The notes below the pieces were generated by a model. The model worked only from the letters and a program-made list of their open reading frames with translations, did not search any database and was not told the DNA's origin. From Psychromicrobium silvestre (GTDB lineage Bacteria > Actinomycetota > Actinomycetes > Actinomycetales > Micrococcaceae): a stretch of DNA of 64,000 nucleotides. Made by a program: the position numbers and the translations under genes. The stretch is from contig NZ_JACBYQ010000002.1 in NCBI RefSeq assembly GCF_013408295.1, positions 372,001 to 436,000 of the forward strand, given 5' to 3'. Shown here one piece after another: positions 1 to 64,000 of this stretch (position 1 is the stretch's first letter; every line of letters starts with the position of its first letter).

Positions 1-492
1 CCACACTCGCTGCCGCTGACCGCCGGAAAGCTCGTCCAGTTCTCGCTCGGCCAGCTCGAGCGTTTCGGTGAGCCGGAGCGCATCCGCCACCGCTTCGTCG
101 TCTTGCTGGCTCCATTTTCGGAACCAACCCTGATGCGGATATCTGCCACGGCCCACTAGTTCGGCAACGGTGATGCCATCCGGGGCGGTGGGTGACTGCG
201 GCAGCAGCCCCAATTGTTGAGCTAATCGCTTCGCGGGCAACTGATGAATGTCCTGACCATCCAGCAACACCGATCCCCTACTGGGCTTGAGTAAGCGGGA
301 AAGGCCGCGCAGCAGGGTGGACTTCCCGCAGGCATTTGCCCCCACGATCATGGTTACCTGGCCAGCCGGCAGCGATACCGTGAGGTCTTGAACCACGGTC
401 CGTTCGGCGTAGCCCAGGGACACGTTTTCCGCACCCAGGCTCGGCATCGCCTCAACGCTCTTCCGACTCGCATCAGTCGCCCTTTTGATCAT
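1..492 (-). CDS. Iron-siderophore ABC transporter ATP-binding protein (partial)
   Basis: Reading the minus strand from ATG at 492 gives 164 codons that run off the left edge, so the C-terminus is missing. The protein shows a Walker A motif GANACGKST near residue 50, a Q-loop (GLLPQSPTAPDG), and the ABC signature LSGGQRQRVW right at the window edge. By family it is the FepC/FhuC-type cytoplasmic ATPase that powers ferric-siderophore import through the two permeases just upstream. A GTG directly before the ATG (493-495) shares a base with the permease stop codon, so translational coupling is likely whichever start is used. It is the last visible gene of the four-gene iron-uptake unit. Confidence 0.9.
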   Translation of the reverse strand, partial: MIKRATDASRKSVEAMPSLGAENVSLGYAERTVVQDLTVSLPAGQVTMIVGANACGKSTLLRGLSRLLKPSRGSVLLDGQDIHQLPAKRLAQQLGLLPQSPTAPDGITVAELVGRGRYPHQGWFRKWSQQDDEAVADALRLTETLELAERELDELSGGQRQRVW

Positions 493-494
493 CA

Positions 495-1550
495 CTAAGC
501 ACCGTTTCCTTGACGATTGCTGCTGATTAGCAGCCAGAGTAAAAATGGCGCGCCCATTGCGCCGGTGACCACGCCGACCGGCAGGGCAATCCCGCCGGGA
601 ATGAGATAAGCAGCAATATAGTCCGCGGCCAGCACAATCGAGGCTCCGACCAAAGCTGAGGCCAGCAGCGAGACCCTGCCACCAAGTAGTCTGCGGGCGA
701 TTGGCCCGGAGAGGAACGCCACAAAGGCTACCGGCCCAGCCGCCGCCGTGGCGAGGGCGGCCAGGGTCACGCCCACTACGATCAGCCAGATCCGGGTGCG
801 TCCAACGCGAATGCCCAGACCGGAAGCAGCGTCCTCGCCCAATTGCAGGGCACTCAGGCGGGAGGCGAGTAGCAGCACGAAGGGCAACAGCACGGCAAAG
901 CCCAGCGCCAGGGCCCCCACCCGCTCCCAATTGGCTGAGTTGAGGGAACCCATCAACCAGACCATGGCGTCCTGAGCCCGGTTGACCTCGGCCCTTTGCA
1001 TCACAAAGGTGACAAAGGCGTTCATCATGGCGGCCACCCCCAGGCCGATCAAGATCAGCCGACCACCGGAATTCTTCCCTGCCAGCAGCACCACCAGCAG
1101 TGCAATCAGAACCGCACCAACAATCGCGATTAGGGACACAGTCACACCACCGGCGGCAAAGAACACGATGGCGGCCACGGCACTCGCGCTGGCACCGGAG
1201 GAGATACCAATAATGTCCGGACTGGCTAGCGGGTTGCGTAGTAAGGTCTGAAAAATGCTGCCCGAGACTCCGAAGGCAGCACCAACCAGCAGCGCGAGTA
1301 GCGCGCGTGGGAACTTATTCTCCATCACGATGAAGCTTGCGCCCGGGATGGTCTTGCCGAAGAGCATGGCGAAAAAGTCCGGAATCGTCACGGTGAAACT
1401 GCCGAGCAGGATATCGACGGCAAGCAAGCCGATCGTCAAGATCCCCAGGGCAGCGCAGATCAGCCCGGCTCTGCGTTTGCCCTTCCTGCGCTGGGACCGG
1501 AGCAGCTCAACGGCACGGATGGCCACGCCACCCATCACATCGCTGCTCAT
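495..1550 (-). CDS. FecCD-family iron-siderophore ABC transporter permease
   Basis: This 351-residue integral membrane protein belongs to the BtuC/FecCD permease family and forms half of the transmembrane channel. The conserved segment RNPLASPDIIGISSGA and multiple hydrophobic helices are visible. The open frame extends much further upstream, but ATG at 1550 (MSSDVMGG) is the natural start. It overlaps the stop codon of the preceding permease as ATGA, and the upstream extension is Arg/Gly-rich shadow sequence. The 351-residue length is normal for the family. Co-transcription with the neighbouring permease and ATPase is inferred from the 4-bp overlap. Confidence 0.92.
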   Translation of the reverse strand: MSSDVMGGVAIRAVELLRSQRRKGKRRAGLICAALGILTIGLLAVDILLGSFTVTIPDFFAMLFGKTIPGASFIVMENKFPRALLALLVGAAFGVSGSIFQTLLRNPLASPDIIGISSGASASAVAAIVFFAAGGVTVSLIAIVGAVLIALLVVLLAGKNSGGRLILIGLGVAAMMNAFVTFVMQRAEVNRAQDAMVWLMGSLNSANWERVGALALGFAVLLPFVLLLASRLSALQLGEDAASGLGIRVGRTRIWLIVVGVTLAALATAAAGPVAFVAFLSGPIARRLLGGRVSLLASALVGASIVLAADYIAAYLIPGGIALPVGVVTGAMGAPFLLWLLISSNRQGNGA

Positions 1551-2620
1551 AGCGTCACCGCTCGACGGTTGCGGACCAGGTAGATGAACACCGGGGCACC
1601 GATCAGCACCGAGATGATCCCGGCCGGAACTTCGCCCGGTAGCAGCACCACCCGGCCCACAACGTCGGCCGCCAGGAGCACAATCGGCGCGGTCAGCACC
1701 GAGTAGGGCAGCAACCACCTGTAGTCGGTACCGATCAGCGCGCGCAACAGATGCGGCACGATCAAGCCGATGAACCCAATCGGGCCGACCAGCGCCGTTG
1801 CCGAGCCGCAGAGCAAAACCACGCCGAAGCCGGCCAGCGCCCGCCCGAGCGCCGGGTTCTGGCCCAGGCCACGTGCCAAATCGTCGCCGAGCGCTAGACC
1901 GTTGAGTACCCGACCGGTGCCCAACAGGATCACCATGCCAAGCACCATAAAGGGCAGCACCGAGAGCACCTGGTCCCAGTCTCGGCCCGCAAGCGAACCA
2001 ACCTGCCAGTTCCGGAAGGAAGTCAGGGCGTCCTGGTTGGTGATCAACAGGGCGTTCAGTAGTGACGTCAGCCCGGCGGTCAGCGCGGCCCCCGCGAGAG
2101 CCAGCTTGACCGGCGTCGCGCCTTCCCTGCCCAGGCTGGCCACCGCGTAAACCACGACGGCGGCCAGTGCGGCGCCCAGAAAAGCGAACCAAATGTAGCC
2201 ACTCACCGTACTGGCACCAAAGAAGACCACCGCGACAATAACCGCCAGGGCGGCACCGGCATTCACTCCTAGCAAGCCAGGATCGGCCAGCGGATTACGG
2301 GCCACGCCCTGCATTCCGGTGCCTGCCAGGCCAAGGCAAGCACCGGCTAGCAAGGCTGCTACGGTACGCGGGATCCGAGAGTGCACCACGTCCCAGTCGC
2401 CACCGTCGCTCTGGGTCAGATGGCTCAGCGCCTCCCAGACGGTGGATAAGGGGAGCAGCCTGGCACCAATCGCCACCGAGGCGAGCACCACCAGCAGCAA
2501 CACAGCAGCGAGCACCAGCAGTACGACGGCTCTGCGCGCTAACGGCCGCCATGCCGGAGCGGAGTTAGCGACTTCGGCTGGCTCGGCGGGGGCTGCACGG
2601 CCGGCAATCGTCTCTGTCAT
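1547..2620 (-). CDS. FecCD-family iron-siderophore ABC transporter permease
   Basis: This 357-residue membrane protein is the partner permease of the one at 495-1550. It has an N-terminal cytoplasmic stretch of about 25 residues, a first helix (RRAVVLLVLAAVLLLVVLA), the family motif RNPLADPGLLGVNAGA, and a conserved GPIGFIGLIVPHLLR segment typical of BtuC-like proteins, where the permease meets the ATPase. Two different FecCD permeases in tandem are the usual heterodimer of Gram-positive siderophore importers. It lies 34 bp downstream of the binding-protein gene and overlaps the next gene by 4 bp, so it sits in one operon. Confidence 0.92.
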   Translation of the reverse strand: MTETIAGRAAPAEPAEVANSAPAWRPLARRAVVLLVLAAVLLLVVLASVAIGARLLPLSTVWEALSHLTQSDGGDWDVVHSRIPRTVAALLAGACLGLAGTGMQGVARNPLADPGLLGVNAGAALAVIVAVVFFGASTVSGYIWFAFLGAALAAVVVYAVASLGREGATPVKLALAGAALTAGLTSLLNALLITNQDALTSFRNWQVGSLAGRDWDQVLSVLPFMVLGMVILLGTGRVLNGLALGDDLARGLGQNPALGRALAGFGVVLLCGSATALVGPIGFIGLIVPHLLRALIGTDYRWLLPYSVLTAPIVLLAADVVGRVVLLPGEVPAGIISVLIGAPVFIYLVRNRRAVTL

Positions 2621-2654
2621 GGCTGGGATCTGCTCGTTACTCTCGGTTCAGGTC

Positions 2655-3713
2655 TTAGTTGCTGCTGGCGTCAACCGCGGCAGCTAGCTGCGGAACGAAC
2701 CTGTCCAGGCCCCAGACCAGGCTCAGGGGAGAGGCTGCGGAAATGGAGAGATTGAGCGTCTTATCCGGGTCCGCCACCAGGGCACCCTTCTTGATTGCGG
2801 GCACCTGTCCAAGCAGCGGATCCTTAATGATCGCGTCCTTAGAACCGGCATCGGGCACCCAACTGACGAAAATATCGGAGCTCAGCTCATTCGCCTTTTC
2901 CAGCGACCAGGGCAGGTAGAAGGCGGTGGAACCCTTGCTCGCCGTCTCCACTACCGGCGCGAGCTTCATACCCAGGCTGCTGAGGAATTTGGGTCGGTTA
3001 TCCAGCGGGGTGTAGATATTCACACCATCTGCTTTACCCGGCTCAAGATTGCCGGAGATGAAGGTCTTCCCGGCGAGCTGCGGGTATTTCGCGGCTTCGT
3101 CCTTAATGCTCTGATCGGTGGAGGCTATTAGCTCCTTCGCCTGGCTGCTCTTGCCGAGGGCTTGACCAATCAGCGTGGTGGAATCCTGCCAGGAGGTGCC
3201 ATAGGGCTCACCCTGGTAAGCGACCACGGGGGCAATCTTGGAAAGCTTGTCGTAGTCTTCTTTACTCAACCCGGAGTAGGCGGCCAAAATGACATCCGGG
3301 GTGGTCTTGGCAACCTCGGTGAAGTTGATCCCATCCGCCTCGGAGTAGAGCGCGGGAGCCTTCGCGGTGCCGAGCGAAGCGCCAAGCTTGCTGAGTGCGT
3401 CACTCTTCCACGGGGTCAGGCCCTTATCGTCGCCACCCCACTCAACCTTTGGCATCCCCACCGGAACCACGCCCAGTGCCAGGGCAACGTCGTCATTGAC
3501 CCAAGAGACGGTAGCAACTCGCTGCGGCTGGGTTTTGATCGTGGTCTCGCCGAAGACGCTTTTGAGCGTGACCGGGAATTGATCACTCGCGGCGCTCGCG
3601 CTGGTGCTTTGATCTCCCGAGGCGACCGAGCCGGTAGAACAGGAGCTGAGCAGAAGGGCGACGGCGGCGACGGCGATCATGCCACCGAGCCGGAGGGGGC
3701 GAGAGAGTTTCAC
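2655..3713 (-). CDS. Iron-siderophore ABC transporter substrate-binding lipoprotein
   Basis: This 352-residue extracellular lipoprotein has a signal peptide ending in the lipobox LLSSC (Cys25), after which it should be lipid-anchored. The body fits the class III (FepB/FhuD, periplasmic-binding) fold: an early conserved segment on iron or siderophore (QRVATVSWVNDDVALALGVVP), a central helix, and a C-terminal SPLSLVWGLDRFVPQL typical of the family. It binds the ferric-siderophore and delivers it to the two FecCD permeases. It is the first gene of the operon and lies just downstream of an IdeR-like box, which implies repression when iron is sufficient. The siderophore is unknown. Confidence 0.9.
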   Translation of the reverse strand: MKLSRPLRLGGMIAVAAVALLLSSCSTGSVASGDQSTSASAASDQFPVTLKSVFGETTIKTQPQRVATVSWVNDDVALALGVVPVGMPKVEWGGDDKGLTPWKSDALSKLGASLGTAKAPALYSEADGINFTEVAKTTPDVILAAYSGLSKEDYDKLSKIAPVVAYQGEPYGTSWQDSTTLIGQALGKSSQAKELIASTDQSIKDEAAKYPQLAGKTFISGNLEPGKADGVNIYTPLDNRPKFLSSLGMKLAPVVETASKGSTAFYLPWSLEKANELSSDIFVSWVPDAGSKDAIIKDPLLGQVPAIKKGALVADPDKTLNLSISAASPLSLVWGLDRFVPQLAAAVDASSN

Positions 3714-3725
3714 GAGGATCCTTTA

Positions 3726-3744
3726 TTAGGTAATGCAAACCTAA
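3726..3744. promoter_or_regulatory. DtxR/IdeR-type iron box
   Basis: The 19-bp site TTAGGTAATGCAAACCTAA matches the textbook actinobacterial DtxR/IdeR consensus (TTAGGTTAGGCTAACCTAA) at 16 of 19 positions. It sits 13 bp upstream of the binding-protein ATG on the minus strand. By known family behaviour, Fe(II)-bound IdeR would repress the iron operon here. Binding itself is inferred. Confidence 0.8.
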
Positions 3745-3824
3745 GTAAGGCTATCGCAACAGCTTCGGATTAGGAAACAAAAATGTGACCTATTTGCCAG
3801 ATTTTCACCCCGTTGTGTGAAAAG

Positions 3825-4325
3825 TTACTTTTCCTTGAAGTCCACGGCATCCTGCTGGAAAATCCACTGATCCGGATTCAATCGGCGCAACAGCTTGCGG
3901 GTGATGCGATCCAGCTGCTGCACCTCCTCGGGCTCAAGCTGATCAAAAACCAGGGATCGAACGTTCTCCACGTGTTCGGGAGCGAGCCGAACCACCAGCG
4001 CCACCCCCTCATCGGTGATCCTCGCCGTCGTCACCCTACCGTCCTCGAAGTGCGCGTCACGCCTCACCAAACCCCGGCGCTCAAGCTTCTGCACCACATG
4101 GGACAACCTGGAAAGTGAGGCATTAGTACGGGAGGCCAGTTCACTCATCGGCAAAGTGCGCTCGCGCTGTTCGCTCAGCATGGCCAGCACGTTGTAGTCG
4201 AACATGGTCAACTGAGCGGCGCGCTGAAGGGGCACATCGAATTCATGCGGCAGGGTGGCGAAAGTAAAAATCAAGGCCAGCCACGCCCGGCGCTCCTGAT
4301 CGGATAGCCATCGCGGTTCGCTCAT
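3825..4325 (-). CDS. MarR-family transcriptional regulator
   Basis: This 166-residue protein has a MarR winged-helix core at about residues 35-125. It has a recognition-helix region (ELASRTNASLSRLSHVVQKLERRGLVRR) and the wing signature DGRVTTARITDEG. MarR proteins are cytoplasmic dimers that bind palindromic operators and often respond to small aromatics or drugs. The gene is divergent from the MFS exporter starting at 4464, with a 138-bp shared region carrying palindromes, so it could control that exporter or itself. The exporter also has its own TetR gene, so which regulator owns which palindrome is open. Confidence 0.88.
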   Translation of the reverse strand: MSEPRWLSDQERRAWLALIFTFATLPHEFDVPLQRAAQLTMFDYNVLAMLSEQRERTLPMSELASRTNASLSRLSHVVQKLERRGLVRRDAHFEDGRVTTARITDEGVALVVRLAPEHVENVRSLVFDQLEPEEVQQLDRITRKLLRRLNPDQWIFQQDAVDFKEK

Positions 4326-4400
4326 CCCACCAGCCTACGCCGTAACCGCCCCGCCATTGAGGTGACTAAGACAACAGAACAGATTAGTTGCCAAAAGCAA

Positions 4401-4441
4401 GTGAATGATGATTCACTAGTTGGTGAACGCTCGTTCACCAA
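4401..4441. promoter_or_regulatory. Operator cluster upstream of MFS-TetR pair
   Basis: Two inverted repeats lie back to back. The first, at 4401-4416, has arms GTGAAT and ATTCAC with a 4-bp spacer. The second, at 4420-4441, has perfect 10-bp arms TTGGTGAACG and CGTTCACCAA around a 2-bp centre. They share the half-site GTGAA, giving four alternating half-sites. The cluster ends 22 bp before the GTG start of the MFS gene, where promoter elements would be. The size and near-symmetry suit a TetR dimer, most likely the TetR encoded at 6506; the MarR at 3825 is the alternative. Confidence 0.65.
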
Positions 4442-4463
4442 TCCCATAGTTTGAGGAATATCT

Positions 4464-6509
4464 GTGCCCGCGCACTCAGTGAAAAGCCGTCCAACCCGGC
4501 GTCCCACCTGGCTCATCGTCACCATTCTCTGCCTGGCCGGAACCGTGGTTTCGCTGCAACAAACCCTGATGGTTCCGCTGCTACCGGACTTCCCGAAGAT
4601 CCTGAACACCACCCCGGATGACGTCTCCTGGCTAGTCACCGCCACTTTGCTGACCTCCGCGGTGGCCACCCCCATTGTTTCCAAAATGGCCGATATGTAT
4701 GGCAAACGACGGATGATGATCGTTGCCATGGTGACCATGGTGATCGGCTCGGTGATCTGCGCGGTCGGGGAATCCTTTGGATGGCTAGTGGTTGGACGGG
4801 CTTTCCAAGGTCTCGCCGCTTCGCTGATCCCGGTGGGCATCTCTATCCTGCGCGACGAACTGCCCAAAGAAAGGGTGGCTTCCGCCGTTGCACTGATGAG
4901 CGCAACCCTCGGCATCGGAAGCGCCCTGGGTCTTCCGCTCTCCGGTTTGATCTACGAAAGCCTCGGCTGGGAGGCAATTTTCTGGCTCAGCACGGTGGTC
5001 GGCATCTTGCTGATTATCGGCGTGCTGGCGATCGTGCCGGAATCTGAACTGCGCACCCATGGCCGCTTTGACTACCTCGGAGCCGTGCTGCTTTCCGTCG
5101 CGCTCACCGCGCTGCTGCTGGCTATTTCCAAGGGCGGTCACTGGGGTTGGACCAGCGAACCGGTGATTCTGCTCTTCATCACCACCGCGGTGTTCCTGGG
5201 CATTTGGGTGCCTTACGAACTGCGAGTCAGCCAGCCGATGGTGGATCTGCGCACCTCGGCTCGGCGTCCGGTGCTGCTGACTAACCTCGCCTCTTTACTG
5301 GTTGGCTTTTCGATGTACGCCAATATGCTCGCCACCACTCAGCAACTCCAGCTGCCCGAGATCAGTGGCTTCGGTTTTGGTCTAGCCGTCACGGTAGCCG
5401 GCCTGTGCATGGTGCCCTCCGGCTTAGCCATGGTGGCCTTCGCCCCCATCTCCGCGGGATTGACCAAACGCTTCGGCGCCAAAACCACCCTGATCGTCGG
5501 CGCCGGAGTGCTCGCGCTGTCCTATGTGGCTCGGGTATTCCTCACCGGGGAAGTTTGGATGGTTATTCTCGGCGCCACCGCGGTCAGCGTGGGCACCGCA
5601 ATCGCCTATGCCGCGATGCCTACCCTGATCATGCGTGCCGTACCGATCACCGAAACCGCCTCGGCCAATGGGCTCAATTCGCTGCTGAGAGCGGTTGGAA
5701 CCTCGACCGCGAGCGCGGCCATCGCCGCGATCCTGACCGGCATCGTGGCTCAACACGGTGGCCTGACGCTACCCACCTTGAACGCCTTCACCACCGTATT
5801 CTGGCTAGCCTCCATCGCGGCGCTGGCTGCCATCGCGGTTGCCGTCTTCATCCCGGCGGCCAAGGCCGTCAGTACGGCAACGGGAGCCATCAAGGTGGTC
5901 ACACCGGCCGGTGCCCAGACGGTCAAGGCGACGACGGCGGCACTACCCAAGGTTGCCTCCCAACCGGAGTTGCAATTGGCGGATAACGAAATCGTGGTTC
6001 GCGGTGTGATCGTTGGGCCCGCTGGCAAGGCCGTACGCAATGCCGTGGTGACGGTGCTCGATCTGGAAGGCGAACCGGCTGACTGGTCGCGTGCAGACAA
6101 CGAAGGAAAATATACCCTGGTGCTGCCCCGCACCGGGAGCTATCTGGTGGTTTCCAGCGCTGAGGGCTGGGCGCCGTCCTCCGAGGTGGCGGACTTCTCC
6201 GTCGCCGATCAAGGACGCACCATCCAGCTCCGGGAACGACTAGCACTCAGCGGCACCGTGCGCTCCGATAGCCTCGAGATACCCGGGGCGCTGATCACCC
6301 TCACCAAACCCAGTGGTGAGTTCGTCGGCTCGGCTCGTACCGACGAACAGGGTAGTTATGAGATGCCGCTGCCGCAGACCGGTCGGTACATTCTCAGCGT
6401 GCTGGCTCCGGGCGCCTCAAAAGCGGCTGCCCGGCATATCCTATTGACCGCACAGTCCTCCGTGGTGAATTTCGATGATCTACCGCTTTCCGAGGCCTTG
6501 GTCCGGTGA
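4464..6509 (+). CDS. MFS drug exporter (DHA2-like) with C-terminal carboxypeptidase-regulatory-like domains
   Basis: This is a 681-residue protein starting at GTG, with a GAGGA stretch upstream. Residues about 15-470 form a multi-helix MFS transporter of the drug:H+ antiporter type. The loop motif SKMADMYGKRRM after the second helix and the motif-C-like GIGSALGLPLSGLIYESLG mark it as an exporter. Unusually, about 170 residues follow the last helix: two similar beta-sandwich-like units (starting near EIVVRGVIVGPAGKAVRNA and LSGTVRSDSLEIPGALITL), each with the YTLVLPRTGSYL or YEMPLPQTGRYI pattern of carboxypeptidase-regulatory-like domains. If there are 14 helices the tail is cytoplasmic. The stop overlaps the TetR start by 4 bp. 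Substrate unknown. Confidence 0.88.
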   Translation: MPAHSVKSRPTRRPTWLIVTILCLAGTVVSLQQTLMVPLLPDFPKILNTTPDDVSWLVTATLLTSAVATPIVSKMADMYGKRRMMIVAMVTMVIGSVICAVGESFGWLVVGRAFQGLAASLIPVGISILRDELPKERVASAVALMSATLGIGSALGLPLSGLIYESLGWEAIFWLSTVVGILLIIGVLAIVPESELRTHGRFDYLGAVLLSVALTALLLAISKGGHWGWTSEPVILLFITTAVFLGIWVPYELRVSQPMVDLRTSARRPVLLTNLASLLVGFSMYANMLATTQQLQLPEISGFGFGLAVTVAGLCMVPSGLAMVAFAPISAGLTKRFGAKTTLIVGAGVLALSYVARVFLTGEVWMVILGATAVSVGTAIAYAAMPTLIMRAVPITETASANGLNSLLRAVGTSTASAAIAAILTGIVAQHGGLTLPTLNAFTTVFWLASIAALAAIAVAVFIPAAKAVSTATGAIKVVTPAGAQTVKATTAALPKVASQPELQLADNEIVVRGVIVGPAGKAVRNAVVTVLDLEGEPADWSRADNEGKYTLVLPRTGSYLVVSSAEGWAPSSEVADFSVADQGRTIQLRERLALSGTVRSDSLEIPGALITLTKPSGEFVGSARTDEQGSYEMPLPQTGRYILSVLAPGASKAAARHILLTAQSSVVNFDDLPLSEALVR

Positions 6510-7015
6510 GCGCACGCGAAGTCATCGTGAGCGCAGCGCGCGAACTCTTCGGCGAGCAGGGTTACACGGCGGTGACCATCAAGGAGATCGCGCACCGCTC
6601 CGGGTACTCCCCCGCTATGGTGATGAAAACGATGGGCAGCAAGGCGGAACTGTACGCGGCAGCGACTCCCGTGGTCCCTGCCGAGGAGCTTTCCGACACC
6701 GAGCCGCTGGGCTTCAACCTGGCCCGTCGCCTGGTGGAGCGCCGGGAAGCCGGTCAAACAGAACCCTGGGCGATGGCAGCCATCCGGGTCCACGACGCCC
6801 CGGATAAAGAAAAGGCTCGCGAGGAAATTCACGATAAGTACCTCAATTCGCTGCGGGATCGGCTGGGCAAGGAGGCGGGGAAAGCTGAGCTGGTAATGAC
6901 CCTGCTGGTCGGCTTTGGTAGCGGGATGCGGACTCTCGGGCTGTTCGCCGAGGTCCCTGCGGAAGAACTCGTGCAACGCTACGGAACACTGCTACAGCAA
7001 GTCATCGATAACTAA
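6506..7015 (+). CDS. TetR-family transcriptional regulator
   Basis: This 169-residue regulator starts at GTG, overlapping the MFS stop codon (GTGA). The N-terminal helix-turn-helix is clear: ARELFGEQGYTAVTIKEIAHRSGYSPAMVMKTMGSKAELY at residues about 10-50. The C-terminal half is a short ligand-binding domain. It is at the low end of TetR lengths (usually about 190-220). Translational coupling with the exporter suggests a self-contained efflux module in which this protein represses the operon from the palindrome at 4420-4441 until a drug-like ligand binds. The ligand is unknown. Confidence 0.9.
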   Translation: MSAREVIVSAARELFGEQGYTAVTIKEIAHRSGYSPAMVMKTMGSKAELYAAATPVVPAEELSDTEPLGFNLARRLVERREAGQTEPWAMAAIRVHDAPDKEKAREEIHDKYLNSLRDRLGKEAGKAELVMTLLVGFGSGMRTLGLFAEVPAEELVQRYGTLLQQVIDN

Positions 7016-7099
7016 GTCTCGTCCTACCCCGAGGTTTCAACATAGGCTGAGCATAGGCTGGTGATATCAGCAGCCGGATCCCGCGGAAAGGCATCATTC

Positions 7100-7945
7100 A
7101 TGTCCACCGAGCTCGCCGTCACCGGCGCTACCGGCCATATCGGTGGCTTGGTCGCCACCCTACTCAGCGAAGCCGGTGCCAGCCAGCGGCTGCTGCTCCG
7201 CAATCCTCAAGGCGTCAATCAGCTCCCTGGGGCGAGTGTTCACCGCTTTAGTGGCTACACGGATGCCGAAGCAGCGCATAAGGCGCTGACCGGCGTCGAA
7301 ACGCTCTTCATGGTCTCCGCAGCCGAGGCACCGGATCGGCTGGAGCAGCACTTCACCTTCATCAACGCGGCCGCAGAGGCGGGTGTGCAGCGGATTGTCT
7401 ACACCTCGTTCCTTGGCGCCTCCCCGGAAGCAACTTTCACTTTGGCTCGGGATCACTGGGCTACCGAACAACATATTCTGGGCAAGGGCCTGGAGTACAC
7501 CTTCCTGCGGGATAACTTCTACCTGGATGTTCTCTCGGTCTTCGCCGATCAGCAGGGGGTTATTCGGGGACCGGCGGGGGAAGGTAAGGTCGCCGGAGTG
7601 GCACGGGCCGACGTCGCACGGGTGGCCGCAAAGATCTTGCTACAGCCCGCCGAGCATCTGAATACCGTCTACGATCTCACCGGCCCGGAGGCTCTGAGCT
7701 TCGCTGAAATCTCCACGATTATTGGCGAAGCCACCGGACGGGAAACCAGCTTCCAGAACGAGACCGTGGAGGAGGCTTACGCCTCGCGGGCCGTTTTCAA
7801 CGCGGAACGCTGGGAACTCGACGCTTGGGTGAGCACTTACACTGCTATTGCCACCGGGGAACTGGCGGAAGTGACCAACACGGTGCGGGAAATCACCGGC
7901 CAGGCTCCGACCTCGCTCCGGGACTTGCTCCGCACCGCGAGTTAG
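7100..7945 (+). CDS. NmrA-like NAD(P)-binding SDR-type oxidoreductase
   Basis: This 281-residue cytoplasmic protein starts at ATG 7100, behind a GGAAAGG ribosome site; an in-frame upstream GTG at 7061 lacks one. The Rossmann motif TGATGHIGGLVATLL occupies residues about 6-20, and the family pattern continues with GVETLFMVSAAE and the YTSFLGASPEATF segment. It resembles the atypical short-chain dehydrogenase group containing NmrA and QorB (NAD(P)H:quinone oxidoreductase 2). No canonical YxxxK catalytic pair is evident, so it may be a redox sensor or quinone reductase rather than a classical dehydrogenase. It stands alone downstream of the TetR gene. Confidence 0.85.
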   Translation: MSTELAVTGATGHIGGLVATLLSEAGASQRLLLRNPQGVNQLPGASVHRFSGYTDAEAAHKALTGVETLFMVSAAEAPDRLEQHFTFINAAAEAGVQRIVYTSFLGASPEATFTLARDHWATEQHILGKGLEYTFLRDNFYLDVLSVFADQQGVIRGPAGEGKVAGVARADVARVAAKILLQPAEHLNTVYDLTGPEALSFAEISTIIGEATGRETSFQNETVEEAYASRAVFNAERWELDAWVSTYTAIATGELAEVTNTVREITGQAPTSLRDLLRTAS

Positions 7946-7975
7946 TTTCGGACCGCTTGCTGCTCAGCATTCGGC

Positions 7976-8431
7976 TCAGCGGAAGTTCGGCTCACCCAGC
8001 AGCGCGGAGAGCATTTGCTTCTTCTCCGGTAACAGCCGAATCAGTTGGCCTGCCGGTTCGTCGTAGTAGGCCAGTGTGGTTTCGGCAATCACGCATTTGG
8101 TACCGGCTACCGGATCAAAAATCGCATAAGCCACGGTGAAGCTAGCGCCCTTGACGGCACTGATCCAGACGTCCACTTTCGCGGGCACATTGCGGTAGTG
8201 CAGCGAAGCCAGGTACTTGATCCGATGCTCCACCACAAGTGCCTGGATGCCCTCCGGCAGGTCGGCGAAGATCGGTAGCTCAACCTCCACCCCCGGCAGC
8301 CCAGTCCCGGCGGGCGGGCCAAAGGCGTGAACGCGGGCCTCCTCCAGAATCCGAACGATCTCAACGTTATTGATATGTCCGTAGGCGTCCATATCGCCCC
8401 AACGCATGGGAATCTGAAGACTCAGGCTCAT
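7976..8431 (-). CDS. Acyl-CoA thioesterase (4HBT hotdog fold)
   Basis: This 151-residue protein has the start of a hotdog-fold 4-hydroxybenzoyl-CoA thioesterase-like domain. The signature MRWGDMDAYGHINNVEIVRILEEAR at residues about 9-33 contains the Asp and the HINN element typical of the YbgC/4HBT family. It is expected to hydrolyse acyl-CoA thioesters in the cytoplasm; substrate length is not predictable. It is convergent with the NmrA-like gene and has no obvious partner. Confidence 0.87.
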   Translation of the reverse strand: MSLSLQIPMRWGDMDAYGHINNVEIVRILEEARVHAFGPPAGTGLPGVEVELPIFADLPEGIQALVVEHRIKYLASLHYRNVPAKVDVWISAVKGASFTVAYAIFDPVAGTKCVIAETTLAYYDEPAGQLIRLLPEKKQMLSALLGEPNFR

Positions 8432-8556
8432 GCCTCCAGCCTACGACTCTCGAACGAGACGCCACGCAGCAGGCCACCTTGAACCGAACACATGTGACCC
8501 CGAGTAGGCATTCCCAGCGCAAGATTGCGGATTCTTCCCTTTTCCACGCTAAGTTC

Positions 8557-9678
8557 CTACTCGCCGGGCACAAAGAGTCGGCGCACCACGGTGCCTGCGG
8601 CGAGCGCGTCCAGGCTTTCGTTGATCTCGCTCAGCGGCTTGGTGTCGGTGTGCAGCAATTCGATCGGCAAGCGCCCCTCCCGCCACAGCGCCAGGTAGCG
8701 CGGCACATCACGCTCCGGAACCGAGTCCCCCAGATAGGAACCGAGCAGGCGCTTACCGGCACCTGCGAATTGTAGGGCTTTCACGGTCAGTTGCTGATCG
8801 GGGTGCGGCAAGCCGACCGAAACCAGGGCACCGCCCCGGGTGAGCAAACCCAGGCAACTCTCCATCACCCTGGCGCTACCCACCGCCTCCACGGCCAGGT
8901 CCACTCCATCTCCACAGTGCTCCGCCACCAGAGCCGCCGCCGAGGCGGGTTCCCCGGCATAGTTCGCTCCGCAGCGCAGCGCCAACTCCTGTTTGGATTC
9001 CAGCGGATCAATCGCGATCACCGTGGTGTCCGGCACCAGGGCCGCCGCCATCACGGCAGCCAAGCCCACCGCACCCATCCCGAAGACGATCACCGATTGG
9101 CCAGGCTGCAGGTCCCCGGTGTTGAAGACCGCGCCCATCCCGGTCAATGCAGCGCAGCCGAAAAGAGCCGCCACCTCAGCGGGAACATCGTCATCCACCG
9201 GAACCACGGACTCCCTCGCCACCACCGCGTACTCGGCAAAGGCTGAGACGCCCAGGTGGTGATTGACCCGTTCGCCCGCAGCGGTGCGCAGCAAGGCAGG
9301 GCCGTGCAGCAAATCCCCACTGCCGTTGGACTCCGCCCCGCGATGACACAGCGCCGGACGTCCGGCTAAGCAGGATCGGCAGGAGCCGCAAATCGGTACG
9401 AAGACGGTGACCACCCGCTGCCCCACGCTCAAATCCGTCACCCCGGGTCCAAGCGCCTCAACCACTCCTGCGGCCTCATGCCCCAAGGCCATTGGTAGCG
9501 GCCGCGGCCTGGAGCCGTTCACCACCGAGAGATCGGAGTGGCACAGGCTGGCCCGTTCAATGCGCAGCAACAACTCCCCGGCTCGTGGTTCCGGCACCGG
9601 AAGGTCCTCTAGAAGCAATGGACCGCTGACAGCATAGGGCGCCCGCGCCCCGGCTTCCCGTAGCAATGCAGCTCGCAT
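8557..9678 (-). CDS. Zinc-dependent alcohol dehydrogenase (class III-like)
   Basis: This 373-residue medium-chain dehydrogenase starts at ATG 9678, behind a strong AAGGAGG site 7 bp away; an in-frame GTG/ATG further up is not needed. The catalytic zinc ligands are in CHSDLSVV (Cys near 53) and GHEAAGVVEALG; the structural-zinc cluster appears as CGSCRSCLAGRPALC. The NAD-binding Gly motif is GMGAVGLAAVMAA. Overall shape is close to the class III / mycothiol-type formaldehyde dehydrogenase relatives, so oxidation of a primary alcohol or an aldehyde adduct is plausible; the real substrate cannot be read off. It is a single gene. Confidence 0.9.
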   Translation of the reverse strand: MRAALLREAGARAPYAVSGPLLLEDLPVPEPRAGELLLRIERASLCHSDLSVVNGSRPRPLPMALGHEAAGVVEALGPGVTDLSVGQRVVTVFVPICGSCRSCLAGRPALCHRGAESNGSGDLLHGPALLRTAAGERVNHHLGVSAFAEYAVVARESVVPVDDDVPAEVAALFGCAALTGMGAVFNTGDLQPGQSVIVFGMGAVGLAAVMAAALVPDTTVIAIDPLESKQELALRCGANYAGEPASAAALVAEHCGDGVDLAVEAVGSARVMESCLGLLTRGGALVSVGLPHPDQQLTVKALQFAGAGKRLLGSYLGDSVPERDVPRYLALWREGRLPIELLHTDTKPLSEINESLDALAAGTVVRRLFVPGE

Positions 9679-9964
9679 ATTCGTTCCTCCTTGAGGCAAG
9701 AACCGGATGTAATATTGTCTAAGTCAACCATTTTGGAACGGAGTATGTGCATGCGAATCGCTGCCATAGAGAACGGGGTGCGGCCACTCACGGCCTGCTT
9801 CGCGCTACGCTCCGCGTCGGCACGCGGCTGAGAGCCTTCCGGTAACGCTCCCCACTGTCGACGCCTCGAGCATTCTCGAGCGGACCGGTCTTTCGTTGTG
9901 CCCTGCGTGGGCGCGGCTTATGCATCCGCCGGTACCGCGTGAAAATTCCAACTAAGGATTCGAC

Positions 9965-10456
9965 ATGCAAGAACTAACGCCTGACCAGATTCGGCAGAGC
10001 TTCGTCAATGCCTCCCGCAGCGAGGTCAAAGCCGTCACCTTCCCCACCGATTTCGACGCCGTGGACTGGGAAAACCTCGATTACCTGGGCTGGCGCGATG
10101 CCAAAATGCCGCAGCGAAGCTATCTGATCTACCCCACCGAAAACGGACCGCTCGGGCTATTACTGCGTGCGCCCGATGGCGGTAGCGGCAAGCAACGCAA
10201 GGTGCTTTGCGATCTCTGCCGGGACGTGCGCTGCGAAACCGAGGTGTATCTCTATGTGGCTAAGCGGTCCGGTCCAGCCGGGCGCAATGGCAACACCGTG
10301 GGCACCTTGATCTGCGCGAATTTCCGGTGTTCCGGGAACGTCCGGTTCGTGCCACCGAGCAAGGCTCCGCACCTGGACGCTGAAGCGATCCGCAGCCGTC
10401 AGATCGGCGGCCTAAAGCAGCGCATTGAGCTCTTCTTCGCCCGTGTGAAGGGCTGA
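9965..10456 (+). CDS. FBP-domain treble-clef zinc protein (FusB/EF-G-binding-like)
   Basis: This 163-residue protein fits the family named after its fibronectin-binding-protein C-terminal treble-clef zinc finger. Visible metal-ligand candidates are CDLCRD in the middle and CANFRC about 35 residues later, between aromatic and charged strands. The N-terminal half (LTPDQIRQSFVNASRSEVK) is helical. Relatives include FusB, which binds elongation factor G and rescues it from fusidic-acid-stalled ribosomes. A translation-related role is therefore a family-based inference, and resistance should not be assumed. It stands alone, with 286 bp of featureless sequence upstream. Confidence 0.82.
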   Translation: MQELTPDQIRQSFVNASRSEVKAVTFPTDFDAVDWENLDYLGWRDAKMPQRSYLIYPTENGPLGLLLRAPDGGSGKQRKVLCDLCRDVRCETEVYLYVAKRSGPAGRNGNTVGTLICANFRCSGNVRFVPPSKAPHLDAEAIRSRQIGGLKQRIELFFARVKG

Positions 10457-10472
10457 TTGAAGGGCTGAACGG

Positions 10473-11621
10473 CTAAAGCACCCCGAGCAGTGCCTGGGTC
10501 GCCCGGCCCAGGAGTTCCGGCGTCGTACCGAAGTTGAAACGAGCGAAACCTCTGCCTGCCTCACCGCAGGCAACTCCGTCCACCAGGGCGAGTTTCGCCT
10601 CTCGCAAAAGGTACGACGCCGGGCTCTCACCCGGATTGCCTAGCTCCAGTCCGCGGAAGTCCAGCCAGGCCAAATAGGTCGCCTCCGGCGGAATCGCAAT
10701 GAGCCCCGGGATGCTCCCCAGGGCAGTAAAGAGCTGGTCTCGGTTCTGCTCAAGTTGCTCCAGCAGGGCGTCCAACCAAGGCACTCCCTGACGGTAAGCA
10801 GCCTCCGAGGCTGCCACGCCCAGCGGGGATACCCCGTGCATCCGCACCTCCGGCAAGCCGTCCCAGACGGCACGGTCGCCCTCGCTGCCGAGGATTGCTT
10901 GGGCGCAGCACAGACCGGGTAGATTCCAGGCCTTCGAGGTGGACATCAGGGTGACTGCGTGGGCGGCCGCCATCTCATTCACCGAGGCATAGGGAAGGTG
11001 CCGGTCGTTGTAGACCAGCGGGGCATGGATTTCATCGGCCACCACGCGCCCGCCGTGCCGATCCACAATCCGAGCAATCGCAGCGAGCTCTTCCCGCTGA
11101 AAGGCCTTACCCACCGGATTGTGCGGATTGGTCAGAATCAAGGTACCGGCACCCGAGGCGAAGGCCGCATCCAAAGCCTCTAGGTCCAGTGACCAGCCGG
11201 TCTCCCCGCGAAGCATCGGAACTTCGATCCGTTCCCGCCCCAACTGCTCAATGAGTTCGAAGAACGGCATATAGGCGGGGACGGGCAGGATCACCGGGCT
11301 GCCGGGTGTGCTGAAGGCATCGATAGCCAATTCCACCCCGCGCAGCACCTCGGGCAACGTTCGAACGCCCTCCGGGTCAAAGGCCCAACCGTAACGTAGC
11401 GCGCAGAAGTCAGCGAGCGCCGTCGCCAATCCCGGTTGCCGTCCAGGCGGGTAACCGAACATTTCCCGATCCACCGCCCGGTGCAGCGCATCGGTAATCA
11501 CCTCGGCGGTAGGGAAGTCCATTTCCGCCACCCACATTGGCAGCACCTCGGCCGAGTGAAAATTCCACTTGATGCCCTGCCTGGCGCGCAGCGTCTGCGG
11601 CGTGGGGCTGGAGAAATCCAT
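10473..11621 (-). CDS. MalY/PatB-type PLP-dependent cystathionine beta-lyase / aminotransferase
   Basis: This 382-residue fold-type I PLP enzyme has the signatures of the MalY/PatB branch. These are an N-terminal IKWNFHSAEVLPMWVAEMDFP, a cofactor-binding region with LILTNPHNPVGKAF, VVADEIHAPLVY (Asp for the pyridine nitrogen), and STSKAWNLPGLCCAQAI with the Schiff-base lysine. It probably cleaves C-S bonds of cystathionine or cysteine conjugates to pyruvate, ammonia and a thiol; some relatives also have regulatory roles. Its ATG shares one base with the stop codon of the upstream thioesterase-like gene (TGATG), so the two are co-translated. Confidence 0.9.
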   Translation of the reverse strand: MDFSSPTPQTLRARQGIKWNFHSAEVLPMWVAEMDFPTAEVITDALHRAVDREMFGYPPGRQPGLATALADFCALRYGWAFDPEGVRTLPEVLRGVELAIDAFSTPGSPVILPVPAYMPFFELIEQLGRERIEVPMLRGETGWSLDLEALDAAFASGAGTLILTNPHNPVGKAFQREELAAIARIVDRHGGRVVADEIHAPLVYNDRHLPYASVNEMAAAHAVTLMSTSKAWNLPGLCCAQAILGSEGDRAVWDGLPEVRMHGVSPLGVAASEAAYRQGVPWLDALLEQLEQNRDQLFTALGSIPGLIAIPPEATYLAWLDFRGLELGNPGESPASYLLREAKLALVDGVACGEAGRGFARFNFGTTPELLGRATQALLGVL

Positions 11622-12169
11622 CAGCGAATCCAGCCGAAGGGGGCCGCTTTCCGAGTGCTGGGCAGCGCAACGTCATTGCGCCAGCCGTGAATCCACTCGG
11701 GCAGCACCAGATCCGCAGGAGGCTGCCCGATCACTGCGAAAAGTTCCTCGTTACTCACCGGCTTTCCGCCGCCGACCAACCGCATCGCCATGAACGCACG
11801 AGCGTAGATCTCGCCGTCCACCACCATGCACTGCTCAAAGTACATCGCCCGCTCATCGAAGCCGAGCACTCGGGATTCCATCGTGTAGCGCTGCCACAGT
11901 TCGAGTGACTTACGGAAGGAAATGGTCTCCGCGCTCATCACCGGCGTCCATCCTTTGGCCCGGATCTTCTTCCACATTCCGGCACGAATCATCAGGTCAA
12001 AACGGCCTAGGTCCATCAGCGAGAAGTACATGCCGTTGTTAATGTGCCCGGCGATGTCGATATCGGTGGGCCACGCTCGCATCCGCACCGAGGAGTGACC
12101 CCACAGGCTCAGTGGTGCCCGGCGGGACGCAAAGAACAGGTGCAGTAGGGTGCGCAGAAACAGGTGCAT
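11621..12169 (-). CDS. Thioesterase-like hotdog protein (THEM6-like)
   Basis: This 182-residue protein is of the hotdog-fold thioesterase superfamily. The segment RAWPTDIDIAGHINNGMYFSLMDLGRFDLMIR at residues about 31-62 has the D-x-x-GHINN pattern seen in acyl-CoA thioesterases, here in the longer THEM6/Al-11-like variant. The N-terminal stretch MHLFLRTLLHLFFASRR is hydrophobic and basic and could act as a membrane association segment. It lies upstream of and overlaps the MalY-like gene. A functional link between the two is unknown. Confidence 0.8.
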   Translation of the reverse strand: MHLFLRTLLHLFFASRRAPLSLWGHSSVRMRAWPTDIDIAGHINNGMYFSLMDLGRFDLMIRAGMWKKIRAKGWTPVMSAETISFRKSLELWQRYTMESRVLGFDERAMYFEQCMVVDGEIYARAFMAMRLVGGGKPVSNEELFAVIGQPPADLVLPEWIHGWRNDVALPSTRKAAPFGWIR

Positions 12170-12240
12170 AGGGCCATGCTACTGATCAGTAGGGAGATGT
12201 GCCCATTTCGGAGCGCGCCGGAAACACATAGGCTCGGAGG

Positions 12241-13701
12241 ATGGCCAAAGATCATTCTGCCCAGGACAAGAACTCCGAAGAAGCCGCCGAAAAAGAGGCG
12301 GAGACCGAGGTGACCGACGACTTTGTCACCCGGGAGCACCAGCTGGGCGATTTGCGCTACCGTTCCACGGCCGGGCGGCTGGTCTTGCGCAAGGAGCAGA
12401 GCAAGGACGGTAAGAGCGAGGGTTTCAAGGCCAAGGCCGAGATCTTCGTGACCTCCTATGTGGTTGATTCGGAGCAGAATCGGCCGGTTGTCTTTGCCTT
12501 CAACGGCGGCCCTGGTTCAAGTTCGGTCTGGCTGCACATGGGCTTGCTCGGGCCCCGCATCGTTGACTCGGGTGATGTGGATAGCCTCACTCCGCCGCCT
12601 TACGGGCTGCTGGATAACGAGCGGACCATCCTCAAGCACGCCGATCTGGTGATGATCGACCCGGTTAGCACCGGGTACTCCCGCGTGGTCAAGGGCGGTA
12701 AGGACGATGAGTTCCACGCCTTCGTTGAGGACCGCGATCTAGTGGCCGAGGTGATCAGGCTCTGGACCACGCGCAATAACCGCTGGCTCTCCGCCAAATA
12801 TCTGGTGGGTGAGTCCTATGGCACCCTGCGCGCGGTCGCCGTCGCGGCCAGGCTCTTCGATGCCTATGGAATGGCGGTAAACGGCCTGGGGTTGATCTCC
12901 ACCGTGCTGAATATGTCCACCCTGGACTTCGCTCCGGGCTCGGACACCCCTTATGCCCTGCATGTGCCCACCTATGCCGCGATTGCGCACTTCCACGGCC
13001 GTCACCCCGGCCGGGAGCTGGCCGAGGTGGTTGCCGAGGCGGAGGAGTTTGCTGCTAAGGACTTCGGTTATGCGCTCAGCCAAGGCTCCCGGTTGAGCGA
13101 GGCGGAGTACGACGGCGTGGTGTCCAGGCTCGCGGCGATCACCACCTTGAGTGAGGGGTTCGTTAGGCGAAGCAACCTGCGCTGGGATTATTCGGAGTTC
13201 TCCGCCGAACTATTGCGCAATCAAGGGCTTACGGTGGGCCGGATCGACGGTCGATTCACCCAGAAGAACTTGCGCGGCCAGGCCTCGATCAACTGGGATG
13301 ACCCCTCGCTCAATGCGATCAATGGCCCCTATGCGGCTGCGGTCAATCACTATATTCGCTCCGAGCTCGGCTACCAGAACGACCTGCCCTACGAAATTCT
13401 CACCGGCAGGGTGCAACCCTGGAGCTATCAAACCTTCGAGGGCAGGCCGATCGAGGTGGTTGGGGATCTAGAGCGGCTGCTGAATTACAACCCGGCGCTG
13501 CGGGTGCATGTGGATTACGGCTATCACGATGGAGCCACTCCACACTTTGCGGCTGAATACGTCTGGGCCCATCTGAATATCGCTCCGGAAGCTCACGAGC
13601 GCTTCAGTCATCACTATCACGAGGCCGGGCACATGATGTACCTCAATCCTCAGTGTCGGCAGGATCAGCTAGCAGCCCTCGCCGACTTTGTTAAGCCCTA
13701 G
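12241..13701 (+). CDS. Peptidase S10 family serine carboxypeptidase-like protein
   Basis: This is a 486-residue serine carboxypeptidase homologue. The oxyanion-hole loop FNGGPGSSSVW (residues about 87-97), the nucleophile motif GESYGTL (Ser192), the HVDYGYHDGATP region carrying the candidate Asp, and HEAGHMMY with the His are all present in order, so the triad looks intact. The start is ATG 12241. The N-terminus (MAKDHSAQDKNSEEAAEKEAE) is highly charged with no signal peptide, so unlike most secreted or vacuolar members the protein is predicted to stay in the cytoplasm. Removal of C-terminal residues from peptides is the family activity; the target is unknown. Confidence 0.87.
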   Translation: MAKDHSAQDKNSEEAAEKEAETEVTDDFVTREHQLGDLRYRSTAGRLVLRKEQSKDGKSEGFKAKAEIFVTSYVVDSEQNRPVVFAFNGGPGSSSVWLHMGLLGPRIVDSGDVDSLTPPPYGLLDNERTILKHADLVMIDPVSTGYSRVVKGGKDDEFHAFVEDRDLVAEVIRLWTTRNNRWLSAKYLVGESYGTLRAVAVAARLFDAYGMAVNGLGLISTVLNMSTLDFAPGSDTPYALHVPTYAAIAHFHGRHPGRELAEVVAEAEEFAAKDFGYALSQGSRLSEAEYDGVVSRLAAITTLSEGFVRRSNLRWDYSEFSAELLRNQGLTVGRIDGRFTQKNLRGQASINWDDPSLNAINGPYAAAVNHYIRSELGYQNDLPYEILTGRVQPWSYQTFEGRPIEVVGDLERLLNYNPALRVHVDYGYHDGATPHFAAEYVWAHLNIAPEAHERFSHHYHEAGHMMYLNPQCRQDQLAALADFVKP

Positions 13702-13754
13702 CCCTGCCTTCGTTCCCATCTTCCCCTTCCCTGCCGATCCCCACCCGTGTTCTC

Positions 13755-13850
13755 ACCCACCTGTCCCAGTGAGTGTTACCGAGGTGACGGAAGTTCGCTC
13801 GAAACAACCACATTCGCCACACTATTAACAACCAGTGGGATAACTGGGTT
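13755..13850. repeat. 96-bp palindromic interspersed repeat, copy 1
   Basis: A 96-bp element has imperfect terminal inverted repeats (left ACCCACCTGTCCCAGTGA, right end reading CCAGTGGGATAACTGGGT). It aligns without gaps over its whole length to copy 2 at 37857-37952. Shared blocks include GAGTGTTAC and CCACATT inside. It lies between two convergent genes (S10 peptidase and MFS) and has no coding capacity. This copy is more diverged at the ends than copy 2. Confidence 0.7.
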
Positions 13851-13907
13851 AAAAGGAGGGGTCGGTCCGCTCAGGGAGTATCGCTTAGAAAACCCAGCCG
13901 GAATCGC

Positions 13908-15179
13908 TCAGCGCACGCTCTTGATCTTCACCACGAAAACCGCACCGAGTAAGCCAATGACTCCCGCCACGACATATAGCGTGAGATAGCCGCCCAGGTA
14001 GGCAACAAAGGGGAAGGCGATCAGCGGGGCCAGGACTTGGGGCAGTGAGTTGGCAACGTTGATCACGCCCAGGTCCTTGCCTCTGCTTACTGCGGCTGGC
14101 AACACCTGGGTGAGCAGGGCCAGGTCCACGGCAAGATAGGCGCCATAACCGATGCCGAGAATCGCGGCACCGGTAATCGCCCCGGTCCAGCTGGGCGCGA
14201 AGGCCAGCACCAGCGAAGCGATTGCAATAATCACCGAAGAGGCAATCACAAAAGGCTTCCGCCGCCCCACCTTATCCGTCCAGATCCCACCAATGGCGGC
14301 GGTGACAATGGTCAGCACGGCATAGATCCCGGTCAGCACCAGCACTCCGAAGGCCGGATTCTCGTAGTGCACCTCGTCGCTCAGGAAGAACAAGAGATAG
14401 AGGGTGCAGATGTGGTTACCCAGTTGCACCAGGAATCTGGTCAGCCAGGCCCAGCCAAAATCTGGATACTTACGTGGGCTAATCCAAAATCCGCCGAAAA
14501 ATCCGCCCCAGGAAAAGGGCACCTGCTCAGCCTTGGTCAACTGGGTATCCTCGCGGCGAAGGATGTAGCTTCCAATGCCAAGCAGCAGCGCCACCGCGCA
14601 AATCAGGTAGCCGAGAGCGAAGTTTTTCCCGGCAACAGCGCCGATCCCGGCACCCACCAGGATGCCCAGCACGGTGCCCATCGACACCACTCCGCCCACC
14701 ACACCGCGCTGCGGAACCGGCACCCGATCAGGAATGGCGGCGGTAATCGCGGCAAGCGCACCATTGCAGCCCAGCTGAACCAGACACCAGAGTAGGGTCA
14801 TTATTGCCACGCTCGGCGCCACCGTCAGGCCCAGCAAGGCAATGCTGCCAAGCACCGCACCAATGAAAACCCAGGGAATCCGCCTGCCTAGCCGAGAGGT
14901 GGTGCGGTCGGAGAAAGCACCGAAAAGTGGATTGGCCACAAGAGAGACCGCGGCACCGCAGCCCGTGACCAAGGCTAGAATGGCCTCCTTCCCCGCCTCG
15001 TCGAAGGCGGCAGCCTGAGTGCCCAGGAGCACCTGGATGGGTCCGAAGAAGGCCGCATTAATACCCAGGTTGACCAGCACGACGGCGGCAGTCCAGCCCC
15101 GGCGTGGCGGCACCGTCGGTTCGGCAAGAGCGCTGGGCGGGACGGTGAGATCATCCGCGCTGGCGGGATACTGGGTCAT
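13908..15179 (-). CDS. Sugar-type MFS transporter (SLC45/GPH-like)
   Basis: This is a 423-residue 12-helix MFS protein. The loop between helices 2 and 3 reads GAFSDRTTSRLGRRIPW, the D-R-T-x-S-R-x-G-R-R pattern typical of SLC45-like and GPH sugar transporters. The second half repeats it as GGIWTDKVGRRKPF. Charged residues in the central helices are consistent with proton- or cation-coupled sugar import. A LacI-type palindrome (15317-15326) lies 138 bp upstream of its ATG, which fits catabolic sugar regulation. No sugar-metabolism enzyme is adjacent, so the sugar is unknown. Confidence 0.87.
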   Translation of the reverse strand: MTQYPASADDLTVPPSALAEPTVPPRRGWTAAVVLVNLGINAAFFGPIQVLLGTQAAAFDEAGKEAILALVTGCGAAVSLVANPLFGAFSDRTTSRLGRRIPWVFIGAVLGSIALLGLTVAPSVAIMTLLWCLVQLGCNGALAAITAAIPDRVPVPQRGVVGGVVSMGTVLGILVGAGIGAVAGKNFALGYLICAVALLLGIGSYILRREDTQLTKAEQVPFSWGGFFGGFWISPRKYPDFGWAWLTRFLVQLGNHICTLYLLFFLSDEVHYENPAFGVLVLTGIYAVLTIVTAAIGGIWTDKVGRRKPFVIASSVIIAIASLVLAFAPSWTGAITGAAILGIGYGAYLAVDLALLTQVLPAAVSRGKDLGVINVANSLPQVLAPLIAFPFVAYLGGYLTLYVVAGVIGLLGAVFVVKIKSVR

Positions 15180-15227
15180 CAGCCTCTTCCTATAACTATG
15201 CGAGCTAAGGTGCTGTTGTTACTTCTA

Positions 15228-15260
15228 GCTGCTTCATTGCTGCTTCATTGCTGCTTCATT
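15228..15260. repeat. Tandem repeat, 3 x 11 bp
   Basis: Three perfect head-to-tail copies of GCTGCTTCATT, followed by a partial fourth copy (GCTGT). The array lies in the region between the divergent sugar-MFS and lipoprotein genes. It may vary in copy number by slippage; a role in spacing of the promoter is only a guess. Confidence 0.85.
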
Positions 15261-15316
15261 GCTGTACGCGTCTTCGCCATCAGGGCTTCCTTCGAGGTTT
15301 CCCTCTGAAATGGAGT

Positions 15317-15326
15317 TTACCGGTAA
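15317..15326. promoter_or_regulatory. LacI-family-type operator
   Basis: The perfect palindrome TTACCGGTAA lies in the flanks GT...CGTT, giving GTTTACCGGTAACGTT, which resembles the central-CG operators of LacI/GalR-family regulators. It lies between the divergent sugar MFS transporter and the lipoprotein gene at 15376. Which gene it controls is unknown; the transporter is the natural candidate. No LacI gene lies in the window. Confidence 0.5.
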
Positions 15327-15375
15327 CGTTGGTTCAGCCTACCCTTGGGAATCTAGGCAGTGAAAGGAAGCCAAA

Positions 15376-16074
15376 GTGCGCCGAGTCGCCACCACCGCGC
15401 GAAGCCTCTGGATGGCGTCGCTATTGCTTGTCGCCCTCATGCTGAGCGCTTGCACTGGCGGATCGGGGATTTCCGGCGACACCCCCACAGCCCCCTCCTA
15501 TGACTCCAGTCCCTCGTCGAGCACCCGGGATCGGCAGGGTACGGATAATTCACCGGCCACTCCGCAGACAGATTTCAAGCTCCCTGCATCCTCCGGGACG
15601 GTCAGCCCGAATGCAGATGGTTTATTGCAGAAGAAGCTCGGCGAGTTAGCCGGCGTGGTATCCAAGGACGACTCAACGGTGCGGCTGGTCAACTTTGTGG
15701 TCGCTTCGATCAAGGTGGACTATCACTGTGAGGTTCCGGGCGAAGTGAAACCCGCTAATGGTCATTTCATCGCGGTGGAGCTCTGGATTGAGACGACGGC
15801 AGCCCTCTCCAATTCGAAGGATCCTTACTTCGGTGTCAGCGCCAAGGACTTCGATCTCCAGGGACCCGATGGCAAGAAGGTCACGGCATCGCTAGACACC
15901 AGGTCCGCTCATGCCTGTTTGGACAATGGTTTGGGGCTGCCCGCCAAGATTGCGCCCTCGCAGAAGATCAAGGGCCTATTAGTGCTGGATTCACCGGTGA
16001 CCTCGGGAGCTTTGATCCTTTCGCAGAAGAACACCGACGGGCCGGGCTGGATCTGGCAACTCCCCGCAAAATAA
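15376..16074 (+). CDS. DUF4352-like lipoprotein
   Basis: This 232-residue exported lipoprotein starts at GTG, with a signal peptide ending in LSAC (Cys26), then a Ser/Thr/Pro-rich linker to about residue 75. The C-terminal 150 residues contain beta-rich sequence (VRLVNFVVASIKVDYHCEV, GHFIAVELWIETT, ALILSQKNTDGPGWIWQL) resembling the DUF4352 immunoglobulin-like fold of actinobacterial lipoproteins. Such proteins sit on the outer face of the membrane; their function is unknown. Two cysteines, one in each half of the domain, could form a disulfide. It follows the LacI-like palindrome but is not clearly linked to its neighbours. Confidence 0.8.
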   Translation: MRRVATTARSLWMASLLLVALMLSACTGGSGISGDTPTAPSYDSSPSSSTRDRQGTDNSPATPQTDFKLPASSGTVSPNADGLLQKKLGELAGVVSKDDSTVRLVNFVVASIKVDYHCEVPGEVKPANGHFIAVELWIETTAALSNSKDPYFGVSAKDFDLQGPDGKKVTASLDTRSAHACLDNGLGLPAKIAPSQKIKGLLVLDSPVTSGALILSQKNTDGPGWIWQLPAK

Positions 16075-16236
16075 TCTCTGCGCTGCTCATCGAGCACTAT
16101 TTATTAGGCAGGGTTAAGAGGCGAGGATCACTCAAATTCTGGTGCTTAATTCGCACTCTGGGGATATACTTGTTTCACGAAAGCAACTAATTTTTGGGAA
16201 TCTGAGATACTTCCCTGCTCAGACATCGGAGCAATC

Positions 16237-17940
16237 ATGTCACACGCGACGACAAACGAGGCCAGCAAACTGGCCAAGAATAAACGAATACCCGAAGCGG
16301 GCCAGCCTTATACCCACCGGCAGATTATGACCGTTTTGATCGGTCTGCTGCTAGGTATGTTCCTGGCTGCCCTGGACCAGACCATTGTGTCCAGCTCGAT
16401 CTACACGATTTCAAACGACCTGAACGGCCTCTCTCTGCAGGCCTGGGCCACCACCGCCTATCTCATCACCTCCACCGTGAGCACCCCGCTGTACGGCAAG
16501 CTTTCCGATATCTTCGGACGCCGCCCGCTGTACATCATTGCAATCACGATCTTCCTGGCGGGTTCCATCTACTCTGGCTTCGTTCAGTCCATGGGTGAGC
16601 TTGCGGTAGCTCGCGGCATCCAGGGTCTAGGCGCCGGCGGCTTGATGTCGCTCGGCCTGGCCATCATTGGCGATATCGTTCCGCTCAAGGATCGCGGTAA
16701 GTACCAGGGCTACTTCATGTCCGTCTTCGGTATTTCCTCTGTCCTGGGCCCGGTAGTCGGCGGCTTCTTCGCCGGATCTTCCCAGATCCTCTGGATCACC
16801 GGCTGGCGCTGGGTCTTCCTGGTTAACGTACCGATCGCGCTCGCCGCTTTGGTCGTGGTCTGGATGTTCCTCCACCTGCCCAAGAAGGGCGGAGTTCGTC
16901 AGAAGGTCGATTACTGGGGTGCCGCTAGCATCACCTTGGCACTCGTACCGCTGCTCATCGTGGCCGAACAGGGCCGCGACTGGGGTTGGAGCTCCGGGGG
17001 CGCACTGCTCTGCTACGGGCTCGGCGCGCTAGGCATCATTGCCTTCATTCTGTCCGAACGGATGGCTGGCGATTCCGCTCTGATTCCGCTCCGATTCTTC
17101 AAGATCCCGGCCTTCGGCATTTCGGCTCTGCTCAACTTCATCATCGGCATTGGCATGTTCGGTGCCATCGCGATGCTTCCGATGTACCTGCAGCTGGTCG
17201 CGGGATTGACCCCCACCCAGGCGGGTTTGCTGATGATCACCTTCACGGTGGGCATCCTGATCGGTTCCATCACGAGCGGGCAGGTCATCTCTAGAACCGG
17301 CACCTACCGGATCTTCCCGATCGTTGGAACGTTTATCCTCGGCGGATCGGCACTGACCATGGGTCTGTTGCTCGGCGTGGATACTTCTTTGGTGGTTCCC
17401 GGCGGGATTGCCGTGGCCTTCGGCCTGGGGCTGGGCTTCTGTATGCAGCCTTTGGTGCTGGCCATGCAGACCGCGGTACCTCCGAAGGACATGGGCGTGG
17501 CAACGTCCTCGGCCACCTTCTTCCGCTCGATGGGCGGAACCGTGGGCACCGCGGTCTTCATCTCGATGCTCTTCGCTACCGCGCAGGACAAGATCGCCAC
17601 CCTGTTGGGCGATGCCATGAAGAACTCCAGCTACGCCTCGATGTTCAAGGATCCGGCAGTTTTGTCTGACCCGAACAACAAAGGCTTCCTGGACTTCCTC
17701 AAGAACGCTCAGAGCGGTGGCAGCAGCGATCTGAACGACACCTCGTGGCTGCACGATGCCAATAAGGCGCTGACCCAGCCCATCCGGGATGGCTTTGCGC
17801 AGTCGATTGACATCGTGATGCTCACCGCAGCCGGACTCGTTGCGGTAGCTTTCCTGATCACCTTCTTCCTGCCTAAGAAGAAGCTGACCGATCCGCGGGA
17901 AGCCGCAGCAGCTAAGGAAGAGGCCGCAGCAGCGCTCTAA
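16237..17940 (+). CDS. DHA2-family (EmrB/QacA-like) MFS multidrug transporter
   Basis: This is a 567-residue protein with about 14 transmembrane helices. The first helix ends in MFLAALDQTIVSSSIY (the LDxTIVNVALP-like motif of DHA2), followed by YGKLSDIFGRRPLY (motif A) and SVLGPVVGGFFAG (motif C). It is expected to export drugs or lipophilic cations using proton motive force. An extracellular loop near residues 465-510 is Asn/Ser-rich. The C-terminus is an alanine-glutamate tail. Start ATG 16237 has a GGAGC site. It overlaps the convergent Gfo/Idh gene by 4 bp. No dedicated regulator is adjacent. Confidence 0.92.
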   Translation: MSHATTNEASKLAKNKRIPEAGQPYTHRQIMTVLIGLLLGMFLAALDQTIVSSSIYTISNDLNGLSLQAWATTAYLITSTVSTPLYGKLSDIFGRRPLYIIAITIFLAGSIYSGFVQSMGELAVARGIQGLGAGGLMSLGLAIIGDIVPLKDRGKYQGYFMSVFGISSVLGPVVGGFFAGSSQILWITGWRWVFLVNVPIALAALVVVWMFLHLPKKGGVRQKVDYWGAASITLALVPLLIVAEQGRDWGWSSGGALLCYGLGALGIIAFILSERMAGDSALIPLRFFKIPAFGISALLNFIIGIGMFGAIAMLPMYLQLVAGLTPTQAGLLMITFTVGILIGSITSGQVISRTGTYRIFPIVGTFILGGSALTMGLLLGVDTSLVVPGGIAVAFGLGLGFCMQPLVLAMQTAVPPKDMGVATSSATFFRSMGGTVGTAVFISMLFATAQDKIATLLGDAMKNSSYASMFKDPAVLSDPNNKGFLDFLKNAQSGGSSDLNDTSWLHDANKALTQPIRDGFAQSIDIVMLTAAGLVAVAFLITFFLPKKKLTDPREAAAAKEEAAAAL

Positions 17941-18974
17941 AGCCCGTTCTGCGCTCTGACTTCTTCAATAATGCGCAACGCCGCCACCGCGTCGACTGGA
18001 TCGACAGGTGGCGGCGTTCCGTCGTTAAGAGACTCGGCAAGCAGCCGATAGAAACTCGGAAAGTCACCCCGTTCGGTGGGAACCAAACGGTTATTCCCCT
18101 CGCGTCCCAGCCGTCCCCAGTTCGCCTCCGGGTCCACGCCATAGCCCGGCTGTCCCGGCAGTACGCCGGCCAGAATCTGCGCCTCTTGTAAGTCCCCGAG
18201 CTCCTTGAGGTAACCGGCTTCGCTACCCAGCACCCGTAGCCGCGGCGCGAACTGAGCCACCGAGACGTTCATCGATAGATGAGAACGGACTCCGCTGCTG
18301 TGCCGCAGCGCCAGGAAAACATCATCATCGCTAGGTTCCTGCCGCCGTCGGGCATCCAATTCGCCATACACCTGGTCCACCGGACCAAAAAGCAGCAAAG
18401 CTTGATCAATCAGATGGGTTCCAAGGTCAAAGAGGATGCCTACGCCGGGTTGCGCCTGGGTCTTCCAGTCCTTGCTAATGGTTGGTGCCCAGCGCTCCAT
18501 TCTCGATTCGAAGCGGTAGACCTCGCCGAGGGTATTCTGCTCCAGCAGGCGTTGCAGGGTCAGGAACTCACCGTCCCAGCGCCGGTTTTGATAGACCGTG
18601 AGTAGCTTCCCGGCCCGCCGGGCGTACTCGATCAGCTCCAGGCCCTCCGCACTACTCGGGGCAAAAGGCTTATCGACGACGACGGAGAGGCCTCGGTCGA
18701 TAGCCTCACGAGCGAGCGGGGCATGGCTGAGCGGTGGGGTACCAAGTACCACGAGGTCCAGCTCGCCGAAAGGCAATTGTTGGAAGGAATCCAGCACAGC
18801 AGTTCCGGGATATGCCGCGAGCGCCTTCGCTCTCCTACCCGGGTCCGCGGTCACGATGGCGCTGAGCTGATAAGCCGGGTCTGCCGCGATCGCCGGGGCG
18901 TGAAAAACGCTTCCAGCCAGCCCTAAGCCGATCACTGCGGTACGGATTGGCTTGTCTGAGCCTATTTCAGTCAT
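17937..18974 (-). CDS. Gfo/Idh/MocA-family oxidoreductase
   Basis: This 345-residue protein has an N-terminal Rossmann domain (TAVIGLGLAGSVFHAPAI, residues about 12-29). The family signature VVDKPFAPSSAEGLELIEYAR follows (the conserved E/D-K-P lysine), then a C-terminal alpha/beta domain. The mid-protein DLGTHLIDQALLLFG carries the conserved D-x-G-x-H-x-x-D residues of the active site. It is probably an NAD(P)-dependent sugar or inositol-type dehydrogenase. The YdgJ-like subfamily is a close match by motif order. It is alone on its strand, convergent with the DHA2 transporter; the substrate is unknown. Confidence 0.9.
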   Translation of the reverse strand: MTEIGSDKPIRTAVIGLGLAGSVFHAPAIAADPAYQLSAIVTADPGRRAKALAAYPGTAVLDSFQQLPFGELDLVVLGTPPLSHAPLAREAIDRGLSVVVDKPFAPSSAEGLELIEYARRAGKLLTVYQNRRWDGEFLTLQRLLEQNTLGEVYRFESRMERWAPTISKDWKTQAQPGVGILFDLGTHLIDQALLLFGPVDQVYGELDARRRQEPSDDDVFLALRHSSGVRSHLSMNVSVAQFAPRLRVLGSEAGYLKELGDLQEAQILAGVLPGQPGYGVDPEANWGRLGREGNNRLVPTERGDFPSFYRLLAESLNDGTPPPVDPVDAVAALRIIEEVRAQNGL

Positions 18975-19040
18975 AGCCAGAGACTATTCGTTTTTCGATG
19001 ATCTCGCTGAAATCTTCCGCTCACCCGTCTTACCGCCCGT

Positions 19041-20252
19041 CTAGAGCCGCGGTCTCCGGCCCCACCGCTCGGCCTTCAGCGCACTGTGCAGTTCCAAACG
19101 CACCAAGCCGTGTAGCGGATCGGCCCCCAGCAGCGACCTAATCCTGGCCAGCCGGTTATAAACGGAGCTTCGGTGCAGGTGTAGCTGGTCCGCCACCGAT
19201 TGCACCGAACTTCCGCTGTCATAGAGCAACTCCAGCACCGGTAAAAGCTCCCGGTTACGGTCCTGCTCCAGCAAACGACGATAATACACCGAGTTCAATC
19301 GCCCACCGTTTGCCCCGTCTAGCAATTGGAAGATGCCTACCGTCCGCGCATCCACTAATTCGCCCAACATCGGGTCCACCGCAGCCGCCTGCGCTGCCAC
19401 CCGCGATTGCCCGCTCGCCTCGGGAAGCCCGGTAATGGCGGCAAAGGGCTCACTGATGCCCAGTAACACTCGTCCCGCTGGCCTGCCCAAGCGCTTACCG
19501 AGTTCCAATTGATACTGCACCAAAACGGCCGCATGGTTGGCTCGGCCTATCGAATCTCGGAACAGCATCACGGCGTGCGTACTGGTGCCCGCGCTGAAAA
19601 GCGCGGCGTCCATTCCGATGGTGGCCTGCAGTGCCGCAGAACGATGCGTCAGGGTGGCGGCGATCGGATCATCCGCCGGGCCAGCCGGCTCCTCAGAAAC
19701 CTCCAGCGCGGTGACCAGTTGCCAGGGGCCGCGGTTAGCCACCTCCTTCCAACCGGCTACCGCACTGAGCGCAGCAGCTTCACCACGGCAGGCGGCCAGA
19801 AATTCTTGCTCACGACGGCGGCGGTGCTCGGTTTCCGCTGTATTGGAGTCCAGCAGTAGAGCGGCCAGCACATCGAGCTGATCACGGACCGAGGGCAACT
19901 GGGCGAGGATCGCCGTCGCCGACTCATCATCTTCCTCTTGCTGCACCCAGAGGTACCCGACCCGATAACCGCGGACTAACAGCGGCACGCACACCCTGCC
20001 GAGCATGCCGAGCTGGGCATTGGCCGGGATCACCACGGGACGAATCGCAACCGCCACCCCGTGCGATAACTGCCAGGCGATGACATCGGTGGGTACTCGC
20101 TTGCTGAGCAGAAAATCGACCCGGACCTTGTCCGCATGCGGCTGATTGGAACTGTAGGCGAGGAGTAGCCCATCCACGTCTTCAAGAGATAAACCGCGTC
20201 CCAGCCTAAGGGCCACATCTTCAACCAGACCCTCGACGTCTACCGACTGCAT
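19041..20252 (-). CDS. PucR-type transcriptional regulator (AdeR-like)
   Basis: This 403-residue regulator has an N-terminal GAF/PucR-type sensing region with [20 protein letters not shown]. Its C-terminal HTH_30 domain ([29 protein letters not shown], residues about 340-368) defines the PucR/CdaR helix-turn-helix family. It is divergent from alanine dehydrogenase, with about 198 bp between starts. In Bacillus, a PucR-family protein (AdeR) activates ald, so the same wiring is a strong inference here. The ligand is probably alanine or a related amino acid, which is not shown by the sequence. Confidence 0.85.
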
Positions 20253-20291
20253 ATTTCAAGGATATCCAGCCATCACAACATCAGGCGACAC

Positions 20292-20320
20292 TTGACGCTA
20301 TGTTCTTCGACAAATGTAGA
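20292..20320 (+). promoter_or_regulatory. Candidate promoter of ald
   Basis: TTGACG at 20292-20297 and TGTAGA at 20315-20320 are separated by 17 bp, a reasonable match to a housekeeping sigma promoter. The predicted transcript would carry a leader of about 125 nt before ald, including the inverted repeat at 20336-20355. Confidence 0.4.
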
Positions 20321-20335
20321 GCAAAGATCAATAAA

Positions 20336-20355
20336 ATCCCTGAGAATCCAGGGAT
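20336..20355. promoter_or_regulatory. Inverted repeat in the ald leader
   Basis: Arms ATCCCTG and CAGGGAT with a 6-bp spacer, between the divergent PucR regulator and ald. It is a candidate regulator site or a small RNA hairpin in the leader. Nothing decides between these. Confidence 0.45.
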
Positions 20356-20450
20356 CACCGGAAAGGCCACAAATCCTCATACTGTCTGCTGGCTCACAGC
20401 AGATCTATTCTGGATGCAGTATTCCAGCCAGCAAAAAACGGAGTTTAGCC

Positions 20451-21563
20451 ATGATTATCGGCGTCCCCAAGGAAATCAAGAACAACGAATTTCGCGTTGC
20501 CATCACTGCCTCTGGTGTGCACGAATTCACCAGCCACGGCCACACCGTGCTGATCGAAAAGGGCGCCGGACTTGGCTCCTCGATCACCGATGAGGAATAC
20601 ACCACCGCTGGCGCCGAGCTGATCGACTCCGCGGACGACGTTTGGGCCCGGGCCGATATGGTGATGAAGGTTAAAGAACCCATCGCGGCTGAATACCACC
20701 GCTTCCGTCAGGGCCTGGTGCTTTTCACCTACCTGCACCTGGCCGCAGAGCCCGAACTGACCGCCGAACTGGTCAAGTCCGGTGTCACGGCAATCGCCTA
20801 TGAGACGGTACAGGAGGGACGCGCGCTGCCCCTGCTGGCACCGATGTCCGAGGTCGCTGGCCGTTTATCCGTTCAGGTCGGGGCACAATCTCTGATGGCT
20901 CCGGCCGGAGGTAAAGGCGTTCTGCTAGGCGGTGTACCCGGAGTGCGGCCAGCCAAGGTTGTGGTCCTCGGAGCGGGTGTTGCTGGAACGAATGCCGCCG
21001 CCATGGCACTCGGCCTGGGCGCCGATGTGAGCATCCTGGACATCAACATCAACCGACTGCGCGAACTTGACGCGATCTATCAGGGTCGTTTGAAAACCAT
21101 TGCCTCCAACACCCTGGAAATCGAGAAGTCCTTGCTTGATGCCGATCTGGTCATCGGCTCGGTGCTGATCCCCGGAGCCAAGGCTCCCAAGTTGGTGACC
21201 AACGCCCTGGTTTCACGAATGAAACCCGGCTCGGTCCTGGTTGATATCGCGGTCGATCAGGGCGGCTGCTTCGAAGACAGCCACCCGACCACGCACGAGA
21301 ACCCCACGTTCACGGTGCACAACTCACTGTTCTACTGCGTGGCAAATATGCCCGGCGCCGTGCCCAACACCTCAACCTATGCGCTGACCAATGTCACCCT
21401 GCGCTACGCCGTAGCACTGGCCAACCTTGGCGCGAAAGCTGCTCTGGAGAGCAATACGGCGCTTGCCGCTGGGCTCAACATCGCCGCCGGCAAGGTGACC
21501 AATCACTCCGTCGCGGTCGCACACGGCCTGGAGCTGACCGAGGACTGGCGGAGCCTGCTCTAA
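20451..21563 (+). CDS. ald: Alanine dehydrogenase
   Basis: This 370-residue NAD-dependent alanine dehydrogenase (reversible L-alanine to pyruvate plus ammonia) starts at ATG 20451, behind GGAG; the ORF extends upstream but length and homology fix this start. Typical family features are [17 protein letters not shown] at the N-terminus, the substrate Lys in MVMKVKEP, the catalytic His in [12 protein letters not shown], a Rossmann motif [16 protein letters not shown], and [12 protein letters not shown] with the catalytic Asp. In the family it acts as a cytoplasmic hexamer in alanine catabolism, redox balance or low-oxygen adaptation. Control by the divergent PucR gene is likely; a strong terminator follows at 21647. 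Confidence 0.97.
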
Positions 21564-21646
21564 AGCTCTTGGGCCAGCGGATTTCGGACGAATTCCCGCT
21601 GGTTTCCGGCTGATCGACGAGATTGTCGGAGCGATAGGCAAGAATG

Positions 21647-21688
21647 AAGGCAGCGGCATCGGATTCCGATAACCGCTGCCTTTCTCTT
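21647..21688 (+). terminator. Rho-independent terminator after ald
   Basis: AAGGCAGCGG (21647-21656) pairs with CCGCTGCCTT (21673-21682), with a second 5-bp stem (ATCGG / CCGAT) inside, followed by a T-rich tail (TTCTCTT). It lies 84 bp after the ald stop. Confidence 0.75.
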
Positions 21689-21731
21689 GCCCACCCTGCC
21701 CACCTTTACGCAGCCCTTGATCGGAGCCCCC

Positions 21732-22544
21732 GTGACCCAAACACGTTTCCACGACCTACACCAGGGCGAATCTGCTTTGCTATTGCCCAATGCCTGGGAC
21801 GCCGGGAGCGCCCGATTGGCCGAGAGTCTCGGTGCCCAAGCCATTGCCACCACGAGCGCCGGCGTGGCTTGGTCCAGAGGGTATCCAGACGGCGACGCCC
21901 TGGCCGTCGAACAACTGCTCGCTACGGTCGGAGAGATATTCCGGGTCATCCAGGTGCCGCTGAGCGTGGACCTGGAAGGTGGCTACTCGGATGATCCGGA
22001 GGAAGTCGCCGAGCTCGTTGCTCAAGTGACCTCATTGGGTGCGGTGGGCATCAATCTGGAAGACGGCGGTCAGGAGCCAGAACTGCTTGCCGCGAAGATC
22101 CGAGCCATCCGGCAGCGGCTAGCGGATTCCGATACGGAGCTCTTCATCAATGCCCGCACCGATGTTTATTTGCGCGGCTTGGCGGAAGGTGAAGCCGCCG
22201 TACAAGAGGTGATCCGCCGAGCCGAGCTCTACCAATCTGCGGGTAGCAGCGGTCTATTTGTGCCAGCCTTGGCCGAACCCACGGCGATCACCGCGATTGC
22301 GACCGCAGCCCAGCCCAATCCACTCAATCTGATGTTGGTACCCGGGCTGCCGTCTACGGATGCGCTCTACCAGTTGGGTGTACGGAGACTCAGCGCAGGC
22401 TCGGCCATTGCCCAGGCGGCATTGGCAACCGCCGCACGGCTCACCGAAGCCTTTTTGAACGGATCCCAAGCGGAGCTGACCGAGGCTCCCGCGATGGAAT
22501 ATGGCGAAGTAAATCAGCTGTTCGCCGGGCACTCAGCGGACTAG
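21732..22544 (+). CDS. Isocitrate lyase/PEP-mutase superfamily protein
   Basis: This 270-residue protein of the ICL/PEPM TIM-barrel superfamily starts at GTG 21732, with a GGAG site; TTG 21687 upstream would lie at the base of the ald terminator. Visible features: LPNAWDAGSARLAESLGAQAIATTSAG near the N-terminus, LSVDLEGGYSDDPEEVAELV and NLEDGG (metal ligands), and FINARTDVYL. The KKCGH loop of true isocitrate and methylisocitrate lyases is missing, so it is one of the many uncharacterised members that cleave or rearrange small oxoacids (oxaloacetate-, carboxyphosphonate-like). The substrate cannot be named. Its 3' end overlaps that of the TetR gene. Confidence 0.85.
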   Translation: MTQTRFHDLHQGESALLLPNAWDAGSARLAESLGAQAIATTSAGVAWSRGYPDGDALAVEQLLATVGEIFRVIQVPLSVDLEGGYSDDPEEVAELVAQVTSLGAVGINLEDGGQEPELLAAKIRAIRQRLADSDTELFINARTDVYLRGLAEGEAAVQEVIRRAELYQSAGSSGLFVPALAEPTAITAIATAAQPNPLNLMLVPGLPSTDALYQLGVRRLSAGSAIAQAALATAARLTEAFLNGSQAELTEAPAMEYGEVNQLFAGHSAD

Positions 22545-23197
22545 GGAGCTTCGGGTAGTAACCGTTCCAGTAAGTATCCCCATAGCGCGCCCTGGCGCTC
22601 GGGGCTGATCCCGGCCACTCGCCGATGGTAACTCAGTAGCCCCGGCTCAAGCGCCGCCAAAAGAACATAAGCCAGCAGTTCGACGTCGGCGGGCTGGGTG
22701 CTGGGGGCAGCTGGGCTCTGGGCGGTGGCAGCTTCTGCTTCGGCGGCTCGGAGCAGAATCATCACATGCATTCGGTGCAATTGCGCAGCCGGGGCGCTGA
22801 AGCGACGATCGCTCGACTCCCTTGCGGCCTGTACCAGCTCACCGTTCACCTCGAAACGGTCGATCACTGCTTTCCCAAAAGCCAGCAGTCGCTGCTTGGC
22901 CGATGCGCCCGGTCCTAGCGGTGGCGGACCAAAAATCAGCTGCCGCTGGAAGTCTTCTTCAGTGTGGTCCAAAAGCGACTCAAGCAACCCTGATCGGCTG
23001 CCAAAATGGCGGAAGATCGTACCTTTGCCGACCTTGGCTCGTTCGGCCAAACCATCCATGGTGAGGCATCCGACCCCCCGCTCCTGGATCATCTGAGCGG
23101 CTATGTTGAGCAGTTTCTCCCGATTGCGGGTGGCATCGCCCCTGCCGCTGGAGATCCGCGGCGGGTTCGAGCTCACTGGCAAAGAAAGATTTCGCAA
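22541..23197 (-). CDS. TetR-family transcriptional regulator
   Basis: A TetR protein of about 218 residues: the HTH is REKLLNIAAQMIQERGVGCLTMDGLAERAKVGKGTIFRHFGSRSGLLESLL. The open frame extends through the operator palindrome, so the start must lie downstream of it. TTG at 23197 follows GGAGG by 4 bp; GTG at 23176 is the alternative. The gene is divergent from the FMN reductase, and the 26-bp palindrome at 23217-23242 sits between them, overlapping its own promoter region, so repression of both genes by this protein is the simple model. The C-terminal ligand domain gives no hint of ligand. Confidence 0.85.
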   Translation of the reverse strand: MRNLSLPVSSNPPRISSGRGDATRNREKLLNIAAQMIQERGVGCLTMDGLAERAKVGKGTIFRHFGSRSGLLESLLDHTEEDFQRQLIFGPPPLGPGASAKQRLLAFGKAVIDRFEVNGELVQAARESSDRRFSAPAAQLHRMHVMILLRAAEAEAATAQSPAAPSTQPADVELLAYVLLAALEPGLLSYHRRVAGISPERQGALWGYLLERLLPEAP

Positions 23198-23216
23198 CAA
23201 ACCTCCACTCGGGAAT

Positions 23217-23242
23217 ATAAAACGGACTATGGTCCGTTTTAT
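23217..23242. promoter_or_regulatory. 26-bp palindromic operator between TetR and FMN reductase
   Basis: Perfect 11-bp arms ATAAAACGGAC and GTCCGTTTTAT around a 4-bp centre. The length, symmetry and position between two divergent genes strongly suit a TetR operator. This is the clearest palindrome in the window by arm length and perfect match. Confidence 0.8.
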
Positions 23243-23305
23243 CAACGAACTGTTCGCCCAACGGACGGTCAATGAACCTACAAAACCGAGAAAGTCCAGG
23301 TATTA

Positions 23306-23875
23306 ATGATGACTGAGAACACCGTACTCGCTCTAGTCGGTAGTCTACGCAATGGCTCCACCAATAAGCAGCTTGCTGAAGCCGCCGCCCAGCTTGCCCC
23401 GACCGGCACCACCATCGTGATCCACGAAGGGCTCGCGGATATTCCGTTCTACAACGAGGATGTAGACCTTCCCGACGCTGCCCCCGTCGAGGCCCAGCGC
23501 TTGCGCGAAGCCGCAGAGAACGCCGATGCCGTTCTATTCTTCACCCCCGAATACAACGGGACTATTCCGGCCGTGCTCAAGAATGCCATCGACTGGCTGT
23601 CCCGCCCCTTCGGTGACGGGGCCATCAAGGGCAAACCCACCGCCGTCGTCGGTACTGCTTACGGCCAGTACGGCGGCGTATGGGCGCATGACGACGCCCG
23701 TAAGTCCCTTAAGATTGCTGGAGCTAATGTGGTTGAGGAGGCCAAGCTCTCAGTGCCTGGTTCGCTCGTACGCTTCGCCGAGGTACACCCGAAGGACGAT
23801 GCCGAGGTTTCCGGCCAGCTCTCCGAAATTCTGCAGACTTTGCTGGGCGCCGTGAACGATAAGGTCGCCGCCTAG
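23306..23875 (+). CDS. NAD(P)H-dependent FMN reductase
   Basis: This 189-residue flavoprotein of the NADPH-dependent FMN reductase family (SsuE/ArsH/Lot6-like) shows LVGSLRNGSTNKQLAEAA near the N-terminus, which binds the FMN phosphate, the loop FTPEYNGTIPAVLKNAIDW characteristic of the family, and TAYGQYGGVWAHDD. It reduces flavins, quinones or azo compounds using NAD(P)H; a detoxification role is inferred from the TetR partner and operator just upstream. Start ATG 23306 (or 23309). A strong bidirectional terminator follows. Confidence 0.92.
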   Translation: MMTENTVLALVGSLRNGSTNKQLAEAAAQLAPTGTTIVIHEGLADIPFYNEDVDLPDAAPVEAQRLREAAENADAVLFFTPEYNGTIPAVLKNAIDWLSRPFGDGAIKGKPTAVVGTAYGQYGGVWAHDDARKSLKIAGANVVEEAKLSVPGSLVRFAEVHPKDDAEVSGQLSEILQTLLGAVNDKVAA

Positions 23876-23905
23876 CTCGATCGACAATACGTTCGAAGGA
23901 ACGCG

Positions 23906-23949
23906 AAAAGGGCTGTGGCCCCGGATTTCTCCGGGGCCACAGCCCTTTT
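23906..23949. terminator. Bidirectional rho-independent terminator
   Basis: A perfect 20-bp stem (23906-23925 and 23930-23949) with a 4-base loop; the A-tract and T-tract on its two ends serve both strands. It lies between the convergent FMN reductase and oligopeptide binding-protein genes, 30-70 bp from both stop codons. Confidence 0.95.
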
Positions 23950-23976
23950 GCAAAGCGGCTAAATCAGCCCACTCAT

Positions 23977-25674
23977 TTACTTCTGGAAGCCGACCGTCGA
24001 CCAGTCGATGGTCTGGAACAGCGAGGCACCGTAGTTAGCCAGGCCGGTACGGACGTAGAAGATGTCCGGGCCGTTGAAGGCAATGCCTGGCACGAAGTAC
24101 TTCGCCATGAAGTCCTTCTCGATATCCATCGCGGCCTTGTTGCGCTCGGCGTCATCAGCAATGCTGCTCACCTTGGCGATACGGGCATCGATCGCGGCAT
24201 CGCCCACTCCAAACTCACCATTCTTGGAGTCGTAGTACTGCTTGACCGCGCTGGTGGCGTCAGCACCCATGGAGTAACCACTCATGGTCATCTGGAAGGT
24301 ACGCTCGCCAACGACCTTACCGAAGTCGTTATCACCCTTCTGATCGATGGTGACGTCCATGCCGGCATCCTGCAACTGCTTCTGCAGGGTCTGCACGGTG
24401 GCCAGAGCGGTCGGGTCATCGCCGAAGTTGGTGATCTTGAAGGAGACCTTCTTGCCGTCCTTAACAACCTTGCCATCGGAACCGACGGTGTAGCCAGCAT
24501 CGGTGAAGACCTTCTTAGCCGCGTCAGCGCCTGTGGTCTTTACCGGGTAGTTGTCCTGGTAGTACGGGGAGAACGGCATCAGCATCTGCGATCCGGGGGG
24601 CGTCTCGGTCCAGTTCAGGCCGTTGTAGCGAACCTTAGCGATTTCCTGGCGATTGACGGCGGTCAAAATAGCCTGACGCACCGTAACATCGTTCATCGGA
24701 GCCATTGCGGCGTTGATGTTCAAACCACCACCGAAGAGGCGCTGACCGGTGCGAACCTCGGAATCCGGGGTGCCCTTCAACTGGTTGAAGGCGTTGATGG
24801 TACGGCCGCCGGCAATATCAATTTCCTTGTTTTTGAAGGCCGCAATCGTTGCCGCAGACTCCATCTGACGGAACACAATGGAGCTCAAAACCGGCTTCTC
24901 GCCCCACCACTTGTCATTGGGGACCATGGAGACGGTCTTGGCCGCGGGATCGTACTTATCCACCTTGAACGGACCAGCCATCCACTCCGGGTGCAGATTG
25001 TCTACGAAGCCGTCGTTGAAGATCTTCGTGGTATTAATGGCCGGATTCACCAGGCCGGCGAAGAGGTCGCTCAGCGGGTAAGTAGGCTGCTTCATCGTCA
25101 CGACGACGTCTTTGGGCGTAGCGCCCTGAACAACATTCGCGATGTTCTCCCAGGCCCCCGGAGTGACAATGTTGTTCTCTTTAATGGTGCCGCTGAGCTG
25201 CTTCCAGCTATTGATGAAGGTATCGGCGGCAATTGGGGTTCCGTTGTTCCAGACAGCCTTGTCATTGATCTTAATGGTGATGGTCTGCTTAGTGCCATCA
25301 ATCTTGCTGTCGAAACTCTCGCAGAAATCCTTGTTCAGCTTCGGGGTGCCGTTAGCCTCAAGAAGCCAGCAACCGGTGGTCGCGGCGACATTGACCGGCC
25401 CCAGCATAAGGATGTTATCCGTGTTATTGCCGTTTTGGTTGAAAGGGCTGAAATCCGGGCCGAGGTTACCGACCGGCAAGGTGAAAGTCCCACCCTGCTT
25501 CAGATTGTCTACCGGCTGAGCGTTAATGCTGATCAGCTTGTTAACGTCTGCGCCGGCCGTTTCTGCGCCAGCGGAGCTGGGGCCGCCGCCGGAGTTCCCT
25601 CCGCCACTACACGCGGTGAGCAGCAGCGCGGATGCGACCACCACCACTCCCCCAAGTTTTAGGTTCTTGTTCAT
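23977..25674 (-). CDS. Oligopeptide ABC transporter substrate-binding lipoprotein
   Basis: This 565-residue lipoprotein starts at ATG 25674, behind GGAAAGGA. The lipobox LLTAC (Cys22) ends the signal peptide. The body is a class C (DppA/OppA-type) binding protein: a GGTFTLPVGNLGPDFSPFNQ opening, a family signature LNINAAMAPMNDVTVRQAILTAVNRQEIAKVRYNG, and a C-terminal region near residue 540. It should bind peptides, or another charged oligomer, outside the membrane and hand it to the permease pair encoded upstream. It is the last gene of the operon on this strand. Its terminator is the shared hairpin at 23906-23949. Confidence 0.9.
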   Translation of the reverse strand: MNKNLKLGGVVVVASALLLTACSGGGNSGGGPSSAGAETAGADVNKLISINAQPVDNLKQGGTFTLPVGNLGPDFSPFNQNGNNTDNILMLGPVNVAATTGCWLLEANGTPKLNKDFCESFDSKIDGTKQTITIKINDKAVWNNGTPIAADTFINSWKQLSGTIKENNIVTPGAWENIANVVQGATPKDVVVTMKQPTYPLSDLFAGLVNPAINTTKIFNDGFVDNLHPEWMAGPFKVDKYDPAAKTVSMVPNDKWWGEKPVLSSIVFRQMESAATIAAFKNKEIDIAGGRTINAFNQLKGTPDSEVRTGQRLFGGGLNINAAMAPMNDVTVRQAILTAVNRQEIAKVRYNGLNWTETPPGSQMLMPFSPYYQDNYPVKTTGADAAKKVFTDAGYTVGSDGKVVKDGKKVSFKITNFGDDPTALATVQTLQKQLQDAGMDVTIDQKGDNDFGKVVGERTFQMTMSGYSMGADATSAVKQYYDSKNGEFGVGDAAIDARIAKVSSIADDAERNKAAMDIEKDFMAKYFVPGIAFNGPDIFYVRTGLANYGASLFQTIDWSTVGFQK

Positions 25675-25770
25675 TGTTTTCCTTTCCAACATTAAGTGCT
25701 CGTTCATTTCTTGGTGAAGGAGCCTGCCCGTCGTCGCGCAGGCCAATCTGAGTAGATTGTTCTGGGAGAA

Positions 25771-27936
25771 TCAGCGCACAAGCATCGCCTCATCTAGCTT
25801 GCCGTCCGGGAACAAGCAAGCATGTTCATGGTCATCGGAATGCGGACCGTCACCGGCCGCATGAATCAAGGGAGGCATCTTCTCCTGGCACATCCGCTGC
25901 TTTTCCTCCGGCAATGCCGCAAAGATCGGACACCGGCTGGTGAAGACGCAGCCCGCGGGCGCATCAAGCGGAGTGGGCAGATCGCCTTTGAGTACGATGC
26001 GTTCGCGCTGACGCTCAATCTTCGGATCCGGGATCGGAATCGCGGAGAGTAGAGCCTTGGTGTACGGATGCTGTGGGTTATCGAATACCTCATCGACATC
26101 GCCAATCTCAACGATCTTGCCCAGGTACATCACGGCCACCCGATTGGCGATATGGCGCACCACCGAGAGGTCATGGGAGACCAGAAGATAACTCAGTCCG
26201 AGTTCGGCTTTGAGCTGCTCCAGCAGGTTGATCACGCCCGCCTGCACCGAAACGTCAAGGGCGGAGACCGGCTCATCGAGGACAACGAGTTTGGGATTCG
26301 TCGCCAGTGCACGGGCAATGCCGATGCGCTGCCGCTGACCGCCGGAGAACTGGTTTGGGAAGCGATTGACGTGATCGGGCTGCAGCCCCACCAACTTCAT
26401 CAGTTCCAGAATGCGCCTTCTCATCTCGGCCTTGGGAACCTGCTGGTTTTCCAGAGGCTCCGCCAGCGCCTCAAAGACCGTGAATCTGGGGTCTAAGGCC
26501 CCGGTGGGGTCCTGGAAGACCATCTGCAGATCTTTACGAACCGTCCGTCGGACGTCGGAGGCTTTCGCCGTTTTGTTCAACGCATCGCCGATTCGAATTT
26601 CACCGCTCTGGCTCTGCTGAAACTCCATGATTTCCAGCAAGGTGGTGGTCTTGCCACAACCAGATTCACCCACGACGGCGAAGCACTCACCTTCGCGGAT
26701 ATCGAAGCTGATCCCGTCTACCGCCTTGACGGTACCAATTCGCCGTTTAACCAGCGCACCCTTCAGGAGTGGGAAGTGCTTCTTGACATCGGTCAGCTGG
26801 AGCACTGTCTTACGTTCTGACCGCGGCACACTTTCGAGCGCAGAGGGCGGAATCTCAGGCACATCGTAGACCTCGTGAGCATCAGCATTAGCGCCGATTT
26901 CCTCGGTCTTAATGCAGGCTGCCTGATGTTGAGGGTCGCCGTCAACGGTGACCAGTTGAACATCTGCGGACAGGCACTCTTCGGTAGCCAGCGGGCACCG
27001 AGAGGCGAAGGAACAACCGGGAGGCGGAGAGATCAAGTTAGGAGGAGTCCCTTTAATCGGCACCAGGGCGGCTTTCGCGCTGGTATCCACCCGGGGAATT
27101 GCCCCCAGGAGGCCGATCGTATACGGCATCCTCGGCTGGTAGTAGATGTGGTCCGCATTGCCAGTTTCCACCGAGCGCCCCGCGTACATCACCATGATTT
27201 CATCGGCGATGCCCGCCACCACACCAAGATCGTGGGTGATCATCACCACCGCGGCCCCGGTCTCTTCCTGAGCTACTTTCAGCACCTCAAGCACCTGGGC
27301 TTGGATGGTGACATCCAAGGCGGTGGTTGGCTCATCGGCGATCAGCACCTTGGGATCGTTGGCCATCGCGATCGCGATCATCACGCGCTGCCGCATCCCG
27401 CCGGAAAACTCATGCGGGAAGGCCTTGAGCCGGCTCTTCGGGCTGGGGATTCCCACCAGGCCGAGCAACTCGACGGCACGGGCCTCCTTGGCGGCCCGAC
27501 TCATCCGCGGATTGTGAATGCTCAGGGTCTCGATGATCTGATCACCAATACTGAAGACCGGGGTCAGTGAGGAGAGCGGGTCCTGGAAGATCATCGAAAG
27601 CTCTTTACCGCGGAACTCCGACATCTTGCGATCGCTCATGCCGATCAATTCGTTCCCGCGATAGCGGATCGAGCCAGTGATTTCGGCGGTCTCGGGCAAT
27701 AGACCCATAACCGCCATTGAGGTCACCGATTTGCCGGATCCCGACTCACCCACGATTCCCAGGGTACGGCCCGGTCGAACATCGAAATCAATGCCGCGCA
27801 CGGCATGGTTCAAGCCATTTTCGGTATTGAATTTAACGTTGAGGCCGCGAACGGTCAACACGGCGTCGTCGGCTGCCGGGCGGGTGCCCGAGGCAGCATT
27901 CATGTCAATCAATTCCGGTTCCAGTTCTGCCGTCAT
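25771..27936 (-). CDS. Dual ATP-binding subunit of oligopeptide ABC transporter (OppD-OppF fusion)
   Basis: A 721-residue protein carrying two complete ABC domains. The first, about residues 25-350, has GESGSGKS and [13 protein letters not shown] and ends in an OppD-type C-terminal ([12 protein letters not shown]) region. The second, about 375-710, has GESGCGKTT and [16 protein letters not shown] and also a C-terminal cysteine motif ([12 protein letters not shown]). The two Cys-rich tails are the oligopeptide-type C-terminal domains. It is a single-gene version of OppD plus OppF, so one polypeptide supplies both ATPase halves. Overlap with the OppC gene by 4 bp ensures co-expression. Confidence 0.95.
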
Positions 27937-28889
27937 TTCTTTTTCTTCTTCGCTTGCCCAACCGAAGTGGAGTTGGGATCGAATGCGTCGCGCAGACCGT
28001 CATTCATCATGGACAGGGAGCCCGTTAGGAAGAACATGGCGATCAGAGGGAACCAGAACATCCAGGGGTAGGAGCTAATCTGAGCGGTCGACTGGCCGAT
28101 CAGAACACCCAGGCTGACATCGGGATCCTTAATACCAATGCCGATGAAAGAGAACGCCACCTCACTCAAAATCGCGAAGGTCACACCACGGGTCAGCTCA
28201 AGGACCAAAAGCGAGCCAATATTGGGAACCAAGTGCCGCCAAACAATCTTTAGCGGCGGTACGCCCATGAATTGAGCGGCCTTGACGAATTCTCGAGTCA
28301 TCAGTGACTGTCCGAGTGAACGGATCAAACGAGCCGCAGCCATCCAGCCAAAAACTAACAGCACGATGGTCAGCAAAACCCAGCCAGGTATGTTGTCCTT
28401 GAGCCCGCCGCCACCACTGGTCACAATGGCGACAATCAAAATGGAGGGCACCATAATCAAGGTTTCCAGAATAAAGAGCATAATTCGCATGGTCCGACCA
28501 CCGAAGTAGGCCATCGTGCAGCCGTAGATTGCGGCGATCAGAGTTGCTCCCGCTCCGACAATCAGGCCGATCAGAATTGAGGTTCGCAGGCCTTCAACCA
28601 TCTGGGCAAAAAGGTCACGCCCACTCTGAGTGGTACCAAACCAGTGATCAGCGCTGGGACCGGTACCGATGTTGAAAACGTCAAGAGTAGTCTTGTCCCA
28701 CTTTTGTAGGAACACCCCGGCGGTGGAAAAGAGGCAGAGCAGGATAAAGATCACCAGGCCTGCAACGGCGGTTTTGTTGCGCATGAAGCGGCGGACAATG
28801 ATCCTAGTTTTGCTAATCACCTCATCGCCAGTCTCCATCGATTTCTCGATGTCAATTTCGACCGGGTCTGGAACATTCATCGTGGTCAT
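27933..28889 (-). CDS. Oligopeptide ABC transporter permease (OppC/DppC)
   Basis: This 318-residue membrane protein with six predicted helices has a long N-terminal cytoplasmic tail (first 40 residues) before the first helix, a known feature of OppC/DppC. The EAA loop is readable as KAAQFMGVPPLKIVWRHLVPN in the second half. The C-terminus is a run of lysines after DGLRDAFDPNSTSVGQA. It pairs with OppB to form the translocation path. It overlaps both neighbours by 4 bp (ATGA), so the three genes form one tightly coupled unit. Confidence 0.93.
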   Translation of the reverse strand: MTTMNVPDPVEIDIEKSMETGDEVISKTRIIVRRFMRNKTAVAGLVIFILLCLFSTAGVFLQKWDKTTLDVFNIGTGPSADHWFGTTQSGRDLFAQMVEGLRTSILIGLIVGAGATLIAAIYGCTMAYFGGRTMRIMLFILETLIMVPSILIVAIVTSGGGGLKDNIPGWVLLTIVLLVFGWMAAARLIRSLGQSLMTREFVKAAQFMGVPPLKIVWRHLVPNIGSLLVLELTRGVTFAILSEVAFSFIGIGIKDPDVSLGVLIGQSTAQISSYPWMFWFPLIAMFFLTGSLSMMNDGLRDAFDPNSTSVGQAKKKKK

Positions 28890-29869
28890 GACACCCTCAC
28901 TCTCGGGTCAACCAGAGTGGTGGCAAAGTCAGCCAGCACCGCTCCCACAGCGAAAATAACCGAACCGAAAGTCACCGTAGCCACCGTGCCATTTACATCG
29001 GCCGCGGTGATGACTTCAAAGGACCACCGCCCGATGCCAGGCCAGGCAAAGATCTGCTCGGCGAAGATAGCGCCGGTAAAGAGAGCCGGGATATTGAAGG
29101 CGATGGACTGAGCCACCGGAATGAAGGAAACCCGCAGCGCATGTTTTCGAATGGCTTGATTTCTGGTCAAGCCCTTGGCCCTAGCGGTACGGACAAAGTC
29201 GGCATTGACGTTGTCCAGAAGATACTGTCGCTGCGCCACCTGATAACCCTGCCAACCCAGGATGGTCAGGGCGAAGGTGGGCACCACATAGTGCGCAGCC
29301 AAATCAACGATGGCAGGCCAGCCCTGTTCCACCCCGACGGATGATATCCCTGTCACAAACAGGCTCTGGGTACCGGTCCATTCGTTGATCTTGATGGCCA
29401 GCAACTGGATCAGGAAGTAACCCACCGGAGCGGGCAGGATGTAAACGAAATAGCTGTAGCCGGTGATGACTCGATCGGAAACCTTGTACTGCCGAGCCGC
29501 AGAATAGACGCCCAGCGCGATGCCGATGATGATGGTCAGGATCAGCGAGACCAAGATCAACCGGGTGGAAACCCAGACTCGATCGCCGAACTGAGTATTG
29601 ATGAAGCCGCCATTGGGGCTGCGTCCCCAATCCCAGCGGGTGACAACACCAACCAGCCAATCGACGTAGCGTTCCCAAGGGTTCTTGGTGGGATCGAGGC
29701 CAAGGCTAGCGAAGTTCGCCTGGACCTGTTCCGGCGTGGGCTTGGGAATCTTCTCCTGTTCCAGAAGCGCAGGCTTCATGGAGGAGACAGCGAGGAAATA
29801 AGTCGCCGTTGTGGTGATGAAGATCATCACCAGGTAGCTGGCGGCTCGCTTGAGCAAGTATAAAAGCAT
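28886..29869 (-). CDS. Oligopeptide ABC transporter permease (OppB/DppB)
   Basis: A 327-residue permease with a first helix (RAASYLVMIFITTTATYFLA), a long extracytoplasmic loop (KPTPEQVQANFASLGLDPTKNP), and the DppB-type EAA loop ARAKGLTRNQAIRKHALRVSFIPV in the C-terminal half. It is the first gene of the opp unit; upstream is a 555-bp region containing whatever promoter drives it. The insert after the first helix is the usual OppB extracytoplasmic domain. Start ATG 29869; the ribosome site is weak (AGAAGC). Substrate is predicted to be peptides but not proven. Confidence 0.93.
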   Translation of the reverse strand: MLLYLLKRAASYLVMIFITTTATYFLAVSSMKPALLEQEKIPKPTPEQVQANFASLGLDPTKNPWERYVDWLVGVVTRWDWGRSPNGGFINTQFGDRVWVSTRLILVSLILTIIIGIALGVYSAARQYKVSDRVITGYSYFVYILPAPVGYFLIQLLAIKINEWTGTQSLFVTGISSVGVEQGWPAIVDLAAHYVVPTFALTILGWQGYQVAQRQYLLDNVNADFVRTARAKGLTRNQAIRKHALRVSFIPVAQSIAFNIPALFTGAIFAEQIFAWPGIGRWSFEVITAADVNGTVATVTFGSVIFAVGAVLADFATTLVDPRVRVS

Positions 29870-30424
29870 GGAACGAAAGCTTCTAGGACCAGGGACTCTT
29901 CTGTTCAGCGCCGATGTGCGGACTGGAAGAAATTCCCGAAATTCCCATAACCAACGTTGACACCTTGTACTTCCTCTCGAATGGCTTGTGGCCTGACGAG
30001 TGACGGGACCTTAGCTTGAAGCAGTTCGCTTCAGAAGTGAGATGAACGGCTGAGGCCTTTTGGCCCACCATCCCCCACTGACTATGCCGCACGTCACATT
30101 GCACCGAATGTAGCACAGCGTTTACACACTCAGTTCATAATTCACAGGAAGGTTTATCTACCTGATAACCGGATCACGCGCATTAATTTCGCCGACCAAT
30201 CCCCCGCCCAAAAAGCTTGCCTGAACGAATATTCCGCTATTTCTAGGGGAACTTAAAACCAACGATTCGGGTCGAGGAGTCCTTTTACCAGCAACAAGCT
30301 ACGCCCCCGGCAATCAGGATGACTCAACCCCGTTACGCAAAAGTTACCCAACTGTCACTCTCGACCTGGATATATATGCAACTTATGTTGACTTGTATGC
30401 AACCTTCGGGCTTATCCTAAGGAT
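29870..30424. other. Intergenic region between opp operon and aminotransferase
   Basis: These 555 bp between divergent genes hold no convincing ORF; the longest minus-strand frame (29883-30116) lacks family features. A 9-bp tandem repeat GAAATTCCC (29929-29946) lies close to the oppB start, and an 8-bp direct repeat TATGCAAC (30375 and 30396) close to the aminotransferase start. No opp promoter could be placed with confidence. Confidence 0.6.
30375..30418 (+). promoter_or_regulatory. Candidate aminotransferase promoter with direct repeat
   Basis: TTGACT at 30388-30393 and TATCCT at 30413-30418 (19 bp apart, longer than ideal). Two TATGCAAC repeats 21 bp apart (30375-30382, 30396-30403) bracket the -35 element and would face the same side of the helix, as for a direct-repeat binder. 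If this promoter is used, transcription starts at or near the GTG at 30425, giving a leaderless message. Confidence 0.4.
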
Positions 30425-31669
30425 GTGACCTCCATCATGCAGCAGCCCGATTCCCCGCGCGAGACCTACTCCCCGACTGAGTTGTTTTCAAAGCGTGCCG
30501 CCAATATCAAGCAATCCGCCGTTCGCGATGTTTTTGAGATCTCCATGCAGCCCGGACTGATCTCCCTCGCTGGCGGCAATCCCTACCTGCAATCCCTCCC
30601 CTTGGCCGAACTGGGCCAATCGGCTGCGCAAGTGATCGCGGAGCAAGGACTCGAAGCCCTGCAATATGGAGGCGGTCAAGGCACCCGGGAACTTCGCGAG
30701 CAGATTTGCCAGGTGATGGCAGCCGAGGGGATAACCGACGCCGATCCGGACAATGTAGTGATCACTGCGGGCTCGCAGTCTGCCCAGGATGTGGCCGCCA
30801 AGGTGTTCTGCGATCCGGGCGATGTCGTCCTAGTGGAGGATCCCACCTACGTGGGCGCCCTGAATGCCTTTGAGGTTTACCAGGTAGAGGTGCTGCCCGC
30901 TGTCGTCGACGGCGAAGGGCTAGTTCCCGAGGCCCTGCGGCAACGCTTGGCTGAGCTGCGCGAAGCTGGCAAGAAAGTGAAACTGCTCTACACCATCCCC
31001 ACCTTTAATAATCCTTCCGGAGTGACGCTCGCCGAAACTCGGCGTCAGCAGATTATTGATATATGCCGTGAAGAGCATGTTCTCATCTTGGAAGATAATC
31101 CCTACGGCCTGCTCAAGTTCGATGGTCACCCGGAAGCCCCTTTGCGTGCCAGGGACGCCGAAAACGTCATCTACCTAGGCTCGTTTTCCAAGATCTTCGC
31201 ACCCGGCCTGCGAATTGGCTGGGCTTTGGTGCCCGCCGAGCTTAAACAGAGGTTCTATCTGGCGAGCGAGGCAGTGACTCTTTGCCCGCCGTCGTTCAAC
31301 CAAATGCTGATTTCGGCATACCTGCGCGATTACGACTGGATGGGCCAGATCCGACGCTACCGCGAACTCTACTCAGAGCGCTGCGAGACCATGATTGAGG
31401 CTCTGGAAGAGCACATGCCCGCCGGAGTGGAATGGACCCGGCCCGCGGGCGGATTCTTCGTCTGGCTGACCCTGCCGGAACACGTGGACACCTATCCACT
31501 GCTGCAGGAGGGCATTGCCGCCGGTGTAGTTTTCGTCCCCGGTGCGGCTTTCACCACAGCCTCACACAGCAACTCGCTGCGCCTGGCCTTTAGCGCGGTG
31601 AGTTCGGAAAACATCCGAGAGGGCGTCAAACGACTGGCCCCGGTGCTGGCCAAAGCCATCGCCGCCTAG
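30425..31669 (+). CDS. PLP-dependent aminotransferase (class I/II, LysN/MocR-like)
   Basis: This 414-residue fold-type I aminotransferase has SMQPGLISLAGGNPYLQSLP at the N-terminus (the G-x-P binding loop), YTIPTFNNPSGVTLAETRR (conserved N-x-P-x-G), LEDNPYGLLKF with the cofactor Asp, and LGSFSKIFAPGLRIGW containing the Schiff-base Lys. Together these fit the 2-aminoadipate/aromatic aminotransferase group, which is related to the C-terminal half of MocR regulators but here lacks the GntR HTH. The start is taken at GTG 30425; ATG at 30437 is the alternative and neither has a good ribosome site. The amino donor is unknown. Confidence 0.9.
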   Translation: MTSIMQQPDSPRETYSPTELFSKRAANIKQSAVRDVFEISMQPGLISLAGGNPYLQSLPLAELGQSAAQVIAEQGLEALQYGGGQGTRELREQICQVMAAEGITDADPDNVVITAGSQSAQDVAAKVFCDPGDVVLVEDPTYVGALNAFEVYQVEVLPAVVDGEGLVPEALRQRLAELREAGKKVKLLYTIPTFNNPSGVTLAETRRQQIIDICREEHVLILEDNPYGLLKFDGHPEAPLRARDAENVIYLGSFSKIFAPGLRIGWALVPAELKQRFYLASEAVTLCPPSFNQMLISAYLRDYDWMGQIRRYRELYSERCETMIEALEEHMPAGVEWTRPAGGFFVWLTLPEHVDTYPLLQEGIAAGVVFVPGAAFTTASHSNSLRLAFSAVSSENIREGVKRLAPVLAKAIAA

Positions 31670-31721
31670 TCTCACCGCTACCAACCTTGCCAGCCCGCCG
31701 TCGTCGTGATGGGCTGGGCTT

Positions 31722-32579
31722 ATGCCAAGCCAGCTGACCTTAGTCACCGAGGATGGCTTGAGCATCGCGGCCACAGTTTTTGAGGCAAGCCCTCAAACAG
31801 CTTCGGAAACCGTGGTGATCAGTTGCGCCACCGGCGTGCTGGCTCGCTACTACCGACGCTATGCGGAGTTCCTGGCCGCTCAGGGCTTCCGCACGGTGAC
31901 TTTCGATTATCGCGGCATTGGTGGCTCCAGCGTAGGCGCGCTCGGCTCGCTACGTGGACGCTGGAGCGACTGGGGACGGTACGATCTGGACGCCGTTCTC
32001 GGTTACGCCCTGCAATCGGGGCCATCATCGGGAAGGGTCTCGCTGATTGGCCACAGCTTTGGCGGATTCGCGGCCGGCCTGGCTCCGCAAGGTCGCAGCT
32101 TGAGCCGGATCTTGGCCATCGGGGCGCAACACGCTTTCTGGCTCGACTACCGTCGGCAGCAAAAACTGGCTTTTTGGTATCGCTGGCATCTCCAGATGCC
32201 AGCACTCACCCTGAGACTTGGCTACTATCCAGGCAAAAAGCTGGGGCTAACCGAAGATCTTCCCCGTGGGGTAGCGCTGGACTGGGCGCGCAGCCCCAGA
32301 AACTTCACTCGGGGCCAGCCAGAGCTCCGGGAGAACCTGGCCGCAGTCACGGCTCCGCTGACGGCACTAGCCAGCAGCGACGATCCTTACGCCACCCGGC
32401 GAGCCACCCAGCGGATGCTCCGCTACTACAGCTCCGCCCCGAGCTCGGTAGCTTTCCTCAACCCGGAGCGTTACGGCGAGCGGAGCCTCGGGCACTTCGC
32501 CCTTTTCCAATCGAGATTCGAAAACAGCTTCTGGGCGGAGACGGTGGACTATTTGCACGACGGCGACCCCTGGCGCTAG
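31722..32579 (+). CDS. Alpha/beta-fold hydrolase
   Basis: This 285-residue hydrolase shows the pattern VISCATGVLARYYRRYAEFLAAQGFRTVTFDYRGIGGSS (early strand, helix, and oxyanion region), then LIGHSFGGFAAGL with the G-x-S-x-G nucleophile near residue 112. Later, LTALASSDDPYATRRA carries a candidate Asp and RSLGHFALF a candidate His. The DYRGIGGS signature is that of the serine-aminopeptidase/lysophospholipase-like subgroup. Substrate is not predictable. It follows the aminotransferase by 52 bp on the same strand and converges on the bkd operon. Confidence 0.87.
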   Translation: MPSQLTLVTEDGLSIAATVFEASPQTASETVVISCATGVLARYYRRYAEFLAAQGFRTVTFDYRGIGGSSVGALGSLRGRWSDWGRYDLDAVLGYALQSGPSSGRVSLIGHSFGGFAAGLAPQGRSLSRILAIGAQHAFWLDYRRQQKLAFWYRWHLQMPALTLRLGYYPGKKLGLTEDLPRGVALDWARSPRNFTRGQPELRENLAAVTAPLTALASSDDPYATRRATQRMLRYYSSAPSSVAFLNPERYGERSLGHFALFQSRFENSFWAETVDYLHDGDPWR

Positions 32580-32609
32580 GCACCTGACTCGCCTTGGTCT
32601 GGGCTTGGC

Positions 32610-33935
32610 TCAGTCCAGCAGCAGAGCCGGCTCCTCCAAAATAGCTGCCACGTCCACCAGGAAGCGGGCGGCTAGATCGCCATCCACCACCCGATGATCG
32701 AAAGAACCTCCCAGTGTGGTGACCCAACGCGGCTGAACCACACCATCAACCACCCACGGTTTCTGCTTTATGGTGCCAAAAGCGACGATCGCCACTTCGC
32801 CCGGATTGAGGATCGGAGTGCCGGTATCTAGCCCTAGTGCACCAATATTGGTGATGCTAAGCGTTCCGCCTTGCATCTGCGCGGGTTGCGTCCGCCCCTC
32901 CCTGGCCGTGATGGTCAGTTCGTTCAGGGCGACTGCCAGCTCCCGCAGCGAAAGGTCCTGAGCATCCTTGATATTCGGCACCATCAAACCACGCGGAGTA
33001 GCCGCGGCAATGCCAAGGTTCATGAACCGCTTGACCAGAATCTCCTGCTCACCCCAGCTCGCATTGACGCCAGGGTTGCGCTCGGCGGCCCAGATCACGG
33101 CCTTGGCCACAATCAGCAAGGGAGAGACCTTCACCTCCTGGAAATCCCGGCTCGCCTTGAGTCGCTTGACGAATTCCATTGTCCGGCTGGCATCAACCTC
33201 GACAAAAATCGAAACATGCGGGGCACTAAAAGCACTTTGCACCATCGCCTGGGCGGTGGCCTTGCGCACGCCCTTGACCGGGATCCGCTCGATTCGGTCC
33301 CCGCTCTTTGCACCTTGCCCGCCCTGAAAACTCAGCAAATCCTGTCGCGTTACCTCACCACGAGCTCCGGTGGCTGGTACCTGAGCCAGCTCAATGCCTA
33401 GATCCTTCGCCGCCTTGCGAACCGGGGGCGTGGCCAAAGCGCGGACCGGACGCTCCTGGGGCACCGCCGTCGTGCTGGTCTTTGCAGGAACTGGGCTACT
33501 CGCTGAAGAACTTACGGTGCGGGGGCGCCGCCTGACCGCATCAGCCTTCGGCCCCGATCCGACCAGAGGGGCCGGTGCAGCCTCGATACTCGGTTCGGTG
33601 AGCTTGACCATCCGATCGTCGATCAGAGCTGGGTCCAGATCGAGCAGGCCACTGCTCGGAACCGAAGTCGTACTTGCCGCTTGCTGAGCCGGCAGCTCTG
33701 CCGCCGAACCCACCGAAATCAGCGGAGTGCCGACGTCGACCGTCTGCCCCTCCGCAACCATCAGTTCAATCACCCGACCGGCATAGGGAGAGGGCAATTC
33801 CACGAGCGATTTAGCGGTCTCAATCTCCACCAAAACATCATTGATCGCCACGATATCGCCCGGTTTGACCTTCCAGGAGACAACCTCCGCCTCGGTCAAA
33901 CCCTCGCCTACATCCGGCAAATTAAAAGTATTCAT
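32610..33935 (-). CDS. bkdC: 2-oxoacid dehydrogenase E2 (lipoamide acyltransferase)
   Basis: A 441-residue E2 subunit starting at ATG 33935, behind GAGAGGAA. It has one N-terminal lipoyl domain with the attachment lysine in IETAKSLVE (Lys42). An Ala/Pro/Ser-rich linker follows, then the E3-binding domain ([26 protein letters not shown]), and the catalytic domain ending in [11 protein letters not shown] with the conserved His and Asp. It transfers the acyl group from lipoamide to CoA in the 2-oxoacid dehydrogenase complex. The single lipoyl domain and the clustering with E1 alpha and beta match the branched-chain type (bkdABC of Mycobacterium). No E3 lies nearby. Confidence 0.93.
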
Positions 33936-33945
33936 CTGGTTCCTC

Positions 33946-34920
33946 TCAATAAGCCATGGCGCGGTCGAAGGCCTCAAGAATGCGGTCGATATCCGGCAGG
34001 TACTGCTCTTCCACCTTCGCGACCGGATATGGCAGATGGAAGCCGCCAATCCGGATCACCGGGGATTGCAGTGAGTAGAAAGCTCGCTCGCTGATCCGCG
34101 CCGCGATTTCGCCACCCAGGCCGCCGAAGGTTGGCGCCTCATGGGCAATCAGCAGCCTGCCGGTCTTTTGCACCGAACGGGTAATGGTGTCGAAGTCGAT
34201 AGGAGAGAGCGAGCGCAGATCAATCACCTCAAGGCTATGCCCGTCCTGTTCGGCCGCGTTTGCTGCCGCGAGCGCCACCGGAACCAACGGCCCGTAGGCC
34301 AGCACGGTCGCATCCTCGCCGCTACGCAGCACCTGAGCCTCGAAGGGACCTCGGCCGGGCTCCTCGGTATTGACCTCACCCTTGAGCCAGTAGCGGCGTT
34401 TTGGTTCGAAAATGATCACCGGATCCGCGCAGCTCACCGCCTGCTGAATCATCCAATAAGCATCGTGCGGATTGGAGGGGGTGATGATTCGCAGACCCGC
34501 AGTGTGCGCAAAGAGCGCCTCCGGGGACTCCGAGTGGTGCTCGATGGAGCCGATGCCGCCGCCGTAGGGAATCCGGATCACCACGCTGGTACTCAAGATG
34601 CCCTCACTGCGAGCGTGCAGTTTGGCTAGCTGGGTGGTGATCTGGTTGAAGCCCGGAAAGACGAAGCCGTCGAACTGAATCTCACAGATCGGCCGGTAGC
34701 CGCGCATGGCTAGGCCGATCGCGGTACCGATAATGCCGGACTCCGCGAGCGGGGTGTCCACCACCTTGAGCTCTCCAAATTCGGCTTTGAGCCCCTCAGT
34801 GACCCGGTAAACCCCACCCAGGGCACCAATATCCTCGCCCATCAGAAGACTCTTCGGATCGGAGGCCAGGCTGCGGCGGAGACCGGCATTAATTGCCTTC
34901 GCAATGGTCATGGTGCTCAT
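33946..34920 (-). CDS. bkdB: 2-oxoacid dehydrogenase E1 component, beta subunit
   Basis: A 324-residue E1 beta, starting at ATG 34920 which overlaps the E1 alpha stop as ATGA; in-frame codons upstream are inside E1 alpha. [41 protein letters not shown] is the family N-terminus, with the catalytic Glu in the MGEDIG segment. [18 protein letters not shown] is a cofactor or interface region. It forms a heterotetramer with E1 alpha to decarboxylate 2-oxoacids using thiamine diphosphate. It is separated from E2 by only 10 bp. Confidence 0.94.
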
Positions 34921-36083
34921 GCTTGCCCGCTTTCCGGGGCGAAGCCCTGCTCGTACTGTTCCAGCCACGCGAGTTCTTCGCTGACCAAGGGGTGCTGTTC
35001 GGCGTAGACCTGGGCAAAGGATGCCCTCAGGTCCGGGTTGGTCATGGCCAGCACATCCTGCCGTAGCTGAGTGGCTAGCTGATCGGATTCGATTTTCAAC
35101 TGTTCGAAAAACTCATCGTCTACATGCCCTTCGGCGCGCAGTAGAGTTTCCAGCCTGGAGAGTGGATCGCGGCTACGCCAGCTCTCTTCCTCGGCGCTCT
35201 CCCGATACTTGGTGGGGTCGTCTGCGGTGGTATGAGCACCCAGCCGATAGGTCACGGCTTCGATCAGCACCGGCCCCTTCCCGCTTCTGGCGTGCTCCAG
35301 CGCCCACTGGCTCACCGCGTAAACCGCGAGCACATCGTTGCCATCCACTCGGACTCCCGGGAAGCCGTAGCCTGCCGCGCGCTGAGCCAACGGAACACGG
35401 GACTGTACCTTGAAGGGCACCGAGATAGCCCACTGGTTGTTCTGGCAGAAGAACACCACAGGAGCCTGGAAGGAAGCCGCGAAGACCATTGATTCGTGCA
35501 CGTCCCCCTCGGAACTAGCACCGTCACCGAAATAGGCGACGACGGCGGCCTCCGTGTCGGGTGCCTCCAGCTGGTCCCGTTGGATGCCCATGGCGTATCC
35601 CACCGCGTGCAAGGTCTGGGCAGCAAGCACCAAGGTATAGAGGTGGAAATTGTATTGCAGCGGGTTCCAGCCGCCATGCGAGACACCGCGGAAAACCTTG
35701 AGTAGCTGGGCAGGGTTGAGGCCTCGGGTCATCGCTACGGCATGTTCGCGGTAGGTCGGGAAGAGATAGTCCTGGGCTTGGGTGGCCCGGCCGGAGCCAA
35801 CCTGCGCGGCTTCCTGTCCTGTCATCGGCACCCACATGGCCAGCTCACCTTGACGCTGCAGGGCAGTGGCTTCCTGATCGAAACGCCTGGCCAAAGCCAT
35901 GTCCCGGTAGAACTGCCGAAGCTGTTCCGCGGGCAAGTCCTCGGCATACCTGCCGAAGAAATCGTCCTGACGACGCTCGCCTTTGGGACTCAGTAACTGC
36001 ACTAGGTCCGACTCGGCAAAGGGGGCAACCTCGCCTCCGGGGGTGCCGTCACTTTCGGTTTCGGGCAGATTCGCTGTGGTCAC
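34917..36083 (-). CDS. bkdA: 2-oxoacid dehydrogenase E1 component, alpha subunit
   Basis: A 388-residue E1 alpha starting at GTG 36083, preceded by GAGG. The thiamine diphosphate motif runs from GDGASSEGDVHESM to FFCQNNQWA, and the phosphorylation-loop-like segment YRLGAHTTADDPTKYR is present. It carries out the first half of branched-chain 2-oxoacid or pyruvate oxidation. The gene order E1 alpha-E1 beta-E2 with overlaps is that of an operon, which begins downstream of inverted repeats at 36114-36159. Branched-chain versus pyruvate substrate cannot be settled from sequence alone. Confidence 0.94.
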   Translation of the reverse strand: MTTANLPETESDGTPGGEVAPFAESDLVQLLSPKGERRQDDFFGRYAEDLPAEQLRQFYRDMALARRFDQEATALQRQGELAMWVPMTGQEAAQVGSGRATQAQDYLFPTYREHAVAMTRGLNPAQLLKVFRGVSHGGWNPLQYNFHLYTLVLAAQTLHAVGYAMGIQRDQLEAPDTEAAVVAYFGDGASSEGDVHESMVFAASFQAPVVFFCQNNQWAISVPFKVQSRVPLAQRAAGYGFPGVRVDGNDVLAVYAVSQWALEHARSGKGPVLIEAVTYRLGAHTTADDPTKYRESAEEESWRSRDPLSRLETLLRAEGHVDDEFFEQLKIESDQLATQLRQDVLAMTNPDLRASFAQVYAEQHPLVSEELAWLEQYEQGFAPESGQA

Positions 36084-36113
36084 AGCAGACCTCGATCCAT
36101 GCTTCGAGTACAG

Positions 36114-36159
36114 ATATATTCCCCGAAGGGAATGTATAACTCACAGGGAATATCTCCCT
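36114..36159. promoter_or_regulatory. Palindromic region upstream of bkd operon
   Basis: Two inverted repeats lie 31-76 bp before the E1 alpha GTG. The first (36114-36137) has ATATATTCCC and GGGAATGTAT arms, 9 of 10 paired, with CGAA between. The second (36145-36159) has AGGGA and TCCCT arms around ATATC. Both share the GGGAAT core. Lrp- or GntR-type control of bkd genes is known elsewhere; the regulator here is not identified. Confidence 0.55.
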
Positions 36160-36211
36160 GATCCGTCTTCCACTCTAATCAAAAACCAGCCAAGAACCGT
36201 CATGTGAAGGA

Positions 36212-37315
36212 CTAGGAAGCTGCCGGAGCTTTTGTATAACCCTGACAGAACTGAAGAAAACGACTATTAGCCTCAACCTCGCCGATAGAAACCCGGACCC
36301 CTTCATTGCCGAAGGGCCGCACGGATAATCCCTGGCCCTCGGCCTGAGCCGCGAAATCTGAGGAATCCTGGCCAAAGTTGAGCCAGACGAAATTGCCTTG
36401 GGCGTCGGGTACCGGCCAGCCAAGTTCCCTTAGACCCGCCACCACGCGTTCTCTTTCACGTACAAGGCTTTGTACCCTTTCCACTATCTTCGGATAGAGC
36501 TCCAAGGATTTAATGGCGGCGTGCTGGGCAAGACTTGAAGCCGCGAACGGCACCGCCGCTACTCGCAGGTACTGGGTCAATTCAGGCTGGGAAACTGAGT
36601 AGCCAACACGCAGGCCAGCTAATCCATACGCCTTGGAGAATGTACGCAGCACGATGACGTTCGGATACTTTCGGTAGAGTTCCAGACCCTTGACCGCGTC
36701 TGCATCTGTCACGAACTCGACATAGGCCTCATCAATCACCACCACGACATCCTCCGGAACCTTAGCCAGGAATTCCTCGACCTCCGCGGTGTGCAGCACC
36801 GGGCCAGTAGGGTTGTTCGGCGTGCACAGGATGACGATCTTGGTCCGGTCGGTCACGGCGGCAGCCATCGCCTCAAGATCGTGCCGGGCACCGGAGGTCA
36901 GCGGAACCTGGATGCTGCGGGCTCCGGCCAAACCCACCGAGATGGGGTAAGCCTCAAAGGAGCGCCAGGCGTAGATAACCTCGTCCGGTTCGCCGCCGTC
37001 GTTCGCTCCGGAAAAAGCCGCGAGAATCTGGTTTAGCGCGCCCAGACTACCGCCGCCGGTGACAATGTCCTCGGCGGGAACATCAAGAAAATCGGCTAGC
37101 GCCGCCCGGAGTGGGGCTGCGGTGGGATCGGGGTAACGATTGATCTCGGGGTGCTTTGCCATCGATTCCAGCACCTCGGGCAAGGGCGGCAGCGGATTTT
37201 CATTCGAGGACAGTTTGAAGCTCTCCATCCCGGCAACGGCGACGGGTGGCTTGCCTGCGGCATAGCGGGGCAGGCGGCCCAGGGCAGCGCGGGGATGAAC
37301 CGAAGATTCTGACAT
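36212..37315 (-). CDS. pat: Aromatic/histidinol-phosphate-type aminotransferase
   Basis: A 367-residue PLP-dependent transaminase of the HisC family. It begins LGRLPRYAAGKPPVAVAGMESFKLSSNENPLPPLP, and shows TPNNPTGPVLHTAEVEEFL, VIDEAYVEFVTDADAV (Asp and Tyr on PLP) and LRTFSKAYGLAGLRVGYSV with the Schiff-base Lys. The pattern closely resembles actinobacterial HisC2/Pat proteins, which transaminate phenylpyruvate and related aromatic oxoacids. A dedicated histidinol-phosphate role is less likely because no his genes lie nearby. It sits upstream of the bkd operon on the same strand, separated by 128 bp of regulatory sequence. Confidence 0.88.
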   Translation of the reverse strand: MSESSVHPRAALGRLPRYAAGKPPVAVAGMESFKLSSNENPLPPLPEVLESMAKHPEINRYPDPTAAPLRAALADFLDVPAEDIVTGGGSLGALNQILAAFSGANDGGEPDEVIYAWRSFEAYPISVGLAGARSIQVPLTSGARHDLEAMAAAVTDRTKIVILCTPNNPTGPVLHTAEVEEFLAKVPEDVVVVIDEAYVEFVTDADAVKGLELYRKYPNVIVLRTFSKAYGLAGLRVGYSVSQPELTQYLRVAAVPFAASSLAQHAAIKSLELYPKIVERVQSLVRERERVVAGLRELGWPVPDAQGNFVWLNFGQDSSDFAAQAEGQGLSVRPFGNEGVRVSIGEVEANSRFLQFCQGYTKAPAAS

Positions 37316-37431
37316 GAGCCAATACTTTCACGATTCCTGAGCCTGTTGGCAGTTGTTTCTGCTCTAAGGAAGCTGCTTGCTGGCACACCCGCGGCCTGCT
37401 CAAACGATCTGCAGTGTGCCAGCATGGAGCT

Positions 37432-37857
37432 ATGGGAAAATTTCTGGTCCGAGTATTGATCAGCACTATCGCTCTGTGGATCACCAGTTGGATCCTGCCC
37501 GGAGTCAAAATCGGCACCGAGGGCACTTTGAATGTCGCCCAGGGAAATAACACTTTGGCTGCTGTGCTGGCCTTCTTGTTCGTTGGCTTGATCTTTGGGG
37601 TGATCAACGCCTTGATCCGGCCATTGGTGAAGCTCATTTCGCTTCCCGTGACAATCCTGACCTTGGGTCTGTTCACGATTGTGATCAATGCGCTCATGTT
37701 GTGGCTTGCCTCCTGGCTGAGCAGCTTCACCCCCGTGCACTTCACCATCGACAGCTTCTTCTGGACAGCAATCCTGGCCGCCATCATTATCAGCGTGCTG
37801 TCCATGATCGGTAGCGCGGTCACCGGAGTAAACCGGAAAACCCAAGACCGCCGCTAA
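37432..37857 (+). CDS. Phage holin family 4-type membrane protein (DUF360)
   Basis: A 141-residue protein with four hydrophobic segments. Start ATG 37432 has GGAG 4 bp upstream; the extra upstream codons lack a ribosome site. The sequence IFGVINALIRPLVKLISLPVTILTLGLFTIVINALMLWLAS is the hallmark of the phage-holin-4_2/DUF360 family of small membrane proteins common in actinobacteria. Despite the family name it is a normal chromosomal gene; nothing phage-like surrounds it. Function unknown. Its stop codon borders copy 2 of the 96-bp repeat. Confidence 0.88.
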   Translation: MGKFLVRVLISTIALWITSWILPGVKIGTEGTLNVAQGNNTLAAVLAFLFVGLIFGVINALIRPLVKLISLPVTILTLGLFTIVINALMLWLASWLSSFTPVHFTIDSFFWTAILAAIIISVLSMIGSAVTGVNRKTQDRR

Positions 37858-37952
37858 CCCACCTATCCCACTGAGTGTTACTTGTGGGGCAGATGTTCTG
37901 CTTTTCTCGCCACATTGGTCACATCTGCACCATTCAGTGGGATAGCTGGGTA
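37857..37952. repeat. 96-bp palindromic interspersed repeat, copy 2
   Basis: The terminal inverted repeats are ACCCACCTATCCCACTGA and the complement of TCAGTGGGATAGCTGGGT, 17 of 18 paired, with a second internal pair GCAGATGT and ACATCTGC. It is exactly as long as copy 1 (96 bp), aligning without gaps. It begins on the last base of the holin-like gene's stop codon and ends 55 bp before purB. Confidence 0.75.
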
Positions 37953-38007
37953 GCCGTGAGGTAGGGCTGAAGTGTTTCTGGGGTGGGTGGCATGAAAGAA
38001 TTGGGGT

Positions 38008-39459
38008 ATGCCACATTCTTCTGCCTCGGCTGATGCCCTGGTCCGGATCCCTTCCGGCCGTCGTTCACTTTCGGAAAGCGATACTCCGATAGCACTTGGC
38101 CCGCTGGACGGTCGCTATCGCGGAGCCGTATCCCCGCTGGTTGATTACCTCTCGGAAGCGGCACTGAACCGGGACCGGATCGCCGTCGAGGTCGAATGGC
38201 TGATTCAGCTGACCTCGGATTCCGTATTGCCCGGCACCAAGCCGCTGAGCGCAGAGCAGCAAAACCAGTTGCGTTCCCTGGTCACCGAGTTCGACGCCGA
38301 CTCGGTCGCCGAGCTGGGCGAACTGGAGAAAACCACGGTGCACGACGTCAAAGCCGTGGAGTATTACATCGGGCGCAGACTCGCCGAAATTGGTATCGAA
38401 GACCTCAAACCGCTCGTGCACTTCGCCTGCACCAGCGAGGACATTAACAATCTCTCCTACGCCCTGGGCATCAAGGGTGCCGTGGAGAATGTCTGGCTGC
38501 CCGCGGCACGCGAACTGAGCACCAAATTGCACGCCATGTCCGAAGCTAACCGCGAAGTGCCGATGCTCTCCCGCACTCATGGTCAGCCAGCCACGCCCAG
38601 CACCTTGGGCAAGGAGCTTGCGGTGCTGGCGCATCGATTGGACCGGCAGCTAAAGCGGATTGAAGCTACCGAGTACCTGGGCAAGATCAACGGCGCTACC
38701 GGTACCTACGCGGCTCACTACGCAGCTGTTCCGGAGGCGGATTGGCAACAGGTTTCGCGCCGCTTCGTCGAAGGACTGGGGCTGAGTTGGAACCCGCTCA
38801 CCACCCAGATCGAATCCCACGACTGGCAAGCCGAGTTGTACGCGGACATTGCCCGTTTCAACCGGATTCTGCACAATCTCTGCACCGATATCTGGAGTTA
38901 CATTTCGATCGGCTATTTCAGGCAGATCCCGGTTCCAGGCGCCACAGGATCCTCCACCATGCCGCATAAGGTCAACCCAATCCGCTTCGAAAATGCGGAA
39001 GCGAATCTGGAGATTTCTTCCGCCCTGCTGGACACCTTGGCATCGACCTTGGTCACCTCACGGTGGCAGCGAGACCTGACGGATTCCTCCAGCCAGCGGA
39101 ACATCGGCGTGGCCTTTGGGCACTCCGTACTGGCCATCGGCAATGTGCTGGGCGGATTGGGCCGCTTGGACACGGCACAAGAAGTGCTCGCAGCTGACCT
39201 GGACCATAACTGGGAAGTACTCGGCGAAGCGATTCAGACCGTGATGCGCGCCGAGGCGATTGCCGGTGTCCCGGGGATGGATGATCCTTACGAGCGGCTC
39301 AAGGACCTCACCCGAGGGCAGCGCGTTGACGCCGAGCGGATGCGTGAATTCGTCAGCGGACTTGGACTTTCTGCCGCGGCCGAAGAGCGCCTGCAGGCGC
39401 TCACTCCGGCTAGTTACATCGGCATCGCCACCACCCTGGTAGATCACCTCAGCGACTAG
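38008..39459 (+). CDS. purB: Adenylosuccinate lyase
   Basis: A 483-residue fumarase/aspartase-superfamily lyase that splits SAICAR and adenylosuccinate in purine synthesis, releasing fumarate. The family signature GSSTMPHKVNPIRFENAE is clear, as are PLDGRYRGAVSPLVDYLSEAAL near the N-terminus and RTHGQPATPSTLGKELAV. The longer PurB version (about 480 residues) is usual for actinobacteria and Gammaproteobacteria. ATG 38008 has only a GGGG right before it, so translation start may be non-standard. It is a single gene. Confidence 0.96.
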   Translation: MPHSSASADALVRIPSGRRSLSESDTPIALGPLDGRYRGAVSPLVDYLSEAALNRDRIAVEVEWLIQLTSDSVLPGTKPLSAEQQNQLRSLVTEFDADSVAELGELEKTTVHDVKAVEYYIGRRLAEIGIEDLKPLVHFACTSEDINNLSYALGIKGAVENVWLPAARELSTKLHAMSEANREVPMLSRTHGQPATPSTLGKELAVLAHRLDRQLKRIEATEYLGKINGATGTYAAHYAAVPEADWQQVSRRFVEGLGLSWNPLTTQIESHDWQAELYADIARFNRILHNLCTDIWSYISIGYFRQIPVPGATGSSTMPHKVNPIRFENAEANLEISSALLDTLASTLVTSRWQRDLTDSSSQRNIGVAFGHSVLAIGNVLGGLGRLDTAQEVLAADLDHNWEVLGEAIQTVMRAEAIAGVPGMDDPYERLKDLTRGQRVDAERMREFVSGLGLSAAAEERLQALTPASYIGIATTLVDHLSD

Positions 39460-39494
39460 ACCTCAGCAAGGCGAACGGCCCAGTCGACAAGGAC

Positions 39495-40454
39495 CTAGAC
39501 CGTCAGCAGGACTTTCCCCTGATGCACCCCGGAATCAAAGAACTGGTGTGCGGCCGCGGCTTCGGCCAAGGGGAAGGTCCTGCCAATACTGGGGCTGATC
39601 TTCCCCGCTGTGATCAGAGGCCAGACGTGTTGCCGGACCTGCGCCATGATCTCCGCCTTCTCCTCGACCGGTCGCGATCTCAGCGTCGTACCGATCACGG
39701 AAGCGCGTTTGCCCATTAACGCGGCAAGATCGAGCTCCCCCGTTTTACCGCCCTGCAACCCGATCACCACCAGACGTCCGCCCAGAGCCAGGGCATCAAC
39801 GTTGCGGGACAGATAAGACGCACCCATCACGTCCAGGATCACCTTCGCGCCTCGGTAACGGTGCGCCACCTGAACGAAGTCCTGCTCCCGATAGTTCACT
39901 GCTTCCTCGGCCCCCAGCGCTAGGATACGTTCACACTTCTCGGCAGTACCCGCCGTCGCAATCACCCGTGCACCAAAGGCCGAAGCCATTTGGATCGCCA
40001 TGGCGCCGATGCCACCAGCCCCGCCATGGATCAGCACGGTCTCGCCTGCCTGCAATTGGGCGGTCATGAATAAGTTCGAATACACGGTGGCCGCCACCTC
40101 GGGCAGGCCTGCCGCAGAAACCAGGTCCACGCCGTCGGGCGCCGGAATTACCTGACCCGCTGGAACCGCAACTTGCTCCGCATAGCCACCGCCAGCCAAC
40201 AGGGCAACCACCTGTTGGCCCTTCTCAAAGCCGTTTCCGGTTTCAGCTACTCGCCCGGAGACTTCTAAGCCAAGATACTCGGAGGCTCCCGGAGGCGGCG
40301 GGTAGAAACCGCGACGCTGCTGCACATCCGCGCGATTCAGGCCAGCGGCGACGACGTCGATCAGCACCTCGCCGGGGCCGGTCACCGGGGCCGGAACCTC
40401 GGTGAGCACGAGCGACTCGGGGCCGCCGGGAGTGACAACGGTGACTGCTTTCAA
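39495..40454 (-). CDS. NAD(P)H:quinone oxidoreductase (zinc-free MDR family)
   Basis: A 319-residue medium-chain reductase. It starts at TTG 40454 with a good AGGAG 6 bp upstream; the open frame extends further up without such a site. VDVVAAGLNRADVQQRRGFYPPPPGASEYLGLEVSGRVAETG and VLIHGGAGGIGAMAIQMA match the QOR/PIG3 subfamily, which lacks zinc. It would reduce quinones with NADPH. Its start lies only 15 bp from that of the divergent DoxX gene, so any promoter for one must overlap the other's leader or coding start. A redox-linked pairing with DoxX is plausible but not shown. Confidence 0.9.
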   Translation of the reverse strand: MKAVTVVTPGGPESLVLTEVPAPVTGPGEVLIDVVAAGLNRADVQQRRGFYPPPPGASEYLGLEVSGRVAETGNGFEKGQQVVALLAGGGYAEQVAVPAGQVIPAPDGVDLVSAAGLPEVAATVYSNLFMTAQLQAGETVLIHGGAGGIGAMAIQMASAFGARVIATAGTAEKCERILALGAEEAVNYREQDFVQVAHRYRGAKVILDVMGASYLSRNVDALALGGRLVVIGLQGGKTGELDLAALMGKRASVIGTTLRSRPVEEKAEIMAQVRQHVWPLITAGKISPSIGRTFPLAEAAAAHQFFDSGVHQGKVLLTV

Positions 40455-40469
40455 TTCTGCTCCTAAGAT

Positions 40470-40880
40470 ATGACCATGACTGACTCGTCCATAGCCGCCT
40501 CTGGCCAGAGTATCGGCAAAGCCGCCCGCCTTGCAGGCTGGATCTTGACCGGCTTCGTTAGCCTCTTCCTCATCTTCGACGGGGTGAGCCATCTACTGAA
40601 TCTGGCCCCGGTCCAGGACGCGCAAAAGCTTTTGGGCTTTCCTTCCGGAGTCGCCGTTCCGATAGGTGTGGTGGAGTTGGTGATTCTGGCGCTCAGCCTG
40701 GTACCGCGAACTGCTGTGCTGGGGGCAGTGCTGCTGACAGGTTATCTGGGTGGTGCGGTCGCCGCTCAGCTACGCATCGAAGCATCGCTTTTCGGCAATG
40801 TTCTGTTTCCGGTCTATATCGGCATTGCCCTTTGGATTGGACTGTGGCTGCGCGATGAGCGGGTGCGTAAGCTGCTCTGA
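40470..40880 (+). CDS. DoxX family membrane protein
   Basis: A 136-residue protein with four hydrophobic helices (AARLAGWILTGFVSLFLIFDGVSHLL; VPIGVVELVILALSLVP; AVLGAVLLTGYLGGAVAAQL; LFGNVLFPVYIGIALWIGLWL), a layout typical of DoxX/DUF4870-like proteins. The family's role is not established; some members act in redox or thiol stress. Start ATG 40470 (or 40476). No clear ribosome site is visible before either start, and it may be leaderless given the short gap to the divergent quinone reductase. Confidence 0.83.
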   Translation: MTMTDSSIAASGQSIGKAARLAGWILTGFVSLFLIFDGVSHLLNLAPVQDAQKLLGFPSGVAVPIGVVELVILALSLVPRTAVLGAVLLTGYLGGAVAAQLRIEASLFGNVLFPVYIGIALWIGLWLRDERVRKLL

Positions 40881-40954
40881 ACCCAGCCTCCGCTGCGGAA
40901 CACCGGCGGAACACTTTGATTGCAGCGGCCCTGCCGTGAAACACTGGGGGCTAA

Positions 40955-41042
40955 GGAAGGTTGTCCGAGCGGCCGATGGAGCTGGTCTTGAAAACCAGTG
41001 GGCGGTAACCCCGTCTCATGGGTTCAAATCCCATACCTTCCG
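40955..41042 (+). tRNA. tRNA-Ser (anticodon UGA)
   Basis: An 88-nt type II tRNA: acceptor GGAAGGT pairs with ACCTTCC. The anticodon stem-loop is CTGGT-CTTGAAA-ACCAG with anticodon TGA, the variable arm is long as for serine, and the T-loop reads GGTTCAAATCC. The CCA end is not encoded. It lies between the DoxX and oxidoreductase genes. Confidence 0.96.
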
Positions 41043-41050
41043 CGTTGTGT

Positions 41051-41092
41051 GAACAGGTCTAGCCAGAACGAAAGTTAAGGCTAGACCTGTTC
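41051..41092. terminator. Inverted repeat after tRNA-Ser(UGA)
   Basis: A perfect 14-bp stem (GAACAGGTCTAGCC / GGCTAGACCTGTTC) with a 14-base loop lies 9 bp after the tRNA. There is no T-run, so it is either a weak terminator or a processing structure. Confidence 0.6.
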
Positions 41093-41165
41093 GCATCGTT
41101 CGCTCGGGTTACTCAAGCCCTTAGCAGGCATTAGCAGGCTCCCATCCCGGCTGTATAGTCTGTGC

Positions 41166-41903
<738 letters not shown>

Positions 41904-42172
41904 TCACCCGAGACACCGAACTAACTGACTCCTCGACCAGCATTCCGGGCCACTGATCGGCACCGATCGGCGCGAAGCGAGAAGGACAACAACACCTCAT
42001 TTTGAGCTATGTCAAAATTCAACGAAATTTTTGTTTCAACTCGGAAATATCTGTAAATTCCCTGTGCCCGTCCGGTAGTCTCATGCGGGGGAACTACTCG
42101 CACAGCTGATTGACAGCAAAGGGCCGTTCAAAATCTCCAGTAAATATTGGCAATAGCGCTTAGGAGTCATAG

Positions 42173-42679
42173 ATGTTAGAAACCATGAAGTCACCGAGGC
42201 TGCGTGCTAGCGCCCTCGCTGCTGGAGCCTTAGTCCTTGGACTTTCACTCAGCGGTTGCGGACTGATCGGTGGTGGCGGACCTGACCGCGATCCGAGTGG
42301 CACGGTAACCGCAACGTCCACCTCGGACGCCTTCCAGATCAAGGTCGGCGACTGCATCCAGGACCCGGGTACCACCTCCATCACCGATGTGGTCAGCGTT
42401 CCCTGCAGCGAGGCACACGATTTCGAAGCTTTCGACCGCACGCTGTTAGCGGACGGGGACTACCCCGGAGAAACGACCATTTCCGATAAGGCCGAGGCAT
42501 ACTGCGGACCGGCCTTCACGAAGTTCGTCGGCATTGAGAGCGCTAAGTCCAAGTACGGGGTGACCTACTTCTACCCCACCGCAGAGAGCTGGAAGCAGGA
42601 TGACCGCGAGATCCTCTGTTTAGCTGCCGCCAAGGACGAAACTAAGATCAAGGGTTCGCTCAAGGGCGTCAAAAAATAG
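42173..42679 (+). CDS. Septum_form-domain lipoprotein
   Basis: A 168-residue lipoprotein with ATG 42173 behind TAGGAG. The signal peptide ends in LSGC (Cys29). A short Gly/Thr-rich linker is followed by one Septum_form domain (VGDCIQDPGTTSITDVVSVPCSEAHDFEAFD), whose cysteines and the C-P-EAH-like signature are typical of actinobacterial proteins of this family. These are membrane-anchored on the outside; a link to septation is indicated by the family name but not proven. A perfect terminator follows. Confidence 0.85.
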   Translation: MLETMKSPRLRASALAAGALVLGLSLSGCGLIGGGGPDRDPSGTVTATSTSDAFQIKVGDCIQDPGTTSITDVVSVPCSEAHDFEAFDRTLLADGDYPGETTISDKAEAYCGPAFTKFVGIESAKSKYGVTYFYPTAESWKQDDREILCLAAAKDETKIKGSLKGVKK

Positions 42680-42700
42680 TCTAGAAAATCTAGAAATGGG

Positions 42701-42736
42701 GGCGGTTCTGCAGAAATGCAGAACCGCCTCTTTTTT
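42701..42736 (+). terminator. Rho-independent terminator after Septum_form gene
   Basis: A perfect 12-bp stem GGCGGTTCTGCA / TGCAGAACCGCC with a GAAA tetraloop and a T-run (TCTTTTTT) immediately after. The stop codon of the lipoprotein is 21 bp upstream. Confidence 0.95.
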
Positions 42737-42890
42737 GTTTCACAACACACCCCCAGCTGCAACCTCATGTTAACCTGGCTTTGATTGGATGCAACAGTAG
42801 AGTCACAGCCCTGACACAGTCGAACCATAGCTAATATGGCAGGCTACTAGCCTCGTCCAGACGGCCCGGCGCCCGGGTAGGACTCATCAA

Positions 42891-45800
42891 GTGCCAAACA
42901 AAAGCTCAGAGAAATGGGGAACTATGCCAGGCAAGTCCATCCGCGTAGCGCTAGGGGGAGTGCTGGCGGCAGCGTTTATCGCTGCTCCGCTGGCAAGCGC
43001 GCCAGCCTTAGCAGCAAGCCAGCCTCAAGCACCAACAGCCACCACTGCCTCTCCGGTGGTGATCAACGAGGCCTATCTGAGCGGCGGTAGCGCAGGGGCC
43101 GCCTATAAGAACAAGTTCATCGAGCTTTACAACGCCACCGACGCTTCCGTCAGCCTGGACGGCTGGTCGCTGCAATACCGCAGCGCGACCGGCACGGCCA
43201 ACCCCGCGGGCATCGCCCCGCTGAGCGGATCGATCCCCGCGAAGGGCCACTTCTTAGTTCAGGCCAGCAGTAACGGCACCTCGGGTGCAGATTTGCCGAC
43301 ACCAGATGCCACCAGCACGCTGAATTTCTCCGGAACCAGCGGAACCATCTATCTAGCCAAGAAGGCCGCCGCGGTGACAGGCTTGGCCACCGGCTCCGTG
43401 ACTGATAATGCCGATGTCGCCGATCTGCTCGGCTACGGCACCTCAAATACTTTCGAAACGGCTGCGGCTACCGCCCCGAGCGGAAATACCGACGTTAAGT
43501 CGCTCAACCGCACCGATGGCGCGGACAGCAATAACAACTCCGCAGACTTCAAGCTCAGCGCCAGCATCACCCCGCAGTCCGCTGGCAGCCCAGTCGATCC
43601 GGGTCCGGTCAATCCGACCATCGCGGCCATCAAGGACATTCAGGGCAGCACCGATACCAGCCCCCTGGTGAACCAGACCGTGACCACCCGCGGCGTAGTG
43701 ACGGCGGTTTACCCCACCGGCGGCTTCAACGGCTACTACATCCAGACCGAGGGCACCGGTGGCGATCTCGATCTGAGTACGCATAAGGCCTCGGATGCAG
43801 TTTTCGTCTACTCCCCCAGCACCATGTCGCAGGTACAGGCTGGTGACTTCGTCGAGGTGACCGGGCCGGTCACCGAGTTCAAGGGTGCCAGTGATGCCAC
43901 TTCGCTAACCGAAATCAGCGTGGCTGCGGACAAGCTCACTAAGCTGAGCCAAGCCGCAGTGGCAGTGAAACCCGCCGTCGTCGATCTTCCGGCCACGGCA
44001 GCCGAGCGCGAATCCCTCGAAGGCATGCTCTTCCAGCCCAAGGGTTCCTACACGGTAGCCGATAACTACTCACTCAATCAGTATGGTGAAATCGGCTTGG
44101 CTGCGGGAACCACCCCTCTGGTGCAGCCGAATGCCCTCTACCCCTATGGCAGTGCGGAGAACACCGCGCTGGTGGCGAGCAATGCGGCCAAGTCCATTGG
44201 CTTGGACGACGGCGCCTCCACGAACTTTCTGAGTGCAGCCAATCAGGGCACCCCGCTGCCCTATTTGACCACGGCTTCCTCGCTGCGGGTCGGTGCTGCA
44301 GTCACCTTTAGCACCAACGTCATCTTCGATAACCGCAACGGCGACTACAAGCTACAGCCGCTTACCCAGCTCACCCCGGCCAATGCGGCCAGCGTGCAGC
44401 CAGCTAGCTTCTCCGACACCCGCTCGGCTCCGGCCGCAGTGGGTGGAAACCTGAAAATCGCCTCCTTCAATGTGCAGAATTACTTCATCCACACCGGTGA
44501 TCAGGACCCGGCTTGCACGGCCTACTCTGATCGTGCCGGGAACAAGATCACCGTCAAGGGTGGCTGCACCCAGCGTGGAGCTTGGGATGCGGCTAATTTG
44601 CAGCGTCAGCAGGACAAGGTTGTAGCCGGCATCATCGGCACCGGCGCGGACGTGCTGTCACTCGAAGAGATCGAGAACTCGGCGAAGTTCGCCGATAGCG
44701 CCACCGACCGGGACAAGGCTCTAAAGACCCTGGTGGACGCGCTGAACGCAAAGCTGGGTTCTAACGTCTGGGATTACGTTCGCTCCCCGCAGGCTCGTCC
44801 CGCGGTCAGCGATGAGGACGTTATCCGCACCGCTTTCATCTTCAAGACCGCTGCCGCCGAACCGGTGGGCGATTCCGTCATTCTGAATGATGCGGCTTTC
44901 ACCGGGATTGCCCGTCAACCGCTGGCTCAGTCCTTCAAGCCGAAGGGCGCAGCGGATTCGGCTCAGTTCCTGGCGATTGTGAACCACTTCAAATCGAAGG
45001 GTTCCGCTCCGGCGAATGATCCGAGCGATACCGATAAGGGCCAGGGCAACTCGAATAACGCCCGCGTCAAACAAGCTCAGGCGCTACTGACCTTCGCTAA
45101 CACCCTCAAGGCGCAGAAGAACACCACCAAGGTGCTGCTGATCGGTGACTTCAATGCCTATAGCAAAGAAGACCCGATCAACACGCTAACCGCCGCCGGG
45201 TACACCGACCTGGACCCGCAGACCGGTAAGCATTCCTACCTGTTCGACGGTCGGGTTGGCTCGCTGGACCACGTTCTGGTTTCGAATGAGTTCGCGGCCT
45301 CGATCACCGGCGCGGATATCTGGAACATCAACTCGGTTGAGTCCGTGGCGCTGAACTACTCGCGCTACAACTACAACGTCACCGACTACTACAACACCGA
45401 ACCGTACGCCGCGAGCGATCACGATCCGGTCGTCGTCGGACTCAATCTGAGCACTGCTCCGGCTGGTCCGCTCGAAGTGAACCTGCTGAACATCAACGAT
45501 TTCCACGGTCGCATCGACACCAATACGGTGAATTTCGCCGGTACTGTTGAGCAGCTCAAGGCGGCGTCGCCGGCCGGTGCCTCGGCCTTCCTCTCGGCTG
45601 GGGATAACGTCAGCGCTTCGCTCTACGCCTCGGCCGTGCAGAAGGATCAGCCCACCATCGACGTGCTCAATGCGATGGGCTTACAAGCCTCGGCGGTGGG
45701 TAACCACGAGTTCGATAGCGGTTTTGCGGATCTGAAGGACCGGATTATCAACGGCGGCACCAACGCCAAGTGGGACTACTTGGGTGCCAATGTGTACCTC

Positions 45801-47522
45801 AAGGGAACCACGACGCCGGCCCTGGACGAATACAAACTGTTCACCGTCAATGGGGTCAAGATCGCGGTAGTTGGCGCGGTGACCCAGGAAGCGCCCACCT
45901 TGGTGAGCCCCAGCGGGATTGCCCAGGTTGACTTCGGCGATCCGGTGGACGCCGTGAACCGGGTGGCCACCAAGATCAAAGAGCAGAAGCTCGCCGATGT
46001 GATTGTGGCTGAATACCACGAGGGCGCCGCAGAAGGCACCCCCGATGGTGCCAGCCTGGAGCAAGAGCTGAACGCGCCGGCCGGGCAGAATGAGGCTTTC
46101 AAGAAGATCGTGAACCAGACCTCTTCCGTGGTCAACGCGATCTTCACCGGTCACACTCATAAGCAGTACGCCTGGGATGCTCCCATCCCCGGAGTGGCTG
46201 CCGACGCTGCGGTGAAAACTCGTCCGGTGTTGCAGACCGGAGACTACGGCGAGAACATCGGTCAGGTTCAGCTCTACGTTGACCCGGCCAGCAAGCAGGT
46301 GCTCAGCTACAAGCAGCGCAATGTTCCACGCACCACCACCCCTGCCGCAGACCTGGTCAGCCAGTTCCCGGTAGCGGCAAAGGTGAAGGGAATTGTCGAT
46401 GCTGCCTTGGCCTACGCCCAGGCAGAGGGCGATAAGCCGATTGGCAAAATCTCAGCGGATATCACCACCGCTCAAGTGCTGGACCCGGCAACCGGAAAAT
46501 ACTCCCGCGATGATCGACAGAACGAGTCCACCTTGGGCAATCTGGTGGCCAATGCGCTGAAGTCCTCGCTTTCCGATCCGTCTCTGGGCGGCGCCGAGAT
46601 CGGGGTGGTGAACCCCGGTGGCTTGCGTGCCGATCTGTTGTACAAGGCGGCCGGAGCGGAAGGCGATGGTGTGGTTACGGTGGCGGAAGCCAATGCGGTG
46701 CTGCCGTTCCTGAACAATCTGTGGACCACTAGCCTGACCGGTGCCCAGTTCAAGACCTTGCTGGAGCAGCAGTGGCAGACCAATGCCGACGGCACGATTC
46801 CGAGCCGGCCGTTCCTGAACCTGGGTCTATCGAAGAATGTGGATTACACCTACGATCCCAGCAAACCGCAGGGCAGCCACGTGACCTCGATTGTGATCAA
46901 TGGAGCGCCGATTGATCCGGCTAAGTCGTATCGGATTGGTACCTTCAGCTTCCTGACTTCCGGTGGTGATAACTTCCGGATCTTCACCGAAGGAACCAAT
47001 GCCAAGGACAGCGGCCTGGTTGATCGGGATGCCTGGTTCAAGTACCTCAGCACCGAATCCGCCAGCAAGCCGATCGCCCCGGACTTCACTCGGCGAGCAC
47101 TCAACGTCACCGGAGCACCAACCTCGGTAACCGAGAATCAGCAGGTCACGGTCAAGCTGCAAAAGCTGGACCTGACCTCCTTGGGCACCCCGGCTAGCAC
47201 CAAGGTGACCCTCCGCTATGAACCCTCGGGAGTCGGCGGCGGCACGGGCTGGTCGGTACCCACGGCAGCGGTACCCGCGGTACTCGGGACGTTCCCCGTT
47301 ACAGCCGGTGTGGCTACGCTGAGCTTCAAGGTTCCCGCCGAGCTCAAGGGTGGACGCTTCACCGTCACCACCGATACCGGGACCTACGGACGGTTGCCCA
47401 TTGATATCGGCACCACCGCGCCTCCGGCTCCCTCCACGAACTGGTGGACTTGGTTCTGGAAGTCGCTGCTCTGGCTGTGGTACTCCTGGCAGTGGGTGTG
47501 GCAGCACGGACTGCACGGCTAA
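42891..47522 (+). CDS. Secreted ExeM/NucH-type nuclease fused to 5'-nucleotidase, Trp-rich C-terminus
   Basis: A 1543-residue secreted fusion. A signal peptide (IRVALGGVLAAAFIAAPLA to APALA) is followed by a lamin-tail domain at about 54-170 (VVINEAYLSGG), an OB-like module to about 500, and an EEP nuclease domain at 520-850 (ASFNVQNYF, GDFNAYSKED, SDHDPVVV). A metallophosphatase domain follows at 865-1150 (NDFHGRIDTN, VGNHEFDSG, GHTHKQY), then the 5'-nucleotidase C-terminal domain to about 1400 and a beta-rich region. The last 27 residues hold nine Trp within 21 positions, with no LPXTG motif. The start is GTG 42891 or ATG 42924. It is likely to degrade extracellular DNA and dephosphorylate nucleotides, scavenging phosphate or nucleosides. 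Confidence 0.9.
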   Translation: MPNKSSEKWGTMPGKSIRVALGGVLAAAFIAAPLASAPALAASQPQAPTATTASPVVINEAYLSGGSAGAAYKNKFIELYNATDASVSLDGWSLQYRSATGTANPAGIAPLSGSIPAKGHFLVQASSNGTSGADLPTPDATSTLNFSGTSGTIYLAKKAAAVTGLATGSVTDNADVADLLGYGTSNTFETAAATAPSGNTDVKSLNRTDGADSNNNSADFKLSASITPQSAGSPVDPGPVNPTIAAIKDIQGSTDTSPLVNQTVTTRGVVTAVYPTGGFNGYYIQTEGTGGDLDLSTHKASDAVFVYSPSTMSQVQAGDFVEVTGPVTEFKGASDATSLTEISVAADKLTKLSQAAVAVKPAVVDLPATAAERESLEGMLFQPKGSYTVADNYSLNQYGEIGLAAGTTPLVQPNALYPYGSAENTALVASNAAKSIGLDDGASTNFLSAANQGTPLPYLTTASSLRVGAAVTFSTNVIFDNRNGDYKLQPLTQLTPANAASVQPASFSDTRSAPAAVGGNLKIASFNVQNYFIHTGDQDPACTAYSDRAGNKITVKGGCTQRGAWDAANLQRQQDKVVAGIIGTGADVLSLEEIENSAKFADSATDRDKALKTLVDALNAKLGSNVWDYVRSPQARPAVSDEDVIRTAFIFKTAAAEPVGDSVILNDAAFTGIARQPLAQSFKPKGAADSAQFLAIVNHFKSKGSAPANDPSDTDKGQGNSNNARVKQAQALLTFANTLKAQKNTTKVLLIGDFNAYSKEDPINTLTAAGYTDLDPQTGKHSYLFDGRVGSLDHVLVSNEFAASITGADIWNINSVESVALNYSRYNYNVTDYYNTEPYAASDHDPVVVGLNLSTAPAGPLEVNLLNINDFHGRIDTNTVNFAGTVEQLKAASPAGASAFLSAGDNVSASLYASAVQKDQPTIDVLNAMGLQASAVGNHEFDSGFADLKDRIINGGTNAKWDYLGANVYLKGTTTPALDEYKLFTVNGVKIAVVGAVTQEAPTLVSPSGIAQVDFGDPVDAVNRVATKIKEQKLADVIVAEYHEGAAEGTPDGASLEQELNAPAGQNEAFKKIVNQTSSVVNAIFTGHTHKQYAWDAPIPGVAADAAVKTRPVLQTGDYGENIGQVQLYVDPASKQVLSYKQRNVPRTTTPAADLVSQFPVAAKVKGIVDAALAYAQAEGDKPIGKISADITTAQVLDPATGKYSRDDRQNESTLGNLVANALKSSLSDPSLGGAEIGVVNPGGLRADLLYKAAGAEGDGVVTVAEANAVLPFLNNLWTTSLTGAQFKTLLEQQWQTNADGTIPSRPFLNLGLSKNVDYTYDPSKPQGSHVTSIVINGAPIDPAKSYRIGTFSFLTSGGDNFRIFTEGTNAKDSGLVDRDAWFKYLSTESASKPIAPDFTRRALNVTGAPTSVTENQQVTVKLQKLDLTSLGTPASTKVTLRYEPSGVGGGTGWSVPTAAVPAVLGTFPVTAGVATLSFKVPAELKGGRFTVTTDTGTYGRLPIDIGTTAPPAPSTNWWTWFWKSLLWLWYSWQWVWQHGLHG

Positions 47523-47546
47523 TCACCGGAGTCATTGAATCGCACT

Positions 47547-47599
47547 AACTAAGTGGTCGTCCACTGAGGCTTTCGAGCCCGGTGGGCGACCACTTAGTT
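47547..47599. terminator. Hairpin after nuclease/nucleotidase gene
   Basis: An outer perfect 13-bp stem AACTAAGTGGTCG / CGACCACTTAGTT holds an inner CCAC/GTGG pair and a GGCT-TTCG-AGCC hairpin. There is no clear T-run, but the structure is large and lies 25 bp after the stop and 18 bp before the stop of the convergent gene, so it can end both transcripts. Confidence 0.75.
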
Positions 47600-47616
47600 G
47601 TTAAGCTCGCTTGCCG

Positions 47617-49488
47617 CTAGAGCTGGAGGCTTTCCAAAAGGTGGCTGGCAATGCTGTCCGCATCGATCAAGCTGCGGTAACCACTGGGGTGTTTGGCGTG
47701 CGCCTCGGCCGCGATTGCGGTTCCCCACTGCACGGAGGAGAGCTGCAGACCCAGCACGTACAGGCCTTCAAGAACCGAACCGGAACCGTCAATCGCTCGA
47801 TAAGGAGGGGTAGTGACCTCCAAGCCGCTACTGAGCACCACCTCGCCGTCCGCCGCCAGCATGGCTTTGGGACGGACCAAGCCGTCCGCAAGCAACTGCC
47901 GCATCAGCGGGGATGAACTTTGCAGCACTCGATTGCTTGGCGCTAAGGCCTCCACCAGGTAGCGGGCATGCCGCGGAGCCGCATCCAGCCAGGGTGAGCT
48001 TGCGGTAAATCCGTCCGGTCCAGCGGCAAAAACCGGGTCCGGCCCGGTGAAGCCCACTATGCCCGCTCGCACCAGCGCCGCCAACTGCTCGATCCGCAAG
48101 GAGGGTGGCCCGCTAGCCAGACCCTCAACCAAGGGTTCGAACCAACCCCTTAGCTCGCCCAGCCAAGATTCCTCGGTAATTCCGCCATCGGCCACGAGCT
48201 GCTTGATCAGCGCCCGGCCCTCGTTAAGAGTCCCGATGGCCATCTTCACCGGATCGGATTCGGCCGCGGCAGACCCCTGCGCGTCCCTCTCCAACTCCAG
48301 CAGCACCGCCCGGTCGAATTCAGCCGTACCGGCAAAATGTTGACCGGCGAAGGGTTTGGCTAAGGCCTCAATGTCCAACCGGTCCGCCGCGGGGAGCCGG
48401 GCTTCGAAGGCCTTCAAACCCTCGGACCACCCCGGGCCGTCAAGGATCGCCGCCAAATCCCCCAGCAACCCCTCGGAAGGCGTTCCCCGAAGCAACGTTC
48501 GATAGTAGCTCCAGGTTACGTCTCGGTGCAGCGCGGGCCAGATATCGTGGTCAAAACCGGGTATCTGCTCGTTCGGACCGGGAGCTTCACGCTCGGCAAG
48601 CAGCTGATTCAAGAACCGTAGTTCCACCCCGCGCGGATAGTAACTGTCCAGATCCGCCTTGGCCCGGTAGGGCGAGCCGCGCCTGGAAGCCGCCAGGATC
48701 ACCGGTTCCTCGCCACTGGGCAGATATTTGAGCGCCCTACCGGCACCTTCGCCGGTGGCCTCGAAAACCCCTCCCCTGCCTTCGGTCCACTGACCAATCA
48801 GATCAAAGAAATTCAGACCCATCCCGCGAACCAGAACATTCTGGCCAGCCGGGATTTCGCGCCAATCCACATCCGCCGGAATCGCCGGTGGCCAGTACCC
48901 CAGGTTCCAGCGGGAGGCTGCCTCAGCGAACTCCCGCTGCTCGGAACTCAGTTCGGCCTGTAGATGGCCCAGCGCGAGCACCACCGCCTCCACCAGCAGC
49001 TCATCCCCGGAGCCGAGCCGGACCGCAAAGCCGCCGGCCGCCGTCGTCGTCCGCGAAATGGCAAGTGCTTCCGTTCGGTGCCAATGCACCGTAACTTCGT
49101 GAGGTAGTCGCCTCAGTAGCTCCTCAAAAGTCCACCGCAGATATTGTCCGTATAACGCACGGGGCGGGAATTCAGTGCTGGCCAGCTGGGGCGCAAATCG
49201 TGCCCGCCACTGATCAAAACTCAACCCGGACACCGGGGGGCTGTCCACACCTTGATCCGGTACCACGGTGGGATAGAAGGACTGAGTATTCATCAAGTAC
49301 AACTCAGACTGGGAGGTACGCCAGACTCGGCCAGGACCCGGGTCAAAAGGATCCACCAGATCGATCTGCAGCGACCCGGCCAGTGGCTCAGATCGATCCT
49401 GAAGCTGGGAAATCAGCCGTTCCAGCACCGAGGTGCCCCGAGGGCCTGCACCAATGATCGCGATGCGGCGGGGAGCAGAGGAAGGCAT
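47617..49488 (-). CDS. FAD/NAD(P)-binding protein (NAD_binding_9-type)
   Basis: A 623-residue protein. The N-terminus has a dinucleotide-binding motif IAIIGAGPRGTSVLERLI (residues about 8-25), the GAGPRG variant of the NAD(P)-binding family associated with lysine/ornithine-hydroxylase-like or HI0933-like flavoproteins. Other visible patterns are VVLALGHLQAEL and NVLVRGMGLNFFDLIGQW, typical of this family. A long helical section follows. It may be a flavin oxidoreductase acting on an unknown substrate. It is convergent with the nuclease gene and divergent from the prolyl oligopeptidase gene. Confidence 0.85.
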   Translation of the reverse strand: MPSSAPRRIAIIGAGPRGTSVLERLISQLQDRSEPLAGSLQIDLVDPFDPGPGRVWRTSQSELYLMNTQSFYPTVVPDQGVDSPPVSGLSFDQWRARFAPQLASTEFPPRALYGQYLRWTFEELLRRLPHEVTVHWHRTEALAISRTTTAAGGFAVRLGSGDELLVEAVVLALGHLQAELSSEQREFAEAASRWNLGYWPPAIPADVDWREIPAGQNVLVRGMGLNFFDLIGQWTEGRGGVFEATGEGAGRALKYLPSGEEPVILAASRRGSPYRAKADLDSYYPRGVELRFLNQLLAEREAPGPNEQIPGFDHDIWPALHRDVTWSYYRTLLRGTPSEGLLGDLAAILDGPGWSEGLKAFEARLPAADRLDIEALAKPFAGQHFAGTAEFDRAVLLELERDAQGSAAAESDPVKMAIGTLNEGRALIKQLVADGGITEESWLGELRGWFEPLVEGLASGPPSLRIEQLAALVRAGIVGFTGPDPVFAAGPDGFTASSPWLDAAPRHARYLVEALAPSNRVLQSSSPLMRQLLADGLVRPKAMLAADGEVVLSSGLEVTTPPYRAIDGSGSVLEGLYVLGLQLSSVQWGTAIAAEAHAKHPSGYRSLIDADSIASHLLESLQL

Positions 49489-49513
49489 GCTTTGAGCTTA
49501 CTAGGATGGCCTT

Positions 49514-51592
49514 ATGACCCTTGAAACCGATGAAAACCTCTGGCTGGAAGACATCTACGGACAAGAACAACTCGACTGGGTGCGTGAACGCAATGCCCGC
49601 ACCGAGCAAAAGCTGTTGAACGGTCAGTACTCGGCGCTGGAATCCCGCATTCTGGAGGTGCTCGACTCAAAGGACCGGATTGCCGCCGTGGCCAAGCGCG
49701 GCGAACACTATTACAACTTCTGGCAGGACGAGCAGAACCCGCGTGGTCTTTGGCGGCGGACTAGCTGGGACTCTTATCGCTCTGAAATCCCGGAATGGGA
49801 GACCGTACTGGATATCGATGCGCTGGGAGCCGAGGAAGGCACCCAGTGGGTCTGGCATGGAGCGGTTTTTCTCCGCCCCTCAAAAGGCGAGCCACACCGC
49901 CGCTGCTTAGTCATGCTTTCCCCGGACGGCGGGGACGCGCACGTGCATCGGGAGTTTGATGTACTGGAGAAGTCCTTCGTTCCCAACGGTTTCACCATCC
50001 CGGTAGCGAAGTCGGATGCCTCCTGGCAGGACGCGGACACCCTCATCGTAGAGACCGATTTCGGGCCGGGCACGCTGACCACCTCCTCTTATCCGCGAAC
50101 CTCACGGATTCTGCGCCGCGGCCAAGCCCTTAGCGACGCCGAACTGTACTTTGAGGTACCGGAAGACCATATGGGCGTTTTCGTCCGGCACGATGACACC
50201 CCTGGCTTTGAGCGGGACATCGCGATGGACGTGATCGATTTCTTCTCGCGCCGCAGCTATCTGAGAGTCGGCGAAGAGTGGTTGGCGCTGGAGGTTCCCG
50301 AGGACGTCAATATCAATCTTCATCGGCAATGGTTGCTGCTCCGGCCGCAGAGCCAAGCAACCCTTGGCGGCTTCGAACTGCGCAGCGGCGCGCTCTACAC
50401 GATTCTGCTGGAGGACTTTCTTGCGGGCTCACGGGACTTCACGGTGATTTTTGAACCGGATGAGCACACCTCGCTACAGAGTTGGAGCTGGACCAAGAAC
50501 TTCCTGCTGCTTGAGTTACTGCAAGATGTTTCCTCAAAGATCCTGGTGGCAGATCCGGCTGCGGGCTTCGCTCGGCGCGAGCTGGAAGGTTGCCCGCCAC
50601 TGCACCTCGCCAACATCTCTCCGGTGGATGAAGAGGACGACGGCGAAGGCCCAGAAGGTGCAATAGGAGACGATTATTGGCTCACCGTCACAGGCTTCCT
50701 GACTCCGAGCACCCTGCTTCGTGGCTCAGCGGCCGCGGAAGCCGGGCCAGCAGCGAAACTGAAGGCCTCGCCGTCGTTCTTCAAAGAAGCCGACTACGCC
50801 GTGGAACAGCACTTCGCCACCTCCCTGGACGGCACCAAGGTGCCCTATTTCCAAGTGTCACCCAGAGACCTTTCCCTCGCCGGCGACAATCCGGTTCTAC
50901 TCTCCGGCTACGGTGGCTTCGAGATTTCGCGAACCCCGGTTTATAGCGGAATCATTGGCCGTGCCTGGTTGGAACGGGGCGGGGTCTATGTAGTGGCCAA
51001 CATCCGCGGTGGTGGCGAATATGGGCCAGGCTGGCATCTGGCAGCGCTCAAGGAGAACCGGCATCGGGCTTATCAGGATTTCGCTGCGGTGGCTGAGGAT
51101 CTCATCGAGCGTGGAGTGACCATTCGAGCTAAGTTGGCTTGCCAGGGAGGAAGCAATGGCGGGCTGCTGGTGGGCAATATGCTCACTCAGTATCCGGAGC
51201 TGTTCGGCGCGATCTCTTGCGGGGTGCCCTTGCTCGATATGCAGCGGTACACCAAGCTCAACGCCGGGTACTCCTGGATTGCCGAGTATGGGGATCCGGA
51301 TGTTCCTGAGCAGTGGGAGTACATCAAAACCTTCTCGCCGTATCACCTGCTTCAAGACGAGGTGGATTATCCGCCCACCTTTATCTGGACGGCGACCTCC
51401 GATGATCGGGTGGGCCCGGTGCAAGCTCGGAAGATGGCGGCCCGGATGGAGCGGATGAACATCGAACCGCTGTGGTTCTTTGAGTCGCTGGAGGGCGGGC
51501 ACAAGGGCGCCGCGGACAATAAACAAGCCGCTCGCCTGCAAACCGCACCGCTCGAATTCCTCTGGCGGGCTCTCAACGGTGGTGAACTGTGA
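49514..51592 (+). CDS. Prolyl oligopeptidase family (S9) serine peptidase
   Basis: A 692-residue S9 protein. The first 400 residues form a beta-propeller-like region. The C-terminal alpha/beta hydrolase has the nucleophile in ACQGGSNGGLLVG (Ser547), Asp630 in TSDDRVGPV, and His663 in GGHKG, a complete triad. SLDGTKVPYFQVSPRDL and GYGGFEISRTP fit the oligopeptidase-B-like subfamily. No signal peptide is present, so it should act on short peptides in the cytoplasm. The next gene (GNAT) starts at its stop codon. Confidence 0.93.
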   Translation: MTLETDENLWLEDIYGQEQLDWVRERNARTEQKLLNGQYSALESRILEVLDSKDRIAAVAKRGEHYYNFWQDEQNPRGLWRRTSWDSYRSEIPEWETVLDIDALGAEEGTQWVWHGAVFLRPSKGEPHRRCLVMLSPDGGDAHVHREFDVLEKSFVPNGFTIPVAKSDASWQDADTLIVETDFGPGTLTTSSYPRTSRILRRGQALSDAELYFEVPEDHMGVFVRHDDTPGFERDIAMDVIDFFSRRSYLRVGEEWLALEVPEDVNINLHRQWLLLRPQSQATLGGFELRSGALYTILLEDFLAGSRDFTVIFEPDEHTSLQSWSWTKNFLLLELLQDVSSKILVADPAAGFARRELEGCPPLHLANISPVDEEDDGEGPEGAIGDDYWLTVTGFLTPSTLLRGSAAAEAGPAAKLKASPSFFKEADYAVEQHFATSLDGTKVPYFQVSPRDLSLAGDNPVLLSGYGGFEISRTPVYSGIIGRAWLERGGVYVVANIRGGGEYGPGWHLAALKENRHRAYQDFAAVAEDLIERGVTIRAKLACQGGSNGGLLVGNMLTQYPELFGAISCGVPLLDMQRYTKLNAGYSWIAEYGDPDVPEQWEYIKTFSPYHLLQDEVDYPPTFIWTATSDDRVGPVQARKMAARMERMNIEPLWFFESLEGGHKGAADNKQAARLQTAPLEFLWRALNGGEL

Positions 51593-52056
51593 CGAGTATC
51601 CGTCAGATGCGCCTTGGAGATGCGCCTCGGCTCGCCGAAGTTCATGTCCAGGCTTGGCGAGAGACCTATGTTGGGATGCTTTCCGATGAGTTCTTGGCGG
51701 CGCTGCGGGTTGAGGACCGGCTAGCAATGTGGTCCTCGGCCACTCCTGAGGGGATGGCTCGGCATTGGGTAGTGGAGGACGACGGCGTGATCGTGGGTTT
51801 CGCGGGTCTCAATCGTCCCGCTCCGGGTGCGGCGGTTGAGCTGTGGGGTTTGTATCTGCTCAAATCGCATCAGAAATTGGGGCTGGGCGGGGAGCTCTTG
51901 CGAACCGCCCTCGGTGACCGGCCAGCGTCGCTTTGGGTGGCGGAGGAGAACGCCAATGCCATCGCTTTTTACCAGCATCAGGGCTTTGCCTTGGAAGGCA
52001 CTCGCGAGCTGGTGGCGGACTGGGAAAACCTGGCGGAGCTTCGAATGGTCCGCTGA
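51589..52056 (+). CDS. GNAT family N-acetyltransferase
   Basis: A 155-residue acetyltransferase with GTG 51589 overlapping the S9 stop codon. The N-terminal strand IRQMRLGDAPRLAEVHVQAWRETYVG and the acetyl-CoA loop LLKSHQKLGLGGELLRTALGDR (the Q/R-x-x-G-x-G/A region) are typical. VAEENANAIAFYQHQGFALEG is the standard final motif. The acceptor is not known. Coupling with the oligopeptidase suggests the same operon. Confidence 0.9.
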   Translation: MTSIRQMRLGDAPRLAEVHVQAWRETYVGMLSDEFLAALRVEDRLAMWSSATPEGMARHWVVEDDGVIVGFAGLNRPAPGAAVELWGLYLLKSHQKLGLGGELLRTALGDRPASLWVAEENANAIAFYQHQGFALEGTRELVADWENLAELRMVR

Positions 52057-52185
52057 TCTTTTCTCCCTGGCGCAGGCTTCACTCGCTTGTACCTTGGAGC
52101 TCCCATCTGGTCGCTTTGCGCACAGGGTGCTAAGTTCGGTAACCTTGTCAGGCTGGCTCTAGGCTTCTACTGGAGCCAGCACCTT

Positions 52186-52273
52186 GGAGACGTGCCAGAG
52201 CGGCCGAATGGGCTTCACTGCTAATGAAGTGTGGGGCAAAACTCCACCGGGGGTTCAAATCCCCCCGTCTCCG
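52186..52273 (+). tRNA. tRNA-Ser (anticodon GCU)
   Basis: An 88-nt type II tRNA: acceptor GGAGACG pairs with CGTCTCC. The anticodon stem-loop CTTCA-CTGCTAA-TGAAG gives anticodon GCT, the variable arm is long, and the T-loop reads GGTTCAAATCC. The CCA end is not encoded. A strong terminator follows 8 bp later. Confidence 0.96.
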
Positions 52274-52280
52274 CCGAAAT

Positions 52281-52314
52281 GCCCCCGATCAGTCACTGAT
52301 CGGGGGCATTTTTT
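52281..52314 (+). terminator. Rho-independent terminator after tRNA-Ser(GCU)
   Basis: GCCCCCGATCA pairs with TGATCGGGGGC with a small loop, followed by ATTTTTT. It is directly after the tRNA. Confidence 0.95.
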
Positions 52315-52520
52315 GCTTAAGTCGCAGAGCTGGGCGCAGGCGAGGCTACCGCCCAGATACTTCGCCCAAGCGGACCCCAGTCACTTGGCACACTCGGTGG
52401 GGTCCGGCATCAGGTCCCACCAAGCCGCTCGACTCGGTGGGACCCACCTCCAACGCCAGAGTAAATGACTTCAGATTCGCCAAAACACCTGCGGGAGAAG
52501 CACAAACGAGCCGATGCCGA

Positions 52521-52832
52521 TTACATCCCGGGCATCTGAAGGAATTCGTGCACCTCGATGGTGCCGCCCTGGGCGGTGTGCGGATGTCCTTCCAAAACGC
52601 CTTGCAGGGCCTCGGCGGAATCTGCCTGCAGGATCGAGAAGCCACCAACGCCGCTCTCCGCCCCAGCTGAGGCCGGAGCAAGGGGTGAGCCGAGATCCAC
52701 AATGGCATCCCCTGCCTTGCCCGCCCAGTCCATCCAGACCTGCATTCCGGCTTCCTGCTCCTCCGGGCTCGCCTGAGCCATTTGCTCCGCCGCCGACTGA
52801 TCGGCCTTGTACAACACTAAGAACTTCGCCAT
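52521..52832 (-). CDS. YciI-family protein
   Basis: A 103-residue protein; start ATG 52832 has GGTAGAG upstream. MAKFLVLYKADQSAAEQMAQASPEEQEAGMQVWMDWAGKAG and the later GGFSILQADSAEALQGVLEGHPH are typical of the YciI/YCII (DGPF-like) dimeric alpha-beta fold. Relatives are of unknown role, with some linked to aromatic degradation or sigma-factor genes. It is a lone gene between the tRNA and the surface-protein gene. Confidence 0.85.
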   Translation of the reverse strand: MAKFLVLYKADQSAAEQMAQASPEEQEAGMQVWMDWAGKAGDAIVDLGSPLAPASAGAESGVGGFSILQADSAEALQGVLEGHPHTAQGGTIEVHEFLQMPGM

Positions 52833-53151
52833 CTCTACCTGTCTCCTCAAAACATAGAGCCATCCCGCGCTGGAGACTTCCAGCCACACTCGAATTATGG
52901 CGCGTTCAAGCTGTTTCTAAGCTGTGAAACTGCTAGACCACTGTCAGTGAATCAGCAGACCTGCCAAATCACGGACCGTCTGAACAGGTAGGGATCTTGG
53001 GCCGGTGACTCACGTTTGCCCGAGGGAAGGGTAACGCACTATTGGCCACCGGCCCAAGGCGAGGGCACTGGAAAATTTGGGGAAAAACCAGTGCCCTCGA
53101 TAGGCTCCGCCGCCTCACCGGCAGGTATAGCGACGGAACCTGGCTCATTGT
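52833..53151. other. Intergenic region with two adjacent hairpins
   Basis: No ORF with family features in these 319 bp. Two perfect 12-bp inverted repeats stand next to each other: CTTGGGCCGGTG (52996-53007) with CACCGGCCCAAG (53047-53058), and CGAGGGCACTGG (53060-53071) with CCAGTGCCCTCG (53088-53099). They lie 52 bp past the stop of the surface-protein gene (minus strand). They have no T-run, so termination is likely but not typical. Confidence 0.7.
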
Positions 53152-56100
53152 CTAGCCACGCTGCCGAGTTCTCCTGCTAAGGATCCTCATCGTCAGTCCT
53201 AGGCCGAAGAGTCCGACGGCGCCAATCAGCAACCAGCCAAAGGCGGCGCCGGTGTAGGCGAGGGCAGGACTCTCGATGGTTACAGTTGCACTAGAAGTAA
53301 CAGTCGCCTTGGCTCCGGGTTTCTTGACAATGACGGTGCCGCCAGGAGTTTTGACCTCGACCCCAGGAATTGAGACCGACGCGGTGTTGGTGTAGCCGGA
53401 GACAATACTGTCCTGCTTGACCACTACGGTCTTAGTCTCACCCGGTTGCAGCGAGGCAATAGCCGGAATCGACGGCAGGTTTTCGTCTCCGATAACCACG
53501 TTGCCCAGAGGGATGTTTCCCGTATTGACGACGGTGAACTGCCAGTAGATGGAGGCTCCAGTCTTAATGCTGACGCTATTTGACCACGGTCCATCCGGAC
53601 TTGCAGAGACCTGCTTCAGCAAGGAAATTCCCGGCTCAGCCCCGAAATACCATGATTCATCGGCGGCCTGCAAAGCGTCTCCACCTGCTGGATTCGCGGC
53701 ACTAGCGGTCACAGTGTTGTGATACTGCCCGGAAATCGCTTTCCCCGAGGCGCTGAGTGTCACGGATTTGCCAGCAGCCAACGAAGCTACCGTGCCGACG
53801 AAAACCGTATTACCGGCTGAATCCTTGTCCGTGACATCAATGTTTGTCAGCGGCAAAGAACCGGTATTGGTGACCTTATAAGCCCAGGTCACCTGATCAC
53901 CAGGAGTGAGCTGAAGACCAGGAGCTGAATCAACGTTCTGCCCATTAGTCGTCTTCTCAACCGTCAAGGCAGCATTTCCTGCCAGATACCAGGACTGATC
54001 AGTCTGCGCTTTCGGCTGCGGCGCGAGAGCCTTGCCCTCCGCGTCCACAGCAGTCGCCGTCGCCGTCGCCGTGTTGTGATACTCACCATTGACCGCCGTG
54101 CCAGTTGCCGTGAAGGTACGGCTCTCTCCCGGCAGCAACGTCCCCGTCTGAGAGGAAGTGGGCGTCAAGGTTCCGGCCTTGCCGGTTCCATCGGTGTAGG
54201 CGTCGCTGATCGCGACGTTATCCAAAGGGGTGTCTCCGGTATTGGTCACCTGGTAGGTCCAGCTCACCGTGGATCCGGTAGCGACTGCAGCCCCTGGGGC
54301 TGAATCGTAATGAAGGCCATTGGTCTTTTTGACCAGTGTGAACGACGGCGTTCCCTCAACTTGCGCGGTTGCCGTGTTCGAAATGAAGTTGCGATTCTGT
54401 CCCTGATAATCGGCGGTGGCCGTTACATCGTTAACCGCGATGTCTTGATACTTCTGTGCCGCCGGAACATTCGTCGAGACAAGCAGCGTCAGATTGTCAC
54501 CACTGGCCAAGGAATCGAGCTTCAATCGGAACGCCGTGGCATTGCTTGGGTCAGTGGTCCAGGTTCCGGTGCTCGCACTAGTGGCATCCGTGGAGTACTC
54601 AAGAACCGCGCCCGCCGGAGCCCCGGTGACCGGGCCACTCAGCGTCACGGGGAACTGGGTTCCTCGGTTGTCTCCCAGATAGGGCAGGCGATCGAAGACG
54701 ACAGCGTTAGTAACTGATTCGGGAAGCGCATTGGCAACATACACCTGCCACTGCACCGTGCCCGGGGATTTGACCGTGGCGCTGAGCCCCCAGTCCGCAG
54801 AGGCATCCGCGCGCACCTGCTTTCCCAGCAAAAGACCGCCACTGGTGTTCACTACCGACTGATCAGTCCACTTCGCGACGCGGCTTAGGGCCGGATCGAG
54901 ATCATAGAGGTCTGGGTTGTAGTACGGTCCGTAGAAATCCATCCGCAAAGAGGAATATAGCGGGTCATTGGTAAAGGCCCAGGAGGTAACCTCAGCGGTG
55001 TTCTGGGTCGGGTCGAAGGCCTGAGCAAGTACCTGAGTAGGGATGTTGTAACGGAACCCTAGGAATTCGTCTCGATTCTTCACCTCCCCCACCGTGCGCA
55101 GTGACGGTAGATCCGCAACCACAATGTGAACAACCTGATGCACCTCGCCGTTGGCATCCGTGACGTTACTCGTGGTGACAGTCGCCCCGTTCCCCAGGGT
55201 CGGCACCGGAATGTTAGTGGTGGGGGTGCTGGCATAGGCCGGAGTAATGCCCACGGCTGGGTCATAAACTACGCCCGGCGGAAGGACGACGTCGAGCTCC
55301 GAGTTCTTATAGGAGCGGCCCACCGGATCTAGATTGGAGATCGTAGCCTGGTAAACCGCGGTTGAACCCACCAGGATCGACGTTGGCGCGGCAACAAAAG
55401 TGGCAATGTTCGCCCGGTCTTGAACGGTGAAATTGGCCGCGTCAGTCTTCGAGTGAGTGACACCGCTGGCGTCGGTCAGGCTGCCGGTTGCCGTGTTGAC
55501 AATAGGCCCCACCGAGCCGGTAGCGGGAGTTGGTAAGGAACCATCGGTCAGGCTTGGATAGGAGGCGGCGTAGTTGGCTTGAACATCGGCCTCGGCCCCT
55601 GAAGGGATCAAGGCTGCACCCGATGAAACCACTATCCGCCAACCGGTGAGGTGCTCACCGATAGGGATGTTCAGATCGACTGGGTTGTTTTGGTAGGCGT
55701 GCATGCCGGCAGATCCGGTTGTCTGCACCACAAAGTTGGTATTTTCGCCGGTGGTCAAAGCGCTGCCGGTGTAGGTCTGCCACAACGAATTGTTCGCGCT
55801 CGTGGTGTATTCAAGCGTATAAGGCAGATTTGCGTTCTGTAATGCGGCATTGAAAATGGTATTCAGGTAATACACATCGGAATGGTCGAAGAACTGAGCG
55901 TTACCGGCAGAGTCGGTAGCCGCGTCCTGGACGGTCATGGATGAAGCCTTATCGCTATCCACCCCGTTGATATAGGCGGCCTCGACCTGGTATGCCGAAA
56001 GGAAGCCACCGCTAGCCGAAACGATGTCTTTGTCCCCGTTGATTGCAGCCTTGGTAAGGAAGATGTCCTTAGTCACTCCCGTGGTGAAGTCCACGCTCTG

Positions 56101-57060
56101 AGCGCTAGCCGAGGTCGGTCCAGCAGCGTTTCCATCGTGGTCCTTGACCGTCAACTGAACGGTATTGAGCGGCGGTTTGATCGTTGCGTCCGGAAACTGA
56201 GCCACGGGGTAATGCACCTGGACCCAGATCTTCTTGCCACTCAGTTCAGTGAGCGATGGTCCCCGAGGGCCATAAGCGCCCAGGTGATCCCAGGTCACCG
56301 TTGTGGTGCCGTCCGGGTTATTCGTCGTGGTCCAAGTTCCGCCGTCGTTGCTGGACGTAGCGGTGATCACGGCACCCGCCGGAAGCGTATCCGTGAGAGT
56401 TTGCTGCCAAGTAGTGAACGTCGACGTGCCAGCATTGGCATTAACGGTACTGACATCAAGGTAGTAGGTGACGTCACGATTGTTGGAGCCTTGAACCGTA
56501 AAAGCCGACTTCCCCGGGTGGTAGTTGAGATCCCCAACCACCTTGGTATCGGCAGCCGAGGTGGGGTCGCCACTTTGATCGGAAATCGTGGTGTGCAACA
56601 CCGTGTCTTGGCTCTTCACCGTGTTGTCGATCTGCGTTACCGAATAGGTGAAGGTCGTCAGCTGCTTGGTGAGGTCGTTCAGGGTAAAGGTAATGACCCG
56701 AGTGGTTGGATCGTAGGTGTAGGACTGCACCGGCGTTCCGGGGCCGGTCGCCAAGGTATCCAGCTCCAGGCCCGGGGCCAGGGTCGAAGTCAGCACGACG
56801 CCGGTCATAGGTGCCGCCGGAGAGGCTCCGGGGGTAGAGATAGTCGCCGTATAAGAGAACCCTTGGTTGAGCGGAGCGCTCACCGGAGCGGTTAGGCTCA
56901 GCGTGTAAGCGCCAGCCGCCGATGCCGAAGAGGCAAAAGGAATCAGGGTCGCAATAGCTAGGCAAAATGCCAGCAATACGGACACAAATTTTCGGCTACC
57001 TAACGTATGTCGCCGTCGAATCCCCCCACCCGGGGCCACCCTCTTTGGCTCGCTATACAT
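53152..57060 (-). CDS. Large LAXTG-anchored surface protein with repeated domains
   Basis: A 1302-residue secreted wall protein; start ATG 57060 (MYSEPKRVAP) has GGGAG 8 bp upstream. A signal peptide (SVLLAFCLAIATLIPFASSA) ends near residue 55. The body is Thr/Asn/Gly-rich beta-domains: DUF11/isopeptide-like modules to about residue 900, then three similar repeats of about 110 residues (VKKTNGLHYDSAPG, VEKTTNGQNVDSAPG, LKQVSASPDGP), DUF7507-like. It ends in LAYTG at 1267, a hydrophobic helix and an Arg-rich tail, matching a class E sortase signal (LAXTG). It should be a wall-attached adhesin-like protein. It is preceded by the sigma factor gene. Confidence 0.9.
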   Translation of the reverse strand: MYSEPKRVAPGGGIRRRHTLGSRKFVSVLLAFCLAIATLIPFASSASAAGAYTLSLTAPVSAPLNQGFSYTATISTPGASPAAPMTGVVLTSTLAPGLELDTLATGPGTPVQSYTYDPTTRVITFTLNDLTKQLTTFTYSVTQIDNTVKSQDTVLHTTISDQSGDPTSAADTKVVGDLNYHPGKSAFTVQGSNNRDVTYYLDVSTVNANAGTSTFTTWQQTLTDTLPAGAVITATSSNDGGTWTTTNNPDGTTTVTWDHLGAYGPRGPSLTELSGKKIWVQVHYPVAQFPDATIKPPLNTVQLTVKDHDGNAAGPTSASAQSVDFTTGVTKDIFLTKAAINGDKDIVSASGGFLSAYQVEAAYINGVDSDKASSMTVQDAATDSAGNAQFFDHSDVYYLNTIFNAALQNANLPYTLEYTTSANNSLWQTYTGSALTTGENTNFVVQTTGSAGMHAYQNNPVDLNIPIGEHLTGWRIVVSSGAALIPSGAEADVQANYAASYPSLTDGSLPTPATGSVGPIVNTATGSLTDASGVTHSKTDAANFTVQDRANIATFVAAPTSILVGSTAVYQATISNLDPVGRSYKNSELDVVLPPGVVYDPAVGITPAYASTPTTNIPVPTLGNGATVTTSNVTDANGEVHQVVHIVVADLPSLRTVGEVKNRDEFLGFRYNIPTQVLAQAFDPTQNTAEVTSWAFTNDPLYSSLRMDFYGPYYNPDLYDLDPALSRVAKWTDQSVVNTSGGLLLGKQVRADASADWGLSATVKSPGTVQWQVYVANALPESVTNAVVFDRLPYLGDNRGTQFPVTLSGPVTGAPAGAVLEYSTDATSASTGTWTTDPSNATAFRLKLDSLASGDNLTLLVSTNVPAAQKYQDIAVNDVTATADYQGQNRNFISNTATAQVEGTPSFTLVKKTNGLHYDSAPGAAVATGSTVSWTYQVTNTGDTPLDNVAISDAYTDGTGKAGTLTPTSSQTGTLLPGESRTFTATGTAVNGEYHNTATATATAVDAEGKALAPQPKAQTDQSWYLAGNAALTVEKTTNGQNVDSAPGLQLTPGDQVTWAYKVTNTGSLPLTNIDVTDKDSAGNTVFVGTVASLAAGKSVTLSASGKAISGQYHNTVTASAANPAGGDALQAADESWYFGAEPGISLLKQVSASPDGPWSNSVSIKTGASIYWQFTVVNTGNIPLGNVVIGDENLPSIPAIASLQPGETKTVVVKQDSIVSGYTNTASVSIPGVEVKTPGGTVIVKKPGAKATVTSSATVTIESPALAYTGAAFGWLLIGAVGLFGLGLTMRILSRRTRQRG

Positions 57061-57254
57061 ATAAAACACTCCCATTCCCCCATTTAATGCAACTAGTGAT
57101 TCCCCCAGCGCAGCCCCGACCTTGGGATCAAAGCCCAAGGCCTCCCAATGGGTGCTGCACCGCGTTACTGGCAATATCGCCATCTGTAGGTGTCAAAAAT
57201 TAAAAAAACATGACGCGCTCCCCTGAGCCCGTGTACAAGGGGCGATACTCCCGA
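57061..57254. other. Gap between sigma-fusion gene and surface protein gene
   Basis: These 194 bp on the minus strand must hold any separate promoter for the surface protein. A TTGACA (57191-57196, minus) follows a TTTTTTTAATTTT tract, but no good -10 stands at the right spacing, so housekeeping control is unproven; an alternative-sigma promoter would be the interesting case. Confidence 0.4.
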
Positions 57255-58742
57255 TCAACTGACGGCCCTGGTTGAGCCCGTCGAGACAATTTGATCGCCG
57301 CTGACCTCCATGCTGAAGGACGCTGTTCCCTCCGCTTCTCGGGTCACCGAAAAGGTGAAGGAAGCAGAGGAGTTAGCTGCCATCTGAGTGGTCCTGCAGC
57401 TCCACGCCGCCCCCGCAGGGCTGCAGGACCAACCGGCGGCTGGCTTCACTGTGCCAAGCGAGATTGGCCCGCTGGGCGAAATCGTTACCACAGCGCTTCC
57501 GTCGGGGGTCTTTCCCGCCGGTGTGAAGCCAACGGTCGCCGTGTATCTGTCGGTGACGATCGCAGTCAGCGTGCTGAACGGTACGACTCTTGTCCGAACC
57601 ACCGAAGGCGCGGGTGTGGCGACGCTATTACTAGTCACTGTTGGACTAGGAGGCTCTATCGCGGCGGCCACGGGCGCCTCGGCGGGCAAAGCGACTGCCT
57701 GGGCTGCGGGCGGGGCTGGCTGAGTCGCTGACGAGGTCGGCTGCCGAGAAGGAAAAAGGGAAGGGGACGAGGTAGGGGTTCCGGCCGTTATTGGCGGCGC
57801 CGAGAAGGATGGCACTGGAGCTAAGACGCTGGGGGAAGGACTCGGATGTGGAACCAGCAAAATTCCGAGCAGGACGGCGGCAGCAGCTACCCCGATCAGA
57901 CCAGTGAGGAGGCGTCCCCGAGTAAGAAACCCGCCGGTAGCCGCCGGAAGTGAAGCAGCCGTAGTATTGGCCATCCCCTGATAAGTACTGGCCGATACCC
58001 CGACAAGTGCGGGAACGAGCAACATTCGCAGGGCAAACTTGGTCTCCGCGAGTTGCTGCACCACCGTGCTGCAGCTTGCGCATGAGGCTACATGTCGGTG
58101 CAGGTTCGCGGGCAAAATTAAGGGATCGCCGCTACGAATGAAGGGTTCGACGGTGTTGGCCAGTCGATTGCAGGCATCCGTGGGGGATTTTGAGCGCAGT
58201 GTTTGGACAAAAGACCTACGCAAGCCTCGGCGGGCCCGCAGCGCCAGCGCGGAGACAGCGTTTGAACTCATACCCATCAAAGCGGCCGCTTCCGCCGGTT
58301 TCACTTCATCGATCTCCAGGTACCAAAGAACTTCCTGCCAGCGCTCGGGCAAGGCCTGAAAGGCTCCACGCACCAGATCGGTATCAATATCCAAGCGGAT
58401 TTCATCCGGTTCAACCACTTCGTCCAGCAAGGCATTATCTGCCACCGGAAGAACCTTGGCGGCGTCTTGATTGGTTCGGGAGGCTTTCCGAGAAATGACG
58501 GTCAGGAAATAAGAGCGAAACGAATCGGTCGGCCCCTTACCGTCCGTCATCTGGGCGTAGACATCGGCAACCGCGCTGGAGAGAACGTCCTCCGCGTCGC
58601 TCGGATTGACGACCCGAGCCCTGGCCAGCCGCAAGCCCATCGGAGAGTGTCGCGCCACCAACTCGCTCAGAGCATCTTCGTCTCCATCGTGAAAGGCAGC
58701 GAGGAGAGAACGATCCGATTTTACGGAAGAATCAAGATCCAC
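57255..58742 (-). CDS. Sigma-70 family factor fused to zinc anti-sigma motif, TM helix and exported domain
   Basis: A 495-residue fusion; GTG 58742 has AGGAG 7 bp upstream. Residues about 10-85 (sigma region 2; ARHSPMGLRLARARVVNPSDAEDVLSS) and 125-180 (region 4; ALPERWQEVLWYLEIDEVKPAEAAALMG) are a complete ECF-type sigma factor. Then come a zinc motif H217-x3-C221-x2-C224, a hydrophobic stretch at 236-252, a clear TM helix at 277-297, a Pro/Ser-rich linker to about 380, and a beta-domain with DUF11-like sequence (GWSCSPAGAAWSC). With one TM helix the end lies outside. Similar fusions are known in ECF52/53-like groups. It precedes the LAYTG surface-protein gene. Confidence 0.9.
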   Translation of the reverse strand: MDLDSSVKSDRSLLAAFHDGDEDALSELVARHSPMGLRLARARVVNPSDAEDVLSSAVADVYAQMTDGKGPTDSFRSYFLTVISRKASRTNQDAAKVLPVADNALLDEVVEPDEIRLDIDTDLVRGAFQALPERWQEVLWYLEIDEVKPAEAAALMGMSSNAVSALALRARRGLRRSFVQTLRSKSPTDACNRLANTVEPFIRSGDPLILPANLHRHVASCASCSTVVQQLAETKFALRMLLVPALVGVSASTYQGMANTTAASLPAATGGFLTRGRLLTGLIGVAAAAVLLGILLVPHPSPSPSVLAPVPSFSAPPITAGTPTSSPSLFPSRQPTSSATQPAPPAAQAVALPAEAPVAAAIEPPSPTVTSNSVATPAPSVVRTRVVPFSTLTAIVTDRYTATVGFTPAGKTPDGSAVVTISPSGPISLGTVKPAAGWSCSPAGAAWSCRTTQMAANSSASFTFSVTREAEGTASFSMEVSGDQIVSTGSTRAVS

Positions 58743-59098
58743 AACACGCTCCTAGTCTATTCGTTTGCTTAATTGGATTGCAGGCGTCCGGGGACTCTAA
58801 TACCCCGCGGATGAGTCGACATAGTCGACCCCAAGATGGCCCCCAAGCATCTCAATTTAGCCGATTCATCCCAATTGAGATAACCAGACTCAGATTCCGT
58901 TCTCGCCGATCCGGATGAGCGCCGGGTTCAGCCCCGCGGGGAACCCGAAATGCTAGGATTTCCGCCGGAAATCCCGCTGCTACCTGGTCGCCGTCATAAT
59001 CCCGATCCGGTAGGTCATCTGACGTGTATTCTTCTCTCCATAACCGAACTCTGCTTCGAAATCCCGAAGCTGGTTCGCTCAGACAGCGAGGGCCTCCT
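58743..59098. other. Structured intergenic region upstream of the sigma-fusion gene
   Basis: These 356 bp between divergent genes have no plausible ORF but hold several perfect inverted repeats. They are GTCGAC/GTCGAC (58815-58829), ATCTCAATT/AATTGAGAT (58849-58881), CGGGTTC/GAACCCG (58923-58947), GGATTTCC/GGAAATCC (58956-58974) and GCTTCG/CGAAGC (59053-59070). Such density suggests operator sites or RNA structure. Confidence 0.6.
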
Positions 59099-59557
59099 AT
59101 GACCGCACTTCCGAACGGCGTTGCAAGCACCACCAGCAGCACCTTCAGCCGCACCACACAGGTGGCAATTGCCGTGAATGCGGAAGCTCCGAGCATTTGG
59201 CATCTACTCACCACCGCCAGCGATTACCCCCGCTGGAATTCCACGGTCGTTTCAATCGAGGGCGAGATCTTGTCAGGGTCGAAGATCAAGCTGGTCTCCA
59301 CCCTCGATCCGAGCCGAACCTTCTCGCTAAAGGTCAAAACTTTCGAAGAGAATTCCACACTGGCTTGGGGAGACGCCTTGGGCACCAGAACCTACACTCT
59401 CACCCCTATTGCCGAGGGTGGCACGTCCGTTGAAATAGTCGAGAAAATCGGTGGACCCATTTTCCCACTTTTCGCCAGCAAGATCCCATCCTTCGACGAG
59501 AGCTTCACCCAGTTCGCCGCCGATTTGAAGACCGCGGCCGAGCAACCGAAGGTCTAA
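59099..59557 (+). CDS. SRPBCC (polyketide cyclase-like) family protein
   Basis: A 152-residue START/SRPBCC-fold protein; ATG 59099 has GAGGG upstream. TQVAIAVNAEAPSIWHLLTTASDYPRWNSTVVSIEGEI is the start of the fold with the W-N-x-x-V segment; DPSRTFSLKVKTFEENSTLAWGDALG and TSVEIVEKIGG follow. Family members bind hydrophobic ligands in a central cavity. Nothing shows the ligand. It is divergent from the sigma fusion gene and shares its structured upstream region. Confidence 0.86.
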   Translation: MTALPNGVASTTSSTFSRTTQVAIAVNAEAPSIWHLLTTASDYPRWNSTVVSIEGEILSGSKIKLVSTLDPSRTFSLKVKTFEENSTLAWGDALGTRTYTLTPIAEGGTSVEIVEKIGGPIFPLFASKIPSFDESFTQFAADLKTAAEQPKV

Positions 59558-59612
59558 GCACCGTGCTGCCCGCCTTCGTCGATTCCGAACGGTCGGCGCT
59601 TGGCGCGGTCGG

Positions 59613-61745
59613 CTAGCCTGCCTGGGCAAGGACCAGTGGCAGCACCGCTGCCGCCCCAGCCCGACGCAGTTCCCTGGCAGCAACCGTCAGTGTCCAACGG
59701 CTATCCACCAAGTCATCCACCAGTAGCACCGTCTGTCCGGACAGCCTTTCGCTCAGTTCCGGTCCCGGAACCAAACGCTCCCAGAGTCCGGCCAGACGGT
59801 AAGCGCTGTTTCCGCCGCGCAAACCCGTCGGTCCGCCATCAACAAGGGACAACTCACCCCAATATTCGAGCCTCCCGATCTCAGCCAATCCGCTAGCAAG
59901 CGATCCAATCAACTGCGGCTTGCTGCGCGAAGGTAACGAAACCACGGCCACCGGACGACCCGCAGCAGACCAGCCATCCTGGCCCCACTCCTTGAGTAAC
60001 TGAACACAACCGCGCAAAAGCTCCTGACCCACCGGCCCATCGGGGGCACCTTCGGCAAAGAGTTCTCGGAGCGGACCGCCCCAACCCAGATCGGTCAGCC
60101 GAGCCAAGGCTCTGCCCTCTACCGCGCGCTCCCCCATCGAGATCTTGCCCTTCGCTGGCTTGCCGTCAATCAGCACGCCCAGGCGTTCCATCCCGGAAGG
60201 CCACTGCGCCCGCGGTTCCACCGGCACACCCAAGCGATGCAATGATTCTTCCGCGGCCTGAGCCGCCTTTCCATCCAGCTCTGTGCTGAACCACTGGCCC
60301 GCACAGTTATCGCAACGGCCACAAGGCGCGGCGTTCGGATCATCCAGAGCCAGTGCCAGATACTCCATCCGGCAGGCCGAACTGCGCTCATAATCGACCA
60401 TCGACCCCTGTTCATCGACTCTCGATTGCGCAATCCTCCGATAGCGCTCCCGATCGTAGACCCAGGGATTGCCGGTTGATTGCCAGCCACCGGCAACCCG
60501 CTGCACCGCACCATCCACCGAGAGAACCTTGAGCAACAACTCCAAAGGCGTCCGGCGAAGATCCACCCGAGCTTCCAAAGCTGCGGTGGAGAGGACTCCC
60601 GACGGCGTTCCGGCCTCCGCAAGCGCCTCCAGCACCGCGGTGGCTCGCTCGGGAGACGGCATCGAGGCAGTGGCGAAGTATTTCCAGATTTCCTTGTCCT
60701 CGGTCCCTGGCAAAAGCAGCACGTCCGCATTGGCGCTGCCACGACCGGCACGGCCCACCTGCTGGTAATAAGCCACCGGGGAGGAGGGCGCGCCCAGGTG
60801 AATCACGAAGCCTAGATCCGGTTTATCGAAGCCCATGCCGAGTGCGCTGGTTGCCACCAAGGCCTTGACCTGGTTGTTCTTGAGTAGTTGCTCGGCGCTC
60901 TCCCGATCGGCGTTATCGGTACGGCCGGTATACGCAAGTACTCGATGCCCGGCCTCGGCGAGCAATCGCGCGGTGTCCTCTGCTGCCGAAACTGTCAGCG
61001 TGTAAATAATCCCGCTGCCGGGCAGTTCTTCAAGGTGGCTCAGCAACCAGGCCAGCCGATCCCTGGAATCCGCTAGTCGGAGAACCCCCAGTCGCAGCGA
61101 TTCACGAGCCAAAGAGCCTCGAATGGTGAGGACCTCGCTACCCAATTGTTCTTCGATATCGGTCACCACTCGAGAGTTCGCCGTGGCCGTGGTGGCCAGC
61201 ACCGGAACGGTACCGGGCAGCCCCGCGATCAGCTCGGAGATCCGCCGATAATCCGGGCGGAAATCGTGCCCCCAATCCGAAATACAGTGCGCCTCATCAA
61301 TCACCAGCAGCCCGGTCCGCCGGATCAACTCGGGCAATTCCCGGTCCCGGAAAGCCGGGTTGTTCAAGCGCTCCGGCGAAATCAGCAGCACATCCACCCG
61401 ATCGGCGGCGAGCGCCTCACGCACCTCGTCCCATTCGGTGGCATTCGCGGAGTTAATCGCCACCGCGCGCACCCCGGCGCGTTCGGCGGCGGCGATCTGA
61501 TCGCGCATTAGCGCCAGCAACGGGGAGACGATGAGCGTGGGTCCGGCACCGCGAGCGCGCAAGAGCAGCGAGGCGACGAAGTACACCGCCGATTTGCCCC
61601 ATCCGGTGCGTTGCACCACCAAAGCCCGCTGACCGCCGTCGACCAGCGCCGCTATGGCTTCATACTGCCCTTCGTGGAAATCGGCTTCCGGGTTCCCCAC
61701 CAGGGTGGCCAGGATCCGCTGGGCTTCGATCTTCAACTCAGGCAT
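59613..61745 (-). CDS. RecQ-family DNA helicase with phosphoribosyltransferase-like C-terminus
   Basis: A 710-residue helicase; ATG 61745 has GGAGG only 1 bp upstream, so the start may be another in-frame codon. Walker A is VQRTGWGKSAVYF, and the DEAH box is VIDEAHCISDWGHDFRPDY; helicase motif VI is QQVGRAGRG. The zinc domain shows CRMEYLALALDDPNAAPCGRCDNC. About residues 600-710 hold an unusual addition with TVLLVDDLVDSRWTLTVAARELRRAGAAAV, the VVDD-T motif of type I phosphoribosyltransferases. It probably unwinds DNA 3'-5'. The role of the addition is unknown. It diverges from the mutase gene. Confidence 0.9.
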   Translation of the reverse strand: MPELKIEAQRILATLVGNPEADFHEGQYEAIAALVDGGQRALVVQRTGWGKSAVYFVASLLLRARGAGPTLIVSPLLALMRDQIAAAERAGVRAVAINSANATEWDEVREALAADRVDVLLISPERLNNPAFRDRELPELIRRTGLLVIDEAHCISDWGHDFRPDYRRISELIAGLPGTVPVLATTATANSRVVTDIEEQLGSEVLTIRGSLARESLRLGVLRLADSRDRLAWLLSHLEELPGSGIIYTLTVSAAEDTARLLAEAGHRVLAYTGRTDNADRESAEQLLKNNQVKALVATSALGMGFDKPDLGFVIHLGAPSSPVAYYQQVGRAGRGSANADVLLLPGTEDKEIWKYFATASMPSPERATAVLEALAEAGTPSGVLSTAALEARVDLRRTPLELLLKVLSVDGAVQRVAGGWQSTGNPWVYDRERYRRIAQSRVDEQGSMVDYERSSACRMEYLALALDDPNAAPCGRCDNCAGQWFSTELDGKAAQAAEESLHRLGVPVEPRAQWPSGMERLGVLIDGKPAKGKISMGERAVEGRALARLTDLGWGGPLRELFAEGAPDGPVGQELLRGCVQLLKEWGQDGWSAAGRPVAVVSLPSRSKPQLIGSLASGLAEIGRLEYWGELSLVDGGPTGLRGGNSAYRLAGLWERLVPGPELSERLSGQTVLLVDDLVDSRWTLTVAARELRRAGAAAVLPLVLAQAG

Positions 61746-61810
61746 CCCTCCAGTATGGTCGTTGGCTCCGACAAAATGCCGATTCGCCCTGGGCCGTTTA
61801 GACTCATCAG

Positions 61811-63229
61811 GTGACGAATAATCAGAATTCCGGTCCCTTGGACCTTTCGGCATCCTTCAAGGCTTACGACGTTCGCGGCATCGTGGGCGAGAGCATCACC
61901 GAGGAAATGGTCGAGGCAATCGGCGCGGCCTTCGTGGACACCCTGGAGCTCACCGGCCAAACCGTGCTGGTGGGTGGCGATATGCGGCCCTCCTCGCCGA
62001 GCTTCTGCAAGGCTTTTGCCCGGGGCGCAACGCTGCGCGGTGCCTCGGTGAAGCTCCTGGACCTGATTTCCACCGATGAACTCTACTTCGCTTCCGGGCA
62101 TTTCAACTCGGCCGGCGCCATGTTCACCGCGAGCCATAACCCGGCGGAGTACAACGGCATCAAAATGACCCGGGCCGGTGCTGTTCCGCTCTCCTCCGAG
62201 ACCGGGTTGAAGGAAATCCAGGAGCTGACGGCTCAGTACCTGGCCTCCGGGATTCCGTCGGTGCCGACGCCGGGCCAGATTGGCATCCAGGATGTACTCA
62301 AGGACTACGCGGGCTACCTGCGTTCACTCGTGGACCTCTCCAGCTCGCGGCCACTCAAGGTTGTTGTTGACGCCGGAAACGGGATGGCCGGGCTGACCAC
62401 TCCTGCCGTGCTCGGAGACCAGCTTCTCTCTGCCCTGCCGTTGGAAATCGTGCCGATGTACTTCGAGCTCGACGGCACCTTCCCGAATCACGAGGCCAAC
62501 CCGCTGGAACCGGCAAACCTGATAGATCTGCAGGCGGCTGTGGTGGCTCACGGTGCGGATATCGGCCTAGCTTTCGACGGCGATGCGGATCGCTGCTTTG
62601 TGATCGACGAGAAGGGCGATCCGGTTTCACCCTCTGCGGTCACCGCCCTGGTGGCCCGCCGCGAAATCGCCCGAGCCCGGGCCACTGGCGAAGAGACACC
62701 GGCGATCATTCACAATCTGATCACCTCCCGCGCCGTGCCCGAATTGGTTGAGGCCGACGGCGGCCGCCCGGTTCGCACCAGAGTGGGCCACTCCTTCATC
62801 AAGGCCGTGATGGCTTCCGAGGGTGCCGTGTTCGGCGGCGAGCACTCGGCTCATTACTACTTCCGAGATTTCTACAATGCGGACACCGGAATGCTGGCCG
62901 CAATGCATGTGCTGGCGGCGCTCGGCGAACAACCGCTCCCGCTTTCCGAATTGGGCGCCGAGTACGAACCCTATGTGGCTTCAGGAGAAATCAATTCCAC
63001 CGTGGAAGACAAGGCTGGCGCCGTGGCCAAGGTCCGCGCGGAATACGAGCACGACGGCGTAAGCATAGATGAGCTGGACGGCACCACCTTCTCGGCGGAC
63101 TCCGGTGACTGGTGGTTCAACCTGCGTGCATCGAACACCGAGCCCTACCTGCGCTATAACGGCGAGGCCAAGGATCGGGCCACGATGGAGTCCGTACGCG
63201 ACGCCGTGCTGGCCCTGGTCCGCGGCTAA
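61811..63229 (+). CDS. Phosphomannomutase/phosphoglucomutase
   Basis: A 472-residue alpha-D-phosphohexomutase; GTG start 61811. FKAYDVRGIVGESITEE is the N-terminal signature; FTASHNPAEYNGIKMT carries the active phosphoserine (Ser108); AFDGDADRCFVID is the metal-binding loop; GGEHSAHYYFRDFYNADTG is the sugar-binding loop; and RASNTEPYLRYNGEA binds phosphate. It interconverts hexose 6- and 1-phosphates for cell-wall polysaccharides and GDP-mannose. It is alone on the strand but close to the divergent helicase. Confidence 0.94.
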   Translation: MTNNQNSGPLDLSASFKAYDVRGIVGESITEEMVEAIGAAFVDTLELTGQTVLVGGDMRPSSPSFCKAFARGATLRGASVKLLDLISTDELYFASGHFNSAGAMFTASHNPAEYNGIKMTRAGAVPLSSETGLKEIQELTAQYLASGIPSVPTPGQIGIQDVLKDYAGYLRSLVDLSSSRPLKVVVDAGNGMAGLTTPAVLGDQLLSALPLEIVPMYFELDGTFPNHEANPLEPANLIDLQAAVVAHGADIGLAFDGDADRCFVIDEKGDPVSPSAVTALVARREIARARATGEETPAIIHNLITSRAVPELVEADGGRPVRTRVGHSFIKAVMASEGAVFGGEHSAHYYFRDFYNADTGMLAAMHVLAALGEQPLPLSELGAEYEPYVASGEINSTVEDKAGAVAKVRAEYEHDGVSIDELDGTTFSADSGDWWFNLRASNTEPYLRYNGEAKDRATMESVRDAVLALVRG

Positions 63230-63238
63230 TTCCAGGTT

Positions 63239-63392
63239 CCCACTGTTCGCGATGCCTCCGCTGTTTGCCCACAGTTCGCGATAGTCCACTAGCATCGCGA
63301 TGGCTCAATGTCGCGTCGGTAGGCTATCCGGAAGTCAGTGGGCTATCGCGAGCCAGGTGTGAGGTGGACGAGCTGCCCTATCGCAAGCCAAG
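63239..63392. repeat. TCGCGA-containing repeat cluster
   Basis: The 15-mers CCCACTGTTCGCGAT (63239-63253) and CCCACAGTTCGCGAT (63268-63282) differ at one base and lie 29 bp apart. A further ATCGCGAT occurs near 63294, then CTATCGCGAGCCA (63343-) and CTATCGCAAGCCA. All lie in the 175-bp gap between two plus-strand genes. Confidence 0.5.
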
Positions 63393-63404
63393 GAAGTTGG
63401 AATC

Positions 63405-63878
63405 ATGACCGATTGGCGTTCGGACCGGATTGCTGCCGCCCAACGCGGCGAGAACCCGACAGTGCTGACCCGGCTGCCGCAGAGCTTTGCGGTAATCGGT
63501 GATGTGCAATGGCTACCGGGATACTGCGTGCTACTAACGGATAACCCCGCAATTTTGCGGCTATCCGATTTACCACGCCCGGCCCGTATCGAGTTCCTGG
63601 ACAGCCTGGAGCGGCTCGCTGCGGCGGTAGAGAGCTGCTGTGCGGCGGCGGATCCGGACTTCCTACGAGTCAATATTGAGATTCTGGGCAACGCCGATCC
63701 CTATCTGCACGCCCATGTCTTCCCACGTTACGGCTGGGAGCCCGAGGAACTACGCAGAAGACCGGTCTGGCTGTACCCGGAATCGAACTGGCACAATCCG
63801 GTCACCGCCCTGGGACCAGCCCAGGACCAGCTCCGCACCGCTATCAGCACAGAACTAGCTAGGCCGGAACGGCGCTAG
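63405..63878 (+). CDS. HIT-like hydrolase family protein
   Basis: A 157-residue protein; ATG 63405. The segment NIEILGNADPYLHAHVFPRYGWE near residues 90-112 shows H-x-H-V-F-P-R-Y, a variant of the HIT motif H-x-H-x-H-x-x as seen in the diadenosine-tetraphosphate hydrolase-like branch; the preceding LLTDNPAILRLSDLP suits the same fold. It probably hydrolyses or transfers nucleotidyl groups. The third His of the classical triad is not present in the run, so catalysis is less certain. Its end overlaps the LysR gene by 20 bp. Confidence 0.78.
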   Translation: MTDWRSDRIAAAQRGENPTVLTRLPQSFAVIGDVQWLPGYCVLLTDNPAILRLSDLPRPARIEFLDSLERLAAAVESCCAAADPDFLRVNIEILGNADPYLHAHVFPRYGWEPEELRRRPVWLYPESNWHNPVTALGPAQDQLRTAISTELARPERR

Positions 63879-64000
63879 GAGCCCAGTCCAGGAAGTCCTG
63901 CGCGGCCTGGCTAAGCCGTCGCTCCGCTAGATACCCGATCGCAATGGTCCGGGTTACCGCAGGAGTCACCGCAACCTCCACTACCCCCTGCAGACCACCC
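63859..64000 (-). CDS. LysR-family regulator, C-terminal end (partial)
   Basis: Translation from the right edge on the minus strand gives 46 residues and a TAG stop (63859-63861). VTRTIAIGYLAERRLSQAAQDFLDW matches the last helix of the LysR substrate-binding domain (...RTIGLAWL...LSPAARAFLDFL). The remainder lies beyond the window. It converges on the HIT-like gene. Confidence 0.7.
   Translation of the reverse strand, partial: GGLQGVVEVAVTPAVTRTIAIGYLAERRLSQAAQDFLDWAPSAVPA

Follow-up and report, generated by a model that had tools for sequence, protein, structure and literature searches.

Fused ECF sigma factors of the ECF52, ECF48 and ECF53 groups are actinobacterial proteins, and the portions of the two papers accessible to us propose their proteolytic release (PMC8999054, PMC5826349). 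According to the same portions, ECF52, represented by SCO4117 of Streptomyces coelicolor, and ECF48/ECF53 share one order of parts: sigma, zinc finger, membrane helix or helices, Pro-rich extension and exported C-terminal domain. SCO4117 adjoins atrA and ends in a carbohydrate-binding domain, and the promoter signature of ECF52 is termed unsettled in the text available (PMC5826349). IutY (ECF243) of Pseudomonas putida likewise unites a sigma factor and a membrane anti-sigma factor as a single polypeptide, which proteolysis releases (PMC8999054). It serves Gram-negative iron-siderophore signalling, and the accessible account describes no adhesin-like outer domain.

We analysed a 64,000-nt stretch of Psychromicrobium silvestre, hereafter the window, in which all features discussed lie on the minus strand. 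The product of 57255..58742, the window protein, is a single ORF of 495 amino acids. The original prediction had read it as a sigma factor, a zinc anti-sigma motif, a membrane helix, a Pro/Ser spacer and a beta tail akin to ECF52/53, and all of these parts are found in that order, so that the protein is a variant of a known actinobacterial kind of fused sigma/anti-sigma factor. Like ECF52/ECF53-type proteins it has ECF sigma regions 2 (residues 28-89, 58476..58661) and 4 (residues 124-172, 58227..58373). The Pfam family Sigma70_r4_2 matches with 27.9 bits (cut-off 25.7), Sigma70_r2 with 22.3 bits, just below its cut-off of 24, and the NCBIfam family sigma70-ECF with 50.2 bits (cut-off 42.9); the AlphaFold model of the sigma part matches sigmaE. 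The GC content is 0.606 in the sigma gene, 0.578 in the surface gene next to it and 0.601 in the window. For an origin of this gene pair in a strain island, these values are not telling.

A putative zinc-finger anti-sigma segment follows region 4, as in the ECF52/ECF53 type. The predicted H217-x3-C221-x2-C224 is correct but had overlooked C191, the fourth likely ligand; the full motif C191-x25-H217-x3-C221-x2-C224 (58071..58172) is invariant at all four positions in the 46-row alignment A5. Among 114 homologous called ORFs, 111 contain HxxxCxxC, and all of these 111 have a Cys or His 20-28 residues upstream (the set of 114, and the counts built on it, exclude L056, L061, L067, L137 and L144). 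The Pfam family zf-HC2 does not match the window protein at E<=1 or the fusion L056 at E<=0.01; it matches all five other fusions examined, three of them above its cut-off. The packing of the sigma against the anti-sigma part is modelled with an AlphaFold pTM of 0.46, which counts against the explanation that we favour below.

Hydropathy places a single membrane helix at residues 279-297 (57852..57908), close to the 277-297 proposed earlier, and the translation continues with a Pro/Ser/Ala-rich spacer (residues 298-381, 57600..57851). Two Arg and no acidic residue occur in the 30 residues before the helix, and the 30 residues after it are uncharged. The protein thus resembles the ECF52/ECF53 type in its membrane helix and Pro-rich, presumably exported extension, the orientation being predicted. 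A second hydrophobic stretch, at about 240-258, forms the last part of a long helix (222-261) in the model, where confidence is low. Two helices that would leave the tail inside the cell are supported neither by the flanking charges nor by the model.

The predicted exported tail (residues 382-495, 57258..57599) is modelled by AlphaFold as an all-beta domain of nine strands with a pLDDT of 92, and this modelled fold is a CnaA-like beta-sandwich. The best solved match in Foldseek is the CLIPPER (DUF11) domain 9IFR (E 1.3e-7, TM 0.73/0.69); the runner-up follows at E 7.2e-5, more than two orders of magnitude behind. DUF11 and DUF7507 correspond to CLIPPER and CLIPPER_2, described as adhesin-stalk domains in the accessible part of PMC12617251; the tail resembles the former in fold, and the repeats of the surface protein belong to the latter family. 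The expected likeness of the tail to DUF11-type surface domains therefore stands at the level of fold and fails at the level of sequence. Pfam finds no DUF11 in the window tail, only 2 of 29 tails match it (best E 3e-5), and no solved relative of the tail profile is found by sequence at E<=1. Tail profiles compared with the DUF7507 repeats give an hhalign probability of 0.6%, and we rejected homology between the two. The G, W, C and C of a GWxC...C motif are invariant in the alignment of 29 tails and stand in place of the isopeptide triad of 9IFR. The tail lacks this Lys-Asp-Asn triad, since its only Lys residues are K411 and K433 and strand 1 contains none; some DUF11 domains also lack it. 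Family profile searches found no carbohydrate-binding family in the window tail. Outside called fusions, the only matches of the tail profile with a domain E < 0.5 are part of a broken fusion (L066) and L126|14, a 786-aa ORF with a signal-peptide-like start and no sorting signal that adjoins a fusion.

Directly downstream on the same strand lies the surface protein gene that had been noted there (53152..57183, 1343 aa as called). Its true start is probably not 57183 but 57075 or 57060, because the signal peptide, judged by eye, would then be N-terminal. The product carries three DUF7507 (CLIPPER_2) repeats (54043..54351, 53683..53973 and 53371..53637) and a C-terminal region (53155..53259) in which LAYTG, 35 residues before the C-terminus, is followed by a membrane helix and an Arg-rich end. 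With one sortase-family match in the P. silvestre genome, signal peptide, motif, helix and basic end mark it as a predicted LPXTG-type surface protein. No terminator-like site is listed between the sigma and surface genes.

A homology search finds nine fusions in the P. silvestre genome, the window protein included. Five of the nine lie less than 2 kb from one of 12 DUF11/DUF7507 ORFs, which was matched in 3 of 200,000 shuffles, and the genome's three exosortase-family matches lie 1.1, 2.8 and 5.9 kb from a fusion. Apart from the window protein, six fusions are encoded beside or near other envelope genes, namely those of DUF7507 proteins, of exosortase cassettes or of a sugar-transferase locus. 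At L039 and L045 an envelope-gene neighbourhood is not obvious. The surface gene is co-directional at two fusions (the window and L043) and divergent at three, and in trees the own-genome fusions fall into several lineages. The window protein and L043 group with 97/96 support in a 104-row tree that carries a long-branch warning; the 42-row tree does not resolve their kinship, and we therefore do not claim a single lineage. A branch of L044, L047, L049, L050 and L051 includes loci adjoining a gene that Pfam, at L044 and L047, assigns to the bacterial sugar transferases. L044, which has counterparts in four other genomes of the genus, is directly followed by a convergent TetR gene.

The predicted conservation of the gene pair holds for the type of pairing but not for the exact pair, which has no counterpart in six other genomes of the genus. 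In four of these six, a fusion (one of them broken) adjoins a DUF11-type sorting-signal gene; at L056 and L061, two loci that strengthen the pairing, the fusion shares its first 4 bp with a DUF7927/DUF11 sorting-signal gene of the same strand. In a supported clade of four species (L053, L087, L090, L092), all four fusions have a DUF7507 gene as their next co-directional neighbour. Around 99 fusions outside the own genome, DUF7507-type genes make up 7 of 378 near and 0 of 1031 far neighbours (Fisher p 1e-4). Within the parts of the literature accessible to us, we found no paper pairing fused sigma factors with DUF11/LPXTG genes and none on exosortases with sigma factors.

A promoter-like motif, approximately CGTCAYGA-N14-NYACT, precedes fused sigma genes, their neighbours and surface genes in several Micrococcaceae. 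It was first noticed by eye in the conserved clade and tested afterwards. Distinct sites number 19 at a spacing of 14 and 0-2 at every other spacing from 5 to 25, and 24 core sites at <=1 mismatch are observed against 4.8 expected. An in-frame ATG follows the second half by 7-8 nt at 16 of 35 module sites, a distance that by sequence is the geometry of a putative -35/-10 promoter with a leaderless start. In a word search over 17 upstream regions, the best 8-mer occurs in 11 (shuffle maximum 10) and 9- and 10-mers do not exceed the shuffles; a sigma-70 promoter scan found none. L040 and L088 have sites before the fused sigma gene, the divergent neighbour and the surface gene, L086 and L091 before the fused sigma gene and the divergent neighbour, and L044, L047 and L050 upstream of the sugar-transferase gene. 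A CTAC- variant is common to all three L040 genes, and a GTACTT variant to the sigma and 11628 genes of L041.

Upstream of the window surface gene, the promoter-like bipartite site GCGTCATGT-N14-ACACC (57189..57216) agrees with 12 of 12 consensus positions, a score reached in 0.25% of random 300-bp stretches (p 0.0025) and in 0 of 180 control upstream regions; the 12-position consensus was written from loci of other species when the window site was already known. A PWM derived from other species gives the same site, which is off-consensus in ATGT and ACACC, a p of only 0.18. Genome-wide, the consensus has 17 matches, equal to the backwards control. Three of eight surface genes beside own-genome fusions reach 11/12 (random rate 2.2%); both L038 genes, L040, 12710 of L041 and L042 score lower. 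Sites at L056 and L061 are poor (9-10/12), and none of five unpaired DUF7507 genes tested reaches 11. The motif is absent upstream of the window sigma gene (8-9/12 positions), so that self-amplification is not indicated there. The earlier idea that the sigma factor transcribes the adhesin gene thus gains a candidate promoter variant before the surface gene and a recurrent pairing, but no such site before the sigma gene.

That a fused sigma factor transcribes its neighbour gene is well supported. Computation establishes the anatomy, the expansion, the neighbourhood association and the motif, and on these we propose a surface-polymer switch, with a probability of roughly 0.58. The window protein would be a self-inhibited ECF sigma factor in which sigma-2/sigma-4 are kept at the membrane by the zinc anti-sigma segment. 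A single helix would span the membrane, the Pro/Ser spacer would traverse the wall, and the CLIPPER(DUF11)-like domain would lie outside. We infer that an outside event at the tail frees the sigma part, via cutting or a change of shape, and that the freed sigma would read the site at 57189-57216 and transcribe the adjoining LAYTG gene. We guess that the tail has the surface protein itself, or else the surface layer, as its ligand.

The tail might instead respond to a polysaccharide of the wall or capsule, or to some other envelope stress, with the surface protein as one of several outputs and the family as a general envelope-polymer regulator. We regard this as possible but doubtful. The carbohydrate-binding end of SCO4117 (PMC5826349, as far as its text is available), the sugar-transferase neighbours in the L044 branch with their three sites, and the carbohydrate-binding beta-sandwiches among the weaker Foldseek matches of the tail would all agree with it. 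However, the window tail matches no carbohydrate-binding family, and an adhesin-stalk domain leads its fold matches by the wide margin in E given above.

It is also conceivable that another regulator or sigma factor reads the motif and acts on both genes, so that the fusion is a target and not the reader. The motif is identified by position only, from predicted sites, the window sigma gene lacks it, and outside Micrococcaceae only scattered fusions reach 11/12 and none 12. Yet the placement of sites at L040, L088, L086 and L091 is that expected of an autoregulated ECF sigma factor, and the variants specific to L040 and L041 within one genome also argue against a common outside reader, which we consider unlikely. 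Still harder to accept is that the neighbours are passengers of a duplicated ancestral block of sigma and surface gene whose regulation is now absent, even though the fusions are paralogs, the surface genes of L042, L038, L056 and L061 score poorly for the motif, and the window protein and L043, both with co-directional surface genes, group in the larger tree with the reservations given above. The arrangements vary between co-directional and divergent, to which the genus adds surface-gene-first, the own-genome fusions form several lineages, and a motif of fixed spacing is unlike what passengers would leave.

To our knowledge, it is largely an open question how Gram-positive cells monitor the condition of their surface fibres. 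If the surface-polymer switch is true, one polypeptide makes the transcription of a sorted surface protein depend on the state of that protein outside the cell. The motif is a candidate promoter for Micrococcaceae fused ECF sigma factors and predicts testable regulons, and the three exosortases near fusions offer a handle on actinobacterial exosortases. More speculatively, and with considerable doubt on our side, the outer domain may be a disulfide-bonded mimic of the CLIPPER fold, each copy being tuned to one surface polymer and to the way in which it is anchored (by sortase, by exosortase or as capsule), and measuring its assembly or shedding to set its transcription; the nine parallel channels would then make a self-monitoring surface.

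In comparison with ECF52, whose C-terminal domain is carbohydrate-binding, the window protein ends in a CLIPPER(DUF11)-like tail and shows no such domain. P. silvestre has nine fusion copies and S. coelicolor a single one, and the P. silvestre fusions, unlike ECF52, have surface-protein and exosortase neighbours. Written as CGTCAY-N17-CACT, the motif differs from the CSGYN-17bp-SRHA reported for ECF52. L044 has an adjacent TetR gene as SCO4117 has an adjacent atrA, which we take to be of TetR type. A further parallel is SigI/RsgI of Clostridium thermocellum, where the accessible parts of the papers likewise describe many paralogous sigma/anti-sigma systems that each have an outer domain of their own and control an extracellular machinery with similar promoter elements (PMC4711584, PMC12203970). 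In that system, the roles of sigma and anti-sigma fall to two distinct proteins, the sigma family is another one and the outer domains are mostly carbohydrate-related, whereas the window encodes one ORF of 495 aa. By analogy, the window system would work like SigI/RsgI but is not a member, and its paralogs, if the proposal is true, would form parallel channels comparable to those that SigI/RsgI provides for the cellulosome.

The fused sigma gene (positions 57255-58742, minus strand) encodes a protein of 495 amino acids with profile matches to sigma regions 2 and 4 on its N-terminal side, a zinc anti-sigma motif, a single membrane helix at residues 279-297, a Pro/Ser/Ala spacer and a beta tail of 114 residues. 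The original prediction had this domain order right and overlooked one zinc ligand, C191, of the complete motif C191-x25-H217-x3-C221-x2-C224, which is invariant across 46 alignment rows. An AlphaFold model of residues 1-305 gave confident sigma domains with unreliable packing (pLDDT 78.8, pTM 0.46). The tail would sit outside the cell because there is one helix, preceded by Arg and followed by no charge. Directly downstream and co-directional is the gene at 53152-57183, whose start is likely 57075 or 57060; it encodes a surface protein with a signal peptide, three DUF7507 repeats and an LAYTG sorting signal. About 50 bp 3' of this gene, a perfect 12-bp inverted repeat with a loop of 16 (53060-53099), found by eye and absent from the output of a terminator scan, resembles a terminator without a T run.

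The window fusion is a member of a family and no isolated case. The 3.17-Mb genome (two contigs) holds nine fusions, eight of which carry a GWxC...C tail. Each of the six other genus genomes analysed has one or two matches. Aligned to the window protein, the other eight fusions of this genome show 26-33% identity. One paralog, L045 (C2:369474-370415, 313 amino acids), is located 1.6 kb ahead of the window's first position; it stops after the membrane segment and lacks the tail. The nine do not form a single clade in a tree of 104 homologs or in a second tree of 42 Micrococcaceae rows. The window protein and its paralog L043 cluster at 97/96 in the former, with a long-branch warning, and the latter resolves no such grouping.

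Outside the source genome, the comparison of neighbours took in 98 loci (77 of them named) with 99 fusions, leaving out own-genome loci, L154, homologs with E > 1e-20 and five ORFs missed by gene calling. Strict sorting-signal genes made up 11 of 378 genes within two genes of a fusion vs 10 of 1031 genes four or more away (p 0.012), and DUF7507-type genes 7 of 378 vs 0 of 1031 (p 1e-4). In all four members of a clade supported at 100/92 and 98/90 (L053, L087, L090 and L092), the next co-directional gene encodes a DUF7507 protein; three have a sorting-signal end, the L087 copy is truncated by a contig edge, and the L053 pair overlaps, going by called starts. Within the genus, a DUF7927/DUF11 gene with an LPNTG end overlaps the fusion start by 4 bp in L061 and L056 (genomes G004 and G006), and a similar gene with an LAVTG end stands before a fusion in L066 (8865-10402, minus strand; G003) that is split over three ORFs, a broken gene or sequencing error. 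With these neighbours, a DUF11-type gene therefore adjoins a fusion in four of the six other genomes (G001, G003, G004 and G006), in two gene orders; the window pair itself is in none of those four.

Other genes at the fusion loci were also noted. A gene for an unnamed protein of about 250 amino acids, as a rule divergent (e.g. L044:8415-9182, minus strand), lies within two called genes of the fusion in 68 of 114 cases, from Micrococcaceae to Amycolatopsis and Lentzea; none stands beside the window fusion. The L042 copy has no Pfam match above cut-off and the L044 copy no NCBIfam match. Small proteins at L077:5813-6484 and L084:4484-5347 (both minus strand) start with MTxCLANTG, a sorting-like motif but at the N-terminus, directly followed by a membrane helix.

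In the source genome, DUF11/DUF7507 domains are spread over 12 ORFs, and five of the nine fusions (window, L038, L041, L042 and L043) lie within 2 kb of such an ORF, which was matched in 3 of 200,000 random placements. The surface gene is co-directional with the fusion in the window and L043 and divergent in L038, L041 and L042. All three exosortase-family matches lie 1-6 kb from a fusion: L040:7131-7763 (2.8 kb), L042:7354-7956 (1.1 kb) and L038:15784-16446 (5.9 kb). One exceeds the NCBI XrtS cut-off; for the remaining two, the general model TIGR04178 is the only one whose cut-off is passed. Next to these exosortase genes, both glycosyltransferases that were scanned resemble an XrtP-associated family, with scores below cut-off. 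L040 and its counterpart in a second species, L052, have in common the fusion, the ~250-residue neighbour, a protein with a signal peptide and C-terminal helix, and the exosortase. DUF7507 giants occur at C1:727047-734867 and C2:790467-815643; one frame of 3295 amino acids has 21 matches at 375-bp steps, 20 with identical scores, and adjoins frames of 3228 and 5401 amino acids.

Reading of the upstream regions of the L053/L087/L090/L092 clade pointed to the motif TTTTCGCGTCACGA. With up to three mismatches allowed, it was present in 15 of 47 regions lying 5' of fusion or surface genes vs 2.25% of random stretches. Its core GCGTCACGA, at up to one mismatch, occurred 24 times vs 4.8 expected. 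The second half NYACY follows exactly 14 nt on in 19 distinct sites, compared with 0-2 for every other gap length between 5 and 25; the motif bases were picked after inspection, and this spacing count serves as its own control. The halves would fall near -35 and -10 relative to leaderless starts, because in-frame ATG starts lie 7-8 nt past the second half in 16 of 35 module sites. Downstream genes encode the fused sigma, the divergent ~250-residue protein and surface proteins; in L044, L047 and L050 a site is directed at a gene two away, by Pfam a bacterial sugar transferase in L044 and L047. No scanned fusion outside Micrococcaceae reached 12 of 12 in motif score.

The gap between the window's two genes contains a promoter-like site, GCGTCATGT-N14-ACACC (57189-57216, minus strand), matching 12 of 12 positions of a consensus drawn from other species' sites and composed with the window site already known. 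This score was equalled in 0.25% of random 300-bp stretches and none of 180 control upstreams; under a PWM trained on other species the site reached only p 0.18. Across the genome the consensus is no commoner than a control (17 matches each). Five of the 17 are fusion-linked: L039 and the window account for one each and the L044 neighbourhood for three, including one about 13 kb off in front of a glycosyltransferase; a sixth falls within a gene 2 kb away from L039. A score of at least 11 was reached by three of the eight surface genes next to this genome's fusions (window, L043 and L041 11628, whose product has no Pfam family above cut-off), at a random rate of 2.2%, and by none of five unpaired DUF7507 ORFs tested of six. 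The window sigma gene has no motif site upstream of itself. By eye, palindromes resembling the CRP/GlxR consensus were seen upstream of surface genes L041:11628 (TGTGACTTGAATCACA) and L038:10422 (a near copy).

Domain order, expansion, neighbourhood association and shared motif come directly from the computation, and the proposal that the sigma factor acts on the adjoining surface gene gains real evidence. The sigma part would read the candidate site at that gene, and the tail might measure the surface protein or layer. Surface polymers are the likely output of the fusions, and the adhesin-like tail would be the sensor. Release by proteolysis has been proposed for fused ECF52-type proteins (PMC8999054, PMC5826349). 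Among fused sigma/anti-sigma regulators, the proteins described here are well supported as a new variant.
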